This document shows positions 1-64,000 of a stretch of 64,000 nt of DNA, one piece after another (positions within the stretch are counted from its first letter, which is position 1; each line of letters starts with the position of its first letter). Location: the IMG/VR virus record IMGVR_UViG_3300031649_000001, positions 1 to 64,000 of that record, one strand, 5' to 3'. The position numbers and the translations under genes were made by a program. The notes below the pieces were generated by a model, which was given only the letters and a program-made list of their open reading frames with translations, was not told the DNA's origin and did not search any database. This stretch comes from a virus.

Positions 1-95
1 AAGGCGCCGGGTGTCTCATCCCCGTAGATGGAGCCGTCCTGCCAGCCCCGGGTGTAGTCGTGTACGGGGACGTCGAAGTCAACGGAGATCGTCAT
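1..95 (-). CDS. Partial hypothetical protein, cut by the left edge
   Basis: Leftward reading frame starting at ATG 95-93 and open to the window edge (31 codons visible). It begins MTISVDFDVPVHDYTRGW and is acidic and non-repetitive, as a genuine N terminus should be. It lies 38 nt downstream of the stop of the small secreted protein gene at 134-364 and is probably in the same leftward operon. The family is not recognised, and the C-terminal part is missing from the window. Confidence 0.5.
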   Translation of the reverse strand, partial: MTISVDFDVPVHDYTRGWQDGSIYGDETPGA

Positions 96-108
96 GTCGG
101 CATTGTCC

Positions 109-128
109 CGGGCGGGCGCCCGGCCGGG
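109..128. repeat. Copy of the GC-rich palindromic element
   Basis: Run of alternating CCGGGCGGGC and GCCCGGCCGGG blocks between the two leftward genes. It matches the dispersed hyper-GC element seen at many sites in this window. Confidence 0.5.
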
Positions 129-133
129 TTCAC

Positions 134-364
134 CTATGCGATGAACTGCGCAGATACGGGCGGACCGCCCTCCTGTGCTTCCCGCTGAGGAGGCACGGCG
201 GAGGCCCCGGGCGCCGGGGTCGCGGTGGCGCTGCGCGACGGCGGGACGGACTCCTGGGAGCTGCTGGCGGTACACGACACGGCCAGCGCGAACAGCGGCG
301 CGCCGATGACCATCACGCAGCCCGCGCCGAACAGCGCGGATGCGACCGGGTCACGTCGTGACAT
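134..364 (-). CDS. Small exported or membrane-anchored protein (76 aa)
   Basis: Starts at ATG 364-362 behind a purine-rich AAGGGGGGAG. Residues about 8-32 form one hydrophobic segment ending in LAVSC, followed by a Ser/Pro/Thr/Ala-rich tail. This could be a lipoprotein with an imperfect lipobox or a protein with a single N-terminal membrane anchor. It follows the RepL-like gene by 17 nt on the same strand, so the two are probably co-transcribed. No family is recognised; a role at the cell surface is only an inference from the segment. Confidence 0.6.
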   Translation of the reverse strand: MSRRDPVASALFGAGCVMVIGAPLFALAVSCTASSSQESVPPSRSATATPAPGASAVPPQREAQEGGPPVSAQFIA

Positions 365-381
365 CGTCAGCTCCCCCCTTC

Positions 382-1029
382 CTACGCGATGACCCGGCGC
401 ACGCCGCCGCGCGCCCCGACGGACATGATGACGATCTCCGTGCCCGGCACCGGGATGGGCGGCAGCTTGCCGTCCTTGCGCCGCGCCGTGGCGTAGCCGA
501 TGGCCTCGGACTGCTTCTCGGCCGACCCGAAGTACAGCAGGTGCGGGTGGATCTGGTACTTGCCCCGCCCGGCCTTCCACAGGAACGAGCGCTCCATGAG
601 CTGCTGCATGCCGCCGGACGCCGTCTGACGGCTGACCCCCTTGGCGCCGCAGCCCTGGGCGATGACGTCCTGGGTGATGGGCACCTCGCCCGGCCCCTGC
701 ATGTGGATGTACTGTCCGCGCGGATTCGTTTCCGCCAGCTTGCCCACGACGACCCAGAACGCGTCCTTGGCCACCGGGGTCAGGTTGTACCGGGGGAAGT
801 GGCTCAGGAAGGCTACAGACACCACCACGTGCACGGACGCGGTGTCGAACCACTCCGTCAGCTCGTCTGACAGCGTCGCCATCTGGTAACTCCCCTTCTT
901 GCGGATGGTGAGCTCGACCGAGGTCCCGGGACCCAGGGTTCGCCCAACATGCTCCGCCGCCTCTTGGGCGGCCGTAATTCGCTGGTCATCCCTTCTGTCC
1001 TCACCGCCGAGCACGATCACGTCGTGCAT
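382..1029 (-). CDS. RepL-like winged-helix replication protein (putative)
   Basis: 215 aa from ATG 1029-1027 (GTG 1047 is an alternative). The central and C-terminal part has the pattern of plasmid RepL-type winged-helix initiators: a helical stretch around LTPVAKDAFWVVVGKL, a helix-turn-helix with VSRQTASGGMQQLMERSF, then a wing and the strand KYQIHPHLLYFGS, which corresponds to the 'inP..f..G' block of RepL proteins. A second good start lies at ATG 882-880 behind AAGGGGAG and would give 166 aa covering just the winged-helix part; the first 49 codons have more A/T-ending codons than the rest. The palindrome array immediately upstream (1096-1245) fits an origin or autoregulatory site. Assigned from pattern memory only; a general winged-helix regulator is the alternative. 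Confidence 0.55.
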   Translation of the reverse strand: MHDVIVLGGEDRRDDQRITAAQEAAEHVGRTLGPGTSVELTIRKKGSYQMATLSDELTEWFDTASVHVVVSVAFLSHFPRYNLTPVAKDAFWVVVGKLAETNPRGQYIHMQGPGEVPITQDVIAQGCGAKGVSRQTASGGMQQLMERSFLWKAGRGKYQIHPHLLYFGSAEKQSEAIGYATARRKDGKLPPIPVPGTEIVIMSVGARGGVRRVIA

Positions 1030-1095
1030 GCTTCGCCTCGTCGCCACTTAGTGGCCTCCAGTTCGCGCGTGCTCCACCGAAGTGATCTTACATAG

Positions 1096-1113
1096 TGTCG
1101 GGCTAACCCGACA
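1096..1113. repeat. Palindrome copy 1 of three (TGTCGGG..CCCGACA)
   Basis: TGTCGGGC followed by TAACCCGACA, a near-perfect inverted repeat. It is followed by GAGACACCCCTTGTGTCGTCCC, which recurs almost unchanged after copy 3. Confidence 0.8.
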
Positions 1114-1155
1114 TGAGACACCCCTTGTGTCGTCCCAGGGTTTACATACGTCTCC

Positions 1156-1183
1156 CCTAATGTCGGGTTAACCCGACATTAGG
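1156..1183. repeat. Perfect 28-bp palindrome (copy 2)
   Basis: Left arm CCTAATGTCGGGTT and right arm AACCCGACATTAGG match base for base. Its centre is about 65 bp from copy 1 and 64 bp from copy 3, close to six helical turns, so bound proteins would sit on the same face of the DNA. Confidence 0.9.
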
Positions 1184-1220
1184 CCCCCCTCATGTCGCAC
1201 CGGCCCGGCGTAGCGACGCG

Positions 1221-1245
1221 CAATGTCAGCTTAACCCGACATTGG
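1221..1245. repeat. Palindrome copy 3 of three
   Basis: CAATGTCAGCTTAACCCGACATTG carries two mismatches in the left arm compared with copy 2. It is followed by GGACACCCCGTGTGTCGTCC, the same flank as copy 1. Confidence 0.8.
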
Positions 1246-1474
1246 ACACCCCGTGTGTCGTCCCACCTGCGACAGAGGAAGGGGTTTCTGTCCGACTAAA
1301 CGCGCCGTACTCCACTCGCAGCATCAGCCGCGCCCGAAGGTCACACGGACGGAGGGAATTCACCCGCAAGGGTTGAACTCTGACAACAAACCTGGCATCG
1401 GGCTCACCACCGGCGCACACGGCGGCGCATCCGGCCCTCCCCGCAGACAGATTTCAGGTCGTGGGTTTACGCAT

Positions 1475-1537
1475 CGTTATGTAAAGCAGGGTGCGTCATA
1501 AGGGGGGTCGTTATGTAAAGCCTGGGCTTTACATAAC
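1475..1537. promoter_or_regulatory. Three half-site operator built on GTTATGTAAAGC
   Basis: CGTTATGTAAAGC occurs directly at 1475-1487 and 1509-1521, and inverted at 1525-1537. The last two form a perfect 13-bp inverted repeat around a 2-bp centre (GTTATGTAAAGCC TG GGCTTTACATAAC). Such AT-rich symmetry in this genome is best explained as a repressor or initiator binding site. The protein that binds it is not identified. Confidence 0.6.
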
Positions 1538-1952
1538 TTTCGCGTTTCCCCTGGTCAGAGGGGCGGTCCCTTCTTAAATACGCGCGGGCGCGCGAGGGCC
1601 GCCAGCAGCGGGCTACAACCGGCCACCGCAGAGAAACCCCAGGTCAGCGTCCCCGGCCGCCGCCGTATGTCGACTTGACGTCACTACGCGGGGGCTCCGC
1701 GCCCCCACACCCCCCGCCAGCGCCTAGGGCGCGCTGGACCGCCCACCGCCAGCAACCTCAAGTGCTCGGGTCTGCGACCCTGCGCGCTTGACGTCACTGG
1801 CGCCTGTGGTCAGGGGTGCGGCCCGGCGGGCGCCTGACGCGCTCCAGGCGGCGCGTGGGCGGCCTGCGGGCCGTCGGGGCGCCCTTTCCCCCATTCGGCC
1901 GGTTCTGGGCGGCAGGATGGCCAACTACAGACGCAGCAGCAACGGAGGCACC

Positions 1953-2237
1953 GTGAGCACCGAGTCCAGCTACGGGCGCGACCTTGAGCCCGGCGAACCG
2001 AACGAACCCACGTCGTGCGTCATCGCGACCGCCGACGGCGGCCGGGTGGAGTGCGCCATCACCCGCAAAGACGCATCCACGTGGATCGCCCGGCCGCCGG
2101 AGCCCCACCACTTCCAGGAGGGCGACCGCTTCCTGATCGACCGGCTGCCCGCCGGGTGCGGCGTGGAGTTCGTGGACGTGATCGGGCCAGGGTTTGAGGA
2201 CTGGTCCGGCCGGAAGGCAACCCGCCCCGCTACGTGA
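1953..2237 (+). CDS. Hypothetical protein (94 aa)
   Basis: The start is taken at GTG 1953 because GGAGG sits 5 nt upstream; the open frame runs further 5' but without a ribosome site. The protein is acidic with a beta-rich middle (ITRKDASTWIARPP, GDRFLIDRLP). No family is recognised. It stands alone in front of the repressor-type promoter at 2233-2285. Confidence 0.6.
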   Translation: MSTESSYGRDLEPGEPNEPTSCVIATADGGRVECAITRKDASTWIARPPEPHHFQEGDRFLIDRLPAGCGVEFVDVIGPGFEDWSGRKATRPAT

Positions 2238-2285
2238 CACGACGTTTGCACACCACACCCCACGGTGATAACGTCGTGTCTCACA
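2233..2285 (+). promoter_or_regulatory. Repressor-type promoter, best copy
   Basis: -35 TTGCAC (2246-2251), a 17-bp spacer and -10 TAACGT (2269-2274). GTGACACGACGT on the left and ACGTCGTGTCTCAC on the right form an inverted operator over the core. It drives the gene at 2314 and probably the early operon behind it. Confidence 0.8.
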
Positions 2286-2313
2286 CGGCAGTATGACCGA
2301 GGGACCAGGCCAC

Positions 2314-3216
2314 ATGAAGCTCACACCAACACAGACCAAGGCGTGCAACGCGCTGCGCGCCAGCCCCACGCACAAGATCAAGTCGGGAGACGGGTGGAGC
2401 CGGGGCATCCCCCGCCCCACCGTGGAGGCCCTGGCACGCAAGGGCCTCGCGGAGGTGACGCTCACCTCGACCAAGCGCACCCGGCGCCACCGCGACGGCC
2501 GCACCTCCACCTACTTCACGATCACCTGGACCGCGGAACTCATCCCCCAGCAGCCCGGCGCCGACGAGCTGGCGGAGCTGGACCTGATCATCCGCAACCG
2601 GGAGGGCATACTGCGCCCGGCTCAGCGCGGGCACGCCGCCGCCTACGTGGCGCACACCGCGCCCGCCGTGGCGCTGGAGGGCAGCCCCGCCCGCGCCCGG
2701 GGCTACAGCGTGTGCCGCGCCTACCGCGAGGCGCTCCGGTGGCCGGTGCCCCGACTGCTGGACCAGGTGATGATGCTCCGGCACATGAGCGGCCAGGCGC
2801 CGCTCCCGCCCGGCATCCCCGCCCAGGACACCGGCGAGCGCACGGAGGTGTGGGTGCTCACCGCCAAGACCGACGGACCCCGGCCCGGCAAGGAGCTGGG
2901 CCGCGTACGCGGATCCACGCAGAACGCCGCCGCCATCGCCGGGAACAGCCTCCTCAACACGCGCGGCGGCTACCAGATGCGGCGGCTGGGCTCGCTGGAG
3001 GTGGGGCACTGGCGCGAGGACTTCCGTGCCCGTGGCATCGTGCTCCGGCTGGAGGCCGTCCCCAGCGAGGAAGGCTTCCGCGTCAGCCAGGTCACCGACG
3101 GCCAGACCCTGGTCGCCAGGCCGACCGCCGACGAGGCCAAGCGTGACGCCCTGGCCGACCTCACCGCCCTGTACGCCGCGCTCGCCCCCCAGGCGACGCC
3201 GATCCACGCAGATTGA
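2314..3216 (+). CDS. Hypothetical protein with N-terminal winged-helix-like segment (300 aa)
   Basis: First gene behind the promoter at 2233-2285. The second in-frame ATG (2314) is preferred because GAGGGA lies 10 nt before it; ATG 2293 would add 7 residues. Residues about 1-60 read as a helix-turn-helix with a basic wing (IPRPTVEALARKGL, then TSTKRTRRHRDG), so DNA binding is plausible. The remainder is unassigned. The last residues, PIHAD, are encoded by the start-associated repeat of the next gene. Confidence 0.6.
   Translation: MKLTPTQTKACNALRASPTHKIKSGDGWSRGIPRPTVEALARKGLAEVTLTSTKRTRRHRDGRTSTYFTITWTAELIPQQPGADELAELDLIIRNREGILRPAQRGHAAAYVAHTAPAVALEGSPARARGYSVCRAYREALRWPVPRLLDQVMMLRHMSGQAPLPPGIPAQDTGERTEVWVLTAKTDGPRPGKELGRVRGSTQNAAAIAGNSLLNTRGGYQMRRLGSLEVGHWREDFRARGIVLRLEAVPSEEGFRVSQVTDGQTLVARPTADEAKRDALADLTALYAALAPQATPIHAD
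3201..3213 (+). repeat. Start-associated repeat, before 3228
   Basis: GATCCACGCAGAT ending 14 nt before ATG 3228 and running into its ribosome site GAGAGAG. It also overlaps the stop codon of the upstream gene. Confidence 0.85.
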
Positions 3217-3227
3217 GAGAGCCCGTC

Positions 3228-4472
3228 ATGGCTGAACGAGGCCGAGACATCATCCAGGCGGCCATGGCCGCCTCCCGCCTGGGCGACGAAGCCGACCGCC
3301 TGAAGCGGGAGATCGAGGCGCAGGAGGAGCGCCCCCGCCCGCCCGCGCTCCGCTTCCCAAAGCCGATCCACGCGGAGCCGTCAGCCGCGTACATCATGGA
3401 CACGCTCCAGGCGTTCACCTCCGCCTGGGAGGACATGCTCCGCACGGGCAACGTCTCCGACCTGGCCACGGAGATCTCCGCCCGCAGCGACGAGGAGAGG
3501 GAAGACCTCCAGCGGCGGATCGCGATGATCAGGCCGGAGTACAAGCAGCGCATCCTGACCCTGGCCCAGGACGTACGGCCGGTCAACATGTGGCGCAAGT
3601 ACCGCGAGACGTACGAGCCGCACCCCGCCATGAGCCAGGCCCTGGTGAAGATGAAGTCCGACTCGGCCGTGCCCGGCGAGGTGTTCGGGCGGCTGCGCCA
3701 CCCGAACCCGACGTTCCTGCTGCCGGGCGCACCGCCGATCACCCACGCCGACGGCAACCCCGGCCGCATCCTGGCCATCTTCGTGTCCGGGGCGGTGTCC
3801 CGCAGGCTCCAGCGCGACGGCGACCCCATGCGCCTGGGCGACGCCGGGCCGGGCAACGCCTCGGTCCTGCTGGACACCCACGACCCCGCCGCGAACAGCT
3901 TCCACGCGATGGTCGTCTCCGAGGTCCACAACCCCGAAGGCACCCAGGTCATCGACATGGACTGGTGCCACCTCACCGTCCCCGTCCGGGAGGCGTTCAC
4001 CCTGGATGACCTGGTGTTCGCCATCGCCTCGGACGGCTTCAACTGGGAAGCCACCATGGGCGAACTCGCCGGAGACACCCGCTTCCAGTACCTGACGGAC
4101 GTGTCGCGGGCCACGGTGTCCCACCTGCTCTACGCGTGCTCACGGACGGCGGAGATCGACGACAAGCCGCGCGCCAGCCGACCGCCGGTCAAGCGGAAGA
4201 AGGGCGAGCCCAAGCCGCTTCCATCCGCGCGGATCCGCCGGATGGGCTGGGTGACCGGCGCCGCCATCACCGACAGCGTCCGCCGCCCGGCCGCCCACAC
4301 GGACGCCCCCGGCACCGGCAAGAGCCGCCGCCCCCACATGCGCGGCGCGCACCTGCACCTGTACCGGGTCGGCCCCGGCCGCCAGGAGATCGAACTGAAG
4401 TGGCTGGACCCCATCCCCGTGAACGCGGGCAAGGACGACGGCACCACCATCACCAACCACCCGATGCGCTGA
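3228..4472 (+). CDS. AcrVA2-like protein (414 aa)
   Basis: ATG 3228 follows GAGAGAG. The C-terminal block matches the conserved end of the AcrVA2-like family: MGWVTGAAI (a 'G..vG' element), then RPHMRGAHLHLY (368-379), GPG, and LKWLDPIPVNAG (390-401), corresponding to RPHxRxGHxHxYxxG and a Trp-rich strand ending in VN.G in Moraxella AcrVA2. Upstream, VSHLLYACSRTAEI corresponds to the LLxLC..EPDI element. AcrVA2 is known to lower Cas12a expression by acting on translation of its mRNA; Cas12a is not expected here, so the target of this homologue is open. The N-terminal 120 residues are helical and unlike AcrVA2. A second, diverged member is at 44015-45223. Confidence 0.68.
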   Translation: MAERGRDIIQAAMAASRLGDEADRLKREIEAQEERPRPPALRFPKPIHAEPSAAYIMDTLQAFTSAWEDMLRTGNVSDLATEISARSDEEREDLQRRIAMIRPEYKQRILTLAQDVRPVNMWRKYRETYEPHPAMSQALVKMKSDSAVPGEVFGRLRHPNPTFLLPGAPPITHADGNPGRILAIFVSGAVSRRLQRDGDPMRLGDAGPGNASVLLDTHDPAANSFHAMVVSEVHNPEGTQVIDMDWCHLTVPVREAFTLDDLVFAIASDGFNWEATMGELAGDTRFQYLTDVSRATVSHLLYACSRTAEIDDKPRASRPPVKRKKGEPKPLPSARIRRMGWVTGAAITDSVRRPAAHTDAPGTGKSRRPHMRGAHLHLYRVGPGRQEIELKWLDPIPVNAGKDDGTTITNHPMR

Positions 4473-4482
4473 GGAGCACCCC

Positions 4483-4833
4483 GTGCCCGTCACCAACGAG
4501 GCCCAACCCGAGCCGACGCAGGACGACTTCGACCGGCTTCACTACCTGGTCACCCACCTCGTGGAGGCCGCCTTCGACGGCGAGCCCACGGTGATCACCA
4601 CCGACCGCACCGGCAAGGTCGACGCCGCCTGGGTCGCCCGTGACGGCGACCTGGAGCCGGTGGCCATGCAGCCCTGGCTCGCGGCCACCAGCGACAAGAC
4701 CCGCGAGTTCACGCTGATGAACCTGGGCGGGATGCTCCGGCTGTACGCCGAGCACCCCCGCCGCAACCCGCTCGTCAGCGTGGTCACGTACCCCGAGTGG
4801 CCCGCCATGGTCGAAGTCCACCTGTACGAGTAA
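4483..4833 (+). CDS. Hypothetical protein, tandem paralogue A (116 aa)
   Basis: GTG 4483 behind GAGGAG. It shares a plan with the next gene: TVITTDRTGKVDAAW, a central helix, LYAEHPRRN, then YPEWPAMVEVHLYE at the C terminus. The family is not recognised. It lies directly after the AcrVA2-like gene with a 10-nt gap, so both are probably translated from one message. Confidence 0.7.
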   Translation: MPVTNEAQPEPTQDDFDRLHYLVTHLVEAAFDGEPTVITTDRTGKVDAAWVARDGDLEPVAMQPWLAATSDKTREFTLMNLGGMLRLYAEHPRRNPLVSVVTYPEWPAMVEVHLYE

Positions 4834-4843
4834 CCCCCAGCCC

Positions 4844-4856
4844 GATCCGCGCAGAT
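4844..4856 (+). repeat. Start-associated repeat, before 4875
   Basis: GATCCGCGCAGAT followed by CGAGAGAGGACCAAGCC and ATG 4875. The extended tail recurs before 9206 and 60740. Confidence 0.85.
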
Positions 4857-4874
4857 CGAGAGAGGACCAAGCCG

Positions 4875-5216
4875 ATGACCCCGACCACCGACGCACGGAT
4901 GCCGCTGGCCGCCAGCGCCGTGATGGACGACCTGACGGCCGCCGCCCGCGCCTACTTCGGGCGCGTGCCCGTCCTGATCACCACCGACCGGCTCGGCCGC
5001 TTCGAGGGCGGATGGACCCGGCCCCGGCCCGGCCGCCCGCTCCAGGGCGTGGGCCAGAAGTCCGGCCTGCCCCTGTCGGACAAGCAGCGCCTGCGCCAGC
5101 GGATGAGCACGCTGGTCCGCGAGTACGCCAAGCACCCGCAGGCGAAGGAGTCGGCCGTCCGGCGCGTGCCGGACTGGCCCGACTGCATCGAGCTGCACCT
5201 GTCCTGGGGCGAATGA
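4875..5216 (+). CDS. Hypothetical protein, tandem paralogue B (113 aa)
   Basis: ATG 4875 follows AGAGAGGACC. It resembles the preceding protein: PVLITTDRLGRFEGGW, YAKHPQAKE and VPDWPDCIELHLSW sit in the same order, so this is a local duplication. No enzymatic motif is visible and the function is unknown. Confidence 0.7.
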   Translation: MTPTTDARMPLAASAVMDDLTAAARAYFGRVPVLITTDRLGRFEGGWTRPRPGRPLQGVGQKSGLPLSDKQRLRQRMSTLVREYAKHPQAKESAVRRVPDWPDCIELHLSWGE

Positions 5217-5226
5217 CCCTGCGCAG

Positions 5227-5252
5227 CCGGGCGGGCGCCCGCCCGCCCGGCC
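5227..5252. repeat. GC-rich palindromic element between genes
   Basis: CCGGGCGGGCGCCCGCCC and its continuation can fold on itself. It separates the paralogue pair from the gene at 5280. Confidence 0.6.
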
Positions 5253-5257
5253 TCACC

Positions 5258-5270
5258 GATCCACGCAGAT
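5258..5270 (+). repeat. Start-associated repeat, before 5280
   Basis: GATCCACGCAGAT followed by TGGAACACC and GTG 5280. Here the repeat supplies most of the 5' leader. Confidence 0.8.
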
Positions 5271-5279
5271 TGGAACACC

Positions 5280-5738
5280 GTGATCCTGCTCAGCCAGCGG
5301 GCCGCCCTCACCGGCGCCCTCACCATCCTCCGCGACCTCGCCGACCCCAGCCCCTGCGTCCTCACCGAGCACGGCCAGTGCGAGCCCCACCGCTGGAACC
5401 TCGGACACGAACCGTGCCCCCAGGGGCGCCTCCGCTTCCTGCTCAAGGAGCTGGACAAGCAGGGCCCCCTCCCGTCCTACAGCCAGCTCTCCCTGCTGGC
5501 GATGCTCCACGGGCTCGGCGAGCACCAGGAGGTACACGTCCGCGTCGCCGTCAACGGCCACTCCCACCGGGGCGTCCTGGGCGCCAACGAGCCCGCCAGC
5601 GGCACGACCCCGTTCCACGTGGATGTAGCCCACGGTGAGCGGGTCGAGCAGGTCGGCGCGGACGACATCCTTGAGGCCGACGTGTGCACCCGGTCGCTGC
5701 TCGGCGTCCCGCTCGACCCCACCCACGACCCGGCCTAG
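5280..5738 (+). CDS. Hypothetical protein (152 aa)
   Basis: GTG 5280, with only a weak purine stretch (GGAAC) before it. The N terminus is helical, then comes a Cys/His-containing stretch (SPCVLTEHGQCEPHRW and GHEPCPQGRL), which might bind a metal. The C-terminal half is mixed beta. No family is recognised. It ends 8 nt before the next start. Confidence 0.6.
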   Translation: MILLSQRAALTGALTILRDLADPSPCVLTEHGQCEPHRWNLGHEPCPQGRLRFLLKELDKQGPLPSYSQLSLLAMLHGLGEHQEVHVRVAVNGHSHRGVLGANEPASGTTPFHVDVAHGERVEQVGADDILEADVCTRSLLGVPLDPTHDPA

Positions 5739-5746
5739 GAGGGCCC

Positions 5747-6070
5747 GTGCTGCTCGACTTCGCCAACCATGAGCCGGTGCTCGTGTACTTCGAGCCCGAC
5801 CGCGTCACGGTCCCGGCCGAGGTGTGCGGCACCGACTCCGACGAGGAAACCGGCGTCTGGGTACCGGTCACCCAGTGCGCCATCGCCGCCGCCAACCAGC
5901 TCCCCGACGGCGCCCTCAACGAGAACGTGATCACCCTCGACCCGCCGTGCTCCTCCTGCGGACGGCGCTCGACCATGAGCCGGTGGGGACCGGACGCCAC
6001 CGGCGCCACCGGCTGGCAGTGCCACGCCATGGACTGCCTCCAGGACACCGAGGACGGAGTGTTCGAGTGA
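5747..6070 (+). CDS. Small zinc-finger-like protein (107 aa)
   Basis: GTG 5747 behind AGGAGGG; the longer upstream frame lacks a ribosome site. The C-terminal region has CSSCGRRS and, after about 18 residues, WQCHAMDC, a four-cysteine arrangement typical of a zinc ribbon. The N terminus is acidic. The stop overlaps the GTG of the next gene (GTGA). Confidence 0.65.
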   Translation: MLLDFANHEPVLVYFEPDRVTVPAEVCGTDSDEETGVWVPVTQCAIAAANQLPDGALNENVITLDPPCSSCGRRSTMSRWGPDATGATGWQCHAMDCLQDTEDGVFE

Positions 6071-6321
6071 CCATGGCCATCGCCGACTACGTGAGCGCCG
6101 CCGGGTGGATGCGCCTGGGCCAGCGCCGGGACGACACCCTCGTCCGCTGGCTGGAGCTCCACCCGTACAGCGAGGTGCACGAAGCCGCCGAAGCCCTGGC
6201 CCGCACCCGCTGGTCCACCCACCGGCGCCTCCTGAGGCTGGAACACGAAGGCCGCGTCCGATCCGCGCTGATGGACGGCCCGGTCTTCTACACCACCGTC
6301 TACGAGGCGACCGGCCGCTGA
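6067..6321 (+). CDS. Small winged-helix protein (84 aa)
   Basis: GTG 6067 overlaps the upstream stop; ATG 6073 is two codons later. The whole protein is one winged-helix domain: a first helix (TLVRWLELHP), the helix-turn-helix VHEAAEALARTRWSTHRRLL, then a wing (GRVRSALMDGPVFY). It is a candidate regulator, but no specific target is indicated. Confidence 0.6.
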   Translation: MTMAIADYVSAAGWMRLGQRRDDTLVRWLELHPYSEVHEAAEALARTRWSTHRRLLRLEHEGRVRSALMDGPVFYTTVYEATGR

Positions 6322-6407
6322 CGCTCCCCGGCGGACGCTGGAGGACCTGCCAGCGCCCGCCGGGCCCCGTCAACGCACCCGCCCACCACACGTCCGGAGA
6401 GAGCGAC

Positions 6408-7046
6408 TTGAGCGACACCACCACCCCGGAGCCGGTCACCGACCCGGCCGCCGACCCCATCGGCTACGTCCAGCGCAACATCTGGCCGCCCCTGCCCACG
6501 GTGTTCGGCGTCTGGCTGGGCGACCTGATCCACCGGGCCAAGGCCGGAGTGGATCCCGACCTGGAGCTGGCCGTCCCCGACGCCGTCCTGGAGACCGGCG
6601 TCTTCCTGCCGCTGTGCCGCAAGGACGGCGACACCATCGTCATCACCCTCGGGCGCGCGCTCACTCTGTTCGGCCTGGAGGAGCTGCTGTTCCCCGACGA
6701 CGAGGAGCACGCGGCCAGCCCGATCACCGTGTTCGAGCCGCTGGTCGCGCTGACCCTGGCCAACACCGCCGACGCCCAGACCGTGGCCGACGACTACAAC
6801 CCCCAGACCGTGAAGGAGCTGGCCGACACACTGACCGCCGGGGAGTGGCGCTTCGACATGACCGCCCGGATCCGCGTGGATCACCAAGGGCGCCTCACGT
6901 CCGGCCTCAACACCCTGCTGGCCATCGTCAAGGCGAACACCCCGGCGCCCGCCCTGGCCTTCTACGACACCGACGACACCGGAGCCGTGCCCCTCACCTG
7001 GCGCGGCCCGGCCGGATGGAACGACGGAGCACCGCATGACCACTGA
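6408..7046 (+). CDS. ParB-fold-like protein, short form (212 aa)
   Basis: TTG 6408 behind GGAGAG. Residues about 125-205 resemble the 'GEW..n....i...G.l.dG.HRl.A' core of phage ParB/sulfiredoxin-fold proteins: ADTLTAGEWRFDM, RIRVDHQGRLTSG, then LLAIVKANTPAPAL. The HRL triad is replaced by LNT, so any nuclease activity is doubtful. A longer relative is at 13463-14794. The end overlaps the next gene by 11 nt. Confidence 0.5.
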   Translation: MSDTTTPEPVTDPAADPIGYVQRNIWPPLPTVFGVWLGDLIHRAKAGVDPDLELAVPDAVLETGVFLPLCRKDGDTIVITLGRALTLFGLEELLFPDDEEHAASPITVFEPLVALTLANTADAQTVADDYNPQTVKELADTLTAGEWRFDMTARIRVDHQGRLTSGLNTLLAIVKANTPAPALAFYDTDDTGAVPLTWRGPAGWNDGAPHDH

Positions 7047-8217
7047 ACCGCCGACCGGCGAGACGCCGCCGAAGTACTACCGCATCCACGCATCCACCGC
7101 CGTCAGCGACGTCCTGGACGGCATCAACGAAGACGACCTCGTCCACGCCCTGACGGACCTGGAGGTCGACCCGATGGACGTCGGCGAGGACTACTACGAG
7201 GAGCACGCCGCCCGCGCCACCGACGAGGAGCGCGCCACCTGGGGCAAGGCGTACGAGACCTTCACCGCCGAGATCCAGCGGGCCGACGACAACCTGTCCG
7301 CCGCCCGCGCCGCCTGGGAGACGGCCCAGGGCCTCCACTCCGCCGCCATCGAGGACGCCTGGAACGACTACGCCCCCACCGACGCCGCCGTCACCGAGCG
7401 CCGCGATGAGGTCGTGGAGATGCGGCTGGAGGCGGAGGCGGCGGAGCGCCGCGCCCAGGCCCAGGCCGCGCAGGACGCCCAGGACCGGGAAGACGCCGAA
7501 CTCGGCCCGCGCACCTGGGTCACGTACACGCCCTACCGCCGGAGCGTGAAGGTCGCCCCGGACATGATGGTGCCGGTCATCCACGTGGCTGGCTGCAAGG
7601 TCACCGGGGGCCACGAGCACCTGCCGTACGCCAACGAGTACAAGGAGGCCCGCCGCCCGCAGGTGGAGGAGGTGCTGCTGGCCGGGGCGTTCCGCTACGC
7701 GCGCGGCTCCGCCACCACCGACAAGCTGCCGACCAAACTGTGCGGCCGGTGCAAGCCACAGGAGTCCCTGCACAAGGCACTCGGCACCGTCTACGACGAC
7801 TGGCTGGAGGGCGTGGAGTCCATCCAGGACCCGATGCCCACGGAGAAGGGAATGGCCACCGCGCTCAAGCTCAAGGACGAGTGGCGCACCCGCCAGACCC
7901 CCGGCTACAGCCTCGTGAGCGACAAGTACCAGCGGGCAGAGAACCTGATCGAGCCGCACGAGGTGCTGATCGGCTGGTACGACCCGGACAGGAACTCCAT
8001 CCTGCCGAACGAGCCCGCCCTTGAGCGGCTGCTGGAGATCCTGCCGGACCGTGGCTTCGCCGCCCGCCGGATCAAGGAGCCCGCCGCATTCCGCGCGGGC
8101 GACAAGATCTCGGACACGGGCGTCGCCGTCCGCCGCCTCACCAAGGCGGAGATCCGCCGCCGCAAGGAGGGCACCGGCCCGGCCGCCGTGGTGGACCTGG
8201 AGGGCACCGATGGCTGA
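7036..8217 (+). CDS. Hypothetical protein with central coiled coil (393 aa)
   Basis: ATG 7036 behind GGAG, overlapping the previous gene. Residues about 60-165 are a charged, Ala-rich coiled coil (ERRDEVVEMRLEAEAAERRA). After it comes a beta-containing domain with CGRC near residue 236, possibly pairing with an upstream Cys (HVAGCKVTGG). No family is recognised; an elongated, DNA- or protein-binding role is only a guess. Confidence 0.6.
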   Translation: MTTEPPTGETPPKYYRIHASTAVSDVLDGINEDDLVHALTDLEVDPMDVGEDYYEEHAARATDEERATWGKAYETFTAEIQRADDNLSAARAAWETAQGLHSAAIEDAWNDYAPTDAAVTERRDEVVEMRLEAEAAERRAQAQAAQDAQDREDAELGPRTWVTYTPYRRSVKVAPDMMVPVIHVAGCKVTGGHEHLPYANEYKEARRPQVEEVLLAGAFRYARGSATTDKLPTKLCGRCKPQESLHKALGTVYDDWLEGVESIQDPMPTEKGMATALKLKDEWRTRQTPGYSLVSDKYQRAENLIEPHEVLIGWYDPDRNSILPNEPALERLLEILPDRGFAARRIKEPAAFRAGDKISDTGVAVRRLTKAEIRRRKEGTGPAAVVDLEGTDG

Positions 8218-8377
8218 ACAGACCGCGCCGCCGCAGACCGGCCGGTGCGTGTACTGCCGCCTGAACGTCACCCGCGAAGACGATGACGCGCTGTGGAGGA
8301 CCGCCACCGGCGCCTGGAAGTGCCTGTTCCACCCCAACGCGGGCCACTCCAAAGTGACCCCCCACAAGGTGAGTTGA
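8210..8377 (+). CDS. Tiny zinc-ribbon protein (55 aa)
   Basis: ATG 8210 overlaps the end of the previous gene and uses its GGAGGGC as ribosome site. CVYC near the N terminus and CLFHPNAGH near the C terminus could ligate one zinc. The family is not recognised. Confidence 0.6.
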   Translation: MAEQTAPPQTGRCVYCRLNVTREDDDALWRTATGAWKCLFHPNAGHSKVTPHKVS

Positions 8378-8379
8378 CC

Positions 8380-9183
8380 ATGGCCGTCATACACAGACAG
8401 GGGTACGTCTGCCGCAAGGCCGACCAGATCATCCACCCCGACCACGAGACGGAGCGTCAGGTGCTGGAGCGGCACCTGTGGCAGATGCGCGGGCTGGTGG
8501 TGGCGCACCAGATGCTGGCCGACGTCTGCCCCGAGGTGGCCGCCGGGCGCGCCCGCCTCGCGCTGGCCGTCCGCAAGTGCGAGTTCACCGTCGACCACCG
8601 GCCGCTGGATCTGCGCATCCTCCTGGCCGAGTGCTTCACCTGCCCCGACCCCGAGCCCCTGGAGCCGATCATGCCCACCGACCCCGCCGAAGCAGAGGTC
8701 GTGCACGCCGCCGCCCTGAACACCATCGGCCGCCTGCGCTACTACGCCCAGCACGATCCCCATCTGCGTGGATTGGTGGAGGAGTTCGACGCCGCCGTGG
8801 CGACCGGCCTGGTGGGCGTCCCGCCCGGCGACGTCGCCGCCCGCACCCACACCGAGGCCGCGCCCACCGAGCAGGAGCGGGAGTTCGAGGAGCTGCTGTC
8901 CCAGTCCAGCCTGGGCACCCCCGGCGCCAGGGCACTGACCGAGCGGACGCGGGAAGACCAGGACTCCCAGGACCACCTGATCGTCCGCCGCGTCTTCACC
9001 CGGGCCGTGGACGACCTGTACGCGGACCAGGGGTGGGACGGGGCGGTGGAGATGCTGGCGGCCCTGCCGGGCCACTTCCTGCGCCAGGTGCGCCTGGTCC
9101 TGGCGGACATCGCCGGGATCACCAGCGAGGCCCAGGCCGCCCGGCCGCGCCCGACCGACCCGGCCCCCGAAGCCCACTCCTGA
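8380..9183 (+). CDS. Hypothetical protein (267 aa)
   Basis: ATG 8380 begins 2 nt after the previous stop, with AAGGTGAG as ribosome site. The protein is helical throughout, with Cys residues in the first third (ADVCPEV, VRKCEF, AECFTCPD). The N-terminal RQGYVCRKADQIIHP is unusual but unassigned. The function is unknown. Confidence 0.6.
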   Translation: MAVIHRQGYVCRKADQIIHPDHETERQVLERHLWQMRGLVVAHQMLADVCPEVAAGRARLALAVRKCEFTVDHRPLDLRILLAECFTCPDPEPLEPIMPTDPAEAEVVHAAALNTIGRLRYYAQHDPHLRGLVEEFDAAVATGLVGVPPGDVAARTHTEAAPTEQEREFEELLSQSSLGTPGARALTERTREDQDSQDHLIVRRVFTRAVDDLYADQGWDGAVEMLAALPGHFLRQVRLVLADIAGITSEAQAARPRPTDPAPEAHS

Positions 9184-9194
9184 TCCGCGCAGAT
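9182..9194 (+). repeat. Start-associated repeat, before 9206
   Basis: GATCCGCGCAGAT then AGGACCAAGCC and ATG 9206. It overlaps the stop codon of the previous gene. Confidence 0.85.
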
Positions 9195-9205
9195 AGGACC
9201 AAGCC

Positions 9206-9790
9206 ATGAACGACGCACCCGCCTCCGCCTGCAACCTGGCCCGCCAGTCCGCCAACCTCGCCCAGCACCTGGCCCTCACCAACGGGCAGCCCGGCCTGTC
9301 CGGCATGGACGCCGCCACCGACGTCATCAAGCACCTGGCCTACGTCGCCGAACAGCTCGGGCTGGACGCCATGCTCGTGTGCGAGTTCCTGCGCGCCGAG
9401 GTGGAGGCGGGCCGGGTGGAGCTGCACCCCGGCCTGCCACCCAGGGAGGCGGACCGCACGGACGTGACCCAGAACAAGGGGCTCATCTTCCTGGGCGGGC
9501 GGTCCGTGGCCGCCGCGCAGGACGCCTCCGCCCGCGCCCTGAACGGCATGCACGAGCTGATGCAGCAGCTCGCGACCAAGGACAACCTTCCCGAGCGGAT
9601 CGGCACGGACCCGGCGCTGCGGTCCAAGGGCTTCGCCATGAACCTGCTCCACGCGGCGGTCCTGCGCGACTGGGAGCTGGTCAACACCCTCGCCGAGCGC
9701 ATGTCCGGCGACGACGCCCGCGACCTCATTGACGTTCTCCAGTCCACCGTCAGCACCGTGAGCCAGGCCCATGGGTTCATCACTGAGTGA
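9206..9790 (+). CDS. Hypothetical helical protein (194 aa)
   Basis: ATG 9206 is set by the repeat and AGGACC. The predicted fold is all-helical and no motif is recognised. Last gene of this early operon; the next stretch carries its own promoter-like sequence. Confidence 0.6.
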   Translation: MNDAPASACNLARQSANLAQHLALTNGQPGLSGMDAATDVIKHLAYVAEQLGLDAMLVCEFLRAEVEAGRVELHPGLPPREADRTDVTQNKGLIFLGGRSVAAAQDASARALNGMHELMQQLATKDNLPERIGTDPALRSKGFAMNLLHAAVLRDWELVNTLAERMSGDDARDLIDVLQSTVSTVSQAHGFITE

Positions 9791-9820
9791 CGGAGCGAAC
9801 ATCCGCGTGGGTGAAGGCAC

Positions 9821-9868
9821 GATGGCTGACGCATGACGCGCGTGCAATACTGGTGTCACATCGGACCA
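9821..9868 (+). promoter_or_regulatory. Weak copy of the repressor-type promoter
   Basis: -10-like AATACT (9846-9851) followed by GGTGTCACA, matching the right half of the operator. The -35 (TGGCTG, 9823-9828, spacer 17) is poor. It is the likely source of the transcript for 9888. Confidence 0.4.
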
Positions 9869-9887
9869 TGGGAAGAAGGTGAGCAGG

Positions 9888-10298
9888 ATGTCGGTCTACG
9901 CGCCGCAGACCCCCCAACTGGGCAAGAACGCTATCGCGCTCCGGGTCGCGGCTCTGCGCGTCATGAACGAGGCGGGCGGGCCGCAGTACAAGCGCTACGA
10001 CAGGTCCGGCGCCCGCCCGGCGTACCAGGTCGAAACGGTGAACGGTGAGATGAGGCCGCTGGACACGCGGGAGGTTCCCGCCTATGTCCTGGCCCAGGCC
10101 GACATGTACCCCGGCGTCCGCGCCCACGTGCAGGAAGCTCTGGACGCCGCGCTGGCCAACCCGGACGTGTCCGACCGGGACAGCCTGATGAGGGCGGTCC
10201 TGGAGGGCCTGGACGAGCGGTGCGGGAATCAGCTCCAGAGCGCCGCCGCGTTCTTCACCGCCGACGAGGCCGACCTTCCGGTGCCGGTCGCGGTGTAG
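9888..10298 (+). CDS. Hypothetical protein (136 aa)
   Basis: ATG 9888 behind AAGGTGAGCAGG; GTG 9879 is possible. It starts MSVYAPQTPQLGKNAIA and is rich in charged helices. It is a single gene flanked by a promoter-like site and a strong terminator, so it forms its own unit. The function is unknown. Confidence 0.65.
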   Translation: MSVYAPQTPQLGKNAIALRVAALRVMNEAGGPQYKRYDRSGARPAYQVETVNGEMRPLDTREVPAYVLAQADMYPGVRAHVQEALDAALANPDVSDRDSLMRAVLEGLDERCGNQLQSAAAFFTADEADLPVPVAV

Positions 10299-10316
10299 CG
10301 CCAGTCAGCCCTGACG

Positions 10317-10351
10317 GGCCCCGTCTCCCCCGTGGGAGACGGGGCCTTTCT
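10317..10351 (+). terminator. Intrinsic terminator after 9888-10298
   Basis: A perfect 13-bp stem (GGCCCCGTCTCCC with GGGAGACGGGGCC), a 4-nt loop, then TTTCT. Confidence 0.85.
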
Positions 10352-10388
10352 GCTGCTCAAGTCCGGTATGCCGCCCCCCTCTTGACCC

Positions 10389-10400
10389 ATCCACGCAGAT
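10389..10400 (+). repeat. Start-associated repeat next to a promoter
   Basis: ATCCACGCAGAT just before the promoter at 10405. Unlike most copies it is 120 nt from a start codon. A palindromic variant, AATCCGCGCGGATC, is at 10457-10470 on the other side of the promoter. Confidence 0.7.
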
Positions 10401-10404
10401 AAAA

Positions 10405-10453
10405 GAGACACGGGGTTTGCGCACGCCGCACGGTTATGCAATATTGGTGTTAC
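10405..10453 (+). promoter_or_regulatory. Repressor-type promoter for the DUF932 gene
   Basis: GAGACACGGGG then TTGCGC (10417-10422), a 17-bp spacer and AATATT (10440-10445), followed by GGTGTTAC. The -10 is less canonical than in the copy at 2233. Confidence 0.65.
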
Positions 10454-10520
10454 GCCAATCCGCGCGGATCGGTCACCGGCCCCGGCCGGAGGCCACCGCA
10501 CAGAGCAGGAGGAGCACCGC

Positions 10521-11579
10521 ATGGCTCACAAAGTCGAGAAGATGTTCTCGGTCGTCGAAGGCGGCGCGAACGCCCCGCGTCACAAGCTGCCCTGGCACTA
10601 CGACGAGACCGGCGCGGACGGCCGCACGCTGATCCTTGAGCAGAACCCGGAGACCTGGGCCGAGGTCCGCCCGCTGGCCGGTCTGGACTGGGACCCGGTC
10701 GAGGAGCCCCTCTACCGCAAGACGGCCGGTGTCGGCCCGGACGGACCGACGGAGGGCTACGAGCAGGTGGAGGGCCACAAGCTGATCGTCCGCTCGGACT
10801 CCGGCCTGGTCCTGGACACCGCCCTGGAGCAGTACGAGCTGATCACCAACACCGACATGGGCGAGATCATCGACACGTTCATGACCGGCCACAAGATCGC
10901 CTTCGAGACGGCGGGCTGCCTGGACGAGGGCCGCCAGGTGTGGGCGATGCTCCAGGTCGGCGACCTCCTGGAGATCAAGGGCGACCCCAGCCCGACCGCC
11001 CGCTACATCGCACTCCTCAACCGGCACGACGGACACGGCGCGTGCAAGGCCATCGCGACCAACATCCGCATCGTGTGCGCCAACACCTGGCACTACGCCG
11101 ACACCACCTCCGAGGCCAACGCCACCACCTTCGCCTTCCACCACCGCTCCCAGTGGCGCCAGAAGGTCAAGGAGATCCAGGACGACGTGAAGAAGGCCCT
11201 GTCCGGCGCCGAGAAGGAGGCCAAGGCGTACGCCGAGCTGGCCGAGGACATGATCATGAAGTCGGTCACGCCCGAGCAGGAGAAGGCGTTCGTCGACGAG
11301 TGGGTCTACCCGACCAAGAACGAGCACAAGCTGAAGCCGAAGGCGCACGAGAACGTCACCGTGGCCCGCCAGCAGGTCGCCACGATCCTGGCCTCGGACA
11401 CGTGCGAGGGCATCCGGGGCACCGCCTACGGCCTGATGCAGGGCGCCGGTGAGTACCTGGACCACTACCGCACCTACAAGAACACCGACACCCTCATGGG
11501 CCGCACGGTCTTCACCCAGGACAAGCTCAAGATCCGCGCCCGCAACCTGGCGGTCCTGGCCGCCGACGGCCGCCTGTAG
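10521..11579 (+). CDS. DUF932 / phage-plasmid-like protein (352 aa)
   Basis: ATG 10521 behind AGGAGGAG. It shows the order of features typical of the DUF932 (TIGR03299) phage/plasmid-like family: LPWHYDET near the start, RSDSGLVLD with a following Tyr and ITNTDM, FETAGCLDEGRQVW, LLNRHDGHG and IRIVCANTWHYA. Members are frequent on phages and large plasmids, and their biochemical role is not established. The protein has its own promoter and is followed by a GC hairpin (CGGCCGCCGC...GCGGCGGCCG, about 11592-11640). Confidence 0.8.
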   Translation: MAHKVEKMFSVVEGGANAPRHKLPWHYDETGADGRTLILEQNPETWAEVRPLAGLDWDPVEEPLYRKTAGVGPDGPTEGYEQVEGHKLIVRSDSGLVLDTALEQYELITNTDMGEIIDTFMTGHKIAFETAGCLDEGRQVWAMLQVGDLLEIKGDPSPTARYIALLNRHDGHGACKAIATNIRIVCANTWHYADTTSEANATTFAFHHRSQWRQKVKEIQDDVKKALSGAEKEAKAYAELAEDMIMKSVTPEQEKAFVDEWVYPTKNEHKLKPKAHENVTVARQQVATILASDTCEGIRGTAYGLMQGAGEYLDHYRTYKNTDTLMGRTVFTQDKLKIRARNLAVLAADGRL

Positions 11580-11668
11580 CCCAGACGCCCCGGCCGCCGC
11601 TCCTTGCCGATCCTGTAAAGACCGGGAGGGCGGCGGCCGGGCCGGTCTACCCTTTCGGCCCATCGGCC

Positions 11669-11681
11669 GATCCACGCAGAT
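11669..11681 (+). repeat. Start-associated repeat, before 11709
   Basis: GATCCACGCAGAT, ending 27 nt before ATG 11709, with AAGGACC between them. Confidence 0.8.
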
Positions 11682-11708
11682 ACACGGCGACACAGAAGGA
11701 CCCACCGC

Positions 11709-12515
11709 ATGGCACCGCGCAGCCCCTGGCGCGCCCTCCCCATCCCGATCATGTTCGGCAGCGAGCTGCCGGTCCTGCTCCGGCACGACCCCGCACCGCG
11801 CTCCCTGGCCCGCATGAAGTGGCGCCCCATCGTCAACCACCCCGGGGACAACAAGCCCCACGGCGGCCTCTGGACCGCCCCCGCCATCCTCCCGCCGGGC
11901 AAGTGGCGGCCCGTCCCGCGCCGATCCACGTGGACGGAGTGGTGCGAGATGGAGGACATGCAGTCCTGGATCAACTACGGGTGGCAGACCCAGATCCACC
12001 CCGACCCCACGGCACCGTTCGCCGTCATCCGGTGCGCCGCTGACGCCGTCGCCCTGTACGAGGCGTTCCCGTACGACGACAACCCCGTCACCCAGCTCCT
12101 GCGGGCGGGCGGCATCACCGGCGGCATCATGGACCTGATGATCAACTGGCAGGCGCTGCTGTCCACGGGGATCGCTGGCGTCTACCTCACCGACCGGGGG
12201 ATGCGGGAGACGCGCCTGCCCGAGCAGGGCATCCCGTCCCTCTACACGTGGGACCTGGCCACGGTGTGGTTCGGCCGGAAGGCGTTCCGCGTCGGCAAGA
12301 CCTGGCGCAGCCCGCGCCTGGCCGTGGAGCCGGACGAAGACCTGCCGCCCCGCGAGCTCATGAAGCGCAACCGCGCGCGGCTGCGGGAGATGGCGGCGGA
12401 GCTCCAGGGCGAGGAGTCCACGGAGGCGGCCGTCGCCCTGGACACCGTCGAAGAACTCTTCCGTGAGCTGTTCCCGGAGGACGAGCCGGGCGACGGCGAC
12501 GACCCGTCGGAGTGA
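11709..12515 (+). CDS. Hypothetical protein (268 aa)
   Basis: ATG 11709 with AAGGACC upstream. Trp-rich N-terminal half (WTEWCEMEDMQSW, INYGWQ) and a highly acidic C terminus. No catalytic motif is recognised. A 16-bp perfect hairpin directly after the stop ends the unit. Confidence 0.6.
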   Translation: MAPRSPWRALPIPIMFGSELPVLLRHDPAPRSLARMKWRPIVNHPGDNKPHGGLWTAPAILPPGKWRPVPRRSTWTEWCEMEDMQSWINYGWQTQIHPDPTAPFAVIRCAADAVALYEAFPYDDNPVTQLLRAGGITGGIMDLMINWQALLSTGIAGVYLTDRGMRETRLPEQGIPSLYTWDLATVWFGRKAFRVGKTWRSPRLAVEPDEDLPPRELMKRNRARLREMAAELQGEESTEAAVALDTVEELFRELFPEDEPGDGDDPSE

Positions 12516-12516
12516 A

Positions 12517-12553
12517 CACGTGAGGGCCGGAGGTGGACTCCGGCCCTCACGTG
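12517..12553 (+). terminator. Strong hairpin after 12515
   Basis: CACGTGAGGGCCGGAG, loop GTGGA, then CTCCGGCCCTCACGTG: a perfect 16-bp stem. No U-tract follows, as is common for actinobacterial terminators. Confidence 0.7.
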
Positions 12554-12589
12554 GATCAAGGAGGTTGCGCCCGGGAACCGTAGCGCACC

Positions 12590-12649
12590 GCCCGGCCGGG
12601 CGGCCGGGCGGGCGGTGGCTCCCCCGGACGGACGGCCGCCCGGCCGGGC
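12590..12649. repeat. Two GC-rich palindromic elements in tandem
   Basis: CCCGGCCGGGCGGCCGGGC (12590-12615) and GGCCGCCCGGCCGGGC (12633-12649), between terminator and promoter. Confidence 0.65.
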
Positions 12650-12659
12650 AACACAAGCC

Positions 12660-12700
12660 ATGCGTACAAAGATCACGTGTGATAATGTCGTGACACACGG
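12660..12700 (+). promoter_or_regulatory. Repressor-type promoter, diverged
   Basis: -35-like ATGCGT (12660-12665), spacer 17, -10 TAATGT (12683-12688), then CGTGACACACGG. It precedes the gene at 12737. Confidence 0.55.
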
Positions 12701-12736
12701 CATCGATAAGATCGAGCGAATCGAGGATCAGGAACG

Positions 12737-12982
12737 ATGACCAGCCTGGAAGACAACATCCGGCGCCGGACCGGGAAGCCCACCGGCATCCCCAAGGACG
12801 CCGTCGAGGCCGCGACCGCCATCAACGCCGAACTCGGCCGCCGGATCAACCTGCCCGGCCCCGACCACACCGGCGTCCTGCTGGCCGGGGTCGGCTCCGG
12901 CGACGTGGACAGCGTGGCCCTGGCGTCCATCGCGGTGTCGCTGGCGGACATCGCCAAGAGCCTGCGCACCCTGGCGCAGTGA
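12737..12982 (+). CDS. Small hypothetical protein (81 aa)
   Basis: ATG 12737 behind GAGGATCAGGAACG. It has a Lys/Arg-rich start (DNIRRRTGKPTG) and a C-terminal amphipathic helix. First gene of the operon leading to parA. The function is unknown. Confidence 0.6.
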   Translation: MTSLEDNIRRRTGKPTGIPKDAVEAATAINAELGRRINLPGPDHTGVLLAGVGSGDVDSVALASIAVSLADIAKSLRTLAQ

Positions 12983-12983
12983 C

Positions 12984-13466
12984 GTGGCCCTGCACATCTA
13001 CGCCACGCGGCCCGCGCCGCCCGGCGCCCCGCAGCCCATTACGCGCGGGCGGCCGTTCACCTTCCGCCGCGACGGCGCCGACTTCTGGCTGGTAGCCGTC
13101 TACCCGGCGCAGCCCGCCCACGCCCTGGACGCGCTCCTGTTCCACGCAGAACGGCGCACGCTGTTCTGGCAGGGCCGGGGCTGGGCCGACAGCTTCCCGC
13201 CCGCCGGGCTGGGCCACGAGCTGTGGCGCTGCGACGACCGCGACGCACCCCGCGTCACCCTCGCCCGCATCAGCGCGGACGACACCTTCACCGTCGCCAG
13301 CCGCTTCATCGAGCTGCTGGCCCACCGCTCGCTGGACGCCGCCGTCACCACCTACACCGCCAACGTGAAGACTCTCACCGGCAGCGAGCCCCAGCGTGCA
13401 CCGCGACTTCACCGCATCACACAGGACGGCGAGCACCTAGTGGCCGCCAAGGGGGCAACCGCATGA
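12984..13466 (+). CDS. Hypothetical protein (160 aa)
   Basis: GTG 12984 starts 1 nt after the previous stop. It is beta-rich (FTFRRDGADFWLVAVYP, TLFWQGRGW), followed by a helical C terminus. No family is recognised. The stop overlaps the ATG of the next gene. Confidence 0.6.
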   Translation: MALHIYATRPAPPGAPQPITRGRPFTFRRDGADFWLVAVYPAQPAHALDALLFHAERRTLFWQGRGWADSFPPAGLGHELWRCDDRDAPRVTLARISADDTFTVASRFIELLAHRSLDAAVTTYTANVKTLTGSEPQRAPRLHRITQDGEHLVAAKGATA

Positions 13467-14794
13467 GCAGAAACGCACAGGCAATCAAGATCATCCGCGC
13501 GGTCGGGTCCACCCCCGGCTACGCCATGGAGCCGCAGGAGCGCGGCCGGTACAAGCTGGTCCGCCTCGCCGACGAGAAGCACGACGTCCCCGAGGTCAGC
13601 ATCACCGTCAGCGCGAACGCCGCCGACCGCCAGCACCTGAACGACCTGACCCGCCTGAAGAACAAGCTGGGCTGGACGCAGGACCTGTTCGACGAGATCG
13701 AGGAGCTCACCCGATCGCACCGCATCGCGGACACCGACCCCGCCGACGACCTCACCAAGGCGCTCCTCACGGCCTGGGGCATCGACCCCGACGCCCCCAA
13801 GCCGGAGCCCGAGGACCACCAGCCGCAGCGCAAGCGCCACGGCAAGGGCGGCTCCGTCGCCGGGTCCGTGAAGGCGCACTTCTCCGCCGCGCAGCCCGCC
13901 GCCCCCTCCACCGAGGCGGCCGTGCAGCTCCTGGCGAACGTCGGCCGGATGCAGGCGGAGCTGATCACCCCGGAGCGCGCCCTTGACCTGCTGGACGACG
14001 TGGCGCCCTACCAGCGCAGGCTGGACAAGAAGAAGGTCCGCGACTACGCAGCCGCCATGCGGCGCGGCGAGTGGCGCCTGAACCCGGCCGACCCGCTGTG
14101 CATCGACACCAACGGCCAGACCGCCAACGGCATGCACCGCCTCAACGCCTGCGTGGAGGCCGAAGTCGCCTTCCAGTGCTGGGTCGCCTACGACACCGCG
14201 CCGGACACGTACACGATCATGGACCGTGGCAAGAAGCGCTCCACCGCCGACGACCTGCACAGTGCGGGCGAGGTGAACACCACCTTCCTCGCCAGCGCGG
14301 CCCGCTTCGCGTACCTGTGGTTCAACGTCGATCAGGAGAACTGGCGCACCACCCCCACCATCACCGACGCCCAGGTGTACGCCATCCTGGAGTCCCACCC
14401 CGGTCTGCGTGAATCGGTGAAGCACGGCCGCCTGACCAAGCTGAAGATGAGCCCCCAGGCAACGATGGTCGCCCACTACCTGATCTCCCGGAAGATGGGC
14501 GGCGACGGCGCCCTGGTCAGCGCCTGGTACAAAGCCATGCAGACCATGGACCTCCGGCGCGGCGAACCCGGCCACACTCTGGGCCTGTTCTACCGGGACA
14601 GCGCCACCGCCCGCCGCAAGCCCCTCAAGAGCCGCCCGCGCCGCGACCTGGACATGTACCTGCTGATGCAGGCGTGGAACAACACCTGCCTCGGCAAGAC
14701 CGTGAAGTCGATCAGCTACGACGCCACCAGCTTCACCATCGCCGACCCGATCGTTCCCCGGGGTGGCGCGCACACCTTCCCGCCGATCGACTAG
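13463..14794 (+). CDS. ParB/Srx-fold phage protein, long form (443 aa)
   Basis: ATG 13463 (ATGA overlap). Residues about 168-265 carry the ParB-like core: a helix KKKVRDYAAAMRRGEW, then LCIDTNGQTANGMHRL (the 'dG.HRl' loop), AVEAEVAF-like strand and YTIMDRGKKRSTADDL. The C-terminal 180 residues are helical, with basic patches (RRKPLKSRPRRDLD). This class is widespread in actinophages, with a presumed DNA-binding or nuclease role that is not proven. It lies just before the partition genes but is not the typical centromere-binding ParB. Confidence 0.65.
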   Translation: MSRNAQAIKIIRAVGSTPGYAMEPQERGRYKLVRLADEKHDVPEVSITVSANAADRQHLNDLTRLKNKLGWTQDLFDEIEELTRSHRIADTDPADDLTKALLTAWGIDPDAPKPEPEDHQPQRKRHGKGGSVAGSVKAHFSAAQPAAPSTEAAVQLLANVGRMQAELITPERALDLLDDVAPYQRRLDKKKVRDYAAAMRRGEWRLNPADPLCIDTNGQTANGMHRLNACVEAEVAFQCWVAYDTAPDTYTIMDRGKKRSTADDLHSAGEVNTTFLASAARFAYLWFNVDQENWRTTPTITDAQVYAILESHPGLRESVKHGRLTKLKMSPQATMVAHYLISRKMGGDGALVSAWYKAMQTMDLRRGEPGHTLGLFYRDSATARRKPLKSRPRRDLDMYLLMQAWNNTCLGKTVKSISYDATSFTIADPIVPRGGAHTFPPID

Positions 14795-14819
14795 GCCATC
14801 CGTCACACTGCCCCTATGA

Positions 14820-14847
14820 GGCCGCCCGCCCGGCCGGGCGGGCGGCC
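14820..14847. repeat. GC-rich palindromic element before parA
   Basis: GGCCGCCCGCCC followed by GGCCGGGCGGGCGGCC, nearly a perfect inverted repeat, 22 nt upstream of the parA start. Confidence 0.7.
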
Positions 14848-14868
14848 CCCAGAGAAGAGAACCCAACC

Positions 14869-15588
14869 GTGTCTGAATCCACGCTCAACCGCACCACCAA
14901 AACGACAGCGATCAGCTACCTGCTCGGCGTCCCGCTGGCCCGGACCACCCGCGCGGTGATACTGGCCATCGGCGGCATCAAGGGCGGCATCGGCAAGTCC
15001 ACCACGGCCATCTACCTGGCCTACGTGTGGGCGGCCATGGGCCTCAAGGTGCTCATCATCGACGCCGACCCCAAGTCCGGCACCAGCCGGAAATGGAACC
15101 GGCGCGCCAACGAGCGCGTCGCTCAGGGGCGCGGCGAGAAGCTGCCCTTCACCGTCAAGACCCACCCCTCCGAGGACCTGGAGGAGCGGATCCTGGATGA
15201 GGGCTGGCACGAAGAGTTCGACCTGATCATCGTCGACACGGGCGGCGACAACGACCGCATCTTGCAGGCCGCGTACCGCATCGCGGACTACATGCTGCTC
15301 ACCGCCAGCCCCAGCCCTGTTGACCTGGACACGCTTGCCGACTCTGCGCGGACCGCGATCGGCAAGACAGAAGCACGGGACATCCCGGCGTCCATCCTCC
15401 TCACCGGCGTGAAGTCGTCGCGTATGGCGGAGGACGCCAAGACCGAGATGCGCAAGGCAGGCATCCCCGTGCTGTCCAACGTCGTGAAGCACCGCACCGC
15501 CTACCAGCTTGCGTACACGGAGTCGGTGAAGGGGTTCCACGACTACCCCGCCGTCCAGCATGAGCTGGACGCACCCCGAGAGGAATAA
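14869..15588 (+). CDS. parA: ParA-type partition ATPase (239 aa)
   Basis: GTG 14869 behind AGAGAAGAGA. Deviant Walker A KGGIGKST at residues 38-45 with the signature lysine, an A' motif IIDADPKSG (63-71) and a Walker B region DLIIVDTGG (about 120-128). The length is typical of short plasmid (type Ib) ParA proteins without an N-terminal helix-turn-helix. It should move or tether plasmid copies over the nucleoid. The small RHH gene 6 nt downstream is the expected centromere-binding partner. Confidence 0.9.
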   Translation: MSESTLNRTTKTTAISYLLGVPLARTTRAVILAIGGIKGGIGKSTTAIYLAYVWAAMGLKVLIIDADPKSGTSRKWNRRANERVAQGRGEKLPFTVKTHPSEDLEERILDEGWHEEFDLIIVDTGGDNDRILQAAYRIADYMLLTASPSPVDLDTLADSARTAIGKTEARDIPASILLTGVKSSRMAEDAKTEMRKAGIPVLSNVVKHRTAYQLAYTESVKGFHDYPAVQHELDAPREE

Positions 15589-15594
15589 CACCGC

Positions 15595-16008
15595 ATGAGC
15601 ACCAAGAACACGCGCGCCTCCGGCCTCGGCTCGCTGCTCACCAACCCGGCGCCGACGGCCGACGAAGACCCGGACTTCGCAGCCCACCAGGCACGCCAGG
15701 GCGGCGACACGGAGGGCGGGCCCGGACAGGAGGCGGACACCGCCCCGGCGGAGCCCGCCCGGCTGCCCGGCCGCACTCGCACCAGCCGCACCACCGGCGC
15801 CCTGGCCACCCGGGGCGGCGGGGCCGTACTGCCCCGCGAGCGCACCCGGCGCGTCGCCAAAGAGAAGCTGACCGTCCAGATCCCCGCGTCGCTGATCGAC
15901 GCGCTCACCGCCCTGGTCGAGCGCGACGACACCCGCCGCTACGACGAGGTGGAGGACGCGCTGCGTGCCCACTTCGAGAAGAAGGGGATCAAAATCGATG
16001 AGGACTGA
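15595..16008 (+). CDS. Ribbon-helix-helix partition partner (137 aa)
   Basis: ATG 15595 behind GAGAGGAA. The first 85 residues are disordered, Pro/Ala/Arg-rich. The last 45 form a ribbon-helix-helix: strand EKLTVQIPASL, helix IDALTALVERD, turn, helix YDEVEDALRAHFEKKG. In type Ib systems such a protein binds the centromere and stimulates ParA through its flexible N terminus. The binding site is not identified; the dispersed GATCCRCG repeat is one possibility. Confidence 0.75.
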   Translation: MSTKNTRASGLGSLLTNPAPTADEDPDFAAHQARQGGDTEGGPGQEADTAPAEPARLPGRTRTSRTTGALATRGGGAVLPRERTRRVAKEKLTVQIPASLIDALTALVERDDTRRYDEVEDALRAHFEKKGIKIDED

Positions 16009-16013
16009 CCCAT

Positions 16014-16649
16014 ATGTGTGAACGCTGTGAGGGCGGCATCGACCGTCGGATCGAGGTCACCGACGAGACCGCCGGTGCCATGATCCACGAGACGACGCAT
16101 GTCGCCCTCCAGGCGTCGGCCGCCTACGCCAACGGCTGGTACGACGCCGCCCGGGGGTACCTGAGCGACATGACCGACACCTGGGGCGGCCACGGCACGG
16201 TGCGCATGGTCTACGTGTGGGGAGCGGCACGGTTCTTCCTGCCGTCCCCGCCCGGCCGTACCGTCTCGCCGGGGCACCAGGAGATGGCAGACCTGGCCCG
16301 CCGGATGATGGGGGAGGAGCCCGACCCCAAGAAGGTGGCCCGGCTGGTGGCCCAGGGCGACCAGCTCGGCGCCGCCTGCAACGTCATCGCCACGGCCGCC
16401 AGCAAGGGCGACCTGGACACTCTGGCCGACACCGTCAACGAGTTCGGCGAAAGCCAGTCGGCAACGAACGCGCTGCTGCTGACGCTCATGTCGGACGCGG
16501 GCATCCGGCTGCGCCACAGCCGCGACGCCGACGACCAGATGGCGTACGACCTGTTCATGGCGCACGTGCACGCAGACCTCGCCGACGACGACGATGAAGA
16601 CGGCGGCGGGGAGCACAAGGGGGAGGGGACCGGCGGTGCCGATCTTTGA
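16014..16649 (+). CDS. Helical paralogue 1 (211 aa)
   Basis: ATG 16014, weak ribosome site (GAGGACTG). It starts MCERCEGG and continues all-helical. The middle (RMVYVWGAARFFL, then EMADLARRM, LVAQGDQLGAACNVI, LADTVNEF) follows the same plan as the proteins at 16636, 17988 and 18891. The C terminus is an acidic DDDDED tail. The function is unknown. Confidence 0.6.
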   Translation: MCERCEGGIDRRIEVTDETAGAMIHETTHVALQASAAYANGWYDAARGYLSDMTDTWGGHGTVRMVYVWGAARFFLPSPPGRTVSPGHQEMADLARRMMGEEPDPKKVARLVAQGDQLGAACNVIATAASKGDLDTLADTVNEFGESQSATNALLLTLMSDAGIRLRHSRDADDQMAYDLFMAHVHADLADDDDEDGGGEHKGEGTGGADL

Positions 16650-17421
16650 GGCGCAGGACGCCGAAGAGGGGGACTTCCTCGGGCCGGAGCCGCCGCCCGT
16701 GGGCAGCGTGGGCTACCGGCGGGCGATCCTGAACATCTGCGCCACGTGGACCTCCGACGACTACGAGGCCGCCATGAAGCCGGTGTTCCAGTGGCGCGGC
16801 TGGCGGGCCTCCGTGGAGGTGATGTGCGAGCTGATCGGGGCCGCGTCCATCAACTGCCCGGCCTCGTGCGTGGACGCGTTCGGCAACGTGAAGCTGGATT
16901 CCCTCGTCATGGTGATGGACGACGAGGAGATCACCCGGGAGGCTCACGACCTGGCCCCCCGGGTGCACCCCACGCTGCCCCGGCACGAGGCCCTGGCGCT
17001 CTCCATCACCGAGGGCGAGGAGATGCGCGCGCTGATCCTTGACCTGCTCCCGGTGTGGAACCAGGCCGCCACCCTGCTCCGCAAGGCGGAGCGCGTGCAG
17101 GACATGGAGTCGGCACGGGTGCTGTTCACACGCTGGCTGAACACCTACGACAACCGGGTGCAGACGGCGGTCGTGGCCGCCGCCACCACGCACACCTACT
17201 GGCGGTGGCGGGCGCTGCCGCCGGGTGACGAGTGGGTGGAGACGATGCTGGACGACGGGCCCGACGTGTCCGGGTCCATCGCCTGGACGCGCAGCGCCGG
17301 ACTGAACGACATCCGCCGTCAGCAGCCCGGCCTGGTGGACAACTGGGTGGCCCGCTCCATAGAGGCGAGGAAGGGCAGCAAGAGGCGCAAGCGCCGGTGC
17401 ACCTGCAAAAAGGGCCACTGA
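16636..17421 (+). CDS. Helical paralogue 2 with basic Cys/His tail (261 aa)
   Basis: GTG 16636 overlaps the previous gene by 14 nt and uses GGGAGGGGA. The core WRGWRASVEVMCELI, KLDSLVMVMDDEE and LPRHEALALSI is shared with 17988 in the same order. It ends with a very basic KGSKRRKRRCTCKKGH, which could contact nucleic acid. The function is unknown. Confidence 0.6.
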   Translation: MPIFEAQDAEEGDFLGPEPPPVGSVGYRRAILNICATWTSDDYEAAMKPVFQWRGWRASVEVMCELIGAASINCPASCVDAFGNVKLDSLVMVMDDEEITREAHDLAPRVHPTLPRHEALALSITEGEEMRALILDLLPVWNQAATLLRKAERVQDMESARVLFTRWLNTYDNRVQTAVVAAATTHTYWRWRALPPGDEWVETMLDDGPDVSGSIAWTRSAGLNDIRRQQPGLVDNWVARSIEARKGSKRRKRRCTCKKGH

Positions 17422-17428
17422 GCAGGCA

Positions 17429-17483
17429 CGTGAGACACAAGGTTTGTGCACGGAGTGTGACCGTGCTAACCTTGTGTCTCACG
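17429..17483 (+). promoter_or_regulatory. Repressor-type promoter with perfect operator
   Basis: CGTGAGACACAAGG (17429-17442) and CCTTGTGTCTCACG (17470-17483) are exact inverted copies. Between and within them lie TTGTGC (17444-17449), a 17-bp spacer and TAACCT (17467-17472). Confidence 0.8.
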
Positions 17484-17571
17484 TATTTGAGGGGCGGGAA
17501 GGACAGCGAACCGGCAGCACCACCGCCGGACAGCCGGAGTCCACCCGCCGACACCACGACGGAGGAGACCG

Positions 17572-17922
17572 ATGGACGCAGCCGCCCGGCCCGACTGGCT
17601 CAAGGTGACGTGCCGTTCCGTACCCACGCAGATCGAGGGCACCAGCCCCGACGGCGAACACGTCTACTTCCGCTACCGCTGGGGCCACGCCACGCTGGAC
17701 GTCGATGACGTGCAGATCTGGTGCGAGAGCTACGGCCACGACCTGTCCGGCGACATGGACCCCGACCTGGCCATCGCCCTCATCACCGCCCAGCTCGCGG
17801 CCCGCGCCGCCCACCGCGCCGCCCGCGCCGCCCTGCCCGTCGGTGACGTACCCCCGCTCGCCCCGGAAGAGCAGGCCCTGATGGACCGCTGGACCGCCAC
17901 CGTCCCCCCGACACAGGACTGA
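17572..17922 (+). CDS. Hypothetical protein (116 aa)
   Basis: ATG 17572 behind GGAGGAGACC, about 100 nt after the promoter at 17429. It has beta strands up to DVDDVQIWCESYG, then an Ala-rich helix. No family is recognised. A copy-like CCACGCAGATCGAG lies inside the gene near 17622. Confidence 0.6.
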   Translation: MDAAARPDWLKVTCRSVPTQIEGTSPDGEHVYFRYRWGHATLDVDDVQIWCESYGHDLSGDMDPDLAIALITAQLAARAAHRAARAALPVGDVPPLAPEEQALMDRWTATVPPTQD

Positions 17923-17987
17923 CCCGTGCCGCCCCGCCGCCCGCCCGCCGCTCCCGGCTGGCGGGCGGCTGCACATCAAGGAGAGAT

Positions 17988-18788
17988 ATGAGTTCCCTGG
18001 AAGAGTTCTTCGCGGACCTGTTCGGCGAGAACACCAAGGTCGTCCTCGGTGACACCGGCATCGAGGTGGGCTTCAACGAGTTCCTGGACATGGCCACCGG
18101 CGGCGCCTTCGACGACGGGCCGCCCGCGCCCCGCCGCGACAGCCAGGAGTACCGCGAGACCATCACCTACGTCGCCGGGCTGGACCGCCTGGAAGTCGTG
18201 ATCAGCTCCCTCAAGGGGCTGCTGGAGGACTACGGCTGGCGCGGCCCGGTGGACGTGATGGCGGAGTGGATCGCGCAGATCGAACGCAGCCCCATGACCC
18301 GCGACGGCCGGTTCCGCGACATGACCGGCGTGGTGGACCTGGCCACGATCATCGTCATGGACGCCGACGACGAGCAGCGGCTGCGGATCGCCGCCGACAA
18401 GAGGGAGAAGTACACGGCGGAGGAGGGCCTGCCCCCTCACCTGGCGTTCCAGAAGGCCCTGGCCGACACCGACAACGGCATCGACCTCACCCGCCGCTGG
18501 CAGCCGTACCTGCGCGCCGCCCTGTCCGCCGCCCGCACCACCGGCGACCGCCGCGCCGTCGTCGGGGAGCTGTTCCGCGCGCCCGGCCGCAAGGACCCCC
18601 AGGAGCTGATCCAGGGCGCGATGGTGCTGGGCACGGCCGCCTACGGCGTTCGCAACCACGACGCCATGGTCGCCCAGATGGACGCCGTAGCCCCCGGCCG
18701 GGAAGCCAGCCACGACCCCTCCGTAGCCCCCGGCTGGAACAACGGCGGCGGGTACATGCGGCGGACCGCCCTCCGGCGCCGGGGATAA
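17988..18788 (+). CDS. Helical paralogue 3 (266 aa)
   Basis: ATG 17988 behind AAGGAGAG. WRGPVDVMAEWI, VVDLATIIVMDADDE and LPPHLAFQKAL align in order with paralogue 2. The C-terminal half has GDRRAVVGELFR, resembling the GD..aA..lf element of all four paralogues. The function is unknown; the family probably arose by local duplication. Confidence 0.6.
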   Translation: MSSLEEFFADLFGENTKVVLGDTGIEVGFNEFLDMATGGAFDDGPPAPRRDSQEYRETITYVAGLDRLEVVISSLKGLLEDYGWRGPVDVMAEWIAQIERSPMTRDGRFRDMTGVVDLATIIVMDADDEQRLRIAADKREKYTAEEGLPPHLAFQKALADTDNGIDLTRRWQPYLRAALSAARTTGDRRAVVGELFRAPGRKDPQELIQGAMVLGTAAYGVRNHDAMVAQMDAVAPGREASHDPSVAPGWNNGGGYMRRTALRRRG

Positions 18789-18798
18789 CACAACCGAC

Positions 18799-18811
18799 CA
18801 CCCGGCCGGGC
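18799..18811. repeat. Short GC-rich palindromic element
   Basis: CCCGGCCGGGCGG directly upstream of the promoter at 18815. Confidence 0.5.
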
Positions 18812-18814
18812 GGT

Positions 18815-18870
18815 AATGTGACATGTGACTTGCACACGGCATACGCGACCGCTAATCATGGGTAACACAG
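18815..18870 (+). promoter_or_regulatory. Repressor-type promoter, long spacer
   Basis: GTGACATGTGAC then TTGCAC (18828-18833) and TAATCA (18853-18858) with a 19-bp spacer, followed by GGGTAACACAG. It probably drives 18891 onward. Confidence 0.5.
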
Positions 18871-18890
18871 ATACAGAGAGTGAGGCCCTG

Positions 18891-19487
18891 ATGACTACAC
18901 CGCCCGGCCGCACCCCTCACCACGAGGGCGACGGCTGCACCGGCCAGCCCCGCACCGTGGACCCCGACGGCGCCGAAGCCATCCGCTACCGCGCCAAGCG
19001 GCTCATCACCCGCGCCGCGACCGGCGCCTGGCCCGAGGCCGTCATCCACGGGGACTGGGCCGCCGACCACTACGGCCCGCCCGGCGAGTACTTCCTGTCC
19101 ACGCTGCTGGCCGGATACGTCCGCAAGGGCCACCAGCCCCCATCCACGGGGATGGGCGGCCTGCCCGTCCTCGCCCTCACCGTCGGTGATGGCGACCTGG
19201 AGGCCGCCGCACTGTTCGAGTACCTAATCAGCCACCGACGGCTGCACGGGTCCCCCCTCGAACAGTGCGGCGCCCTTCAGGCCGCACGCCTGCCGCTCCA
19301 GAGCTTCCTGATGTTCCTGCACATAGGAGATACGCCCGCCGCCCGGCGCCAGTGGCTGAACGTCTACGACCACGGCAGCGACGCACCCCTCATCCCGCCA
19401 GCATTCGCCACTCTGCTGACGCTGTGGGCCGCCCGCGCCGTGTTCGGTTCCCGCCCTTTGGCCGTCCAGACGGCTCCACTCAACTAG
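18891..19487 (+). CDS. Helical paralogue 4 (198 aa)
   Basis: ATG 18891 behind GAGTGAGG. The helical repeats (AIRYRAKRLITRAATG, LEAAALFEYLI, GDTPAARRQWLNVY) follow the plan of the three upstream paralogues. The first 25 residues are polar and flexible. The function is unknown. Confidence 0.55.
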   Translation: MTTPPGRTPHHEGDGCTGQPRTVDPDGAEAIRYRAKRLITRAATGAWPEAVIHGDWAADHYGPPGEYFLSTLLAGYVRKGHQPPSTGMGGLPVLALTVGDGDLEAAALFEYLISHRRLHGSPLEQCGALQAARLPLQSFLMFLHIGDTPAARRQWLNVYDHGSDAPLIPPAFATLLTLWAARAVFGSRPLAVQTAPLN

Positions 19488-19576
19488 AGGACCGAGCCAT
19501 CATGACGACAGCGACACCGCACGAGGCGCCCAGACGGCCAGCCTGGGAGCCGAAGGTCAACGTCAAGGAGGAACCC

Positions 19577-20614
19577 ATGCGACGCCGCCGCTTCATCGCT
19601 GCCGTCGTCTCCGCCACCGGCGCCGGGTTAGTGCCCGCGTCGCTGGCCGACGCCGCTGTCCAGGCGCCCGACCGGCTCAACGGATCCGTCACGCTCCCCA
19701 CCGCCATAGAGGACATCGCCGCCGACATCTGGCGCACCGGCGCCCGCTACGTGGACCCCGAGTCCGCCCCGGCCCGCGCCGACCTGCTCGACGTCGGGCT
19801 GTGGCAGTGGGCCCAGGCCTGCGTCGCGGCCAACCGCACCAACAAGTCGCGCGGCCCCAACCTGCACCGGCGCGCCCTGGCCGTGGAGGCCGAGGCCGCC
19901 CGCCAGCTCGCCATGATCTACGGAGACCGGCGCAACTTCACCCAGGCCACCAAGATGTACCGGCTCGCGACCGGCGCCGCCCAGCGGGCCGAGAACCCCG
20001 AGCTCGCCGCGACCATCCTCACCGGCCGCGCCTACCTGCCGCTCTACGCAGGCAACCACGACCGCGCCATCAGCAACGCCACCGTCGCCCTGACCACCCT
20101 CCAGGAAGCCGACCGGCCGGGCGGGCGCGCGGCCGTCACCGCCTACGCCCTCCTGGCGCGCTGCTACGCGGCCATAGGCGACACGAAGAGCACCGAGGAG
20201 GCCCTGCGGTCGGCGTACGGCGCGATGGCCCGCTACACCGACGCAGGGAGCGCCAGCCTCCCCGCCGCCCACCACCCCCAGCGCTTCGCCTGGGTCAAGC
20301 TGCGCCTCGCCACGGCCGAGGCATACGCCGCCCTGGGCGACGCCCGCCGCCACGCCAAGGCGTACGACGCCGCCATGAGCGACACCAGCGTCAGCCAGAT
20401 GCACAAGCCGATGCTCGACATGGGCCTCGCCGAAGTCACCACCGACCCCGGCGCCGCCGCCGCCCACGCCCTCACCGTTCTGCGCGGATGGGAGAGGCCC
20501 CCCAACCCGATCGTCGGCCGCGCCCGCAACCTGGCCTGGCGCGCCGCCGACCGCGACCCCCGCAGCGAACCCGTCCAAGACCTCCGCGTCCACCTGCTCA
20601 CCCTCGCCCGATGA
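19577..20614 (+). CDS. TPR protein with RRRRF leader, copy 1 (345 aa)
   Basis: ATG 19577 is chosen for its excellent AAGGAGGA site; ATG 19502 (AGAGGACC) would add 25 residues. It begins MRRRRFIAAVVSATGAG, a twin-arginine-like or hinge segment, then a series of helical pairs with TPR character (ARQLAMIYGDRRNFTQA, YALLARCYAAIGD, AEAYAALGDARRHAKAY). In Streptomyces, similar TPR domains follow an HTH and an RRRxFL segment in one-component regulators; here the HTH is absent. It could be an exported or an intracellular peptide-sensing remnant. Confidence 0.6.
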   Translation: MRRRRFIAAVVSATGAGLVPASLADAAVQAPDRLNGSVTLPTAIEDIAADIWRTGARYVDPESAPARADLLDVGLWQWAQACVAANRTNKSRGPNLHRRALAVEAEAARQLAMIYGDRRNFTQATKMYRLATGAAQRAENPELAATILTGRAYLPLYAGNHDRAISNATVALTTLQEADRPGGRAAVTAYALLARCYAAIGDTKSTEEALRSAYGAMARYTDAGSASLPAAHHPQRFAWVKLRLATAEAYAALGDARRHAKAYDAAMSDTSVSQMHKPMLDMGLAEVTTDPGAAAAHALTVLRGWERPPNPIVGRARNLAWRAADRDPRSEPVQDLRVHLLTLAR

Positions 20615-20646
20615 CCGCCGACCCCGCGCCTTCCAGAGGAGAAGTC

Positions 20647-21729
20647 GTGTACCTCGTGCGCTCCACCACTGCCCCTGTACCCCTCACCGACAAGGACCCG
20701 ATCATCATGCGACGACGCGCTCTCATCGCCGCCGCCCTGGGGCTGACCGGCGCCGCGCTGCCCGCCTGGGCCGCCAGTGCTGCCGAGACCCCCGACTCCG
20801 ACCACACCCACGGCACCGGCTCCTGGGAGGAGAGCTTCGGCCGGGCCCGCCACGAACTCGACTACCTGGCCCACCTGTACGTCACCGAGCCCGGCATGAC
20901 CAACCACGGTGACGTGCGCGACTCCGGTCTGTGGATCTACGCCCAGGCCAACGCCCTCCGCGACGGCGCCCCCACCGGCCGGGCCGCCGAAGCCCGCCGC
21001 CTCGCCGCCGAGGCCGCCGCGTTCGCCGCCGGGTGCTACGTGGACTTCGGCCACATGGGCGCCGCGACCGACCTGTACTCCCGCGCCCACCATGCCGCCG
21101 GGGAGGCCCACCCCGACCTGCGCACGTTCATCAGCGCGCAGGCCAACTGGGTCCCCATGTACTCCGGCAAGTGGCACACGGTGCTGCGCCGCTCGGAGGG
21201 CATCATCGCCGCCGCTGAACGCCACGGCGGTCCCGCTCTGCTCATGGGCTACACGCACCGGGCGAACGCCCGCGCCGTGCTCGGCGACAAGGAAGGTGCC
21301 CGCGATGACCTCGCCGCCGCCCAGGCCAACATCAAGCGCGTGCCCGGCTCCAACGCCCCCCACCACGCCCTCCACTACAGCGCGACCAAGGTCTGGTTCA
21401 GCTCGGCCAACGCCTACGCCGCCCTCGGTGACGGCTTCCGCCAGAGCGACGCCCAGCACCGGGCCCTCGAAGACCCGACGCTGGGCTGGATGGACCGGCA
21501 GCTCATGAGGATCGGCCAGGCCACGCTGGACCCGGACCCGGAGATGGCCGCGCACCGCATCCGCTTCCAGCTCATCTCCATCCCCGGGGATGGCTTCGCC
21601 TACTGCGTGAAGGCCGACGCGGAGAAGGCTCTCGCCCGCCTCAAGGCCAAGCAGCTCACCCGGCGCAACGCCACCGGCCGTGAGGTGCACGCCCTGGGGC
21701 AGTACCTGAGCACCGTCCAGGTCGCCTGA
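20647..21729 (+). CDS. TPR protein with RRRAL leader, copy 2 (360 aa)
   Basis: GTG 20647 behind GAGGAGAAG; ATG 20707 (MRRRALIAAALGLTGAA) lacks a ribosome site, so the 20-residue extension is probably real. TPR-like helices follow (AGCYVDFGHMGAATDLY, GYTHRANARAVLGDKEGA, ANAYAALGDGFRQ). It is a diverged tandem paralogue of the preceding gene. The stop overlaps the next start (TGATGG). Confidence 0.6.
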   Translation: MYLVRSTTAPVPLTDKDPIIMRRRALIAAALGLTGAALPAWAASAAETPDSDHTHGTGSWEESFGRARHELDYLAHLYVTEPGMTNHGDVRDSGLWIYAQANALRDGAPTGRAAEARRLAAEAAAFAAGCYVDFGHMGAATDLYSRAHHAAGEAHPDLRTFISAQANWVPMYSGKWHTVLRRSEGIIAAAERHGGPALLMGYTHRANARAVLGDKEGARDDLAAAQANIKRVPGSNAPHHALHYSATKVWFSSANAYAALGDGFRQSDAQHRALEDPTLGWMDRQLMRIGQATLDPDPEMAAHRIRFQLISIPGDGFAYCVKADAEKALARLKAKQLTRRNATGREVHALGQYLSTVQVA

Positions 21730-22019
21730 TGGAAGGCGCCCCGCTCTACTCCGTCGCGGTCGGTGCCGGGCTTCAGGTGGTGCTGATGCTCGTGTCCGTG
21801 TGCGCGCCCCGGCGCGTGGGGGCCGGGACGTTCTACCGGCTTTCGGCCGTCATCCAGTTCTTCGTGATGGGCGCGCTGGCCGGGGCGGGCACCTGGTGGG
21901 CGCTTATGCCCGGCGGCATCGCGGTGGCCTTCGCCGTCGCCGCCTGGACCGTCCCCGCCCGCGAGCGGCGGAACGCCCACCTGGCCTCCCTGATCCACGC
22001 AGATAGGACCGACCCCTGA
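21729..22019 (+). CDS. Small membrane protein 1 (96 aa)
   Basis: ATG 21729 overlaps the previous stop. Three hydrophobic segments (about 6-26, 38-58 and 60-76), then a basic tail ending LIHADRTDP that is encoded by the repeat preceding the next gene. First of three adjacent small membrane proteins; a role in superinfection exclusion or export is conceivable but unproven. Confidence 0.65.
   Translation: MEGAPLYSVAVGAGLQVVLMLVSVCAPRRVGAGTFYRLSAVIQFFVMGALAGAGTWWALMPGGIAVAFAVAAWTVPARERRNAHLASLIHADRTDP
21992..22004 (+). repeat. Start-associated repeat, before 22019
   Basis: GATCCACGCAGAT then AGGACCGACCCCTG and ATG 22019. The copy lies inside the coding end of the upstream gene. Confidence 0.85.
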
Positions 22020-22306
22020 TGACCCTCGACGAGAACGCGCTGGTGGCGCTGCTGGTGGCCGGAGCCGTCGTGCTCTGGCTCGCCCTGCGCGGCGGCCACG
22101 CGCACACCTTCTTCACCGTCGGCACTCTGGTGTACGGAGCGCTGACCGTGGCCGCCTGGTACACCGACTGGCCCCTCGCCTTCCAGTACTGGTCGATGCT
22201 CGCCCTGCTGGCCGTCGCCACCGGAGTGTCGGCGTGGCGCTGGTACGGCACCCGGGCCCGGCCGGGATGGTGGGGCGGAGCCCACGAGCGCATCGAGCAG
22301 ACATGA
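22019..22306 (+). CDS. Small membrane protein 2 (95 aa)
   Basis: ATG 22019 in a TGATG overlap. Three membrane segments (about 7-25, 30-50 and 54-74), followed by a Trp/Gly-rich tail (ARPGWWGGAHE). The family is not recognised. Confidence 0.65.
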   Translation: MTLDENALVALLVAGAVVLWLALRGGHAHTFFTVGTLVYGALTVAAWYTDWPLAFQYWSMLALLAVATGVSAWRWYGTRARPGWWGGAHERIEQT

Positions 22307-22323
22307 CAGGGGAGGTCTACGCC

Positions 22324-22596
22324 ATGATGTGGCCCCTCTCCTTTCCGGCCGTCGCGGTGGTGGCCGTCGTCACGCTCGCTGCAAGCTCGCTGTCCGCCCT
22401 CAGGGCGTACAGGATGCGCGTCTTGACGGAGGGTGCTCTTCTGTCGGGGAACCCGGCTGCGGTGGCCGCTACGGAGCGTCGCGTCCGCCGGGCCCGCCAC
22501 CAGCACCTCACCTACGCCGTCCCGGTGGTCCTCATCGGGATTGCTCTGCTGGCCACGCAGGCTGTCGCGACCTTCGTGATGGCGCTGTCGCGTTAA
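22324..22596 (+). CDS. Small membrane protein 3 (90 aa)
   Basis: ATG 22324 follows GGGGAGG by 8 nt; ATG 22303 overlaps the previous stop and is the alternative. Two membrane segments (about 2-26 and 62-88) flank a basic loop (ERRVRRARHQH). The family is unknown. A strong terminator follows. Confidence 0.65.
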   Translation: MMWPLSFPAVAVVAVVTLAASSLSALRAYRMRVLTEGALLSGNPAAVAATERRVRRARHQHLTYAVPVVLIGIALLATQAVATFVMALSR

Positions 22597-22611
22597 CACA
22601 ACCGGCAGGTG

Positions 22612-22642
22612 ACGCCCCGGTGACACGCCGTCACCGGGGCGT
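22612..22642 (+). terminator. Terminator after the membrane-protein operon
   Basis: ACGCCCCGGTGAC, loop ACGCC, GTCACCGGGGCGT: a perfect 13-bp stem. Confidence 0.8.
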
Positions 22643-22695
22643 ACTTACACCGAAAACCCTGGATACTCCTGCACCGAACGGGTGACAATAAGGGC

Positions 22696-23067
22696 ATGAC
22701 CATAACGACGAACGACCCGGAGGGCATGGCGCCGCTCATCGCGGTCGCCGACCTGCGCGCGTTCGCCCTGGAGATGCGACTCAAGTTCGCGGACGGGCAG
22801 CGCATGTCCGTCCGCGACAGTGACGTGGTCCATGCGGTCGACACCGAGCGCTGGCTGATGAATGAGCTGGTGCCGCAGCCGCTGTGCCACACCCCGGTCT
22901 ACGGCTGGTCGCCCGGCTCGCTGCGGGCCGTCCGCAAGCCGGTCAACTGCCAGAAGTGCCGCCACATCCTGAAGGCGCCGGACGAGATCCTGCTCCCGTA
23001 CGGTGAGTTCCAGCCCGCCCTTTTCACGTACGTGCCGCCCAAGGAGCGGCCCGTGGACGTGACCTGA
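22696..23067 (+). CDS. Hypothetical protein with CxxC (123 aa)
   Basis: ATG 22696 behind AAGGGC. The N-terminal half is helical. A CQKC at about residues 94-97, with an earlier Cys-His (PLCHTPVYGW), could form a metal site. No family is recognised. Confidence 0.6.
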   Translation: MTITTNDPEGMAPLIAVADLRAFALEMRLKFADGQRMSVRDSDVVHAVDTERWLMNELVPQPLCHTPVYGWSPGSLRAVRKPVNCQKCRHILKAPDEILLPYGEFQPALFTYVPPKERPVDVT

Positions 23068-23081
23068 GCCCACGGAGCCCC

Positions 23082-23456
23082 GTGACCGACCCGACCGACT
23101 ACATCCCGAACCCGTACTTCGGTGAGCCCTGGGACTCGCCGTTCTGCGACACCGCTCCCCGCACCGGCACGCCGGTGGGGGAGCGGTGCGGTTTCTGCAC
23201 CGACCCCATCCAGGACGGCGACCGGGGGATCATCACCCCGGCCATCCTGGCGGGCGGCCAGCCGGGCGCCGTGCCGTGGCATCACGAGTGCTGGATGCGG
23301 CAGGTCGCCGGGTCCCCGTTCCATCTGCGCGGACAGTGCTCGTGCCACGGCGGGGAGAACTTCGACGCCCGCAACGCAACCGAACGACGCGCCGAAGCGG
23401 GCGCCTCCTACGACCTCATCCGCCAGATGGGCGGTAGCGTGCCGGACGGCGGGTGA
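23082..23456 (+). CDS. Putative zinc-binding protein (124 aa)
   Basis: GTG 23082 with GGAG upstream. CGFCTDPIQDGDRGII followed by PWHHECW is the CxxC...HxxC pattern of a small zinc finger; a second Cys/His group (GQCSCHGG) follows. Similar small zinc proteins are common in actinophages. The function is unknown. Confidence 0.65.
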   Translation: MTDPTDYIPNPYFGEPWDSPFCDTAPRTGTPVGERCGFCTDPIQDGDRGIITPAILAGGQPGAVPWHHECWMRQVAGSPFHLRGQCSCHGGENFDARNATERRAEAGASYDLIRQMGGSVPDGG

Positions 23457-23551
23457 ACCCCCCCTCGTCCGCCGATCTGCATCAGGCCCCCGGCCGTGCG
23501 GCTGTCCGTCCCCCCGGCAGCCGTCCGACCGGGGGCCTGCGCACTTTCCCG

Positions 23552-23602
23552 GTCCGCGCAGATCATCCGGCGGGTCGGCCGCCCGGCCGCCCGCCCGCCC
23601 GG
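23552..23602. repeat. Start-associated repeat plus GC-rich element
   Basis: GTCCGCGCAGAT (23552-23563) is followed by GGCCGCCCGGCCGCCCG-type sequence (23577-23602) before the HTH gene at 23616. Confidence 0.6.
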
Positions 23603-23615
23603 CATCATGCGCCCT

Positions 23616-23885
23616 ATGGGAGCTGACGACCGCTTCCCGCCGCCGCGCCTGACCGACGACGACCGGGCCCGGCTGGCCCTGGAAGCCCTGGGGGACGGCA
23701 CGGCCACCCGGCTGCGGATGCTGACGGGCTGGTCGGTGGACGACATGGCCCGCGCCTGCAACGTCCCCACGTGGCGCCTGGCGCTCTGGGAGGCGGGCGC
23801 CGGGGCCCCGGCGCCCGCGACGGCTGTAAAGCTCTGGAAGGTACTCGTGCGAGCCTGCACGACCCCGCCGCCCGGCGCTCCCTGA
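23616..23885 (+). CDS. Small HTH (XRE-like) protein (89 aa)
   Basis: ATG 23616 has no clear ribosome site, so translation may be leaderless or start at ATG 23607. TRLRMLTGWSVDDMARACN followed by VPTWRLALWEAG is the helix-turn-helix of the Cro/CI type, with a third helix (ATAVKLWKVLVRA). It is a candidate phage regulator and could be the reader of one of the operator families, but nothing ties it to a specific site. Confidence 0.6.
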   Translation: MGADDRFPPPRLTDDDRARLALEALGDGTATRLRMLTGWSVDDMARACNVPTWRLALWEAGAGAPAPATAVKLWKVLVRACTTPPPGAP

Positions 23886-23967
23886 CAGGGGGCGGGGCCG
23901 CGTGTCCGTCACGGAGCGCATCGGATCAGTCACCTAGAGCTATCTTCGGGTAGAGGCGAACCCCCCT

Positions 23968-23980
23968 GATCCACGGAGAT
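23968..23980 (+). repeat. Start-associated repeat, before 23984
   Basis: GATCCACGGAGAT (one C-to-G change) ending 3 nt before ATG 23984, where GGAGAT itself serves as ribosome site. Confidence 0.75.
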
Positions 23981-23983
23981 CCG

Positions 23984-24799
23984 ATGACCCCCAAGACGGC
24001 CGCCGCGCCCGACACGGACGCCAACCTCCACTCCCTCCTGGAGAAGCTGGAGCGCTGGCCCCTGAGCAAGCTGACCCAGTTCCCCGGCAACCCCAACGAG
24101 GGCGACGTGGACGCCATCGCGGAGTCGCTGGCGGAGAACGGCCTGTTCGAGCCGATCATCGTCCAGCGCTCCACCGGCCACATCCTCAGCCACAACCACG
24201 TCACGCAGGCCGCCGAGCGCCTGGGCTGGTCCCACCTGGACGTGATCCCCGTGGATGTGGACGACCAGCGCGCCAAAAAGATCGTCGCCGCCGCCAACCG
24301 CACCGCCGAACTCAGCACCCGCAACGACTTCCTGCTCTACGAACTCCTCGCCGACATCGAGGACCTGGAGGGCACCGGCTACGACGACGTCTTCCTTGAG
24401 GAGCTGACCGCCCGCGTGGAGCCGGAGCTGCCCGAGGTCGGCGAAGAGGACGACGACGGGGGCGTGGTGATGGAGGCCGGGCCGTCCGGCGCCCACTACG
24501 CCGAGACCCCCGAGCAGGAGAGCACCCGGGGCAACCGCGTCGCCGGGGAACAGTCCCTCGCCGCCAAGGGCCTCGCCGAGATGGTGTTCGTGATGGAGGT
24601 CGACGCCAAGTCCCAGCTCCTGCTGGACATCGAGGCCATGCGCGAGCACCTCGGCGACCGGCCCACCGGCCCCCTGGTGTGCGACGCCGTCCGTATCGCC
24701 AACGTTGTCCTTGAGGCCGCCAAGCACGACAGCCCCCCGCTGGAGTGGGGCAAGATCCTCGGGCAGGCCGCCATCCGCGTGGACGGAGACGCCGCATGA
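23984..24799 (+). CDS. ParB-like nuclease-fold protein (271 aa)
   Basis: ATG 23984. Residues about 25-105 have ParB N-domain features: PLSKLTQFPGNPNEGDV, AIAESLAENGLFEPIIVQ, GHILSHNHVTQAAERLGW (in place of G.HR..A), IPVDVDDQRAKKIVAAAN. The rest is acidic and helical. In phages such proteins are often encoded next to DNA-modification genes; here it opens the operon with the exonuclease, glycosyltransferase and TET-like enzyme. It overlaps the next gene by ATGA. Confidence 0.7.
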   Translation: MTPKTAAAPDTDANLHSLLEKLERWPLSKLTQFPGNPNEGDVDAIAESLAENGLFEPIIVQRSTGHILSHNHVTQAAERLGWSHLDVIPVDVDDQRAKKIVAAANRTAELSTRNDFLLYELLADIEDLEGTGYDDVFLEELTARVEPELPEVGEEDDDGGVVMEAGPSGAHYAETPEQESTRGNRVAGEQSLAAKGLAEMVFVMEVDAKSQLLLDIEAMREHLGDRPTGPLVCDAVRIANVVLEAAKHDSPPLEWGKILGQAAIRVDGDAA

Positions 24800-25362
24800 G
24801 CGCCGTCACCCTGGACCGCGTCTTCTACGACTTCGAGTTCCTGGAGGACGGCGAGCGCATCGGCCCCGTCAGCTTCGGCGGCATCACCCAGCACGGCGAC
24901 ACCCTGTACGTGGTCAACGCCGACCTGGACGAACGCGCCGTCGCCACCCACGACTGGCTCGGGGAGCACGTGTGGCCGTTCCTGCCCACCGTGGAGTGCA
25001 AGACCGGCTGCCGGTGCATGCAGAACGGGCGCGGCCACCTGGACCGCGACCACCCCGACGTCCGCCCGCTCTCCCAGTTCCGGCGCACCGTGGACGCCTT
25101 CATGCTCAAGGCCGGACCGGCGGAGCTGTGGGCCGACTACGGCGCCTACGACCACGTAGCCCTCAGCCAGCTCTACGGCTCCATGATCCTGCTCCCGCCG
25201 TACATGCCCCGCTTCACCCACGACATCCAGCAGGAAGCCGCCCGCCTGGGCTTCACGGATGCCGAGCTGCCGCAGCCCGGCCCCGAAGGCGAACACCACG
25301 CCCTCAACGACGCGCGGCTGGTCCGTGCCCGCTGGCACTTCCTCAAGGGCATCCCGTCATGA
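24796..25362 (+). CDS. DEDD-family 3'-5' exonuclease (188 aa)
   Basis: ATG 24796. Motif I YDFEF (D12, E14), motif II AELWADYGAYDHVALS with a central Asp, and motif III EHHALNDARL (His and Asp) give the DEDDh set of the Rv2179c-like exoribonuclease group. The length is normal for that family. A Cys-rich insert (ECKTGCRCMQNG) lies between motifs I and II. It could trim RNA or DNA ends during phage growth; the substrate is not known. Confidence 0.75.
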   Translation: MSAVTLDRVFYDFEFLEDGERIGPVSFGGITQHGDTLYVVNADLDERAVATHDWLGEHVWPFLPTVECKTGCRCMQNGRGHLDRDHPDVRPLSQFRRTVDAFMLKAGPAELWADYGAYDHVALSQLYGSMILLPPYMPRFTHDIQQEAARLGFTDAELPQPGPEGEHHALNDARLVRARWHFLKGIPS

Positions 25363-25658
25363 CGCCCGGCCGCCCGGCCGCCCGCCCGGCCGGGCTCTAC
25401 ATCCATCGGCCCACCAAGGTCCGCGCCATGGTGTGGACCGGCGACAACCTGCCGGAGCTGTGCTCGTTCTTCGGGCGCGTCCTCATGCTCGGCGTCCTGC
25501 CCGGCGTGGGCCCGTGCATCCCGCTGGCCACCCGCTGCGGCACCGTCTACGCCGCCCCCGGCGACGTCCTGGTCATGGACGAGCACGGCCGCCTGTACCC
25601 CGTCCCCGACGACGAGTTCGCCGTCACCCACCGCCTCAAGGAGGAGCAGCCCGCATGA
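25359..25658 (+). CDS. Conserved phage protein (99 aa) with in-frame GC element
   Basis: ATG 25359 (ATGA overlap). GLYIHRPTKVRAMVW, IPLATRCGTVYAAPGDVLVM and HGRLYPVPDDEFAVTH match a small beta-rich protein family common in phages ('GD.ii.g..Ge.yp...d.F...Y'). Residues 3-12 (PGRPAARPAG) are encoded by a copy of the GC-rich palindrome and are absent from the usual family start. Confidence 0.6.
   Translation: MTPGRPAARPAGLYIHRPTKVRAMVWTGDNLPELCSFFGRVLMLGVLPGVGPCIPLATRCGTVYAAPGDVLVMDEHGRLYPVPDDEFAVTHRLKEEQPA
25364..25395. repeat. GC-rich palindromic element inside a gene start
   Basis: GCCCGGCCGCCCGGCCGCCC and its continuation, read in frame as GRPAARPAG at the start of the 25359 protein. Confidence 0.75.
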
Positions 25659-25945
25659 TGACCAGCCCGCCCGGCCGCCCGCCCGCCCGGCCTCCCGTCG
25701 TACGGATGCCGAAGTTCACCCCCGAGCAGCGCGAACGCATCGGCGCCGCCATCGACGCCCTGCTCAAGCGGATCCGGGAGGCGCTGCGCCCCCTTGTCCA
25801 GCTCGTACGCCAGACCGGCGAGGCCATCGCCGACGCTGCCGCCGCCGTCCGCCAGTACGCCGACACGGTCAACCGGCGCCGCCCCGACCGCCCCGCCTGG
25901 GCCAGCCCCTACGGCCCGGCCCCCCGCCCCCACAGGAGCCGCTGA
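25655..25945 (+). CDS. Hypothetical protein with in-frame GC element (96 aa)
   Basis: ATG 25655 behind AAGGAGGAG. The first 17 residues (SPPGRPPARPP) come from a second GC element at 25666-25692. Then follows a basic region and a helix (RIREALRPLVQLVRQTGEAI) with coiled-coil character. The function is unknown. Confidence 0.55.
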   Translation: MMTSPPGRPPARPPVVRMPKFTPEQRERIGAAIDALLKRIREALRPLVQLVRQTGEAIADAAAAVRQYADTVNRRRPDRPAWASPYGPAPRPHRSR

Positions 25946-26718
25946 TGACCAACCTCCGCGCCACCGACGACGGCCGCCGCTACGGCGTGTACTGCATCAG
26001 CGCCGGACGCCCCGCCAACGTCCCCGCCATGCAGGCCCTGTTCGCCCCCGACCCCATCACCTGGGTCGTGCCGTACCCCGAGCACCACGACTACACCGCC
26101 GCCGGAGCGGACTTCACCCTCGCCGTCATCGACCCGCCCCCCGGCGAGTTCGCCCTGTCCGCCGCCCGCAACGCCGCCCTGCTCCACGCCACCCAGCAGG
26201 GGGCCGTCTGCATCCAGACCGACGACGACTGCAAGGGCTTCAAGCACGTCAGCGACGCCCACCCCAAGGGGCGCCCCGCCCCCTGGGTCCAGCTCCGCGC
26301 CGCCCTCCTCAACGTCCTGGACGGCACCGTCCACCTGGCGGGCGTCCCGCCCACCGACAACGCCTACTTCGCGCGCGGCCGGGTCCTGGACTACGGCTTC
26401 GTCATCGGCTCCCTGTGCGCCGCCGACACCTACGAGCCCCGCTGGGACCAGGGCCTGCCCTTCAAGGAGGACTACGACTACACCTGCGCCCACCTGGACG
26501 CCTACGGCAAGGTTGCCCGGCTGGACATGTACATCGCCAGCTACCAGCACTACAGCAACCGGGGCGGTGCCGTGGCCAACCGGACCCCCGGCGCGGAGAT
26601 GGGCCTCGTCAACACGCTCACCGAGCGCTGGCCCCAGTACCTCAAGCCGCACCCCAAGCGCATCGGCGAGCTGTCCTTCATCCCGCGCCCCCAGCGCCAC
26701 CGCACCCCTACCGCCTGA
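25945..26718 (+). CDS. TET-associated glycosyltransferase-like protein (257 aa)
   Basis: ATG 25945 overlaps the previous stop. It has a GT-A-like beginning (YGVYCISAGRP, ITWVVPYPEHHDY), then LSAARNAALLHA, followed by CIQTDDDCKGF, whose D93-D95 form the DxD metal/sugar-nucleotide site; GLPFKEDYDYTCAHL follows as the second acidic element. This order matches glycosyltransferases found beside TET/JBP dioxygenases in phages, which add sugar to 5-hydroxymethylcytosine. The TET-like gene is 390 nt downstream. The sugar donor cannot be read from the sequence. Confidence 0.7.
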   Translation: MTNLRATDDGRRYGVYCISAGRPANVPAMQALFAPDPITWVVPYPEHHDYTAAGADFTLAVIDPPPGEFALSAARNAALLHATQQGAVCIQTDDDCKGFKHVSDAHPKGRPAPWVQLRAALLNVLDGTVHLAGVPPTDNAYFARGRVLDYGFVIGSLCAADTYEPRWDQGLPFKEDYDYTCAHLDAYGKVARLDMYIASYQHYSNRGGAVANRTPGAEMGLVNTLTERWPQYLKPHPKRIGELSFIPRPQRHRTPTA

Positions 26719-26731
26719 AAGAAGACCCCGC

Positions 26732-27115
26732 ATGATCGAGTGGACCGGCGTTCTCGCCCTCCTGGACAAGCCCACCGGCGACGGCCGCGCGCTTGCCACC
26801 CCCGAACGCCTGCTCTCCCGGCCGCTCCCCCTGCCGCTGTTCACCCTTGACGGCCCCGTCGGCTCCATCAACCAACTGTCCATCCACGGGGATCAGCTCC
26901 GGGCGGAGGGCACCGCCCGCGACGGCATCCTCACCCCGGAGCGCCCCGAACTCCCGGTCGGCCTGGACGCCGACCAGACCGAGTACGAAGCCTTCGGCCA
27001 GGGCGTCATCTTCACCCGCTGGCGCATCGTCGGCGCCACGCTCCTCACCGACGCCACGGCGTCGGGGCCGTGGCCGGAGGCCGTGATCCGCCTGAAGGAG
27101 GACGGCCGTGATTGA
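26732..27115 (+). CDS. Short prohead-protease-like protein (127 aa)
   Basis: ATG 26732 behind AAAGAAGACC. It follows the N-terminal protease-domain pattern of the 38437-42072 protein: WTGVLALLDKPTGDGRALATPE then RPLPLPLF, ending with RWRIVGATLLTDA and PEAVIRL. The middle part carrying the expected catalytic His and Ser is missing, so it is unlikely to be an active protease. It might have been recruited to another task, since it sits between the glycosyltransferase and the TET-like enzyme. It overlaps the next gene by 8 nt. Confidence 0.55.
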   Translation: MIEWTGVLALLDKPTGDGRALATPERLLSRPLPLPLFTLDGPVGSINQLSIHGDQLRAEGTARDGILTPERPELPVGLDADQTEYEAFGQGVIFTRWRIVGATLLTDATASGPWPEAVIRLKEDGRD

Positions 27116-28049
27116 GGCCCGCCTGCGCACCCGCATCCCCTCAGCCGAGCTGGAGGCCAAGGTCGGCAAGATCCTCGGGCCCGAGGACTTCAACATGCTG
27201 ATCACCGGCCCGGCCAAGCTCCTCAAGCCCAACGGCCAGCCGCTGGTCATCTACCTGCCCGGCGCCCTCAGCGAGGAGGCCGACCTTCCCGGTGTGTACG
27301 AGACCCTCCACTCCCTGAAGTCCACGAAGACCGAGAACCGCGGAACGGCCTCCGGCTCACGCCGCGTCAAGTCCGGCTCCGGCAACAAGAGCCGCGCCCT
27401 CCCGGTCCCGTCCGCCATCATCGGCGCGTTCGACTCCGCCGGACACCAGAAGTACTGCCGCCTCACCGCCTGGACCGGCGCCAACCTGCCCCAGTGGGAG
27501 ATGCTGCGCCCGTTCCTCCAGGGCGTGGCCCGCCACTTCGAGGCCCGGCTGCCCGACCGGTACGCCGTGCAGATGCGTGAGGTCGCCGCCACCTACCCGG
27601 AGTGGGTGGTGCCCGGCACCCCGTTCACCACGGTCACCGTCAACAACACCTACCCCACCGGCGTCCACCAGGACGCGGGCGACCTGGAGTCCGGCTTCTC
27701 CACCCTGGCCTGCCTGCGGCGCGGCTCCTACACCGGCGGCCAGCTCGTCTTCCCCAAGTACCGGGTCGCCCTCGACATGCGCCACGGCGACCTGGCCCTG
27801 ATCGACGCCCACGAGCACCACGGGAACACGGCGATCTTCTGCGAGTGCGGCCAGCGCCGCAACGGCATGTGCGAGACCTGCGGAGCCGAGCGGATCAGCG
27901 TCGTCAGCTACTTCCGCGCCAACATGATCAAGTGCGGCAGCTACCCGGAGGAGACCGGCAAGGCCGTCAGCAGCGTGGAGGCCCGCAACCGCAAGCGGCT
28001 CGCTGCCGAGATCGACGCCGCCGACACCCCCGCCGAGGTGACCACATGA
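27108..28049 (+). CDS. TET/JBP-family 2OG-Fe(II) dioxygenase (313 aa)
   Basis: GTG 27108 behind GAGGACGG. Double-stranded beta-helix core: VNNTYPTGVHQDAGD with iron ligands H187 and D189, RGSYTGGQLVFPKYRVA, GDLALIDAHEHHGNT with the distal ligand H237 or H238, and RISVVSYFR with the 2-oxoglutarate arginine (R262 or R270). This is the signature of TET/JBP enzymes, which oxidise the methyl group of 5-methylcytosine. A Cys-rich insertion (C245, C247, C255, C258) between the last His and R262 may hold zinc. Phage TETs act before glycosylation, consistent with the upstream GT gene. No cytosine methyltransferase is in the window. Confidence 0.82.
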   Translation: MIEARLRTRIPSAELEAKVGKILGPEDFNMLITGPAKLLKPNGQPLVIYLPGALSEEADLPGVYETLHSLKSTKTENRGTASGSRRVKSGSGNKSRALPVPSAIIGAFDSAGHQKYCRLTAWTGANLPQWEMLRPFLQGVARHFEARLPDRYAVQMREVAATYPEWVVPGTPFTTVTVNNTYPTGVHQDAGDLESGFSTLACLRRGSYTGGQLVFPKYRVALDMRHGDLALIDAHEHHGNTAIFCECGQRRNGMCETCGAERISVVSYFRANMIKCGSYPEETGKAVSSVEARNRKRLAAEIDAADTPAEVTT

Positions 28050-28222
28050 ACGAGGCCCTGCCCGCGCTGCCGCCCGCCCGCACCGGCATCCTGGACGACC
28101 TCTGCGACCGGCTCACCACCGAGTACCTGCGCCCCGCCCTGCGCGAGGCAGGCATCCCCGACGCCGACCAGTACCGGTTCTTCATCCCCGCAGACGACAC
28201 CCCGGCGGAGGCGACCTCATGA
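28046..28222 (+). CDS. Tiny hypothetical protein (58 aa)
   Basis: ATG 28046 in an ATGA overlap with the TET-like gene, ribosome site GAGG. One helix (ILDDLCDRLTTEYLRPAL), then a short acidic tail. It is translationally coupled and may be an accessory subunit; the function is unknown. Confidence 0.55.
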   Translation: MNEALPALPPARTGILDDLCDRLTTEYLRPALREAGIPDADQYRFFIPADDTPAEATS

Positions 28223-28338
28223 TCCGCTACGACGTCCAGTCCATGATCCGCACGCTCCTGGCGGCGGTCGCCCGCGCCCGGGGCGCCCGCCAGGAGGACT
28301 ACGTCCTCGTCAACGGCCCGGCCGGGGGAGACGCATGA
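28219..28338 (+). CDS. Very small hypothetical protein (39 aa)
   Basis: ATG 28219 overlaps the previous stop and its own stop overlaps the next ATG, so both ends are fixed by ATGA junctions. It starts MIRYDVQSMIRTLLAAVARA, a basic helix, and ends EDYVLVNGP. The perfect fit between neighbours is the main support. Confidence 0.5.
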   Translation: MIRYDVQSMIRTLLAAVARARGARQEDYVLVNGPAGGDA

Positions 28339-29027
28339 GCACCGACCAGCACAGCTACCTGTCCACCGGATGCCTCCACGGCAACTCCCTGCTCCCCGAC
28401 GGGCGCACCGGTCACGAGTACTGCCAGTCCGAGACCGGCGTCACCGGCGCCAAGAAGGCCGCCCACTGCAAGGTGTGCGAGGAGCCGTGCTACTGCCCGT
28501 GCCACTCCGGCGCCGTGAACCCGCCCGCCCCGCTCCCGCCCCACCTGGCCGACCTCGTCGAGGCCCGGCGCGCCCTGGACATCGCCCTGGCCACCCTCAT
28601 CCACGTGGGCGACTACATCGGGCTCCAGGCCCAGGCCTCCCACCTCCTCAACGGGAACCTGGACGGCCGCCCGCCGCCGATGCCGCCGCTCCACGACGCC
28701 GTCACCCGCGCCGTCAAGCTGGCCCACAACGCCCTGGACGCCACCGACCCCGCCGTCCCCGCCCACCCCACCGCCCGGTGCGTCCAGTGCGGCTCCGCCA
28801 AGGTCACCTACTCCAACCACGCGGATCAGCCCTTCTGCACGGTGTGCGCCGACGGACGCGGACCCGCCCCCCAGGTGATGCCCCACAGCCCGCCCGGCGC
28901 GGCCAACGCCAGCCCTCACCCCCGGTGCGAGCGCTGCCACATGCCCCACGACCCCGACCCCAGCGGGCTCCCGGCCCAGGTGTGCGGCCGGTTCTTCGCC
29001 GACCCGGCCACCCCCGTCCACCCCTGA
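28335..29027 (+). CDS. Multi-zinc-finger protein (230 aa)
   Basis: ATG 28335 behind GGGGGAG. Cys-rich N terminus (CKVCEEPCYCPCHSG, about residues 49-63), a helical middle, CVQCGSAKVTYSNHADQPFCTVC (an A20-like or ribbon finger) near 146-168, and CERCHMPHD near 200. Probably a nucleic-acid- or protein-binding adaptor. Last gene before the terminase block. Confidence 0.65.
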   Translation: MSTDQHSYLSTGCLHGNSLLPDGRTGHEYCQSETGVTGAKKAAHCKVCEEPCYCPCHSGAVNPPAPLPPHLADLVEARRALDIALATLIHVGDYIGLQAQASHLLNGNLDGRPPPMPPLHDAVTRAVKLAHNALDATDPAVPAHPTARCVQCGSAKVTYSNHADQPFCTVCADGRGPAPQVMPHSPPGAANASPHPRCERCHMPHDPDPSGLPAQVCGRFFADPATPVHP

Positions 29028-29031
29028 GCCC

Positions 29032-29043
29032 ATCCACGCAGAT
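29032..29043 (+). repeat. Start-associated repeat, before terminase small subunit
   Basis: ATCCACGCAGAT then GAAGGGAGG and ATG 29058. Confidence 0.85.
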
Positions 29044-29057
29044 GAAGGGAGGCGCCG

Positions 29058-29666
29058 ATGCCCACCCCGCGCGAGCCCATCACGCTCGCCGAAGACGGCC
29101 GCGACCTCTGGGACCGCCAGACCGGAGAGAGCGCCAAACGCTGGGGCCAGTTCACCGTCTACCGGGACCTCGGCCGCACCCGCACGTTGAAGCGGGTCGC
29201 GGAAAGGTTGAACATCACCCACCGGACCGCACAGCAGTACAGCCACACCTTCCGGTGGGGTACGCGGGCCGAGGCGTTCGACCGGCACATGGACGAGCAG
29301 TGGGTCGCGGCGATCAAGGAACGCCAGCGGCGGATGGTCCAGGACCACCTGAAGCTGGCCGCGACGTTCCACGAGAAGGCCACCGAGGCGATCACCGCGC
29401 TGGTGGGCCAGAACCTGAACGCGACGGAGACCGTGCGGGTGGCCGACGCCTACAGCAAGCTGATCCGCTTCGCCCTGGGGGAGCCGGACCAGAACGTGGG
29501 CATCGTCGGGCGCGCCGGTGGGCCGGTCCGCTTCAGCCACGTCCCCGCCGACGAGAACGCGCTCCGCGCGGAGCTCGACGAGGCGATCATGCACCTGGCC
29601 CGCAAGCACGCCACCAGCGGGCAGGTGGACCCCTACGACGTACTCGACCTCCCGGAGCAGTCATGA
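29058..29666 (+). CDS. terS: Terminase small subunit (202 aa)
   Basis: ATG 29058 behind AAGGGAGG. The N-terminal HTH (LKRVAERLNITHRTAQQY, about 48-65) is followed by FRWGTRAEAFDRHMDE and a long central helix for oligomerisation. That order is typical of phage small terminases, which recognise the packaging start. The large subunit gene follows after three small genes. There is no ATP-binding motif, as expected. Confidence 0.72.
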   Translation: MPTPREPITLAEDGRDLWDRQTGESAKRWGQFTVYRDLGRTRTLKRVAERLNITHRTAQQYSHTFRWGTRAEAFDRHMDEQWVAAIKERQRRMVQDHLKLAATFHEKATEAITALVGQNLNATETVRVADAYSKLIRFALGEPDQNVGIVGRAGGPVRFSHVPADENALRAELDEAIMHLARKHATSGQVDPYDVLDLPEQS

Positions 29667-29699
29667 GCGCTCCGGCCACACCAGAAGAGGAGACCCCCC

Positions 29700-29939
29700 A
29701 TGTGGGAGCTGACCGTCAACCTGCGCGACTCCGCCGACGCCACGGCGTTCATGACCGGGATCGACGACCGCCCCGAGGCCGAGACCCCCGGCGTCCGCAT
29801 CACCAAGTACCCGGACGACCGCCAGGCCGTGGCACGGTCGGCGGACCGTACGCCGCTGGCCGCCCTGGCCACGTGGGCGATCACCTTCCCGTCCGCGCGG
29901 CTGGCCCTCTCCGACGACAGCGCCTCCCAGGAGGGCTGA
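29700..29939 (+). CDS. Small hypothetical protein, paralogue C (79 aa)
   Basis: ATG 29700 behind AGAGGAGA. MWELTVNLRDS and PLAALATWAITFPSARLAL match the plan of the gene at 30030 (WQLHVRF...LAALARYTLDFWSS). It is probably a duplicated small beta-alpha protein of unknown role. Confidence 0.55.
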   Translation: MWELTVNLRDSADATAFMTGIDDRPEAETPGVRITKYPDDRQAVARSADRTPLAALATWAITFPSARLALSDDSASQEG

Positions 29940-29978
29940 CCGGCCGCCCGGCCGCCCGCCCGCCCGGACGGCCGGGCG
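29940..29978. repeat. GC-rich palindromic element
   Basis: CCGGCCGCCCGGCCGCCCGC with continuation, between 29939 and the promoter at 29974; it overlaps the -35 region. Confidence 0.7.
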
Positions 29979-30012
29979 CACGCGGCGTGCGTGCGCTAAT
30001 CTCGTGTCTCCC
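29974..30012 (+). promoter_or_regulatory. Repressor-type promoter fused to GC element
   Basis: -10 TAATCT (29997-30002) followed by CGTGTCTCC. The -35 position holds GGGCGC (29974-29979), contributed by the GC-rich element. Spacer 17. Confidence 0.5.
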
Positions 30013-30029
30013 CGACCCGAAGGAGACGC

Positions 30030-30338
30030 ATGACCTGGCAACTGCACGTCCGCTTCCAGGAGATGGAGCTTCGCGACGCCTACTGGGATCAGGTGACCGC
30101 CATGCCCCAGCTCGCCCCGCTGCTGGAGTCCGTCAACCTGCGCACCCGCCTGTACCTGGCGCGGCCGGTGGCCGTGCTGGAGTGCGAAGCCCGCGACACG
30201 CTGGCGGCCCTGGCCCGGTACACGCTGGACTTCTGGTCATCCGCGCAGATCAGCCTCCACCAGGGCGGCCGGGGCATCGCGAGCCTGGACGAGGGCGCGG
30301 AGGTCTACCTGGAGACGGCCCCGGGCCCGGAGGGCTGA
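30030..30338 (+). CDS. Small hypothetical protein, paralogue D (102 aa)
   Basis: ATG 30030 behind GAAGGAG. It resembles 29700-29939 in N-terminal strand and C-terminal helix-strand. An internal GATCC-type repeat (ATCCGCGCAGAT at about 30239) is read as SSAQIS. The function is unknown. Confidence 0.6.
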   Translation: MTWQLHVRFQEMELRDAYWDQVTAMPQLAPLLESVNLRTRLYLARPVAVLECEARDTLAALARYTLDFWSSAQISLHQGGRGIASLDEGAEVYLETAPGPEG

Positions 30339-30356
30339 GCCAGCCTCCTGCGCAGT

Positions 30357-30389
30357 GGCGGGTCCGCCGCACCTCAGGGCGGACCCGCC
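30357..30389. terminator. Bidirectional terminator between convergent genes
   Basis: GGCGGGTCCGCC, 9-nt loop, GGCGGACCCGCC: a perfect 12-bp stem between 30338 (+) and 30404 (-). Confidence 0.75.
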
Positions 30390-30403
30390 GGTCTGACGGG
30401 CTG

Positions 30404-30601
30404 CTACTCGTCCTCGTCGGGGATGGGCAGGGCCGTGCCCACCGCCTCGCCCGGGTCGCGGCCCTCGCTGACTGCCTTCTCCGTGAGGCCCATCGAGACC
30501 ATCTGCTGCTTCTCGGCGGGCGTCACCGCCCCGTTCGCCGCCGAGTCGCGTTCCTGCCTGCCGACGGCCGCCTGGACGGTGGGCTTGCTGTTGCGCCCCA
30601 T
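30404..30601 (-). CDS. Small leftward protein (65 aa)
   Basis: ATG 30601-30599 behind GAGGGGG. MGRNSKPTVQAAVGRQERD, a Gln/Met-rich helix (EKQQMVSMGLTEKAVSEG) and an acidic end. It is divergent from the terminase gene and has its own -35/-10 on the minus strand. A small leftward gene here could be lysogeny-expressed; the function is unknown. Confidence 0.6.
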   Translation of the reverse strand: MGRNSKPTVQAAVGRQERDSAANGAVTPAEKQQMVSMGLTEKAVSEGRDPGEAVGTALPIPDEDE

Positions 30602-30639
30602 GTGCGCCCCCTCTGTGTGAGTGATGCGGTCGGCACGCA

Positions 30640-30668
30640 CCGTAGCCGGACGGGCATGTGCGGGTCAA
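30640..30668 (-). promoter_or_regulatory. Minus-strand promoter for 30404-30601
   Basis: On the minus strand TTGACC (30668-30663), a 17-bp spacer and CTACGG (30645-30640). The -35 abuts the CAAGACACGA operator of the rightward promoter, so one repressor could act on both. Confidence 0.6.
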
Positions 30669-30715
30669 GACACGAGATTTGCGCACGCGCCACACGTGCG
30701 CACTGCGTGTGTGGG
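30665..30715 (+). promoter_or_regulatory. Repressor-type promoter before terL
   Basis: TCAAGACACGAGAT then TTGCGC (30679-30684) and, after 17 bp, ACTGCG, a poor -10. The operator half is well kept, so this may be a regulated late or divergent promoter. Confidence 0.5.
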
Positions 30716-30722
30716 GTGATCC

Positions 30723-32300
30723 GTGTCCACAACGTTCGCTGACCTCACCTCGGCGGACACCCGCGCCGAGGCGCGCCGCCTGGCCGCCCTGAGCAACCCG
30801 GCCACCATGGGCCGCTACCTGGACCCGCCCGGCTTCCAGGCCCGCACCCACACCCGCCTCATCGGCGGGGAACTCACCCACCTCGGCAAGGACTACGACC
30901 GGCTGCTCCTCACCACACCCCCCCAGGTGGGCAAGAGCACGCTGGTATCCGAGCTGTTGCCGTTCTGGTGGCTCACCCGCCACCCCACCAGCCGCAACGC
31001 CATCGCCTCCTACGCCGCCTCCCTCGCGATCAAGAAGTCCCGCGCGGTCCGCCGTCACGTGGTGGAGCGCGGCGCCCAGTACGGGCTCCAGCTCCAGCGC
31101 GGTGAGTCCAACGTCTACGACTGGTCCGTCACCGGCGGCGGAGGCGTCCGCGCGACCGGCGTCGGCGGCTCCCTGACGGGCTTCCCCATCACCGGCGTCG
31201 GCATCGTGGACGACCCGCACAAGGACCGCCGCGACGCCGACAGCCTGCGGATGCGCAACCACGTCTGGGAGTGGTGGAGCAGCGTCTTCCTGTCGCGTCT
31301 GCGGCCGGGCGTGCCCGTGGTCCTGGTGATGACCCGCTGGCACGAAGACGACCTGGCCGGGCGCGTGCTCAAGCACGAAGGCACCACCGACAAGGGCGGC
31401 CGGTGGCGCGTGATCCACCTCCCGGCCATCGCCGCCCACGCGGATGACCCCCTCGGGCGCCAGCCGGGCGAACCCCTCACCCACCCCGCCCTCCTGGACG
31501 ACGACCTCACCGCCCTGTCCGCACACTGGGCCGACAAGCGCTCCACGTCCACGCCGCGCGACTGGGGAGCCCTCTACCAGGGCGACCCCCAGCCGTCCGA
31601 GGGCGCGCTCATCAGCCGCGAACAGCTCGCCGCCCAGCGCCGCCTCCACGACCCTCGCGTGCCCGCCCGCGAGCGGACCGCCGTCGCGGTCGACCCGTCC
31701 GGCGGCGGCCGGGACGTCGCCGGGATCATCGGCGGGTTCCGGGGCACCGACCAGCGGCTCTACATCACCCACGACCGCTCCCGCCCGTGCTCGTCGGCGC
31801 AGTGGTCGCGCCGCGCGTGCCTCCTCGCCTTCGAGATCGGCGCGACGGTCATCTACGTGGAGAAGAACTACGGCGGCGACATGGTCAACCTGGCCATCGC
31901 CACCGCGTGGGACGCCCTCAAGCGGGAGGGCGCCATCCCCAAGGACGCCCTCAAGCCGTACATCCAGCTCGTCAACGCCAAGACCGGCAAGTACCTGCGG
32001 GCGGAGCCGATCGCCCAGCAGTGGATCGAGGACTGGATCCGCACCACGGCGTACCTGCCGGAGATGGAGGAGGAGTGGGCGACCTGGCAGCCGGACCACA
32101 CCGACTCCCCGGGCCGCATCGACGCCTCCACCTACCTGGCGTACGGGCTGCTCAAGGTGCCCGGCGCCAGCCAGCACATCGGCAACGCGAGCCAGGTCAG
32201 CATCGCCCAGGCCGCGCAGCAGGCCGGACAGGGCGGCGGGTTCGGGTCGATTCCGCTGGGACGGTCGGGGCCGGGGCTCCCGCCGGGGGGCGGCCGGTGA
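30723..32300 (+). CDS. terL: Terminase large subunit (525 aa)
   Basis: GTG 30723. Walker A TPPQVGKST (65-73), Walker B VGIVDDPHKD (about 160-169), the coupling stretch VVLVMTRWHEDDLAGR, and nuclease motif I AVDPSGGGRDVAG (about 323-335) with later Asp/Glu (VEKNYGGD, GRIDAS). The full length is normal for phage large terminases. It packages DNA into the prohead through the portal. The ribosome site (GGGGTGATCC) is modest. Confidence 0.93.
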   Translation: MSTTFADLTSADTRAEARRLAALSNPATMGRYLDPPGFQARTHTRLIGGELTHLGKDYDRLLLTTPPQVGKSTLVSELLPFWWLTRHPTSRNAIASYAASLAIKKSRAVRRHVVERGAQYGLQLQRGESNVYDWSVTGGGGVRATGVGGSLTGFPITGVGIVDDPHKDRRDADSLRMRNHVWEWWSSVFLSRLRPGVPVVLVMTRWHEDDLAGRVLKHEGTTDKGGRWRVIHLPAIAAHADDPLGRQPGEPLTHPALLDDDLTALSAHWADKRSTSTPRDWGALYQGDPQPSEGALISREQLAAQRRLHDPRVPARERTAVAVDPSGGGRDVAGIIGGFRGTDQRLYITHDRSRPCSSAQWSRRACLLAFEIGATVIYVEKNYGGDMVNLAIATAWDALKREGAIPKDALKPYIQLVNAKTGKYLRAEPIAQQWIEDWIRTTAYLPEMEEEWATWQPDHTDSPGRIDASTYLAYGLLKVPGASQHIGNASQVSIAQAAQQAGQGGGFGSIPLGRSGPGLPPGGGR

Positions 32301-32316
32301 ACTTACGGCAATGGGT

Positions 32317-32353
32317 AATCACACGCCGTGCACGTGTGCTAACTTCGTGTCTG
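32317..32353 (+). promoter_or_regulatory. Repressor-type promoter after terL
   Basis: AATCAC (32317-32322), 17-bp spacer, TAACTT (32340-32345), then CGTGTCTGCGG. The transcript would run into the hairpin region and end at 32704. Confidence 0.55.
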
Positions 32354-32673
32354 CGGTGCACGGGACGGGCACGCTACCTCCCCAAGGACAGCCGACCCCC
32401 GCCCCGCGCACCGGCTCCGCCTTCCCTTTCTTCGACGAGCGGGGGACAGGCGGGGCGCGCGGTTCCCCTGCTGTCCCGACGGCCAGAGCGGGTGGGGTAC
32501 GGCGTCGGAGTTGGTGTCGATCAGGTGAGACGGGCCGCCCCCTCGCGGGGGTGGCCCCACCGCCCCCCTCCGGATTCAGGCCGGGGAGGGGCGGCGGTCA
32601 GCACCCTGGCCCGCGCTGGGCGATCAGCCGAGCGTCCGCAACGCGCACGCCAGGATGGGCGCCCTAGGCGTCA

Positions 32674-32704
32674 GGACCCGCCCCGCCACGTGCCGGGCGG
32701 GTCC
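32674..32704 (+). terminator. Terminator of the putative non-coding transcript
   Basis: GGACCCGCCC, 11-nt loop, GGGCGGGTCC, followed by GCCCCTTTCC. Confidence 0.65.
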
Positions 32705-32723
32705 GCCCCTTTCCGGGTGCGTT

Positions 32724-32736
32724 GATCCGCGCAGAT
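32724..32736 (+). repeat. Start-associated repeat without a nearby gene start
   Basis: GATCCGCGCAGAT 137 nt before the next start codon, behind the terminator. Confidence 0.75.
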
Positions 32737-32838
32737 GGACACGCGTGAGCGGCCGGAAGCGGAGCGTGATCATCCAATGCCGGTGGCACGTGCACGCTTC
32801 ACGCAGGAAACCCACACAGGTGATTGCGACAAACGGGT

Positions 32839-32873
32839 GCGCTCCGTGTGCAGTCGGTAGCTAATGTGACTGG
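32839..32873 (+). promoter_or_regulatory. Leaderless-type promoter for 32874
   Basis: -10 TAATGT at 32862-32867, so transcription should begin at or next to ATG 32874. The -35 (TGCGCT, 18-bp spacer) is fair. Confidence 0.5.
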
Positions 32874-33116
32874 ATGGACAGCGACTTCTTGCCAACGTTG
32901 ACCCCTGTTCAAGCGCGCGAATCCCTGCTCTGCCGGGAGGCTGAGCTGCGCACCCTCGCCAAGGATCTCCATCCCGGCGGCCACTTCGAGGCGCGGTGCC
33001 TCGTCCGGGAAGCGGCGGACAAGCTCCTGGAGGCCGGACGGACTCTGGCCGCTGAACCGGCCGCCCGCCCGGCCGCCCGGCCAGCCTCCCCGCCTGCACT
33101 GCGCATCGCGAACTAG
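32874..33116 (+). CDS. Small helical protein ending in GC-element linker (80 aa)
   Basis: ATG 32874, no ribosome site, 6 nt behind a -10 hexamer. Two helices (QARESLLCREAELRTLAKDL, AADKLLEAGRTL) and a tail AARPAARPASP encoded by a GC-rich palindrome copy. The function is unknown. Confidence 0.55.
   Translation: MDSDFLPTLTPVQARESLLCREAELRTLAKDLHPGGHFEARCLVREAADKLLEAGRTLAAEPAARPAARPASPPALRIAN
33058..33082. repeat. GC-rich palindromic element at a gene end
   Basis: CGGCCGCCCGCCCGGCCGCC type sequence translated as AARPAARP in the 32874 protein. Confidence 0.65.
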
Positions 33117-33126
33117 CCTCACGCGC

Positions 33127-33381
33127 ATGACCCAACCCCCCACCCCGGGGGCCGCCGCCAGCCGGGCGGCGGAACCCGACCGCTACCTCTGTCCCGAGCG
33201 GGCATGCAAGAGGTGGCCCGCCGAGCACATGCGTACCGGCCTGCTCGCCCGCCACCGGGCGCCCGGCGGCGATGCGTTCACGCTGTGCCCCGGCTCGCTC
33301 CACCCCGTCAAGGGACTCCAGAGACAGGCCGCCCGCCCCGCCGTCACCAGCCCGTACACCCAGCCCACGCTGTTCGGTTAA
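33127..33381 (+). CDS. Small Cys/His protein (84 aa)
   Basis: ATG 33127, preceded by TAGCCT 7 nt upstream and no ribosome site, so probably leaderless. YLCPERACKRWPAEHM...ARH...LCPGS could ligate one zinc. The family is not recognised. Confidence 0.55.
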   Translation: MTQPPTPGAAASRAAEPDRYLCPERACKRWPAEHMRTGLLARHRAPGGDAFTLCPGSLHPVKGLQRQAARPAVTSPYTQPTLFG

Positions 33382-33422
33382 GGGCTCAACTCTCCATCCA
33401 GAAGCGCAGGTACGCTCCGCAT

Positions 33423-34088
33423 ATGACCGAGCCAACGACACCCACCGACACCCCGGTCCAGGTCTCCATCAGCGACGAGGTGATGCGTCAGATCCGGCAC
33501 ATGCCGGAGTCCGCTATCGACGGTCTGGCCTCTGCGATCGGCCAGCTCCTCGAAGACCCCACCGGCCCCGGCACGCTGCCCCTGGTCCCGGTCCCCGTGG
33601 ATCACACCCACGGCCGCACCCGGACCTACGTCCCCGCCACCCGCGCCGCCAGCTACCTGCGGGCCGCCGTGGCGGAGATCAGTCCGGAGACCGTGACGCA
33701 CTTCGACGCCGAGCTCCAGCAGATGACCCGCTTCACCGAGGAGCACGGCCGCGACGGGCAGATCCGGGGCCTGCGCATGTTCACCACCCGCTGGGTGGAG
33801 TACATCGCCATCCAGGGCAACCACGCCCTGGCCCGCCACATCAACTCCTCCACCAGCGGCGAGGAGCTGGCGGAGCGCTTCGGCCTGGCGATGGCCGAGG
33901 CGCACGCCGTGCACTTCCCCGACGCCGGGCGTGAGCCGGGCACCGAGCTGGGCGTGCAGACGCACGAGCGGCCGGGCCGGGGGTACATGGCGGTCTGCCC
34001 CGTGACCATGCTCAGGGCCGAGGGCCGCACCGAGGAGGAAGCCCAGGCGCGCCTGCGCGGGCAGCTCCTGGAGTGGATCACCGGCTAG
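33423..34088 (+). CDS. Hypothetical protein (221 aa)
   Basis: ATG 33423, 6 nt behind the hexamer TACGCT and without a ribosome site. All-alpha middle (SYLRAAVAEISPETVTHF), Trp/Tyr-containing RWVEYIAIQGNHALARHI and a final helix (EEEAQARLRGQLLEWI). No family is recognised. Confidence 0.6.
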   Translation: MTEPTTPTDTPVQVSISDEVMRQIRHMPESAIDGLASAIGQLLEDPTGPGTLPLVPVPVDHTHGRTRTYVPATRAASYLRAAVAEISPETVTHFDAELQQMTRFTEEHGRDGQIRGLRMFTTRWVEYIAIQGNHALARHINSSTSGEELAERFGLAMAEAHAVHFPDAGREPGTELGVQTHERPGRGYMAVCPVTMLRAEGRTEEEAQARLRGQLLEWITG

Positions 34089-34217
34089 CAACCTGTCCGG
34101 GCCGCCGCGTCTCCTCGCGCCTTCTTGCCAGCCTGACCGGCCCGCCCGCTCCGCCCCGTCCCCGTGGCTGCCCCCGACCCCACCGGCCGCCAGCCCCGCC
34201 GGACGGCGCTCCACCGC

Positions 34218-34229
34218 TACGGTGCTGTG
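34218..34229 (+). promoter_or_regulatory. -10 hexamer directly before a start codon
   Basis: TACGGT (34218-34223), then 6 nt and ATG 34230, as for the other leaderless genes of this region. Confidence 0.4.
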
Positions 34230-34313
34230 ATGGAGACCAAGCCACTCATGACCTCCCATACAGAACGATCCACGCAGATCAGCCCGTGTCGGCCGGGGAG
34301 GTGTCTCCGGTGA
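34230..34313 (+). CDS. Putative leader peptide (27 aa)
   Basis: ATG 34230 directly behind a -10-like hexamer. It encodes METKPLMTSHTER and then residues from the start-associated repeat, and its TGA overlaps GTG 34310 of the next gene. It looks like a short translated leader coupling ribosomes into the downstream gene; being so short, it needs proof. Confidence 0.35.
   Translation: METKPLMTSHTERSTQISPCRPGRCLR
34267..34279 (+). repeat. Start-associated repeat, before 34310
   Basis: GATCCACGCAGAT inside the putative leader peptide, 30 nt before GTG 34310. A second, palindromic copy, ATCCACGCGGAT, is at 34319-34330 just inside the gene. Confidence 0.8.
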
Positions 34314-34948
34314 CCCTCATCCACGCGGATCAGGACGACGACATCGACATCGTCCACCGCCAGATGCCCGTGAACGCCGACGGCCAGGCCACCGGCGCCA
34401 CCATCGTCACCCACGCCTCCGGCCTCCACGAACTCTGGGCGTACTACGCTTCCTGCTGCTGCTGCACCACCCGCGAGCCCTTCTTCAGCCCCGCCGACCG
34501 GGACGCCTGGGCCGAGGTGCACCGCGCCGACCATCCCACCCACGCCATGCAGCTGACGACCGAGCCCTGGGACTTCCGCACGCCGCCCTGGGTCGCCGCC
34601 GACGGACTGCCCCTGACCCCGCCCCGGAGCCTGATCACCATGACCTCAGCCCCCCCGCCGGACCCCTTCAAGGACTTCCCGCCCGGCTTCCCCCGCCCCG
34701 ACTGGGACGACGACACCCTGCTGAGGGTGATGGAGCGCCGCACCCAGCTCCGGGACGGCTGCCCCAAGCACTACGGCAACGCCAACACCCAGCTCACCTT
34801 CTACAAGGAGCTGTTCGTCAACGACCCGGACACCGGCACCCACGCGCCGACCATGGCCGTCTACGCGGACGGCTGCATGGTCAACTGGCGGATCGACGTG
34901 AAGGACGAGGAGCCCCGCTACGAGCAGGCCCCCCAGGGCTCCTACTGA
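34310..34948 (+). CDS. Hypothetical protein with Cys cluster (212 aa)
   Basis: GTG 34310 with GGGGAGG 7 nt upstream. The N-terminal VTLIHADQDDDIDIVH is partly encoded by the repeat. ASCCCCTTREPFF is a run of four cysteines, possibly a metal site. The C-terminal part is beta-rich (MAVYADGCMVNWRIDVK). The family is not recognised. Confidence 0.6.
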   Translation: MTLIHADQDDDIDIVHRQMPVNADGQATGATIVTHASGLHELWAYYASCCCCTTREPFFSPADRDAWAEVHRADHPTHAMQLTTEPWDFRTPPWVAADGLPLTPPRSLITMTSAPPPDPFKDFPPGFPRPDWDDDTLLRVMERRTQLRDGCPKHYGNANTQLTFYKELFVNDPDTGTHAPTMAVYADGCMVNWRIDVKDEEPRYEQAPQGSY

Positions 34949-34954
34949 CGAGGG

Positions 34955-35010
34955 CGGCCCGCCCCGGTGTGAGCGCCAGCAGCATGGATGACGTTGGCCG
35001 GGGCGGGCCG
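34955..35010. terminator. Long hairpin after 34948
   Basis: CGGCCCGCCCCGG pairs with CCGGGGCGGGCCG across a 30-nt loop. It lies between a rightward gene and a convergent leftward gene, so it may stop both. Confidence 0.55.
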
Positions 35011-35188
35011 ACACCGGACACGATAAACGCCCCCACCGACACCGTCCGCTAGCCTGGCCGGGCGGGATCAATCCTGGCGGTGCAGTTCCCGCCGTCAGCG
35101 GGTCGCGTTGTGCGGTCCCCCCTGACGGCCGGTTCATCACCGCAGGGGGGCCGGAACACTGCCCGGTGTCCTGCCCCAGGGCTGAGGC

Positions 35189-35662
35189 CTACACGGTTCC
35201 CTGGAGGCGCCACACGGCCATGCCCTGGGGCTCGCGCCCGGCGGGGGTGGCGTGCCGGAAGTAGACCCAGGCCCGCGCCCCCGAGTGCGCGTGGACGGTC
35301 AGCCCGTGGAGGATGCCGTGGCGGCCGGGCGGCCGGTTCTGGAACAGCCTCACCGACTCGATCCACGGGGACTGGTGGCCGGTGAGGCACCAGCCCAGCC
35401 ACCGCTCCACGGCCGCCAGTTCCGTCGGCCCCTGTGCGGGCAGCTCCACCGGCGCCATGGGGGGTACGGCCGGGCCGTCGGGCGGCCGGTGGGCGGCGGA
35501 GGGGTCCGTCACCGTCTGGAGGTAGATGCGCGCGCCGGTGGGCAGCGTCAGCTCCACCCCGGCGGGCAGCGGGTAGCCGCTCTCGGCGAAGGTCCGCGCG
35601 CGGCCCTGGCCGTACACGCGGATCACCCGCAGCAGCTCATCGGCCCACTCGGTGGCGATCAC
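35189..35662 (-). CDS. Leftward hypothetical protein (157 aa)
   Basis: GTG 35662-35660, no ribosome site; TAACTT lies 7 nt upstream on the minus strand, suggesting a leaderless message. Helical start (WADELLRVIRVYG), beta-rich rest (GARIYLQTVT, GARAWVYFRHA). The family is not recognised. Confidence 0.6.
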   Translation of the reverse strand: MIATEWADELLRVIRVYGQGRARTFAESGYPLPAGVELTLPTGARIYLQTVTDPSAAHRPPDGPAVPPMAPVELPAQGPTELAAVERWLGWCLTGHQSPWIESVRLFQNRPPGRHGILHGLTVHAHSGARAWVYFRHATPAGREPQGMAVWRLQGTV

Positions 35663-35691
35663 TTACGGAAAGTTACGACCCGCCACTGACA

Positions 35692-35717
35692 GGCCGCCCG
35701 CCCGGCCGGGCGGCCGG
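35692..35717. repeat. GC-rich palindromic element between divergent genes
   Basis: GGCCGCCCGCCCGGCCGGGC with GGCCGG following; near-perfect inverted repeat. Confidence 0.7.
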
Positions 35718-35770
35718 ATGTTGTCTGCGCAGGTCAGTGCACCCATTCCGGAGGGCGATCACCCGCTTAC

Positions 35771-35806
35771 GCGACAGTCCGTGAGCGCATCGTTACTCTG
35801 TGGAGC
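35771..35806 (+). promoter_or_regulatory. Promoter for 35807
   Basis: GCGACA (35771-35776), 17-bp spacer, TACTCT (35794-35799), 7 nt before GTG 35807. No operator half-sites, so it may be constitutive or late. Confidence 0.5.
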
Positions 35807-36310
35807 GTGGTATGGCTCTCCGTGTTCATCTCCTTCCTCACGCTCCTCGCTACATGCCGGGTCACCCGGCTCGTCACCGAGGACACCATCAGCAAGCCGT
35901 TCAGGGACTGGCTCCATATGAAGGCGCAACCCCGACATGCCCGCCCGCCCGGCCGGGCGGGCGGCCGGGCGGCCGGTAAGCGCATGTACGGCTACCAGCC
36001 CCCCGACCCCGACGCCCCCCAGCCCCTGCGCCCGGCCCCCCGCCTGTGGCGCTACGCCTCAAAGCTCGTCACCTGCCCGTGGTGCGCCGGGTTCTGGGTC
36101 AGCCTCGCCCTCACCACCGCCTACTTCCGCCTCTGGCTCGGCCTCTGGCCCTCCACCGCCCCCCACGCCTTCGCCTTCTTCGTCTCCGTGTTCGCCCTCT
36201 CCTGGGTGTCCGCCCTCCTCGCCGACTGGCTCGACGCCCCCGCCCCGCCCAAGGAACAGGTCCACTCCGGCCACGTGCACGTGAACGTCACGCAGTCGCC
36301 CACCCCCTGA
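35807..36310 (+). CDS. DUF1360-like membrane protein (167 aa)
   Basis: GTG 35807. TM1 (VWLSVFISFLTLLATC), then RVTRLVTEDTISKPFRDWL, then CPWCAGFWVSLALTTAYF and a third segment (FAFFVSVFALSWVSALLADW). The 'RL.tDTi...CpwC.gfW' layout is that of DUF1360-type phage proteins. Residues about 45-58 (RPPGRAGGRAAG) are encoded by a GC-rich element at 35939-35976 inserted in the loop. The function is unknown. Confidence 0.65.
   Translation: MVWLSVFISFLTLLATCRVTRLVTEDTISKPFRDWLHMKAQPRHARPPGRAGGRAAGKRMYGYQPPDPDAPQPLRPAPRLWRYASKLVTCPWCAGFWVSLALTTAYFRLWLGLWPSTAPHAFAFFVSVFALSWVSALLADWLDAPAPPKEQVHSGHVHVNVTQSPTP
35939..35976. repeat. GC-rich palindromic element inside 35807-36310
   Basis: GCCCGCCCGGCCGGGCGGGC and GGCCGGGCGGCCGG in frame, encoding ARPPGRAGGRAAG in a cytoplasmic loop. 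Confidence 0.75.
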
Positions 36311-36332
36311 CCGAAGAGGAGGACCGCCGCCC

Positions 36333-38450
36333 ATGCCGCTCTGGAGCATCCACCGCCGCCCCAAGCACCTCATCCGCCGCAACCGCGCGGGCAAGGTCAC
36401 CGACTACCAGGTGGTCGGCTCCACCGTCATGGCGTCGGCCGCTCTCGTCAGCAAGGCCCAGGTCCGTACCGTCGTCGGCCGCAAGCAGGACTGGCAGCGC
36501 GACGCCTGGGACCTCTACGACACCGTCACCGAGCTGCGCTTCGGCGTCTCGTGGATCGCCAACGCCTGTAGCCGGGCGCGCCTGTACGTCGGGCAGATCG
36601 ACCCGGACGGCTCCAGCGAACCCGTCCCCCTGGACCTCGCCGAGGACGAGGAGACCGGCGCCGTAGACCTGGACGCCCAGCAGGCGGTCGCCGTCCTGGA
36701 TGAGCTGGGCGGCGGCCAGCTCGGGCAGGCGGAGATGCTGCGGCGCCTGTCCATCCACCTCAACGTCCCCGGCGAGAGCTACCTGATCGGCTTCGACGAC
36801 CCCGAGGACGAGGGCGCCGGGTTCGGGCAGGACGTCACCAACGTCGTGGTCGGCGACGACGGCGACCAGGGCCGCCGGTGGCTGGTGTGCTCGGCGGACG
36901 AGATCCAGTCCACCGGCTCCGGCATCAAGATCGTCAGCCCGGACATGCCCAACGAGTTCATCGAGGTGGACCCCGAGCAGTCCACCATCCTCCGCATCTG
37001 GCGCCCGCACCCCCGCCTCGGCTACAACGCCGACTCCCCCCTCCTCGCCCTGCGCCAGCCGCTCCGCGAACTCGTGGACCTGTCCGCCCACATCACCGCC
37101 AGCGCGGAGTCCCGCCTGGCGGGCGCCGGTGTCCTGTTCGTGCCGGACGAGCTGACGACCCCCAGCCCGGAGCAGTCCGAGGGCGCCAACCCGCTGCACC
37201 CGGATCCCTTCACGGCCTCCCTGATCGAGGCCATGGCCGCGCCGCTGAAGAACCGCGACAGTGCCAGCGCGGTGGTGCCGCTGGTGGTGCGGGGCCCGGC
37301 CGACAAGGGCAAGGAGCTCAAGCACCTCAGCTTCAGCACCAAGCTGGACGAGAACGTCCAGACCCTCCGTGACTCCGCCATCCGCCGCGTCGCTACTGGC
37401 ATGGACATGCCACCGGAGGTTTTGACCGGTCTGGGCGATACGAACCATTGGTCGGCCTGGCAAGTGGAGGAATCGGCCATCAAGCTACATATCGAGCCAT
37501 TGCTCGGCTTGATCTGCGACTCCCTCACCACCAACCTCCTGCGCCCGGCGCTCAAGGCGCTGGGGATCAAGGGCTGGCAGAAGTACGCCATCTGGTACGA
37601 CACCAGCGACCTCACCATGCGCCCCAACCGGGCACCCGAGGCCGACACCGCGTTCGCCAACCAGGTCATCTCCGACGCCGCCTACCTGCGGGAGCTGGGC
37701 TTCTCCGAGGAGGACGCCCCCGACGACGACGAGCGCGCCCGCCGCCTGATGGAACGCGTCTGCCTCACCAACGCCAACCTCGCCCCCTACCTGCTGCCGC
37801 GCCTGGGCATCCCGCTGCCGCCGGAGGCCATCGCCGCCGCCACCCCCCAAGGGACATCGGCGCCGCTCGGCAACCCGACCAACGTGAGCCGGATCGGCGG
37901 CTACCCGGGCACCCCCGGCCCGACCCCGGCCGGTGCGCCCGGCCGCCCGGCCGCCCGCCCGGCCGGGCTCCCGTCGGCCGGGGGACGCAACGGCCCGCCC
38001 CAGGCAGGCGCCTCCCGCCAGGGAGCCGTGACCCGCGACAGCCTGGAACGCGCCATGACCGCCAGCGCCCGGCCGCGCCTGGCCCTGGACAAGGCAGGCG
38101 ACTGGCGTACCCGCTGCCTGGACATGGCCGTCCGCCGCGCCCTGTCCCGGGCCGGACAGTTCCTCATCCGCGCCACCCCCCGCAACCAGCGCACATCCCT
38201 CCAGCAGCTCCCCCCCGAGGCCGTCCACCTCACCCTCCACGCCGACCCGGGCCAGCTCGACCAGATGCTCCAGAACGCCTACGTCGAGTTCCACGAGTCC
38301 ACCCCCGACGAGGCCTGCCTGCACCAGGCGGTCGACCACTACGTCCGCGCCCTCATCCTCGCCCGCGAGGAACACCAGACCGACTACCTGGACCGGGCCA
38401 TCGCCCAGTTCCAGTGCGACGGAGAGGGGGCCGTCCTTGCCCACGCCTGA
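36333..38450 (+). CDS. Portal protein (705 aa)
   Basis: ATG 36333 behind AGAGGAGGACC. Portal-like features: helical FGVSWIANACSRARLYVG, LGYNADSPLLALRQPLREL, a long stem region, and VATGMDMPPEVLTGLGDTNHWSAW followed by LHIEPLLGLICDSLT, a block conserved among actinophage portals. It forms the ring through which terminase pumps DNA. The C-terminal 150 residues are extra; a linker (GRPAARPAG) at about 536-544 is encoded by the GC element at 37937. It overlaps the next gene by 14 nt. Confidence 0.88.
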   Translation: MPLWSIHRRPKHLIRRNRAGKVTDYQVVGSTVMASAALVSKAQVRTVVGRKQDWQRDAWDLYDTVTELRFGVSWIANACSRARLYVGQIDPDGSSEPVPLDLAEDEETGAVDLDAQQAVAVLDELGGGQLGQAEMLRRLSIHLNVPGESYLIGFDDPEDEGAGFGQDVTNVVVGDDGDQGRRWLVCSADEIQSTGSGIKIVSPDMPNEFIEVDPEQSTILRIWRPHPRLGYNADSPLLALRQPLRELVDLSAHITASAESRLAGAGVLFVPDELTTPSPEQSEGANPLHPDPFTASLIEAMAAPLKNRDSASAVVPLVVRGPADKGKELKHLSFSTKLDENVQTLRDSAIRRVATGMDMPPEVLTGLGDTNHWSAWQVEESAIKLHIEPLLGLICDSLTTNLLRPALKALGIKGWQKYAIWYDTSDLTMRPNRAPEADTAFANQVISDAAYLRELGFSEEDAPDDDERARRLMERVCLTNANLAPYLLPRLGIPLPPEAIAAATPQGTSAPLGNPTNVSRIGGYPGTPGPTPAGAPGRPAARPAGLPSAGGRNGPPQAGASRQGAVTRDSLERAMTASARPRLALDKAGDWRTRCLDMAVRRALSRAGQFLIRATPRNQRTSLQQLPPEAVHLTLHADPGQLDQMLQNAYVEFHESTPDEACLHQAVDHYVRALILAREEHQTDYLDRAIAQFQCDGEGAVLAHA
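37937..37968. repeat. GC-rich palindromic element inside the portal gene
   Basis: GCCCGGCCGCCCGGCCGCCC then GCCCGGCCGGGC in frame, encoding PGRPAARPAG between core and C-terminal extension. Confidence 0.8.
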
Positions 38451-41400
38451 CCCGTGGCTCTCGGAACGCATGCGGGAGTACACGCACATCCGCCGGGCCG
38501 AAGCCACCCTGTACCCGGCCATCCGCGACGCCGTGGAGGCGTTCCTCACCGAGGCCCGCCAGGGTCCGCTGGCTGCGCTGACGGCCGCCGCCGGAGACGA
38601 CGACACCAACCCGGCAGGCATCCCCTCCGAGGCCACCTGGCGGCGCATCCTGGACCGCTTCGTCCTGGGGCCCACCCGCTCCCTGTGGCGCGGCTCCTTC
38701 GGCCGCGTCACCAACCGCGCAGATGACACGCCCGACGACGACGACGGCCACGGCGCCGGACTCGGCGACCGCCTCGCCGGGTTCCGGCGCGTCTTCGCCG
38801 ACCGGCTGCTCCGCGCCCTCCTGCACCGGCCGCGCGGCGAAACCCCCCAGCAGCTCCAGGCCCGCCTGGCCGCCCTGATGACGCTGGAGGAGTGGGACGG
38901 CCAGGTCATGACCATGACCCGCACCGAGACCATGACCGCCCTCAACGCCGGAGCGGCACACGGCGCGCTCGCCGAACAGGAGCGCACCGGCCAGCCGTGG
39001 GAGAAGCGCTGGCAGTCCACCCCCGACCAGCGCGTACGCGAGACCCACCGCCACGCCGACGGCCAGATCCGCCCGCTGGCGGACCCGTTCGAGATCGGCG
39101 GCCACCGCCTCCAGTTCCCCGGCGACCCGCTCGGCCCCGCAGGCGAGGTCATCAACTGCCGCTGTAGCGCCCGCTACGGGCCCGCCGGAGAACCCGCCCT
39201 CACCGCCGCCTCAGCACCACTGGAGGAGCCCATGACCACGCCCACCGTCACCGAGACAGGACCCGTGACCGTGGAGCCCAGCGGCCGGTGGCGCGGCGTG
39301 CTCGGCTTCATGGACGAGTGGTCCGCGGACCAGCGAATGCTGGCCACCCCCGAGGAAGGCGTACGCGCCCGCCCGCTCCCGCTGCCGCTCCTGGTCCAGG
39401 GCACCCTGGCCAAGGGCCACGACGGCTCCGAACTCGGCGTCGGCGTCGTCGACCGCATCTGGACCGAGGGCACCGCCGTATGGGGCGAAGGCCGCTTCGA
39501 CATGGAGGACCCCATCGGCCGGGCACTGGCCCGCAAGGTCGGCCTCGGGTTCATCCGCTTCGTGTCGCTGGACGTGGACGACGCCACCGCCCACCAGGTC
39601 CTCCTCAAGGAGGACGGCACGATCGTGCAGGACGGCAACCCCAACGACCCCACCCTCATGATCGGCGACGTGTACGACGGCTGGCGCGTCATGGGCGCCA
39701 CCCTCCTCGCTCACCCCGCGTTCCCCAACGCCGCCATCGCCCTCGCTGACGAGAACGGCCAGGCCCTCACCGCCTCCGCGCTCGGCGCGGAGTTCGAGGA
39801 GATCGTGGGCTACAACCCCGAGTGGGGGTGTGTGAAGCAGGACGAGACCGGCGCCTGGACGGAGGCCGACTGCCAGGACCCGGACGCCGTCCCCGCCAAC
39901 CCCACCGGCGACGGCCCGTTCGACCCCGAGCAGGGCCAGGGCGAGATCCCGGCCGCCCCGGAAGAGGTGGCCGTCGCCACTGACGACTCCCAGGAGCCCA
40001 CTGAGGACGACGCCACCGACCCGGCGGACGATGTCCCCGAGGACATCGCGGCGGACGACGAGCAGGCCGCTGAGGAGCTTGACCCCGACGCCGACGCCCC
40101 GGCCGGAGAAGTCCCCGACGAGGGCGCCCCCCTGGACGAGGTCCCGTGCGTGGTGCCGACCGAAGACGGCACGGGGTGGGTGGCCGCGCCGTGTGACGCC
40201 CCCGGCGCCGTACCCGCCAACGCCACCGGCGACGGCCCCGCCGAACAGGGCGACGGCCTGGAGCTGGCCGTCACCCTCGCCGAAGAAGACGCCGCCAGCC
40301 CGGCAGCCCAGTCGGGCCCCACGCACGCCGGGCTGGCGGTCACCGCGCAGGACACCGGCCGGGTGCTGCTGCTCCAGCGCGCCCTGTCCGACGAGGACCC
40401 CGCCGCCGGGATGTGGGAGTTCCCCGGCGGCGGCATTGAGGAGGGCGAGACCCCCGAGGACGCCGCGTACCGGGAGTTCGCCGAGGAGACCGGCTTCGAT
40501 CTGCGCGGATCGGGCGAGGTGGTCGACTCGTGGACGTCGGAGAACGGCGTCTACCAGTGCTTCGTGATCCTGGTGCCCACCGAGGCCGAGGTCGGCATCA
40601 ACATGGACGCCGAAGACCGCCACGTTCTCAACCCCGACGACCCCGACAGCGACAGCATCGAGGTCGTGGCGTGGTGGACGCCGGAGAACCTGGCCGACAT
40701 GGGCGCCCTGCGCGAGGAGGTCAAGGAGACCCCCTGGGAGAAGATCACCGGCGCCCGTCAGGCCCCCGCCGCCGCCCCGGAAGAGGTGGCCGCCGCCGTG
40801 GTGGAAGCGGCCGAGGCCATCGCCCAGGAGGCCAGTGAGCCCCCGGCCGGGTGCGAGCCGTGCCAGGCCGTCGCCATCACCGCCTCCGCCACGGACACCT
40901 TCGCCCCCGGCTGGATGCCGCCCGCCGAATGGTTCGAGCCCCCCCAGGGGGGCGGCGGCGCCTGGTCCGTCCGCGTGGATGTGGAGACCGGCCAGGTGGC
41001 GGGCTACCTGGCCCCGTGGGGCGGCTGCCACGTCGGCTTCAAGGACCGCTGCGTGCCGCCGCCCCGCTCCGCCTCCGGCTACGGCTACTACAACATCCGC
41101 CCCGTCCGCACCAGCGGCGGCACCGTGTACTGCGGCCTGATCACCATGAACACCGGGCACGCCAAGCCGCACGACACCGCGACCACCGCCATGGCCCACT
41201 ACGACCACACCGGCACCCAGGCCGCCGTGATCCGCGTCGGCGAAGACGCCCACGGCATCTGGGTGGCCGGGGCGGTCCTGCCCTTCGTCAGCCAGGAAGA
41301 CCGCCTCCGCCTCTCCCTGTCCTCCCTCTCCGGCGACTGGCGCGAGGTACGCGGCGGCGCCGAGCTGATCGCCGCGCTCGCCGTCAACTCGCCGGGCTTC

Positions 41401-42072
41401 CCCCTCGCCGTCAAGAAGACCGGCACCGACGGCCAGTTCTACTCGCTGACGGCCGCCGGGTTCTTCCCCGAGGAGAAGGAGCCGGAGCTGACCGTGGCCG
41501 CCACGGACGACAGCGCGTTCGTGGCGTCCGGCAGCGCGCAGTCCTTCGAGCTGCGCACGGCGGAGCCTCTCGACCTGGCCTCCGCCGTCGCCGACGAGCT
41601 GGAAGGCCGCGCCGCCCGCCGCCAGCGCGCCGCCTCCCTGGGCGACCGCATGACCGCCTTCCGCGAGACCGCCAGCCAGCGCCGCGCGGTCGAGCTGGCC
41701 CGCCGCACCGAGCTGGCCAAGGGGAAGATCCGGGGCCTCAAGCCCCAGCCCAAGACCGAAGTCCCCATGCCCCTGGCCGGGTTCGGCGGGCTCCCGGTCC
41801 CCTCCAACCAGGACATCGCCCTCGCGAAGAACTGGGTCGACGAACAGGGCGGCCTCCCGTCCTACATCAAGCGCATCACCGACCACCTCACCGCCAAGGG
41901 CATGGACACCAGCCGGGCCATCGCCACGGCGGTGAACGCCGCGAAGAAGATGTGCGCCTCCGGCGATCTCAACTGGCCCGGCATCCAGTCCGTGAACCCC
42001 GGCAGCAAGGCCGAGGCGTGCGCGGCGGTCCAGAAGTGGGAGGCCATGAAGGCCGCCGCGAGGGCCAGCTGA
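38437..42072 (+). CDS. MuF-like protein fused to capsid protease with inserted NUDIX domain (1211 aa)
   Basis: TTG 38437 behind GGAGAGGGGG. Domain order: 1-262 MuF-like (WQSTPDQRVRETHRHADGQ, FEIGGHRLQFPGDP, INCRC); about 270-440 prohead protease (RPLPLPLLVQGTLAKGH with a candidate His, GLGFIRFVSLDVDD with a candidate Ser); 440-625 acidic linker; about 628-770 NUDIX hydrolase with GGIEEGE, TPEDAAY, REFAEETGF giving a complete Nudix box; about 820-995 the conserved actinophage protease/scaffold block (PAEWFEPP, APWGGCHVGFKDRC, GEDAHGIWVAGA, NSPGFP); then a coiled scaffold and a C-terminal helical domain. GGAGGAGCCC and ATG 39232 inside could start a separate protease product. Confidence 0.82.
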   Translation: MPTPDPWLSERMREYTHIRRAEATLYPAIRDAVEAFLTEARQGPLAALTAAAGDDDTNPAGIPSEATWRRILDRFVLGPTRSLWRGSFGRVTNRADDTPDDDDGHGAGLGDRLAGFRRVFADRLLRALLHRPRGETPQQLQARLAALMTLEEWDGQVMTMTRTETMTALNAGAAHGALAEQERTGQPWEKRWQSTPDQRVRETHRHADGQIRPLADPFEIGGHRLQFPGDPLGPAGEVINCRCSARYGPAGEPALTAASAPLEEPMTTPTVTETGPVTVEPSGRWRGVLGFMDEWSADQRMLATPEEGVRARPLPLPLLVQGTLAKGHDGSELGVGVVDRIWTEGTAVWGEGRFDMEDPIGRALARKVGLGFIRFVSLDVDDATAHQVLLKEDGTIVQDGNPNDPTLMIGDVYDGWRVMGATLLAHPAFPNAAIALADENGQALTASALGAEFEEIVGYNPEWGCVKQDETGAWTEADCQDPDAVPANPTGDGPFDPEQGQGEIPAAPEEVAVATDDSQEPTEDDATDPADDVPEDIAADDEQAAEELDPDADAPAGEVPDEGAPLDEVPCVVPTEDGTGWVAAPCDAPGAVPANATGDGPAEQGDGLELAVTLAEEDAASPAAQSGPTHAGLAVTAQDTGRVLLLQRALSDEDPAAGMWEFPGGGIEEGETPEDAAYREFAEETGFDLRGSGEVVDSWTSENGVYQCFVILVPTEAEVGINMDAEDRHVLNPDDPDSDSIEVVAWWTPENLADMGALREEVKETPWEKITGARQAPAAAPEEVAAAVVEAAEAIAQEASEPPAGCEPCQAVAITASATDTFAPGWMPPAEWFEPPQGGGGAWSVRVDVETGQVAGYLAPWGGCHVGFKDRCVPPPRSASGYGYYNIRPVRTSGGTVYCGLITMNTGHAKPHDTATTAMAHYDHTGTQAAVIRVGEDAHGIWVAGAVLPFVSQEDRLRLSLSSLSGDWREVRGGAELIAALAVNSPGFPLAVKKTGTDGQFYSLTAAGFFPEEKEPELTVAATDDSAFVASGSAQSFELRTAEPLDLASAVADELEGRAARRQRAASLGDRMTAFRETASQRRAVELARRTELAKGKIRGLKPQPKTEVPMPLAGFGGLPVPSNQDIALAKNWVDEQGGLPSYIKRITDHLTAKGMDTSRAIATAVNAAKKMCASGDLNWPGIQSVNPGSKAEACAAVQKWEAMKAAARAS
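39221..39234 (+). promoter_or_regulatory. Internal ribosome site and start inside the MuF-protease gene
   Basis: TGGAGGAGCCC followed in frame by ATG 39232-39234 (residue 266), exactly at the MuF/protease boundary. It would yield a 946-residue protein without the MuF domain. Confidence 0.55.
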
Positions 42073-42278
42073 TGGCCATGAGCAAGAAGGACTACTGGGC
42101 CATCGCCAACGCGGTGGCCGACACGAAGCGCTGGCTGGGTGACGACGACGAAGCCGGGCACGCCGCCCTGTCGTCCGTCACCCGGCAGCTCGCGAGCGCC
42201 TGCGCCCGCCAGTACCGGGGCGGCTACGGCTTCAACCGCTCCTTGTTCCTTGAGGCCTGCGGATACCCGCAGGACTGA
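42072..42278 (+). CDS. Small conserved phage protein (68 aa)
   Basis: ATG 42072 (TGATG overlap); ATG 42078 is also possible. KKDYWAIANAVADTKRW, then ASACARQYRGGYGFNRSLFLEACGY follows the 'yd..ia..la...p.Fdr.rFl.acg' pattern of a small phage family of unknown function. Confidence 0.65.
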   Translation: MAMSKKDYWAIANAVADTKRWLGDDDEAGHAALSSVTRQLASACARQYRGGYGFNRSLFLEACGYPQD

Positions 42279-42301
42279 CCGCACCACCGTGGGAGAGACG
42301 A

Positions 42302-42799
42302 ATGCCGACCAGCACCGACGATGAGGTCATCCCCGCAGAGCTCAACAAGGGGCACCTCATCCCCGCCACGTACGAGGGCACCCTGCGTACGTTCCTCATG
42401 CTCAACCGCGACCAGGTCCCCGTCGCCTCCGGCGCCATGTTCACCGACGGCCGCATCGTCGTCATGTCGCAGACCGGCCGCACCTGCCACCGGTACGCCA
42501 ACACCGGCGCCCTGATGGAGGACTGGTGGGGCAAGGGGATGCTGCTGTGGTGTCTGGAGCGCGGCGGCCTCGACTACGACGTGGCGCCGCGCCGGTTCAT
42601 CTACGAGCGGACCGAGGACGAGACCGGCACCAGCGGTGAGGGCATCGCCGTGGAGGGCGTGGTCTTCCCCCACGGGGGCGTGGTGCTCATGTGGCTGGGC
42701 GAGGTCCGCTCGATCGTGGAGTGGTCGTCGATCGAAGAGGCCCTGGGCATCAGCGGCCACGAGGGGCGGACCCGGGTGAAGTGGCTCGACCCTGCCTGA
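42302..42799 (+). CDS. Hypothetical protein (165 aa)
   Basis: ATG 42302 behind GGGAGAGACG. Beta-rich (GAMFTDGRIVVMSQTG, GIAVEGVVFPHGGVVLMWLG), ending in a helix (SSIEEALGI). The family is not recognised. The stop lies next to a palindromic repeat copy. Confidence 0.6.
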   Translation: MPTSTDDEVIPAELNKGHLIPATYEGTLRTFLMLNRDQVPVASGAMFTDGRIVVMSQTGRTCHRYANTGALMEDWWGKGMLLWCLERGGLDYDVAPRRFIYERTEDETGTSGEGIAVEGVVFPHGGVVLMWLGEVRSIVEWSSIEEALGISGHEGRTRVKWLDPA

Positions 42800-42812
42800 T
42801 CCACGCGGATCA
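42797..42812. repeat. Palindromic variant of the start-associated repeat
   Basis: TGATCCACGCGGATCA, symmetrical except for one base, directly behind the stop of 42302-42799 rather than before a start. Confidence 0.7.
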
Positions 42813-42815
42813 GAC

Positions 42816-42866
42816 GGCCCCCCAGCCTCCCAACAGGTTGTGACTCCGATACGACGCCGGGGGGCC
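42816..42866 (+). terminator. Possible terminator hairpin
   Basis: GGCCCCCC and GGGGGGCC pair across a 35-nt loop. The stem is short, so support is moderate. Confidence 0.4.
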
Positions 42867-42967
42867 ACCCGACAGACCCGCACACAGGGCGCCTTCTTGC
42901 CGTCCCGCTCTGTGCCCGGTTGCACACCGAACGTTAGCGGCCCGGCGCGGCCGGTGAAGGAGGAACC

Positions 42968-43171
42968 ATGGGTTGCAATTGCGGAGGCCGCCGGGGAGCG
43001 GTCGCCTCCACGGTGATGGCCGGAGGCACGGCGAAGGTGTTCCGGCTGACCCACCCCAACGGGGCCACGGTCGACTACTGGACCGAGCTCGCCGCCGAGA
43101 AGGCACAGGAGGCCACCCCCGGCTCCTCCTACCAGGCCGTCGACCACCGCACCGGGCAGCCGATCACGTGA
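42968..43171 (+). CDS. Small conserved actinophage protein, MGCNCGG type (67 aa)
   Basis: ATG 42968 behind AAGGAGGAA. It starts MGCNCGGRRGAV and continues FRLTHPNGATVDYW, a layout seen in many actinophages near the head genes (DUF7196-type). The two cysteines may bind metal. The function is unknown. Confidence 0.7.
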   Translation: MGCNCGGRRGAVASTVMAGGTAKVFRLTHPNGATVDYWTELAAEKAQEATPGSSYQAVDHRTGQPIT

Positions 43172-43374
43172 TGAACCTGTTCTGGTTCTGGTTCTGCGGC
43201 GCCGTGGCGATGGCGGCGCTCGGGCCGTCGCCCGCGTGGCTGGCCTCCGGCTTCCAGGAGACCGGCGGCAAGGACCTGCCCCCGGCCAAGCGCTGGACAC
43301 TGTGGGGAGTCATGGTCGTGGGCTGGCCCGCAGCCCTGGTGTGGTTTGCCCGCGACGCCATGTACGGCCGCTAG
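43171..43374 (+). CDS. Small membrane protein (67 aa)
   Basis: ATG 43171 overlaps the upstream stop. Two membrane segments (about 1-26 and 42-62). The stop shares its bases with the stop of the convergent leftward operon (43371-43374). The function is unknown. Confidence 0.65.
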   Translation: MNLFWFWFCGAVAMAALGPSPAWLASGFQETGGKDLPPAKRWTLWGVMVVGWPAALVWFARDAMYGR

Positions 43375-44018
43375 ACTGGCGGCGCGTACTCCGGTCGTGC
43401 GGACGACGCTCCACCGGCCGCCCCCGGCCCACCGCCGGGGGCGTTCGCACGTCCCCGCAGCGTCGGGTGCTCCTGCCACTCGCCGATCAGCCCCTCGAAC
43501 TCCGGATGACCCGCGCCCCACTTCGCGCGCATCGAATCACCCAGGCTTCCATCCGCGCGGATCGGCCGGAACCACACCTCGCCCAGGCTCACCCGCGTCA
43601 CCTGGCACAGCATCGGCTCCCCGTCCCAGCCCGTCAGCCGCGCATGCCGGAACCGCGCCCGCACATACGGCACCGCCGACACCCCGTTACGGTCCGTGGG
43701 CCGCTCCAGCGCACGCCACTCCCGCTCCTTCACCGGCTCCGGCGCAGGCTCCGCCTCCTCGGCAATGTCCTCCGGCGCGGCCAGCGGCCACAGCCCCAGC
43801 GCCCGGTTCAGCGACCCGCCCGGCAGCGGACGCCCGGCCTGAGCCGTGACGCGCTGCGTCCCGTACCGCCAGCCGTACGCGGACGGCCGCGCCCGACGGT
43901 GTCCCCGCCGGGCGCGCTCCACCTGGGAGGCCGCCCCCTGAGCGCTGGCGTACGGACCCAGCAGCAGCACCGGCCCCCCGCCGGGCGGCTCCCCGACCAC
44001 GTAGTGCCCCTCGCTCAC
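43371..44018 (-). CDS. Leftward operon gene 6, hypothetical (215 aa)
   Basis: GTG 44018-44016 (GTGA overlap). Arg-rich N-terminal third (VERARRGHRRARPSAYGW), Glu/Pro-rich middle, then beta strands (RVSLGEVWFRPI). The last gene of the leftward operon. The family is not recognised. Confidence 0.6.
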   Translation of the reverse strand: MSEGHYVVGEPPGGGPVLLLGPYASAQGAASQVERARRGHRRARPSAYGWRYGTQRVTAQAGRPLPGGSLNRALGLWPLAAPEDIAEEAEPAPEPVKEREWRALERPTDRNGVSAVPYVRARFRHARLTGWDGEPMLCQVTRVSLGEVWFRPIRADGSLGDSMRAKWGAGHPEFEGLIGEWQEHPTLRGRANAPGGGPGAAGGASSARPEYAPPV

Positions 44019-45223
44019 CAGTCCATCGTCTCCTCACGTACCCGCTGCGCCTCGCGCTCGCGGATCTCCTTCTCCTTCGCCCGGCCCAGGTTCGCGAGCT
44101 TCACGTCCCGGTGGCCGGACGGGTCGCTCCGCTGCGGGTTCACGGGGATGATGCCGGTGCCCGGCTCCTGGCCCTCCTCCAGCAGCTCCCGCTTCGTCCA
44201 GTACGGGTCAATCCAACGGACCGACCGCAGCGACCGCTTGGGCCCGTGGGGAACGCTCTTGTAGTGACCGGCGCGGTGCTGCGGCCCGTACTCCACACCG
44301 GTCGGCTCGGACACCCCGCCCCGGTCCCGCGTCTGCTCCTGCTGCGCGCGCATCCGGTTGGCGTGCAGCGCCGGACCCACATGCCAGCCCACGCGGACAT
44401 AGAACGGGTCACGCGGCGGCGCCTGCGGCTTCCGGCCCTTGGGCGTCGGCGGCGGCGCGGGCTCCTCCATGTCCCGGTTGTCACAGCACAGGTACGTCAT
44501 GATCGACATGAACCCCGGCAGGATCTGCCGGACCATCTTCATCTCGTCGCCGTCGCTGTGCGTGTTGTGCCAGGTGTTCGTGTGGTCGATGACGTCGTCC
44601 ATGGTGAACGGGTCGTCGGTGGACGGCAGCACGAACAGCGGGGTGGCTACGTCCTCGTACCACTCCGGGCCCCGGGAGTCCTCCCACTCCACCCACGGCA
44701 TGACCGACAGCCCCTCCGACCGCCGGTCCGTGGTCGGGCAGAACGCCTCCCGCCCCACCCGGCCGGTGAGGAAGTACGCCCGGATCAGGCCGGTGGTCCC
44801 GTTGTTGGAGCGGAACGGCCACGGCCGGGGCAGCGGCACCATCGGGCTGATGTGGGGCAACCGGGAGAACAGCCCGCCGGGCAGCTTGCCCTTCAGGTCG
44901 GCCCGGTAGAGCTGGGCCGCCATCTCCGGGTTGATGTCGTAGGCGATCCGCCCCTGCTGCCGCCAGATGTCCACGATGGCGTTCCGCGAGACGTGGTCAT
45001 TGACCGCGATCACGTCTTCCACGCCGATCTTCTCGATGAGCGACCGGCCCCACTGTGCCGGTTCGCCCCGGCGCAGCCTGCGTACGTTCTCGCTGGCCTG
45101 CGGGATGCCCCCCAGGTCGGACGACAGCCGGTTCGTGGACGCGAGGATGCGCTCCACCGCGTCGTTGGTCTCCGCCGCCCGGCGCATCCGCACCGACGCC
45201 CTACCCGCGCTCTTCTTCCCCAT
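44015..45223 (-). CDS. AcrVA2-like protein, second and diverged (402 aa)
   Basis: ATG 45223-45221 behind GAAGAGGGGG. Conserved C-terminal features: VRVGWHVGPAL, then QHRAGHYKSVPHGPK (315-329) and SVRWIDPYW (334-342), the equivalents of RPHxRxGHxHxYxxG and the Trp strand. Before these, MTYLCCDNRDMEE matches the LYLC..NPDI element, and PGGLFSRLPHISPMVPL resembles PGEVFGRLRHPNPTFLL of the 3228 protein. The N terminus differs. The VN.G end is displaced (TGIIPVN). Same family, different branch, so probably a different target. Encoded within the leftward operon. Confidence 0.62.
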   Translation of the reverse strand: MGKKSAGRASVRMRRAAETNDAVERILASTNRLSSDLGGIPQASENVRRLRRGEPAQWGRSLIEKIGVEDVIAVNDHVSRNAIVDIWRQQGRIAYDINPEMAAQLYRADLKGKLPGGLFSRLPHISPMVPLPRPWPFRSNNGTTGLIRAYFLTGRVGREAFCPTTDRRSEGLSVMPWVEWEDSRGPEWYEDVATPLFVLPSTDDPFTMDDVIDHTNTWHNTHSDGDEMKMVRQILPGFMSIMTYLCCDNRDMEEPAPPPTPKGRKPQAPPRDPFYVRVGWHVGPALHANRMRAQQEQTRDRGGVSEPTGVEYGPQHRAGHYKSVPHGPKRSLRSVRWIDPYWTKRELLEEGQEPGTGIIPVNPQRSDPSGHRDVKLANLGRAKEKEIREREAQRVREETMDW

Positions 45224-45644
45224 GACCCCCCTCTTCCATCTGCGCGGATCGGGCCGCGTCCTCCCGTTCCCAGCGCTCCACCTCGGACGGGAGCGCGTAC
45301 AGGATGTCGGCCATCCGGGTCGGGCGCTCCCGGCCGACGGCCGCCCACTCCGTACGCGGGCGCCCCACCACGGAGCCGTCCGCCACCATCTCCGCCAGCA
45401 GCTCCCGCAGCCGGTTGCGCTTGAGCGCCCGGCCCACGTGCCCCAGCGGCAGCGACAGCCCACGCAACTCGGCGATGCGTTCGGCGACTTCGAAGTCCGT
45501 CCACGGCGTCTCGTTCACGCCGAACGGGTCCGGGTTGTCCGGAGGAGCGTACGGGTTGGGCGGCTGGGGGCCGACGGCCGCCAGCACATCCTCCCGGGTG
45601 GCCTCGTACCGCTGGTCGGAATGCTCACTACGCGGCACCGGCAC
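45201..45644 (-). CDS. Leftward operon gene 4, winged-helix-like (147 aa)
   Basis: GTG 45644-45642, overlapping the previous gene by 17 nt. Helices with HTH character (DFEVAERIAELRGLSL, LGHVGRALKRNRLRELLAEM) and a wing (GSVVGRPRTEW). Overlaps the start of the AcrVA2-like gene by 23 nt, so both are coupled; it could be a regulator of the cassette. Confidence 0.6.
   Translation of the reverse strand: MPVPRSEHSDQRYEATREDVLAAVGPQPPNPYAPPDNPDPFGVNETPWTDFEVAERIAELRGLSLPLGHVGRALKRNRLRELLAEMVADGSVVGRPRTEWAAVGRERPTRMADILYALPSEVERWEREDAARSAQMEEGGHGEEERG
45238..45250 (-). repeat. Start-associated repeat on the minus strand, before 45223
   Basis: Reads GATCCGCGCAGAT leftward, then GGAAGAGGGGGTC and ATG 45223. 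It lies in the coding end of the upstream gene and shows the repeat follows gene direction. Confidence 0.85.
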
Positions 45645-45843
45645 TCACCTCCGCCGCGTGCTGCTCCACCAGGTCGCGCGCCATGGTCTCGCTCCAGCCC
45701 TCCCACCCGGCCACCAGCGACACCAGCGCGTCGGCCGCCGACCGGGCCTCCCCGCAGTAACGGCACCGCGTGGGGTTGGCCGGGGCGTACGCGTGCCACG
45801 GGCTGTGCGCACACATCCATCCCTCGGGCTTGCCGATCGCCAT
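45628..45843 (-). CDS. Leftward operon gene 3, small zinc-finger protein (71 aa)
   Basis: ATG 45843-45841 (ATGA overlap). MAIGKPEGWMCAHSPWHAY and TRCRYCGEARSA give a C-H...CxxC set. The C-terminal helix is GWSETMARDLVEQHAAEV. The family is not recognised. Confidence 0.6.
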   Translation of the reverse strand: MAIGKPEGWMCAHSPWHAYAPANPTRCRYCGEARSAADALVSLVAGWEGWSETMARDLVEQHAAEVSAGAA

Positions 45844-46544
45844 CAGTGCGTCGCCTCGTCTGCGGCCTGCGGCGCCGGGGCGGCCTCCCTGGCCTGCTGC
45901 GGGCTCTCGCTGTCCGTCTTGATCTCCTTCCACTCCCCGCCGTCCAGCGGGCGCGCCAGCAGGTCATACAGCCACCACTGCCACGTCGGGGAGGTGTGGG
46001 GGTCGTAGTCCGGGTTGCGGCGCCCGCGCTGGATCTTCCAGTGCCGTCCGTGGCCCCGAGCGTTCCACTTGCCGTCACCGTGATGCACCCAGATCATCTC
46101 CGGTGCTTCCTCGGCGAGCAGCGCGCGCCCCTCCGCCGTGCCCACGCCCTCGGCGAGCAGGGCCCCGTCGGCGCGGTAGACGTCCCACGCGCGCAGGTTG
46201 CCGCCCGGCCGCGCGTCCATGTGCCCGCCCGCCAGGGTGAGCCGCGAGTCGTTGTGGGCGTAGGTCTCCGCGCCCGTGTCACCGAGCGGCTTCATCTCCA
46301 CCACCGCGACGACATCGTCCGGGCCGTAGGAGTGCTTTACCTTCGCGTACCGCCCGTTCTTCTCGTTCCATTCACGCGTGGTGATCGTGACCCAGCCGTC
46401 GGCGTCGAACGTGACGGCCTCGGCCTTGAGGAAGCTGGCGCCGCTCGGCGTGCTGTCGTCCGGCCAGTACCGGCGCACCAGGTGCGCGCCCTCGGTGATG
46501 CGGTCACGCAGGCGGGTGACGGTGTCCTCGGTGAAGTGCGGCAT
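45843..46544 (-). CDS. Leftward operon gene 2, hypothetical (233 aa)
   Basis: ATG 46544-46542 behind AGGAGA. A beta-rich N-terminal domain (WVTITTREWNEKNG, VVAVVEMK), then WDVYRADGALLAEGVGT and an Ala/Pro-rich end. The start is preceded by a repeat copy and a hairpin. The function is unknown. Confidence 0.6.
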   Translation of the reverse strand: MPHFTEDTVTRLRDRITEGAHLVRRYWPDDSTPSGASFLKAEAVTFDADGWVTITTREWNEKNGRYAKVKHSYGPDDVVAVVEMKPLGDTGAETYAHNDSRLTLAGGHMDARPGGNLRAWDVYRADGALLAEGVGTAEGRALLAEEAPEMIWVHHGDGKWNARGHGRHWKIQRGRRNPDYDPHTSPTWQWWLYDLLARPLDGGEWKEIKTDSESPQQAREAAPAPQAADEATH

Positions 46545-46563
46545 GGCGGGTCTCCTGTGTTCT

Positions 46564-46604
46564 ATCTGCGGGGATGGGGGAGGGGCGGCCGGTCGGCCGC
46601 CCCT
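46564..46604 (-). repeat. Start-associated repeat and hairpin before 46544
   Basis: Leftward ATCCCCGCAGAT (46575-46564), then ACACAGGAGA and the ATG. The perfect 11-bp hairpin AGGGGCGGCCG/CGGCCGCCCCT (46581-46604) lies just upstream and may attenuate or protect the message. Confidence 0.7.
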
Positions 46605-46613
46605 GGGAGTGGA

Positions 46614-47018
46614 TCAGACGTAGTACTCGTGGCCGCCCGTGCCGTAGTCGTAGCCACCGAAGGCGGCGGCGCGGCGCTCATCCTCGTCGACCTCCCAGCG
46701 GTACTGGTCGTTGGTCTCAAGGTGGCGCTCGTACGCCGTCTCGGCGTCGTACTCGGCCTGGTAGGCGGCGCGCTCCTCTGCGGCTTCGCGCTGGGCGTAC
46801 TGGTCCTTGTAGTCGGCCCAGTCGGCGTTCCAGTCGCGCTCCGGCTCGGGGGCGAACAGGTCGGCTCCGGCCTGACGGCGGGCGCGCATCTCGCGGGCCG
46901 CCTTGTGGGTGCGCTCCACGTGGATCTTGACCTCGTAGCCCGACTCGTAGCACGGCTCGTTCGGCGCGGACTGGCAGGTGGGGCAGTAGAACAGCATCGC
47001 GGCGACGACGGCGGCCAT
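46614..47018 (-). CDS. Leftward operon gene 1, zinc-binding and acidic protein (134 aa)
   Basis: ATG 47018-47016 behind GAGGAG. FYCPTCQSAPNEPCYESGYEVKIHVERTH is a CxxC...C...HxxxxH zinc finger of the type frequent in actinophage 'zinc-finger' proteins; then a basic stretch, and a Tyr/Glu/Asp-rich tail (YDYGTGGHEYYV). First gene behind the minus-strand promoter. Confidence 0.7.
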   Translation of the reverse strand: MAAVVAAMLFYCPTCQSAPNEPCYESGYEVKIHVERTHKAAREMRARRQAGADLFAPEPERDWNADWADYKDQYAQREAAEERAAYQAEYDAETAYERHLETNDQYRWEVDEDERRAAAFGGYDYGTGGHEYYV

Positions 47019-47066
47019 CTTGGGGCTCCTCGGCTCGGTGGTGGTGGGGGCGTCTGCCCCCTTGCG

Positions 47067-47118
47067 AGACACGAAGTTATCACGACGGGGTGGCGCGCGC
47101 AAACTCTGTGTCACATCT
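47067..47118 (-). promoter_or_regulatory. Repressor-type promoter on the minus strand
   Basis: Leftward TTGCGC (47102-47097), 17-bp spacer, TAACTT (47079-47074), then CGTGTCTCGC; GATGTGACACAGAG on the other side. It drives the six-gene operon 47018-43371. Confidence 0.8.
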
Positions 47119-47125
47119 GGCACCT

Positions 47126-47138
47126 GATCCACGCGGAT
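47126..47138 (+). repeat. Start-associated repeat between divergent units
   Basis: GATCCACGCGGAT upstream of the rightward capsid unit, 108 nt from its start. Confidence 0.65.
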
Positions 47139-47148
47139 AAGAGCCCGC

Positions 47149-47180
47149 TTGAGCACGAAGCGTGAGCGGTCGGCTACTCT
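47149..47180 (+). promoter_or_regulatory. Possible promoter for the capsid gene
   Basis: -10 TACTCT (47175-47180), the same hexamer as at 35794. A TTGAGC lies 20 bp upstream, too far for a good match. Candidate only. Confidence 0.3.
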
Positions 47181-47246
47181 ACGTAGAACGCTCTGCTGGT
47201 TGATGGGCCGAGGGCACGGTAACGAGATCCCGAGAGGGCCCATGCC

Positions 47247-49094
47247 GTGAGCTTCATCAATGATCTTCTCAACCGGCTCGCAGATGTCCCGGCAGAGGAC
47301 CAGCCCGCAGTCATCCAGCAGCACCTCACGGAGCACCCCGAGGTCACGGCCGCAGAACTCAGCCAGGCCGTACTGGAGCTGTACGACGAGCTGTCCCCCG
47401 AGGACGCCGGACCCGCCAGCGAAGACGTCCTGGCCAAGCTGGAGACCCTGGCCCGGGTCGCCGACGGCATCGGGGTCGTCACCCAGCAGCAGGACGAGCG
47501 CTCCGCGCGCGCCGCCGAGATCGGCGAACGCCTGCGCGGCCTGCGCGAGCCCACCGCCGACACCACCGAAGACGGTGAAGGCGACGCCGACCCGGCTCCC
47601 GAAGCGGAGCTGACCCCCGAAGACGCAACCGCCGAGGACACCCCCGAGGAGCAGCCGGGGGACACCCCGGACGAGACCGAGGAGGGAGCCGGAGCCCAGG
47701 CACGAGAACTGGTGGCAGCCAACGTGAAGAACACCGCCCGCGTCCCGCTCGGCACCCGCCGGGGCGCCGTCCCCGCCACGCAGGAGGGCGACGGCCCGTC
47801 CCCCTTCGCGACGTACAACCTCATCGCCGCCGCCGACGTCCCCGAGTTCGCCACCGGCCAGGAGATGGAACACGGTCTGTCCGACGTGGCCCGCGCCTGG
47901 GAGAACCGGATGGGCCCGATGATCACGGGCAACGTCAACTCCGGCCGTGACGGCGAGCGCACCCGCGTGGGCCTGGCCCGGATCAAGCGCAAGGTGGACG
48001 ACGCCTTCGTCATCCGGGAGGACGGCCGCCAGGCCGAGGAGGTCATCGCCCACGCCACCGACGAGTCCCGCCTGCCCGGCGGCTCCCTCGTGGCGGCGGC
48101 CGGATGGTGCGCCCCCAGCGAGCAGCTGTACGACCTCTGCCCCATCCGCATGACCGAAGAGGGCATGATCGACCTCCCGGCCGTGACGGCCAGGCGTGGG
48201 GGTATCCGCTACCCGGCCGACTTCGACTGGTCCGCGATCTGGGGCTCCACCGGCTTCTACCTCACCGAGGCCGAGGCCATCGCCGGGGTCGAGAAGTCCT
48301 GCGTCGAGGTCCCGTGCCCGCCGGAGTTCGAAGAGTGCCGCATGGACGTGAGCGGGCTCTGCATCCGGACGCCGATCCTGATGGAGCGCGGCTGGCCGGA
48401 GCGCGTGGAGCAGTTCATCCAGGGCTCGCTCCTGATCCACGCCCACAAGATGAACGCCCGCAAGCTGGCCAAGATGGAGGCCATGAGCACGGCGGTCACC
48501 TTCCCGGCCGTCGCCGACCCGGACCCCGCCGCCGCCATCGTCGACCCTCACGGCCCCGGTGCGGTGGAGTCGCTGCTGTCCATCCTGGAACTCCAGGTCC
48601 AGTACCAGCGCTACCACTGGCGCCTGTCGCAGAACGCCACGCTGGAGATGGTGGCGCCGTACTGGATGCGCGGCATCCTCAAGTCCGACCTGCGCAAGAA
48701 GCTCGGGATCGACAACCGGTGGAACGTCTCCGACTCCATGGTGGACGGCTACCTGCGCGCGGTCGGCGTCTCCCCCCAGTACGTCTACGACTGGCAGGAC
48801 GCCCTCAGCTCCGGCACGGCGAGCGACTTCGGCGGTGACGTGCCCACCGAGTGGCCCGACAGCGTCAAGTTCCTCCTGTACCCGGCGGGCACGTTCTTCC
48901 AGCTCCAGGCGGACGTCATCAACCTGGACGGCGTCTACGACCACGCCTCGCTGATCGAGAACATCTACACCGCCATCTTCACCGAGGAGGGCTGGCAGGT
49001 GTGCTCCCGCTGCCTCCAGTCGTACGTCGTCACGGTGCCGCTGTGCGCCAACGGCATCTCCGGCAGCCAGCAGCTCACCACCTGCTCGGCCTAG
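47247..49094 (+). CDS. Major capsid protein, HK97-type (615 aa)
   Basis: GTG 47247 (GAGAGGGCCC upstream). Residues 1-145 are a helical, then acidic delta-like scaffold (QQQDERSARAAEIGERLRGL, followed by Glu/Asp/Pro-rich sequence) that the fused protease would remove. The mature part contains LPAVTARRGGIRYP, VPCPPEFEECRMDVSGLC and QFIQGSLLIHAHKMN, a Cys-rich MCP type known in actinophages, and AGTFFQLQADVINLD. It forms the capsid shell. It starts the rightward structural block behind the leftward operon. Confidence 0.88.
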   Translation: MSFINDLLNRLADVPAEDQPAVIQQHLTEHPEVTAAELSQAVLELYDELSPEDAGPASEDVLAKLETLARVADGIGVVTQQQDERSARAAEIGERLRGLREPTADTTEDGEGDADPAPEAELTPEDATAEDTPEEQPGDTPDETEEGAGAQARELVAANVKNTARVPLGTRRGAVPATQEGDGPSPFATYNLIAAADVPEFATGQEMEHGLSDVARAWENRMGPMITGNVNSGRDGERTRVGLARIKRKVDDAFVIREDGRQAEEVIAHATDESRLPGGSLVAAAGWCAPSEQLYDLCPIRMTEEGMIDLPAVTARRGGIRYPADFDWSAIWGSTGFYLTEAEAIAGVEKSCVEVPCPPEFEECRMDVSGLCIRTPILMERGWPERVEQFIQGSLLIHAHKMNARKLAKMEAMSTAVTFPAVADPDPAAAIVDPHGPGAVESLLSILELQVQYQRYHWRLSQNATLEMVAPYWMRGILKSDLRKKLGIDNRWNVSDSMVDGYLRAVGVSPQYVYDWQDALSSGTASDFGGDVPTEWPDSVKFLLYPAGTFFQLQADVINLDGVYDHASLIENIYTAIFTEEGWQVCSRCLQSYVVTVPLCANGISGSQQLTTCSA

Positions 49095-49101
49095 CAGCAG
49101 A

Positions 49102-49133
49102 CCCGGCCGCCCGCCCGCCCGGCCGGGCGGCCG
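49102..49133. repeat. GC-rich palindromic element after the capsid gene
   Basis: CCCGGCCGCCCGCCCGCCCG then GCCGGGCGGCCG; it can form a long hairpin and may act as a processing site or weak terminator. Confidence 0.7.
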
Positions 49134-49215
49134 ACTGGTGTGGCCGGGGTCCCCAGTCCCCGTTCTGGAGGCCCCGGCCGCTTCGCTCGCAGGCCCCTGA
49201 CGCAACGGAGACCCC

Positions 49216-50064
49216 GTGTCTACACCCACACCAGGCAAGACCTGGGTGGACTCGCCCCCACCCCTGGAGCCGTACCGATTCGGGCTGTTCTCCGTCGCGA
49301 GCATCACCGACGGCGAGGGGCCGTGGCAGCGCGCCGGAGTCGAGTACTTCACCGACCACTGCGCCCAGGGCGGCTACATCCTCGGGATGTGTCCGGCCCC
49401 GCTGGACCCCGGCCCCGGCACCACCCACGACAAGACCGTCTTCAGCGGCCCCGAACTCACCGAGGGCTCCAGCCCGTTCACCATCTACAGCCGTGCCGAG
49501 TGCAACGCCGTCGGGTTCGAGGACCCGCGCGGCATGGCCCTCACCCGGCTGGGCCTCATCGAGGAGCGCGAGGCGGAGAAGGCTTTCGCGGCGCTCCTGC
49601 TCGGCCTGGAGGACCCGCGCTACCCGCTGGGTGAGGCGGCCGAGGCCGTGGACCTCAAGGCCGCCCTGGGAGCGCTGGAGAAGGACGCCGCGCTCTTCTA
49701 CACCGGCGCGCCCACCCTCCACGCACCCCGCTGGACGCAGCCCTACTGGGACAGCCTCAACCTGCTCCAGCCCAACAGCGACACCGGCACCGTCCGCCGC
49801 ACCCACCTGGACTCCCGGGTCGCGTTCGGCGGCGGCTACCCGGACAACCCCTTCGACCCCGACGACCCCCCGGCCGCCGACACCTTCTGGCTCGTCGCGA
49901 CGGGCACGGTGCGCGGCTTCCGTGGCGCGGCCTTCGCGAACGAGACCTTCACGCAGACCGACAACACACGGATGGCCCTGGCCGAGCGCACGTACGCGAT
50001 GGACGCGGACTGCTACCGGGCGGCGGCGCTGGTGACCGTGGGAACCGTGGGAGGTGGGGCCTGA
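49216..50064 (+). CDS. Structural protein after the capsid gene (282 aa)
   Basis: GTG 49216 behind ACGGAGACC. FGLFSVASITDGEGPW, GVEYFTDHCAQGGYIL and SSPFTIYSRAECNAVGF, then a helical middle and a beta-rich end (FWLVATGTVRGFRGAAF). A protein with this layout follows the capsid gene in a group of actinophages; probably a head protein, but its exact place is not known to me. Confidence 0.55.
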   Translation: MSTPTPGKTWVDSPPPLEPYRFGLFSVASITDGEGPWQRAGVEYFTDHCAQGGYILGMCPAPLDPGPGTTHDKTVFSGPELTEGSSPFTIYSRAECNAVGFEDPRGMALTRLGLIEEREAEKAFAALLLGLEDPRYPLGEAAEAVDLKAALGALEKDAALFYTGAPTLHAPRWTQPYWDSLNLLQPNSDTGTVRRTHLDSRVAFGGGYPDNPFDPDDPPAADTFWLVATGTVRGFRGAAFANETFTQTDNTRMALAERTYAMDADCYRAAALVTVGTVGGGA

Positions 50065-50513
50065 TGGCCACCGGCGACTACACGCTGATCTACCCCACCC
50101 CGAAGGTGGGGCTGCCCCGGCTCACCCGCGCCGCGCTGGCGCTGGCCGGTTCGGCGTACGTGAGCGTCGTGTCCGGCGCGGGAAGCCAGGCGCTCCGGGT
50201 CCCCGCAGACCGGGCCGAGGCCATCTACGACCACGCCGGACTGACCGCCGACGGCGAGGACATCCACGACCCGCCGACCGATGCCGAGGTGGCCGCCCGG
50301 CCGCCGGAGAAGACCCCCGATCCCGCGTCGGGCCCGGTCGCGGAGAGCACCGGCCCCGACGCGCCCAAGCTGACCGCCGCCCCCACGCCCAAGGCAGCCC
50401 CGCCCGCCGCTACACCCGGCCGCCCGGCCGGGCGGGCGGGCGGCCGGACGGCCCGCAAGGCGGCCAAGAAGACCACCCCGCGCTCCACCGGCGCGCCCAA
50501 GAAGGAGGGATGA
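50064..50513 (+). CDS. Hypothetical structural-block protein (149 aa)
   Basis: ATG 50064 (TGATGG overlap). The first 75 residues are globular; the rest is Pro/Ala/Lys-rich with TPGRPAGRAGGRTARK encoded by a GC element, then a basic tail (KAAKKTTPRSTG). The function is unknown. Confidence 0.6.
   Translation: MATGDYTLIYPTPKVGLPRLTRAALALAGSAYVSVVSGAGSQALRVPADRAEAIYDHAGLTADGEDIHDPPTDAEVAARPPEKTPDPASGPVAESTGPDAPKLTAAPTPKAAPPAATPGRPAGRAGGRTARKAAKKTTPRSTGAPKKEG
50416..50449. repeat. GC-rich palindromic element inside 50064-50513
   Basis: CCCGGCCGCCCGGCCGGGCG then GGCGGGCGGCCGG, in frame as PGRPAGRAGGR. Confidence 0.75.
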
Positions 50514-50516
50514 CCA

Positions 50517-51983
50517 GTGGCGACAAGCTGCCCGAGCTTCCTGCGCGGCACGGCGATGCGCGTGACGCGGCTGGATGCCTGCGGCCGACCCGTCTACGGG
50601 GACGGGAACATGGTGGTCAGTGACGGGTTCGTCACGGCCACCCTGTCGGCCGAGGTGCAGGAGGGTGACGCCATCACCGTCACCAAGGCCAACGGCCAGA
50701 CCTGCATCAACGAGCCCGGCGAAGACCAGCTCCAGTGGTACACGACGGAGATCGAGTTCTGCCAGGTCGACCCCGACCTGATCCAGATCATGAACCAGTC
50801 GTGGGACAAGGTCCTGGACGCCCAGGGCAACGTGATCGGCTACAACGCCAACGGCACCCTCTCCGGCGACGGCTTCGCGCTGGAGATCTGGATGGACACC
50901 TACGGCACCGGCGACGCCTGCTCCGGCGACACCGCCCAGGGCTCGTGGGGCTACATCCTGCTGCCGTGGGTCAAGGGCGGCGCGCCCGGTGATATCGAGA
51001 TCGGCAACGACGCGATCTCCTTCACCTTCAACGGCAAGACCAAGGTCGGCTCCGCCTGGCGGCGCGGCCCCTACGCCGTGCAGCTCCAGGCCAACGGCGC
51101 ACCCGGCCCGCTCCTCCAGCCCATCGGCGACAACACCCACTACCGGCTCTTCGAGACCACGCTCCGCCCGCCGGAGCCGGAGTGCGGAGCTCAGCCGGTG
51201 GACCGCCCGACTCCGGAGGTGGCCGAGCTGACCATCACCGGCGTGGCCGGGGAGAGCCCCCGCCGTACCGTCCGCCTGCGCGCGGACAACCACGGCTTCG
51301 GCCCGGTGACCATCGACTGGGGCGACGCCTCCACGGACACCATCGCCAGCGACGGCGCCTGGGTGACGCACACCTACGCCGCCGACGGCGAGTACACCAT
51401 CACCGTCCGGGACCAGCAGACCCCGGCCGTCACGGTGACCAAGGACATCACCGTCCCGCTCCCCGCCGACGACCCGATCCTCACGCTGACCGCCGACGAC
51501 CCCGAGGACCGGTACACCGTGACCGCCACGGTGACGCTGCCGGAGCAGTCCTCCGGCGTGGCGAACATCGACTGGGGCGACGGCACCGACCCCGAAGAGG
51601 TCACCGTCGGCGTGGACGGCACCGTCGACGTCACCCACACCTACACGGCGGCCGGGGTCTACACGGTCACCGTGCGCCGGGCGGACGTGGAGACCTACCG
51701 CGCCCGCGAAGCCGTCGCGGTCCCGGTCCAGGACGACCCGACCGTGACCTTCGCCGAGGACACCGCCGACGCCACCGCCCACACGGTCGAGCTGACCTGG
51801 GACAACGCCCCCAACGGCCCCGTGAGCATCAACTGGGGCGACGGCACGGTGGTGGACCAGACCGAGGACGGCACCGACGTGACGCACCTGTACGCCACCA
51901 ACGGCAGCAAGACGGTGACCGTGACCAGCAAGGCGAACGCTGCGGCGTCCACCAGCGTCACCTTCACCATCCCGTTCCCGTAG
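50517..51983 (+). CDS. Structural protein with three PKD-like domains (488 aa)
   Basis: GTG 50517 behind AAGGAGGGA. The first 225 residues are a globular beta domain (MRVTRLDACGRPVYG, ALEIWMDTYGTGDAC, GPYAVQLQAN). Then three PKD-type Ig repeats: IDWGDAS...VTHTYAADGEYTIT, IDWGDGTDP...VTHTYTAAGVYTV, INWGDGTVV...VTHLYATNG. Such add-ons decorate tail tubes or capsids. The N-terminal layout suggests a major tail or head decoration protein; its position before the adaptor gene favours the head. Confidence 0.6.
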   Translation: MATSCPSFLRGTAMRVTRLDACGRPVYGDGNMVVSDGFVTATLSAEVQEGDAITVTKANGQTCINEPGEDQLQWYTTEIEFCQVDPDLIQIMNQSWDKVLDAQGNVIGYNANGTLSGDGFALEIWMDTYGTGDACSGDTAQGSWGYILLPWVKGGAPGDIEIGNDAISFTFNGKTKVGSAWRRGPYAVQLQANGAPGPLLQPIGDNTHYRLFETTLRPPEPECGAQPVDRPTPEVAELTITGVAGESPRRTVRLRADNHGFGPVTIDWGDASTDTIASDGAWVTHTYAADGEYTITVRDQQTPAVTVTKDITVPLPADDPILTLTADDPEDRYTVTATVTLPEQSSGVANIDWGDGTDPEEVTVGVDGTVDVTHTYTAAGVYTVTVRRADVETYRAREAVAVPVQDDPTVTFAEDTADATAHTVELTWDNAPNGPVSINWGDGTVVDQTEDGTDVTHLYATNGSKTVTVTSKANAAASTSVTFTIPFP

Positions 51984-51997
51984 GCCCACCAGCCCCC

Positions 51998-52026
51998 GCC
52001 CGGCCGCCCGGCCGGGCGGGCGGCCG
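51998..52026. repeat. GC-rich palindromic element
   Basis: CCCGGCCGCCCGGCCGGGCG then GGCGGCCG, between 51983 and 52114. A second hairpin (GGCGCCG...CGGCGCC) follows near 52057-52090. Confidence 0.7.
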
Positions 52027-52113
52027 ACCCCCTGTCCGCCCACGACCCAGACCCCCGGCGCCGCCTTCTATCCCACGGGCGGCGGCGCCGGGCCCCACTC
52101 CCAGGAGGCAGCC

Positions 52114-52686
52114 ATGGCTGGCGTCAAGATCATCGCCACTCAGGAGACCATGCAGCAGATCGCCCAGCAGCTCGTCTGCTGGGACAACGGCACCGGCTCC
52201 AAGCAGAACATCATCTACCGCACCGACGGCAACCTGCCGTACTTCGAGATCCCGGCGGGAGTCTGCGACGGCGCGCCCGCGCTCACGCTGACCCCCGGCG
52301 GCGCGACCATCACCTGCCCGGACGAGGGCGCGACCACCATCGTGCAGCCGACGGACGCCGAGGTGAGCGGCGTGAACCCCAACAGCTGCACGCTCATCGG
52401 GCCCCCGACCACCCTCGCGGTGGAGGGCACCCCCACCACCACCGCCATCACCGTGGACTGGGTCGCCCCGGCCGGTGCGGCACCCACCGGCTACCGGCTG
52501 GCCTACCGCGCCGACGGCTCCAGCGGCGCGTGGACCTACATCACGGTGGGGGCGGGGGTCCTCACGGCCACCGCGACCGGCCTGACCATCGACACGGACT
52601 ACGACTTCAAGGTGCAGGCCCTCCACGGCACCTACAGCTCCGCGTTCACCTCGCCCGACGTCACCATCTCCACCGCCGCCGCCTGA
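52114..52686 (+). CDS. Fibronectin type III structural protein (190 aa)
   Basis: ATG 52114 behind AGGAGGC. An N-terminal 95-residue domain (IIYRTDGNLPYFEIPAG), then one FN3 domain with ITVDWVAPAG, GYRLAYRADGSS and TDYDFKVQAL. FN3 domains are common on virion surfaces and help weak binding to sugars. It lies between the PKD protein and the fiber. Confidence 0.65.
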   Translation: MAGVKIIATQETMQQIAQQLVCWDNGTGSKQNIIYRTDGNLPYFEIPAGVCDGAPALTLTPGGATITCPDEGATTIVQPTDAEVSGVNPNSCTLIGPPTTLAVEGTPTTTAITVDWVAPAGAAPTGYRLAYRADGSSGAWTYITVGAGVLTATATGLTIDTDYDFKVQALHGTYSSAFTSPDVTISTAAA

Positions 52687-52690
52687 TCCC

Positions 52691-52743
52691 ATCCACGCAG
52701 ATCGACCCTCCGGGCGGGCGGCTGACCGGCCGCCCGCCCGGCC
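52691..52743 (+). repeat. Start-associated repeat plus GC-rich hairpin before the fiber
   Basis: ATCCACGCAGAT (52691-52702), then CCGGGCGGGCGG pairing with CCGCCCGCCCGG (52710-52739). The fiber start follows 18 nt later. Confidence 0.75.
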
Positions 52744-52761
52744 GTACGTCCTGGAGGCGCC

Positions 52762-55700
52762 GTGGCTCTGGCCGAGTACGACGACGTGTACTGGTTTCCG
52801 GACGGGACGCTCGCCCGGAACATTCCCGCGCGCGTCTTCCCGGAGCACTCCAACGAGTTCGCGACCCTCTACACCGACGCCACCGGCGACACCGAACTCC
52901 CCAATCCCCTCAACACCGACAACGACGGCCGCCTCACCTTCTGGGCCGAAGCGGGGATCTACTGGATCCACATCGACAGCGAGTCCATCCGCGTCGGCGT
53001 CGGCACCAGCGAAGAGGGCGTGACCCCGGCGCAGGTCGCGGCGGCCATCGCCGCACACAACGCCGACCACACCGACGTCCACGGCATCGTGGAGACGGCG
53101 GACCTGGCCACGGATGCGGAGCTGGCCGCACACGCGGCCGACACCACGAGCGTGCACGGCATCGCCAACACGGCGCTGCTGGAGACGCAGGCCGGGGCAC
53201 AGGCGAAGGCGGACGCGGCTCAGGCGGCGGCCGAGGCGAACGCCAGCGCCGACGCCGCCGGGCAGATCTCCGAGGCGCGCGGCGAGCTGGAGGAGGACAT
53301 CGCCGCCGGGGACGCCGCGCAGGCTGCGGCGCTGGCCGCGCACGCCGCCGACACGACCAACGTCCACGGCATCCCCGACACGGCCAACATCCCCACGAAC
53401 GCCGAGTTCGAGCAGGTCCAGGCGGACCTCGCCGCGCACGAGGCCGACACCACGGCGGTGCACGGCATCGCGAACACGGCCGACCTGGCCACCGACGCGG
53501 ATGTGGCTGCGGTGGCGTCGGGCCTGGCCGATCACGTCGCCGACACGACCGGCGTCCACGGCATCGCCAACACCGCCGACCTGCTCACGACCGCGGACCT
53601 TGAGCAGTACGCCACCGACGCGGAGCTGGCCGCTCACGTCGCCGACACCACGGCGGTCCACGGCATCACGGACACGGCCGACCTGGTCACGAGCGCGGAT
53701 CTGGCCGGGCTGGCGACGGACGCCGAGGTGGCCGCCGTCCAGGGCAACCTGGACGCGCACGCCGCCGACACCACGGCGGTGCACGGCATCGCGAACACGG
53801 CCGACCTGGTGACGGATGCGGATCTGGCCGGGCTGGCGACTGAGGCCGCCCTGGAAGCCCACGCCAGCGCCACCACCGACGTCCACGGCATCACCGACAC
53901 CGGCGACCTGCTGACCCAGGCCGACCTGGACGAGTACGCCACGGACGCGGAGCTGGCCGCGCACGCGGCCGACACCACGGCGGTCCACGGCATCGCGAAC
54001 ACCGCCGACCTGGAGACGGCCACCGGCGCCCAGACCAAGGCCGACGCCGCCCGTGACGCGGCCATCGCCGACGCCGCCACCAAGTACCTCAACCGGCTCA
54101 CCGGCGGCACCGTGACCGGCGACGTGATCATTGAGGGGGCGAACCTCACCGTCCAGAAGCCGGACGACGCGGGCGGCTACCGGCTGCGCACCACCGGCTC
54201 CTCCAACGACCTGGACGTCTCCCTCGAAACGTTCGTGTCGTTCTTCGCGAACCCGGACTTCTCGGGGACGCAGACGCCGCTCATGCGGTGGGAGGCCGCC
54301 GGGCCTCACCTCATCGGGCACGTGCAGATCGGCTCCAACCCCTACGACTCCGTCTTCGACTTCGACGCTGCTGCCGCCGCCGCCACCTTCAACGGGGACC
54401 TCACCGTCACCGGCGCCCTGAACGCCAACGGGGTGACGGACTGGATCAACGCCAGGACCCACGGCGCCACCGGCGATGACGTCACCGACGACATCGACGC
54501 CCTGGAAGACGCCGTGCAGGCGTGCCCGCTGGGCGGTGTGGTCTACCTGCCCAACGGCCGCTACCGCACCTCGCGGACGCTGTACGTGCCGCCCGGGGTG
54601 ACGGTGATGATGCCCCACGCCAACCTGATGGCGGTGCCGGGCATCACCGACCCGCCGTGCTCCATCAAGCCGCTCGATGAGTTCACCGGCCCGGCCGCCA
54701 TCGGGTTCCTCAACCAGACGGCAGGCGGCTACCCGGCCATCCCCGCAGAACACCGCCTGGTCAACGTGATGATCGACGGCTCCGCCTACACGGCCGCCGC
54801 GCTCGACGGCATCCAGGCGAAGGGGAACATCCAGAACATCTGCATGTACGGCTGCACCATCCGCTACATGTCCGGCAATGGCATCTACACCGACATCGGC
54901 GCCGACAGCGTGTTCCCGTACTCGTGGCGCCTCTACAGGGTCATGATCGACAACTGCGACGGGCACGGCTTCGCGTTCAACGTGATGACCGACATCACCC
55001 TTTTCGACTGCCAGTCCATCGGCAACGGGGCGAACGGCTTCTACCTGCGCAACCTGGCCAACTCGCAGATGTCGCTGTGCCGGGCGGAGTGGAACGGCAA
55101 CCACGGCTACGCCTTCACCGGCGACTGGGGCGAAGGCGCCGGTGCGGGGGCGCTGGTGGCGTCGGGCTGTTCCACGGACCGCAACGGCTGGGACGGCATC
55201 CACGTGGATGCGACCGGCACCACACCCATCGTGTTCAACGGGCTCATGCTGAGGCGCGACGGCCGCAACAACGGCGCCGGGGGCGGCGGGTACGCGGCCC
55301 TGGCCACCTACGCGGCCACCATCCCCATCGTGGTGGACGGACTGACCGTCTACCCGGGCACCGACGACAACGGCACCGGCACCTCATCCCCGGAGATGGG
55401 CGTCAACCTCCAGGCCGTCACCGAGGCGTTCACCCTCGACAATGCATATATCCACGTAGCCACGACCCCGCTCAACGACGACGGCACCAACCTCCGCGTC
55501 CAGCTCGGCCCGAACATCATCCGCGCCACCGGCCCCACCACCGCCCCCGTAGTGGCGCCGGTGTCGGCGTGGAACTGGGCCGGGACGGCGACCGCCCAGC
55601 AGGAGGCCGCCGCCGACAACGTCCTGGAGACGCTGATCGCGGGCGAGGACTTCCCCCGCTCGGTCATCCGCGCGGATGGAATGGTGGTGTTCGGCGGCGG

Positions 55701-56100
55701 CACCGTCGCGCCGGACACACCGGGCTGGTACCGCGAGATCGGGGGCAACCTCAAGACCGACTCCTACGTGAACATGAACTCCGGCGGCCAGTCCGGCGGC
55801 CCCTTCACCTCCTGGGCGGCCGACCCCAAGGCGCTGCGGGCGGGCGCCGGAGGCGGCGGACTGTCCGTCGCCGAGGGCGCCAACGGCCGCCTGGGGGTTG
55901 CCACGCTGGTGGCCGGGACCGTGACCGTGGCCAACACCAGCATCACCGCCACCAGCCGGATCTTCATCACGCGGTCCGCCGCCGGGGGCACCCTCGGCCA
56001 CCTCACCGTCACCAAGAACGCGGGCGTGGGCTTCACCGTCACCAGCTCCAGCCCGACCGAGACATCCACCGTGGAGTGGTTCGCGGTGGAGCCGTCGTAG
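52762..56100 (+). CDS. Large fiber/spike protein with pectate-lyase fold (1112 aa)
   Basis: GTG 52762 behind CTGGAGGCG. The N-terminal 90 residues (VYWFPDGTLARNI, NPLNTDNDGRL, GIYWIHID) are an attachment domain. Residues about 95-425 hold nine VHGI repeats of the form HAADTTAVHGIANTADL, giving a trimeric stalk. About 558-925 start ARTHGATGDDVTDDIDAL, the pectate-lyase-3 signature, followed by right-handed beta-helix turns. The end (TSRIFITRSAAGGTLGHL, TSTVEWF) is a receptor-binding tip seen in many actinophage fibers. It lies in the head block, upstream of the head-to-tail adaptor. Confidence 0.85.
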   Translation: MALAEYDDVYWFPDGTLARNIPARVFPEHSNEFATLYTDATGDTELPNPLNTDNDGRLTFWAEAGIYWIHIDSESIRVGVGTSEEGVTPAQVAAAIAAHNADHTDVHGIVETADLATDAELAAHAADTTSVHGIANTALLETQAGAQAKADAAQAAAEANASADAAGQISEARGELEEDIAAGDAAQAAALAAHAADTTNVHGIPDTANIPTNAEFEQVQADLAAHEADTTAVHGIANTADLATDADVAAVASGLADHVADTTGVHGIANTADLLTTADLEQYATDAELAAHVADTTAVHGITDTADLVTSADLAGLATDAEVAAVQGNLDAHAADTTAVHGIANTADLVTDADLAGLATEAALEAHASATTDVHGITDTGDLLTQADLDEYATDAELAAHAADTTAVHGIANTADLETATGAQTKADAARDAAIADAATKYLNRLTGGTVTGDVIIEGANLTVQKPDDAGGYRLRTTGSSNDLDVSLETFVSFFANPDFSGTQTPLMRWEAAGPHLIGHVQIGSNPYDSVFDFDAAAAAATFNGDLTVTGALNANGVTDWINARTHGATGDDVTDDIDALEDAVQACPLGGVVYLPNGRYRTSRTLYVPPGVTVMMPHANLMAVPGITDPPCSIKPLDEFTGPAAIGFLNQTAGGYPAIPAEHRLVNVMIDGSAYTAAALDGIQAKGNIQNICMYGCTIRYMSGNGIYTDIGADSVFPYSWRLYRVMIDNCDGHGFAFNVMTDITLFDCQSIGNGANGFYLRNLANSQMSLCRAEWNGNHGYAFTGDWGEGAGAGALVASGCSTDRNGWDGIHVDATGTTPIVFNGLMLRRDGRNNGAGGGGYAALATYAATIPIVVDGLTVYPGTDDNGTGTSSPEMGVNLQAVTEAFTLDNAYIHVATTPLNDDGTNLRVQLGPNIIRATGPTTAPVVAPVSAWNWAGTATAQQEAAADNVLETLIAGEDFPRSVIRADGMVVFGGGTVAPDTPGWYREIGGNLKTDSYVNMNSGGQSGGPFTSWAADPKALRAGAGGGGLSVAEGANGRLGVATLVAGTVTVANTSITATSRIFITRSAAGGTLGHLTVTKNAGVGFTVTSSSPTETSTVEWFAVEPS

Positions 56101-56141
56101 CCTGACCGGACCAACCTGAACCGCCGACCGGGGGAGGCCCA

Positions 56142-57020
56142 ATGCCCGTCATCAACCCCACCGTCCCCGGCCCCATCACACCGGACGGCTCGGGACCGTG
56201 CGCGTGGCCGCTGGACACCGCGTGCGCCCCGGAGTTCCCGCCGCTCGTGGCCGACTGGACCCCTCAGCACGTCCTTGCCGTGGAGATCGCCACGGAGCTG
56301 CTGTGGGCGCGTACCGCCGGGCGGTACGGGCTGTGCCCGGAGCTGATCCGGCCGTGCCGCCGGGCGTGCTCCCCCGACCGCCACGGGACCGGCTGGCTCT
56401 GGGACCCCCAGCAGACCGCCCCCCTCAACCCCTACCTGGACGAGCGCGGCAAGTGGTTCAACTTCGGGTGCGGGTGCTCCCGGGAGAACTGCGGCTGCAA
56501 GCCCCTGTGCACCATCCGCCTGCCCGGCCCGGTCAACGCGGTGGTGGAGGTCCGCGTGGACGGGGAGGTGCTCCCGCCCGACGAATACGTGCTCCACCGG
56601 CGCTCCGGCTACGGCGACCTGATCCGCAAGGGCGGCCTGGAGGGCGAGTGCTGGCCGACCTGTCAAGACCTGGAGAAGGACGTCACCGAACCCGGAACGT
56701 TCTCCGTGCTGTACCTGCGCGGGAAGGCCGTCCCCGCCGCCGGGATGCGCGCGCTCGGCTCCCTCGCCAACGAGATCTACAAGCAGTGCACCGGCGCCCG
56801 GGGCTGCCGCCTGCCGGAGCGGGTCCAGACCGTCACGAGGGAGGGCGTCACGTACGAGATGTTCGACCCCGGGGAGTGGCTGGACAAGGGCTACACCGGC
56901 CTGCGCGACGTGGACACGTGGATCGCCACGGTGAACCCCAACAGCCTGCGCCAGCCCAGCGCCGTGTTCAGCCTCGACCTTGACCCGGCGCCGTGGGCGC
57001 AGCGAGGAGACCAGCCGTGA
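56142..57020 (+). CDS. Head-to-tail adaptor (292 aa)
   Basis: ATG 56142 behind GGGGGAGG. RYGLCPELIRPCRRAC, then FGCGCSRENCGCKPLC, LPGPVNAVVEVRVDG, EYVLHRRSGYGDLIRKGG, CWPTCQDL, GTFSVLYLRGKAVP, GCRLPERVQTVTREGV: the whole order is that of actinophage head-to-tail adaptors, including the extra cysteines. It should sit under the portal. It overlaps the next gene. Confidence 0.78.
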   Translation: MPVINPTVPGPITPDGSGPCAWPLDTACAPEFPPLVADWTPQHVLAVEIATELLWARTAGRYGLCPELIRPCRRACSPDRHGTGWLWDPQQTAPLNPYLDERGKWFNFGCGCSRENCGCKPLCTIRLPGPVNAVVEVRVDGEVLPPDEYVLHRRSGYGDLIRKGGLEGECWPTCQDLEKDVTEPGTFSVLYLRGKAVPAAGMRALGSLANEIYKQCTGARGCRLPERVQTVTREGVTYEMFDPGEWLDKGYTGLRDVDTWIATVNPNSLRQPSAVFSLDLDPAPWAQRGDQP

Positions 57021-57532
57021 CCACCCCCGTCCTCACCCCCGAGCAGGCCGACCCGGTCCTGGGCCCCAAGCTCCAGAGCTTTCTGGCGTGCGTGTGTGCG
57101 GAGCTGGCCGACGCCGGGCGGCCGGTGTGTCACTGCTGCCTGGTATGGGGAGCGACCCGGCCCCCGGCCGACTACTGCGACTGCGACTGTGCGGACGGCC
57201 ACGGCCAGGCGTACGTGCGGGTGGTCCGGCTGGACCCCCAGTCCACCGGCAACCGGACCACGATGATGAAGTGCCAGCCGGTACGGGTGCGCGCCTGGGT
57301 GGAGGCCGGTGTGTACCGGTGCGTGCCGACCGGCGACGGCGGCGAGCCCGTCACCTGCGACGAGCGGACCGAGTCCGCCTGGGGGTTCATCCGCGACGCC
57401 CGCGCCCTGCGGGCGGCGGTCGCCTGCTGCGACGCCCTCAAGAAGGACCGCATCGAGTTCATGTCCCAGGACCCCGCCGACGTCTCCGGCGGCTGTTCCG
57501 GCGTCTCCGTCCAGTTCACCCTGGATCTCTGA
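57017..57532 (+). CDS. Head-tail connector protein (171 aa)
   Basis: GTG 57017 (GTGA overlap), ribosome site GAGGAGACC. VCHCCLVWGATRPPADYCDCDCADGHGQAYV gives a Cys-rich first half, then MKCQPVRVRAWVEAGVYRC and SAWGFIRDARAL. This order is typical of the gene following the adaptor in actinophages (stopper or completion protein). The last virion gene seen before the accessory block. Confidence 0.6.
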   Translation: MTTPVLTPEQADPVLGPKLQSFLACVCAELADAGRPVCHCCLVWGATRPPADYCDCDCADGHGQAYVRVVRLDPQSTGNRTTMMKCQPVRVRAWVEAGVYRCVPTGDGGEPVTCDERTESAWGFIRDARALRAAVACCDALKKDRIEFMSQDPADVSGGCSGVSVQFTLDL

Positions 57533-57582
57533 TGTACTGACCCCCGTGTCTGAGCCCTTGGCGGGTCCGGACCCTGTGCGTC

Positions 57583-57612
57583 GAGGCCCCGAGGGTGGTT
57601 CCCCGGGGCCTC
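57583..57612 (+). terminator. Terminator after the connector gene
   Basis: GAGGCCCCG, 12-nt loop, CGGGGCCTC, then CGCCGTTCCCC. It separates the virion genes from the lipoprotein unit. Confidence 0.65.
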
Positions 57613-57654
57613 CGCCGTTCCCCCCTCCTCCGTGACCGCCCTCCTACGCACTGT

Positions 57655-57710
57655 GATGAGACACGGGGTTTGCGCACGGGGATGCGGGCCTATAACGTTG
57701 CGCCCCGTCA
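57655..57710 (+). promoter_or_regulatory. Repressor-type promoter for the lipoprotein unit
   Basis: GATGAGACACGGGG, TTGCGC (57670-57675), 17-bp spacer, TAACGT (57693-57698). The left operator half is good, the right one (TGCGCCCC) poor. Confidence 0.75.
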
Positions 57711-57742
57711 CAACCTGCACACATCACCCTGGGGGGACCCAA

Positions 57743-58195
57743 ATGATTCACAACCGGCTCAAGCATGCCGCCGTCACCGCCGTCGCCGCCCTGGCGCTGG
57801 CCGCCTTCGCCACCGCCTGCGAGGACACCACCGCCGACACCGGCTCGTCCTCCAGCTCCGAGGCCAAGAAGGACACCGAGACCAAGGCACCGTCCAAGTC
57901 CGTCGCCGACCAGTTCGCCGCGTACGTCGCCAAGAGCGGCACCGCGAACGAGAAGGCCGCCGCCAAGCACGTCGTCAAGATCCAGGGCGGCGACGACAAC
58001 AACGACATCGCCGACACGGCCGACATCCACACGGACCTCAAGGGCGACCTGATGGACCAGGGCGTCACCGGCTCCGCCAAGCTGCTCTCCTCCGCCTTCG
58101 CCGACTTCCAGGAGAGCCGGGGCAAGGACAGCAAGAACGGCCTGGTCACGGTCTACAACGCGTCCGGCGACATCATCGGGAACGGACAGTACTGA
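57743..58195 (+). CDS. Lipoprotein (150 aa)
   Basis: ATG 57743 behind GGGGGGACC. A basic start (HNRLK), a hydrophobic core (AAVTAVAALALAAFA) and Cys in FATAC give a type II signal. A flexible Ser/Lys linker is followed by a soluble domain (VADQFAAYVAKSG, VVKIQGGDDNNDI). It has its own promoter between terminators, so it behaves like a moron; lipoproteins in this setting often block superinfection (inference). Confidence 0.72.
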   Translation: MIHNRLKHAAVTAVAALALAAFATACEDTTADTGSSSSSEAKKDTETKAPSKSVADQFAAYVAKSGTANEKAAAKHVVKIQGGDDNNDIADTADIHTDLKGDLMDQGVTGSAKLLSSAFADFQESRGKDSKNGLVTVYNASGDIIGNGQY

Positions 58196-58197
58196 CC

Positions 58198-58776
58198 ATG
58201 ACGACACCGCCCGCAGCCTTCCCGCCGCCGCCCCCGATACCCCCGCACCAGCCCCAGGCTCAGCCGTCGCGTCGGCGCGTGCTGGTGGCCGTGGCCCTCG
58301 CCGGGGTGGTGCTGGTCGCGGCGACCGCCGGGATCACCACGGCCATCGTGTCCGGCTCCGAAGACCCGAAGCCGGGCGAGCCCCGCCCCGCCGCCACCGC
58401 CTCCACGGCTGCCGAACCGCTGCTCACGGAGGAGCCGGAGGAGGAGCCCCAGGCGGCGTACAACACGGAGCCCGACGCGAGCGACTTCACGCTGACGCTG
58501 AAGAAGAAGCGCCAGCAGTGCTTCGGGTCGGCCGGGTGCAACGTGACCGTGGAGCCCGACCTCTCGTACACGGCCGTGCTGCCGCTGGACCCCGAGGTCG
58601 CCTACTCCATCACCTATGAGATCAAGGGCGGCGACGACGGCCCGGTGATCGAGACGCTGGAGCTCACCGACGGCGACCAGCTCTCCTACTCGGAGGTCAG
58701 TGTGAGCACCCCGGGCAGCGGCACCAAGCTGACTGCGGAGGTGACGGACGTCGAGAGCGACGGGTCCGCGTACTGA
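58198..58776 (+). CDS. Membrane-anchored exported protein (192 aa)
   Basis: ATG 58198, 2 nt after the lipoprotein stop. A Pro-rich cytoplasmic start, RRRVLVAVALAGVVLVAATAG as one membrane segment (about 25-45), a Glu/Pro linker, then an extracytoplasmic beta domain (SYTAVLPLDPEVAYSIT) with two Cys (QCFGSAGC) that could form a disulfide. Partner of the lipoprotein; the function is unknown. Confidence 0.65.
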   Translation: MTTPPAAFPPPPPIPPHQPQAQPSRRRVLVAVALAGVVLVAATAGITTAIVSGSEDPKPGEPRPAATASTAAEPLLTEEPEEEPQAAYNTEPDASDFTLTLKKKRQQCFGSAGCNVTVEPDLSYTAVLPLDPEVAYSITYEIKGGDDGPVIETLELTDGDQLSYSEVSVSTPGSGTKLTAEVTDVESDGSAY

Positions 58777-58816
58777 TCCACGCTGATGAGGGCCGCCCGC
58801 TGCCGGGGCGGCCCTC
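58775..58816 (+). terminator. Repeat copy and terminator after 58776
   Basis: GATCCACGCTGAT (58775-58787) overlaps the stop codon; GAGGGCCGCCC, 7-nt loop, GGGCGGCCCTC (58788-58816) and TTCG close the unit. Confidence 0.7.
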
Positions 58817-58829
58817 TTCGCGTCGACAG

Positions 58830-58885
58830 GGTGAGACATGAGGTTTGCGCGCACAGGACTGTGATGCTAACGTCGTGTCTCACGA
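58830..58885 (+). promoter_or_regulatory. Repressor-type promoter for 58930
   Basis: GTGAGACATGAGG, TTGCGC (58845-58850), 17-bp spacer, TAACGT (58868-58873), then CGTGTCTCACGA. One of the best copies. Confidence 0.82.
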
Positions 58886-58929
58886 CACCGGGGGCGCCGC
58901 CCCCACCACGACCAGCCGAGGAGCCCGCC

Positions 58930-60171
58930 ATGGCCGCCAAGACCACCGCCACCGTCGAGACCACCATCACCACCCTGACCGGCGAGGCCTTCGCGACCGT
59001 CGGCTGGTCCACCAGCCGCACCAAGGTAGACGAGGTCCGCGAGTACAAGTGGACCGCCCCCCACGCCCTCAAGGTGTGGCGCTTCGCCCGCATGGACGAC
59101 CAGTGGTTCGGCTTCTGCTGGAAGTGCGACGGCGCCGGGAACATCGGCTACGGCCCCGACAACGGCGTCTGCTGGGAGTGCTCCGGCCACGGCCTCCGCG
59201 ACTACTGGACGGTCGGCGAGGAGTTCGACACCAAGCTCCGCAACATCGAGCGCTCCGTGAAGGCCGAGTCCACCAAGCAGGCCAAGGCTATCGCCGCCCG
59301 CCACGCCGAGATCGCCGAGTGGCGCGCCGCCAACCCCGAGCTGATCACCTGGGCCGAGGCCAAGACCCCCACCGGCACCGAGCCCCACGAGGTCCTGACC
59401 GGAGAGACCCAGGACGTGTACGACGGCTACACCCCCAACGTCCAGTACGCCATCCGCTGCGTCCGCTACGGCACCGCCCTGGACCGCAAGCTCACCGGCC
59501 TGCTCCGCAAGGTGATCGCCGACGAGGCCAACGCCCCGGCCGTCAAGCCCAGCCGCCACGCCGGTGCGGAGGGCGACCGCCCGACCATCACCGGCAAGGT
59601 CGTCATGTGGCGCAACAACGAGGAGGACGGCTACCTCACCGTCAAGGTGGAGGGCGAGGGCGCCGACACCGGCATCACCTTCTTCACCAACACCAGTTCC
59701 GCCTCCGCCTACGAGCTGGAGGAGGGCGACCTGGTGATGGTCAAGGCGACCATTAAGCGCAACGAGGTGTACCGGGTGACCGGCCAGAAGTCGGACCGCG
59801 TCGGCCGCGCCGTCTTCACCAAGGTCGACGAGATCCCCGCCCCCGCCGCGCCGGTCGCCACGGTCGCTGAGACGGCCCCGCAGGCGCCGGTTGAGACCCC
59901 GGCCCCGGCCGCCCCCGCCAGCGAGCCCACGACCCCGCAGAGCGACGCCACGCCCGTCCGCAAGACCGGCCGCCGCGCAGCCCAGGGCGCGTCCTCCGTG
60001 GACGGCTGGGAGCTGCTCTACGACAAGCCCAAGGCGGGCGCCGAGGTGGTCCGCAAGGACGGCCGCTACGCCCTCGCCTGCAAGACCCACCGCACCCTCC
60101 ACCACCTGGACCGCCTCTCCGACGAGGGCAAGGTCCGCAAGGCGGGCGGCTGGTGCACCGAGTGCCACTGA
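58930..60171 (+). CDS. Zinc-finger and OB-fold-like protein (413 aa)
   Basis: ATG 58930 behind GAGGAG. Residues about 65-95 have CWKCDGAGNIGYG and CWECSGHG, a DnaJ-type zinc finger. A helical part follows (AESTKQAKAIAARHAEIAEW), then a beta-barrel-like section (ITGKVVMWRNNEEDGYLTV, LVMVKATIKRNEVY), a Pro/Ala-rich linker and a C-terminal finger (LACKTH...WCTECH). It probably binds nucleic acid; no enzyme motif is seen. First gene behind its promoter. Confidence 0.65.
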   Translation: MAAKTTATVETTITTLTGEAFATVGWSTSRTKVDEVREYKWTAPHALKVWRFARMDDQWFGFCWKCDGAGNIGYGPDNGVCWECSGHGLRDYWTVGEEFDTKLRNIERSVKAESTKQAKAIAARHAEIAEWRAANPELITWAEAKTPTGTEPHEVLTGETQDVYDGYTPNVQYAIRCVRYGTALDRKLTGLLRKVIADEANAPAVKPSRHAGAEGDRPTITGKVVMWRNNEEDGYLTVKVEGEGADTGITFFTNTSSASAYELEEGDLVMVKATIKRNEVYRVTGQKSDRVGRAVFTKVDEIPAPAAPVATVAETAPQAPVETPAPAAPASEPTTPQSDATPVRKTGRRAAQGASSVDGWELLYDKPKAGAEVVRKDGRYALACKTHRTLHHLDRLSDEGKVRKAGGWCTECH

Positions 60172-60176
60172 CCGCC

Positions 60177-60218
60177 CCGCCCCCCGGCCGCCCGGCCGGG
60201 GGGCCGATCCACGCAGAT
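60177..60218 (+). repeat. GC-rich element and start-associated repeat, before 60228
   Basis: CCCCCGGCCGCCCGGCCGGG (60181-60200) followed by GATCCACGCAGAT (60206-60218) and AGAGAGCGC before ATG 60228. Confidence 0.8.
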
Positions 60219-60227
60219 AGAGAGCGC

Positions 60228-60707
60228 ATGTTCACCAAGGAGTGGTACGCCGACCCCGCCGACCTGATGCGCGGCTGGGTGACGCTGACCGAGCACACCC
60301 AGTGGTCCCCGACCCGGGGCTGGGAGATCACCGGCTACACCGTCCACGCCACCCACTGGAGCCTGCCCGAGGGCGAGCCCGGGTTCCTCCCCCACAGCAC
60401 CGGCCAGCCCATCGCCGAGTGGGCCGACGCGCTGGCCGCGTACGTGGACCGGCTGTCGGAGCTGGACGCCGCCAACCGGCAGAAGCCCGCGCCGCTCCCG
60501 CCGCAGGTGCAGACCCTGACCGGGCTGGCCGACATCCGGTGGGTGCGCCTGTCGGAACTCAAGGACGGCGACCACATCAAGGACTCCCACGGCTGGCAGG
60601 TGATCCAGGACGTGGAGCACGCCGACGGCCGTACCCGCTGGAGCCTGGTCGGCGACGACCACCGCGCCGTGTGGCCTTCCAGCCAGGCCATCCAGCGCAC
60701 CACCTGA
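60228..60707 (+). CDS. Hypothetical protein (159 aa)
   Basis: ATG 60228 behind AGAGAG. Trp-rich first half (GWVTLTEHTQWSP, YTVHATHWSLP), a helix (WADALAAYVDRLSEL), then a beta domain (GDHIKDSHGWQVIQDVEH). The family is not recognised. Confidence 0.6.
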   Translation: MFTKEWYADPADLMRGWVTLTEHTQWSPTRGWEITGYTVHATHWSLPEGEPGFLPHSTGQPIAEWADALAAYVDRLSELDAANRQKPAPLPPQVQTLTGLADIRWVRLSELKDGDHIKDSHGWQVIQDVEHADGRTRWSLVGDDHRAVWPSSQAIQRTT

Positions 60708-60718
60708 TCCACGCAGAC
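60706..60718 (+). repeat. Start-associated repeat, before 60740
   Basis: GATCCACGCAGAC then AGAGAGAGGACCAAGCC and ATG 60740; it overlaps the stop of the previous gene. Confidence 0.85.
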
Positions 60719-60739
60719 AGAGAGAGGACCAAGCCAGCC

Positions 60740-60985
60740 ATGATCCTGCGCCAGTACCGCCTGACCCTGACCCACTACCGCGACAGCAAGGTGATCGGGG
60801 AGCCGGTCATCGTGCCCGCCCCCCACCACGCCGGTGACCTCCTGGTCCACGACGGCGACGTGTGGGAGGTGATCCGCTGCGAGACCCAGCTCCCCGACCC
60901 GCGCGAGACGGCCGAGGAGGCCCGCGAGCCCATCGAGGTGAACGTCGTGGTCGGCGAGGTCGCGGACCACCTGACCGACCGCTGA
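60740..60985 (+). CDS. Small hypothetical protein (81 aa)
   Basis: ATG 60740 behind AGAGAGGACC. All-beta (MILRQYRLTLTHYRD, EPVIVPAPHHAGDLLVHDGDVWEVIR), resembling small phage proteins of unknown function, followed by an acidic end. Confidence 0.6.
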   Translation: MILRQYRLTLTHYRDSKVIGEPVIVPAPHHAGDLLVHDGDVWEVIRCETQLPDPRETAEEAREPIEVNVVVGEVADHLTDR

Positions 60986-60996
60986 TCCACGCAGAC
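60984..60996 (+). repeat. Start-associated repeat, before 61017
   Basis: GATCCACGCAGAC then CGAGAAAGAGGACGCACCGC and ATG 61017; third consecutive gene with a copy. Confidence 0.85.
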
Positions 60997-61016
60997 CGAG
61001 AAAGAGGACGCACCGC

Positions 61017-61628
61017 ATGACGCACACCTGGGGCCCGGACCACATCATCCACGTGGACCTGGAAGATGACCGCGACCGCGCCAGCGACGACTACAGCCGG
61101 TACGGCTCCTACGTCGGCGCCCGCGAACTCAGCTTCCAAGACACCTGGGCCAAGCCCGAGCTGAAGCCCGCTGAGCCCATCGCGTTCGCGGCGACCGCCT
61201 GGACGGTGGCCTGCCCGCCCATCATGTCGCCCGGCCTGGTGGACTGGCGCCCCGACATCCACAAGATCGAGATCGGCTACGACGAAGACGGCCACGACCT
61301 GATGGCCACCGTGGAACTCCCCCTTGAGCACCACCAGTTGGCCGCCAAGATCCCCTACCAGTACCAGGACTGGGCCCGGCACAACCACTGGCGCGGCGAC
61401 GACTACGTCTACCTGATGCACGGCGGCGTCCGCAGGGGCAAGCCCACCGTCACCGCCCTGGTCACCGTCCAGCACATCCTCACCTCGGTCACGCTGGTCA
61501 CCCCGCCCGCCCACCCCACCGGCCGCGCCCTGGTGGACGCGGCCCTCCAGTCCGTGGAACTGACGGCCGCCGCCCTCAACGCGGAGCTTCCGGAGATCAT
61601 CAACCGGGTGCAGGGGCGGGACCGATGA
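61017..61628 (+). CDS. Hypothetical protein (203 aa)
   Basis: ATG 61017 behind AAAGAGGAC. A charged N terminus with His (HTWGPDHIIHVDLEDD), a middle with Trp/Tyr (IPYQYQDWARHNHW), and a helical end. The family is not recognised. The stop overlaps the next ATG. Confidence 0.55.
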   Translation: MTHTWGPDHIIHVDLEDDRDRASDDYSRYGSYVGARELSFQDTWAKPELKPAEPIAFAATAWTVACPPIMSPGLVDWRPDIHKIEIGYDEDGHDLMATVELPLEHHQLAAKIPYQYQDWARHNHWRGDDYVYLMHGGVRRGKPTVTALVTVQHILTSVTLVTPPAHPTGRALVDAALQSVELTAAALNAELPEIINRVQGRDR

Positions 61629-62173
61629 GCCGCGCCCGCCGGTACCCGGTCGGCGGCGACCCCGGCCCCATCCCCGCAGATAAGCCGGTGCCGACCAAGA
61701 ACCAGATCCTGGTCATCGTGGACTCGGCCCGCGACCCCATGACCCGGCCCGCCATCCTGCTGGCGGCAGCCCGCCTGTTCGACGTGCAGCCGCCCGGCCA
61801 GCGCGCAGAAGAGGCCACCCGGTGGGCCCGCCGGGTGATGAACTACCCGGCCGCCGAACGCCTCCTGGACCGGATGGAGATCGACGAGCTGATCACCGGC
61901 TCGGAGGCGTGGGAGTGGGCCCAGGTGGGCCACCCCATCGGCGGCGCCCAGGCGCGGACCACATACTTCTTCACCGCCCGCCAGGCCCTCGCGCTCCGGG
62001 GGCGTAACGAACACCACCGGGACGACGTCCTATGGGGGCAGGCGGAGCGCGCCGCCGACTCGCTGATGAGGAAGCTCCACAGCGGCGAGTGGGAGCGCGC
62101 CAGGGACACGGCGTACGCCGCCCTCCTGAAAGGGCTGCCCGCTCCATACACAGACGCACAGGAGCCCTCATGA
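61625..62173 (+). CDS. Hypothetical protein (182 aa)
   Basis: ATG 61625 (ATGA overlap). Helical (PAILLAAARLFDVQ, EEATRWARRVMNYPAAERLLD) with YFFTARQALALRGRNEH, resembling a small helical domain with a basic patch. The family is not recognised. Confidence 0.55.
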   Translation: MSRARRYPVGGDPGPIPADKPVPTKNQILVIVDSARDPMTRPAILLAAARLFDVQPPGQRAEEATRWARRVMNYPAAERLLDRMEIDELITGSEAWEWAQVGHPIGGAQARTTYFFTARQALALRGRNEHHRDDVLWGQAERAADSLMRKLHSGEWERARDTAYAALLKGLPAPYTDAQEPS

Positions 62174-62661
62174 CCGAGCCCGCCACCCCGCCGGAGTTCC
62201 GGCGGCCCGAGCGCCTGACCCAGGTCCCCGAGTACCTGATCAAGCAGGCCGTCACCAACATCACCGCCCTGGTCGACCACGACACGGAGAAGTGCGACGA
62301 GGTAGTACGCCGGGTGCTGGCGGCGCTGCTTCTGGCCGCGCCGGACATGCCCGACGCGCTGACCTACCGCTACCCCGACGGCTACGCCACGGACGAACCG
62401 ATGCACACGGCGGCGGTCCACGTCTGCAAGTGGGGGATGCTCCGCCGCAACGGCGACGTGGTCATGTGCGCCCTGGACGAGCCCTACGAGGACGGCGACC
62501 CCGGCCCCGGCCACGACACCCCCGGCGAGCACGGCTGGCGCGACGCCGACGCCGACGACGACCACACGCCGTTCCGCGAGAGCGACCCGCGCGCCTTCCA
62601 CGCGCCCACCTGGGAGGGCGCCGTCCGCCCGCCCGTAGAGATCTCCACCCACCACCTGTAG
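62170..62661 (+). CDS. Hypothetical acidic protein (163 aa)
   Basis: ATG 62170 (ATGA overlap) behind AGGAGCC. A helical first half (YLIKQAVTNITALVDH), Cys-containing middle (VHVCKWGMLRRNGDVVMC), then an Asp/Glu/His-rich end. The function is unknown. Confidence 0.55.
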   Translation: MTEPATPPEFRRPERLTQVPEYLIKQAVTNITALVDHDTEKCDEVVRRVLAALLLAAPDMPDALTYRYPDGYATDEPMHTAAVHVCKWGMLRRNGDVVMCALDEPYEDGDPGPGHDTPGEHGWRDADADDDHTPFRESDPRAFHAPTWEGAVRPPVEISTHHL

Positions 62662-62672
62662 GGAGCCACCGC

Positions 62673-63197
62673 ATGCCCGAGCCCGCCCGGCCCGCCTGCC
62701 CGACCGGCGGCGAGCACCCGCCGCCGCCCCACCTGACCGCCACGTTCCCGCCGGTGGCCGACCGGCCCAACCTGGGCAAGGTGCTGACCGCCGCCTGGCA
62801 CGACTGCAAGCCGTGCATGGACCGGCACCGGGGCCTCGCCGTGGAGCACCCCGAACTCATCGAGGCCCTGTTCGGGATCTGGCTGATGTGGATGGCGATC
62901 ACCGCCGACGCCCTGGAGCGGCCGACCGTGGAGACGGCCGCCGAGCTGGCGGACAGCTTCCTGCCGCCCGGCTCGCCCCAGCCCACCGATGACACCCGCG
63001 CCATCCTCATCTCCACCACCCTGAAGGTGACGCCCGGCCCTCTGGGCAAGCCGGTCAACACCTGGGGCCACGCCGAGGTCACCAGCCTGATCGGCGCCAT
63101 GTTCCACGACGGGCGCTCGCTGGTCTGGACCGACTCGCTGTCCTTCCTCACGGGCGTCCTGCGGGGCGAGGCCCGTGCCATCGCCGAGAGCAACTAG
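62673..63197 (+). CDS. Hypothetical protein (174 aa)
   Basis: ATG 62673 behind GGGAGCC. Cys/His at WHDCKPCMDRH (about 48-58) could form a metal site; helical core (ELIEALFGIWLMWMAITADAL). The family is not recognised. Confidence 0.55.
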   Translation: MPEPARPACPTGGEHPPPPHLTATFPPVADRPNLGKVLTAAWHDCKPCMDRHRGLAVEHPELIEALFGIWLMWMAITADALERPTVETAAELADSFLPPGSPQPTDDTRAILISTTLKVTPGPLGKPVNTWGHAEVTSLIGAMFHDGRSLVWTDSLSFLTGVLRGEARAIAESN

Positions 63198-63206
63198 GAG
63201 CAGAGC

Positions 63207-63740
63207 ATGACCATCTACGCCACTCACCGGCACAGCACCAACACCAAGACCACCGGCCCGCTGGAGGCGTTCCCGTCCGTGGAGCGGGCCAGCGTCGCGC
63301 TCCAGCTCCGCGCCCGCAAGCAGGAGTCCGGCACCTACTACCTGGACGAAGACACCGACGTCACGCCCCGGCCCCCGGTGCAGTTCCCGGAGGCCGACCT
63401 GACCGGCTACCTGCTGGTCTGGCGGCGCAAGGGCGGCGAGGCCCGGCCCGAGCCCGGCGAGGAGCCGGAGGAGCGGTGGCGCCTGACGGCGGGGGGCGCC
63501 GTCATCAAGGAGCCGTACGCCGACCGCGACCCGGCCTACGAGCTGCCCCAGCTCACCCCGAAGGAGCGCCGCACCAAGGCGCTCCACGCCCTTCGCGAGG
63601 TACCCCCGCTCACCGATGAGTTCCGCGCCGGACTGGACCCCATGTGGAAGCGGGTGCTGCGGGACCTGGTCCAGGACACCGAGGCCGAGGACGCCATCCT
63701 CCGCGTGATGCAGACCGCATGGAAGACCGACCAGAAGTGA
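63207..63740 (+). CDS. Hypothetical protein (177 aa)
   Basis: ATG 63207 behind AGGAGCAG. A beta-rich first half (THRHSTNTKTTGPL, LTGYLLVWRRKGG), then a charged helical end (KERRTKALHALREV, VQDTEAEDAILRVM). The stop overlaps the next GTG. Confidence 0.55.
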   Translation: MTIYATHRHSTNTKTTGPLEAFPSVERASVALQLRARKQESGTYYLDEDTDVTPRPPVQFPEADLTGYLLVWRRKGGEARPEPGEEPEERWRLTAGGAVIKEPYADRDPAYELPQLTPKERRTKALHALREVPPLTDEFRAGLDPMWKRVLRDLVQDTEAEDAILRVMQTAWKTDQK

Positions 63741-64000
63741 GCGAGCCCGAGCTGAAGCTGCTGGTGGTGGACTGGGACTTCTTCTTCCCCAACCCGGCCT
63801 GGTCGGCGGACCCGACGGAGGAGTCCCTGCTGTACCTGTGGGACCACAAGGAGGCCCCGTTCTACCTGGGCCCGGTGGTCTGGGGGGCGCGGGCGTCGTC
63901 GTTCATCCGCAACGGGATGGAGCTGCCCCAGGTGGCGGGCTGGGAGGGGTTCTGGAACCGCTTCAAGTTCAACGAGGACGGCGTCTCGGTGATCTACGGG
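63737..64000 (+). CDS. Partial protein with VDWDFFF motif, cut by the right edge
   Basis: GTG 63737 (GTGA overlap) with 88 codons visible. LLVVDWDFFFPNP near the start, with alternating Asp and aromatic residues, could begin a hydrolase-like fold (UPF0489-type proteins have a VDxDxF element); WDHKEAPFYLG and VVWGARASSFI follow. The rest is outside the window. Confidence 0.5.
   Translation, partial: MSEPELKLLVVDWDFFFPNPAWSADPTEESLLYLWDHKEAPFYLGPVVWGARASSFIRNGMELPQVAGWEGFWNRFKFNEDGVSVIYG

What the first reader, a model, noticed from the sequence alone, without database searches (positions are those of the whole stretch)
23984..28049. TET/JBP dioxygenase with a TET-associated glycosyltransferase: a DNA hypermodification block
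The 27108 protein has the HxD, distal His and Arg set of TET/JBP 2OG-Fe(II) dioxygenases, and the 25945 protein has the AARN and DDD elements of glycosyltransferases that accompany them. Phage TET enzymes are known to oxidise 5-methylcytosine so that sugars can be attached. The same overlapping operon carries a ParB-like protein, a DEDD exonuclease and small proteins. No C5-cytosine methyltransferase is present in the window; it must be elsewhere in the element, or be supplied by the host.
Basis: partly seen in the sequence, partly recalled or inferred. Interest (0 to 1): 0.85.

Follow-up and report, generated by a model that had tools for sequence, protein, structure and literature searches.

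The report
Phage sugar-coating genes for DNA bases
This bacterial virus carries a small gene block that very probably oxidises a base in its own DNA and attaches a sugar to it; unlike the textbook phage TET systems it has no cytosine methyltransferase, as is true of nearly all its relatives, so the base being decorated may be thymine rather than methylated cytosine.

Summary
27108-28049 is a TET/JBP dioxygenase (Pfam 2.6e-18; AlphaFold pLDDT 94.9; best PDB folds CcTET, NgTET1, TET2) with H187, D189, H238 and R262 conserved. 25945-26718 is a divergent TAGT-like glycosyltransferase, below the Pfam cut-off but tied to TAGT by profile (99.8%) and fold. A ParB-like gene starts the overlapping operon.

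No C5-cytosine methyltransferase was found in the 111-kb record or in 80 contigs with the same TET clade, whereas a sister clade has one in 66 of 71 loci. One prophage copy (Haloechinothrix alba) sits in a draft host genome with none detected. On the TET tree the glycosyltransferase is repeatedly exchanged with amino acid:DNA transferase plus P-loop kinase, enzyme types known from thymidine hypermodification.

I favour T -> 5hmU -> glycosyl-5hmU, a base-J-like product (about 0.58). Against this, D192 matches the residue that reads the cytosine amino group in NgTET1 and CMD1, one Actinomadura locus has a C5-methyltransferase nearby, and most hosts checked could supply 5mC. Mass spectrometry must decide. 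A ParB-TET-kinase "thymidine hypermodification" set was already proposed for phage Tonitrus, so this is a new variant of a known kind.

The parts
23984..24799 (+). ParB-like protein (N-terminal ParB/Srx-type domain, 271 aa); core partner of the TET clade. Hits to 'DNA methyltransferase' families cover only its ParB part.
   Evidence: PHROG ParB-like 1.9e-35; Pfam ParB_N 0.0084, below cut-off; PADLOC MTase_II match only over residues 20-158; ParB-like HMM hit in 68 of 80 clade A loci against 2 of 71 in the clade with C5-MTase
24796..25362 (+). DEDD 3'-5' exonuclease (Rv2179c-like / RNase H-like); in the operon but not core
   Evidence: Pfam PF16473 4.6e-07, PHROG RNase H 2.7e-34; near the TET in few relatives
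25359..25658 (+). small protein, unknown function
   Evidence: PHROG 1810 4.5e-07, unknown function
25655..25945 (+). small protein, unknown function
   Evidence: ORF with GC3 0.93 and AGGAGG-type ribosome site; 51% identical homologue in L005
25945..26718 (+). divergent TAGT-like, GT-A-like glycosyltransferase (RN75-76, DDD93-95, KED174-176)
   Evidence: Pfam TAGT E 0.025, below cut-off; PHROG T4-type alpha-glucosyltransferase 4e-4; profile-profile with TAGT-matching relatives 99.8%, 1.4e-29; AF2 pLDDT 90.8; best viral fold match a TET-associated glycosyltransferase, 7.5e-19
26732..27115 (+). small protein inserted between GT and TET; not found in the 88%-identical relative
   Evidence: no homologue in L005 by blastp; weak PHROG 21470 2.4e-06
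27108..28049 (+). TET/JBP 2OG-Fe(II) dioxygenase, 313 aa; H187, D189, H238 (metal), R262/S264 (2OG), D192, Y268, R270 (base pocket); Cys-rich insert C245/C247/C255/C258
   Evidence: Pfam 2.6e-18; AF2 pLDDT 94.9; top PDB folds CcTET, NgTET1, TET2; residue conservation; Cys positions
28046..28222 (+). short ORF overlapping the TET stop; unknown
   Evidence: ORF prediction and 4-bp overlap

Best explanation
The block is a post-replicative DNA hypermodification operon of a roughly 111-kb actinobacterial phage or phage-plasmid. The TET/JBP enzyme oxidises the C5-methyl group of a pyrimidine in phage DNA to 5-hydroxymethyl (fold and residues shown, activity inferred). The TAGT-like enzyme then transfers a sugar to that hydroxyl (family and fold shown; acceptor and sugar inferred). 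The ParB-like protein probably loads or guides the enzymes on DNA in place of a site-specific methyltransferase (inferred from co-occurrence only). The base is most likely thymine, T -> 5hmU -> glycosyl-5hmU, a base-J-like product, because neither the phage nor almost any member of this TET clade carries a C5-cytosine methyltransferase. The expected benefit is resistance to host restriction (inferred).
For: TET and GT identity. No C5-MTase (PF00145) in the 111-kb record, no motif IV/VI pair in any frame, no thymidylate-synthase-type pyrimidine methylase or hydroxymethylase. Clade A: PF00145 in 0 of 80 contigs, about 2.3 Mb, and in 0 of 6 isolate phages. Sister clade B: C5-MTase in 66 of 71 loci and 8 of 8 contigs scanned with PF00145. 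The two clades are separated by one branch, SH-aLRT 100. Within clade A, GT (23 loci) and ADDT (44) are nearly exclusive (2 shared), and the GT/ADDT state changes at least 14 times among 47 tips of the TET tree, so both finishing modules appear to use the same TET product. ADDT and Ploopntkinase3 were identified by Pfam. In phages M6, ViI and phiW-14 a 5hmdU DNA kinase and downstream transferases act on 5hmdU (PMC6449724). Haloechinothrix alba prophage L181 has ParB-GT-TET in 4-bp overlaps before a terminase-like gene, and its host draft genome has no PF00145 match even at E 1. A ParB + tet-like JBP + aGPT-PPlase2 + 5hmU kinase set in phage Tonitrus has been proposed as a thymidine hypermodification system (PMC11955845).
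Against: D192, at HxD+3, is the position whose Asp/Asn bonds the N4 amino group of 5mC in NgTET1, TET2 and CMD1, and the D192/R270 pair matches CMD1 Asp350/Arg418; docking in CMD1 disfavoured thymine (PMC7854593, PMC11040006). But phages S-CBWM1 and C48C1 of the clade have N or S there. Actinomadura rayongensis locus L182 has a C5-MTase about 3 kb upstream of a clade A TET. Three of four actinobacterial host genomes examined do have C5-MTases. P-loop kinases and TAGT-type GTs also occur beside C5-MTase-linked TETs (27 and 10 of 71), so only ADDT distinguishes the clades. No activity was measured.
Confidence: 0.58

Rival explanations
1. The same enzymes act on 5-methylcytosine that the host's own cytosine methyltransferase puts on phage DNA: 5mC -> 5hmC -> glycosyl-5hmC.
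For: The D192/R270 pocket equals that of CMD1, a 5mC/C reader. Hosts of three related actinobacterial (pro)phages encode C5-MTases. Phage TET systems that include a C5-MTase are described as making glycosylated cytosine (PMC12730594).
Against: Haloechinothrix alba carries the same ParB-GT-TET cassette and no PF00145 match was found in its draft genome. The clade spans phages of Pelagibacter, Nonlabens, Caulobacter, Synechococcus and Stenotrophomonas, so a shared host 5mC source is unlikely. Host methylation would modify only sparse sites.
Confidence: 0.24
2. A cytosine-C5 methyltransferase too diverged for PF00145 exists elsewhere in the phage, and the pathway is the ordinary 5mC one.
For: Many genes of the element are unassigned. 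One clade A locus, L182, does have a linked C5-MTase with a radical SAM gene.
Against: No PF00145, no match to an HMM of clade B phage C5-MTases, and no PCQ...ENV motif pair in the element. In the whole-contig scans it was missing from 80 of 80 clade A contigs. No conserved unassigned methyltransferase cluster lies beside the TET.
Confidence: 0.1
3. The dioxygenase or the glycosyltransferase acts on something other than DNA bases (RNA, protein, envelope sugar), and their adjacency is incidental.
For: No activity is known for either protein; GT-A-type enzymes have many acceptors.
Against: The ParB, GT and TET genes lie together in G000, G001, G003 and the H. alba prophage and the set recurs across the clade. 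All 26 best PDB matches of the TET model are DNA-acting TET-family enzymes. The best viral matches of the GT include many TET-associated glycosyltransferases and a T4-type HMC glucosyltransferase.
Confidence: 0.06

Closest known systems
Phage C5-MTase + TET + glycosyltransferase cytosine hypermodification (Burke et al. 2021 PNAS, not readable here; summarised in PMC12730594)
   Same: TET/JBP oxidation of a C5-methyl group in DNA followed by TAGT-type glycosylation.
   Different: No C5-MTase in this element or in 80 clade A contigs; R270 where the C5-MTase-linked clade B studied here has D; a ParB-like gene is linked instead.
ParB / Tet-like JBP / aGPT-PPlase2 / 5hmU kinase set of Rhodococcus phage Tonitrus (PMC11955845) and the similar ParB-TET-kinase blocks of Nigel and MementoMori
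   Same: ParB-like gene plus TET/JBP near the terminase, no C5-MTase in the genome.
   Different: More distant TET (about 20-24% identity; N and L at the two base-pocket positions); kinase (with ADDT in Tonitrus) instead of glycosyltransferase.
Arthrobacter phage Lilmac1015 ParB - oxidoreductase (TET) - glycosyltransferase - deacetylase
   Same: Same ParB-TET-GT logic, no C5-MTase.
   Different: Different TET subfamily and gene order; extra glucosaminyl deacetylase gene.
Thymidine hypermodification of phages M6, ViI, phiW-14 (Lee et al. 2018, 2022; PMC6449724)
   Same: Hydroxymethyl-pyrimidine in DNA is the handle; clade A relatives carry the ADDT and kinase families.
   Different: There 5hmdU is built into DNA from the nucleotide pool; here a TET would make it in the polymer, and this element itself has no detected kinase or ADDT of these families.
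Kinetoplastid base J pathway (JBP1/2 plus J-glucosyltransferase)
   Same: If the base is thymine, the same two-step logic: TET/JBP hydroxylation of T, then glycosylation.
   Different: No J-binding or SNF2 domain found here; glycosyltransferase not compared directly; product unproven.

Membership tests
TET/JBP 2OG-Fe(II) dioxygenase family (PF12851) | Profile match above the curated cut-off | tested here: met
   66.2 bits against 34.9, E 2.6e-18
TET/JBP 2OG-Fe(II) dioxygenase family (PF12851) | HxD...H metal ligands and Arg for 2-oxoglutarate | tested here: met
   H187, D189, H238, R262 in 80 of 80 clade A sequences
TET/JBP 2OG-Fe(II) dioxygenase family (PF12851) | Double-stranded beta-helix fold closest to TET enzymes | tested here: met
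   AF2 pLDDT 94.9; top 26 PDB matches are CcTET, NgTET1, TET2, CMD1
TET/JBP 2OG-Fe(II) dioxygenase family (PF12851) | Oxidises a C5-methylpyrimidine in nucleic acid | not testable with these tools
   needs an enzyme assay or mass spectrometry
TAGT glycosyltransferases (PF20691) | Pfam gathering cut-off | tested here: not met
   15 bits against 27.5; hence called TAGT-like, not a Pfam-defined member
TAGT glycosyltransferases (PF20691) | Homology to proteins that pass the cut-off, same fold | tested here: met
   hhalign 99.8%, 1.4e-29, against a set holding L011 (4e-21 to TAGT), L014 and L057; best viral fold match TMq 0.79
TAGT glycosyltransferases (PF20691) | Linked to a TET gene | tested here: met
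   same operon; next to the TET in G001, G003 and L181
C5-MTase/TET/GT cytosine hypermodification system | C5-cytosine methyltransferase encoded with the TET | tested here: not met
Thymidine hypermodification system (M6/ViI type) | 5hmU DNA kinase and amino acid:DNA transferase | tested here: not met
   no P-loop kinase or ADDT HMM hit in the element; present in about half of the clade A relatives
Thymidine hypermodification system (M6/ViI type) | Pyrimidine hydroxymethylase at nucleotide level (PF00303 family) | tested here: not met
Base J pathway (JBP/JGT) | Acts on thymine | tested here: inconclusive
   context favours thymine; D192/R270 pocket matches a 5mC reader
ParB-like protein | ParB/Srx-type N-terminal domain | tested here: met
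   PHROG 723 1.9e-35; Pfam ParB_N sub-threshold, 16.6 bits against 26.3

The most novel reading that the evidence does not exclude
A large, widely distributed phage TET lineage oxidises thymine in DNA, is guided by a ParB-like clamp instead of a methyltransferase, and feeds exchangeable finishing modules: a TAGT-type glycosyltransferase giving base-J-like glycosyl-5hmU, or kinase plus amino acid:DNA transferase giving amino-modified thymine.
Probability: 0.42. Interest if true: 0.82.

Novelty: new variant of a known kind. Interest (0 to 1): 0.58.

Why it matters
Phage TET enzymes are usually explained as acting on 5-methylcytosine made by a neighbouring methyltransferase. Here a TET lineage with at least several hundred viral members, sampled in 80 contigs, almost never carries one. 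It is tied instead to a ParB-like protein and to interchangeable finishing enzymes. If the base is thymine, base J, so far known mainly from kinetoplastids, would have phage counterparts made by the same logic. That would give new DNA-modifying enzymes and a new target for host restriction. The question 'which base?' can be settled with one small co-expression experiment.

Tried and rejected
PDB sequence searches with the TET or its profile found no relative; only fold comparison worked. Searches of annotated plasmids for the TET and of phages for the GT gave nothing. 'DNA methyltransferase' hits of the ParB-like protein were rejected as evidence for a methyltransferase because they cover only the ParB part. 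HxD+3 as a T-versus-C discriminator: D192 is shared by clade A and clade B, so it does not separate them; R270 does, but CMD1 and CcTET, which act on 5mC, also have Arg there. Nucleotide-level hydroxymethylase (PF00303): absent from this element (Cr30 has one hit). Dinucleotide bias of the element shows no clear CpG or GpC depletion; uninformative. Key papers (Burke 2021, Iyer 2013, Lee 2018 and 2022) are not in the library. Failed or malformed calls.
Full report
What is there. The window is bases 1-64000 of a 111,261-bp IMG/VR virus record. I fetched the other 47 kb. The two ends share 243 bp, split by one 125-bp insertion in a GC-rich repeat, which suggests a complete circular or terminally redundant genome. 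Capsid, portal, terminase and tail genes and a ParA gene make it a tailed phage, possibly a phage-plasmid.

The operon. Eight genes from 23984 to 28222 run in one direction. Most overlap by 1-8 bases, with a 13-bp gap before 26732. The order is ParB-like, DEDD exonuclease, two small genes, glycosyltransferase, one small gene, TET, one small gene. Between this phage and its nearest GT-bearing relatives what is kept is ParB, then GT, then TET: G001 (88% identical TET), G003 (68%) and an H. alba prophage. Gene 26732-27115 was not found in G001.

TET. Pfam Tet_JBP gives 2.6e-18. AlphaFold with 46 relatives reaches pLDDT 94.9, and the 26 best PDB folds are all TET-family enzymes, including NgTET1 with 5mC DNA. 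H187, D189, H238 and R262 occur in every one of 80 relatives. Position 237 varies, so H238 is the distal ligand.

Glycosyltransferase. Pfam alone is sub-threshold. Aligned with its near relatives and compared with a set of relatives that includes members passing the TAGT cut-off, it gives 99.8% and 1.4e-29. The model (pLDDT 90.8) best matches viral TET-associated glycosyltransferases and, more weakly, KfiA-type GT-A enzymes. RN75-76, DDD93-95 and KED174-176 are the conserved elements. I call it TAGT-like.

No methyltransferase. PF00145 finds none in the record, nor does an HMM of phage C5-MTases, nor a motif search in six frames. PF00303, the family of nucleotide-level pyrimidine methylases and hydroxymethylases, is also absent.

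Relatives. A profile search found at least 587 TET relatives in viral contigs; 80 loci were kept. Whole-contig scans for PF00145 gave 0 of 50 and 0 of 30, about 2.3 Mb. Six isolate phages of the clade also had none. As a positive control, TETs related to Melnitz phage have a C5-MTase in 66 of 71 loci and 8 of 8 scanned contigs. The tree separates the two clades with full support. Many contigs are fragments and loci are related, so the Fisher value (2e-37) overstates independence; after removing near-copies the tree had 50 and 11 rows besides the isolates.

Partners. In clade A an HMM hit to the ParB-like family occurs in 68 of 80 loci against 2 of 71 in clade B. ADDT (amino acid:DNA transferase) is in 44 against 0, P-loop kinase in 50 against 27, and GT in 23 against 10 (Pfam names). 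Some clade A loci add FAD or PLP enzymes. GT and ADDT co-occur in only 2 loci, and the GT/ADDT state changes at least 14 times on the TET tree. The simplest reading is one oxidised base with exchangeable finishing modules. 5hmdU kinases and associated transferases are known from phages with hypermodified thymine (PMC6449724), and for phage Tonitrus a ParB/TET/aGPT-PPlase/kinase set was proposed as thymidine hypermodification (PMC11955845).

Host 5mC. A scan of GTDB genomes found the same TET clade in ten bacterial records. In Haloechinothrix alba the cassette ParB-GT-TET lies just before a terminase-like gene, and the draft host genome has no PF00145 match even at E 1. Actinomadura rayongensis, Streptomyces africanus and one further actinobacterium (G348) do have C5-MTases, and in Actinomadura one lies about 3 kb upstream of the TET. 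Host supply is therefore weakened, not excluded.

The contrary evidence. Structures show that Asn1387 of TET2, Asp234 of NgTET1 and Asp350 of CMD1 bond the cytosine amino group, while His1904, His297, Arg418 and CcTET Arg393 hold the other edge of the base (PMC7854593, PMC11040006). By motif spacing these are D192 and R270 here, the CMD1 combination, and CMD1 docking disfavoured thymine. D192 is invariant in the 80 contigs but N or S in phages S-CBWM1 and C48C1, and clade B shares the Asp. I therefore hold thymine at 0.58, not higher. I had no kinetoplastid JBP sequence to test whether JBP also has Asp there.

ParB. Its hits to 'DNA methyltransferase' families cover only the ParB part. Because it is present where the methyltransferase is missing, I infer that it may supply DNA loading or site choice. 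This rests on co-occurrence alone.

What is shown and what is inferred. Shown: gene identity, fold, conserved residues, absence of detectable methyltransferase genes, and linkage. Inferred: enzyme activity, base, sugar, ParB role and protection from restriction. Verdict: a sound finding with a doubtful substrate assignment; a new variant of a known kind with a cheap decisive test.

Noticed in passing
window 58930-60171; record 93790-94665, 105035-106063, 106793-107278, 107544-108056, 108193-108936, 109206-109760: Seven proteins share a C-terminal ~55-aa domain 'GWELLYDKPK..AEVGRR..YALICK.HGHAH.L.RL..ER..RKAGGWCPSC', a possible zinc-binding module fused to different N-termini.
   Followed up: no
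window 1-243 and record 110894-111261: The record ends share a 243-bp direct repeat interrupted by a 125-bp insertion within a CCGG-rich repeat, suggesting a complete genome.
   Followed up: partly
L182:3069-5036: In Actinomadura rayongensis a radical SAM gene and a C5-cytosine methyltransferase lie directly adjacent, upstream of ParB - GT-B-type glycosyltransferase - TET; possibly a separate or combined modification module.
   Followed up: partly
window 27840-27881 (TET residues 245-258): Cys-rich insert C-x-C-x7-C-x2-C just before the 2OG-binding Arg in the actinophage TETs, possibly a structural zinc site; missing in the marine relatives aligned.
   Followed up: no
L012 (Caulobacter phage Cr30) 8398-17288: Cr30 combines TET, ADDT, P-loop kinase and a TAGT-like GT without any C5-MTase; a cultured phage suited to nucleoside analysis.
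   Followed up: partly
window 14869-15588: ParA-like ATPase (PHROG 1e-30), consistent with plasmid-like maintenance; an integrase-like protein lies at record 67278-68237 (weak, 0.003).
   Followed up: no
GenBank records of Nigel, Adawi, MementoMori and others (H61-H73): TET/JBP proteins of actinobacteriophages are labelled 'queuine tRNA-ribosyltransferase' in several RefSeq records, probably a propagated misannotation.
   Followed up: no
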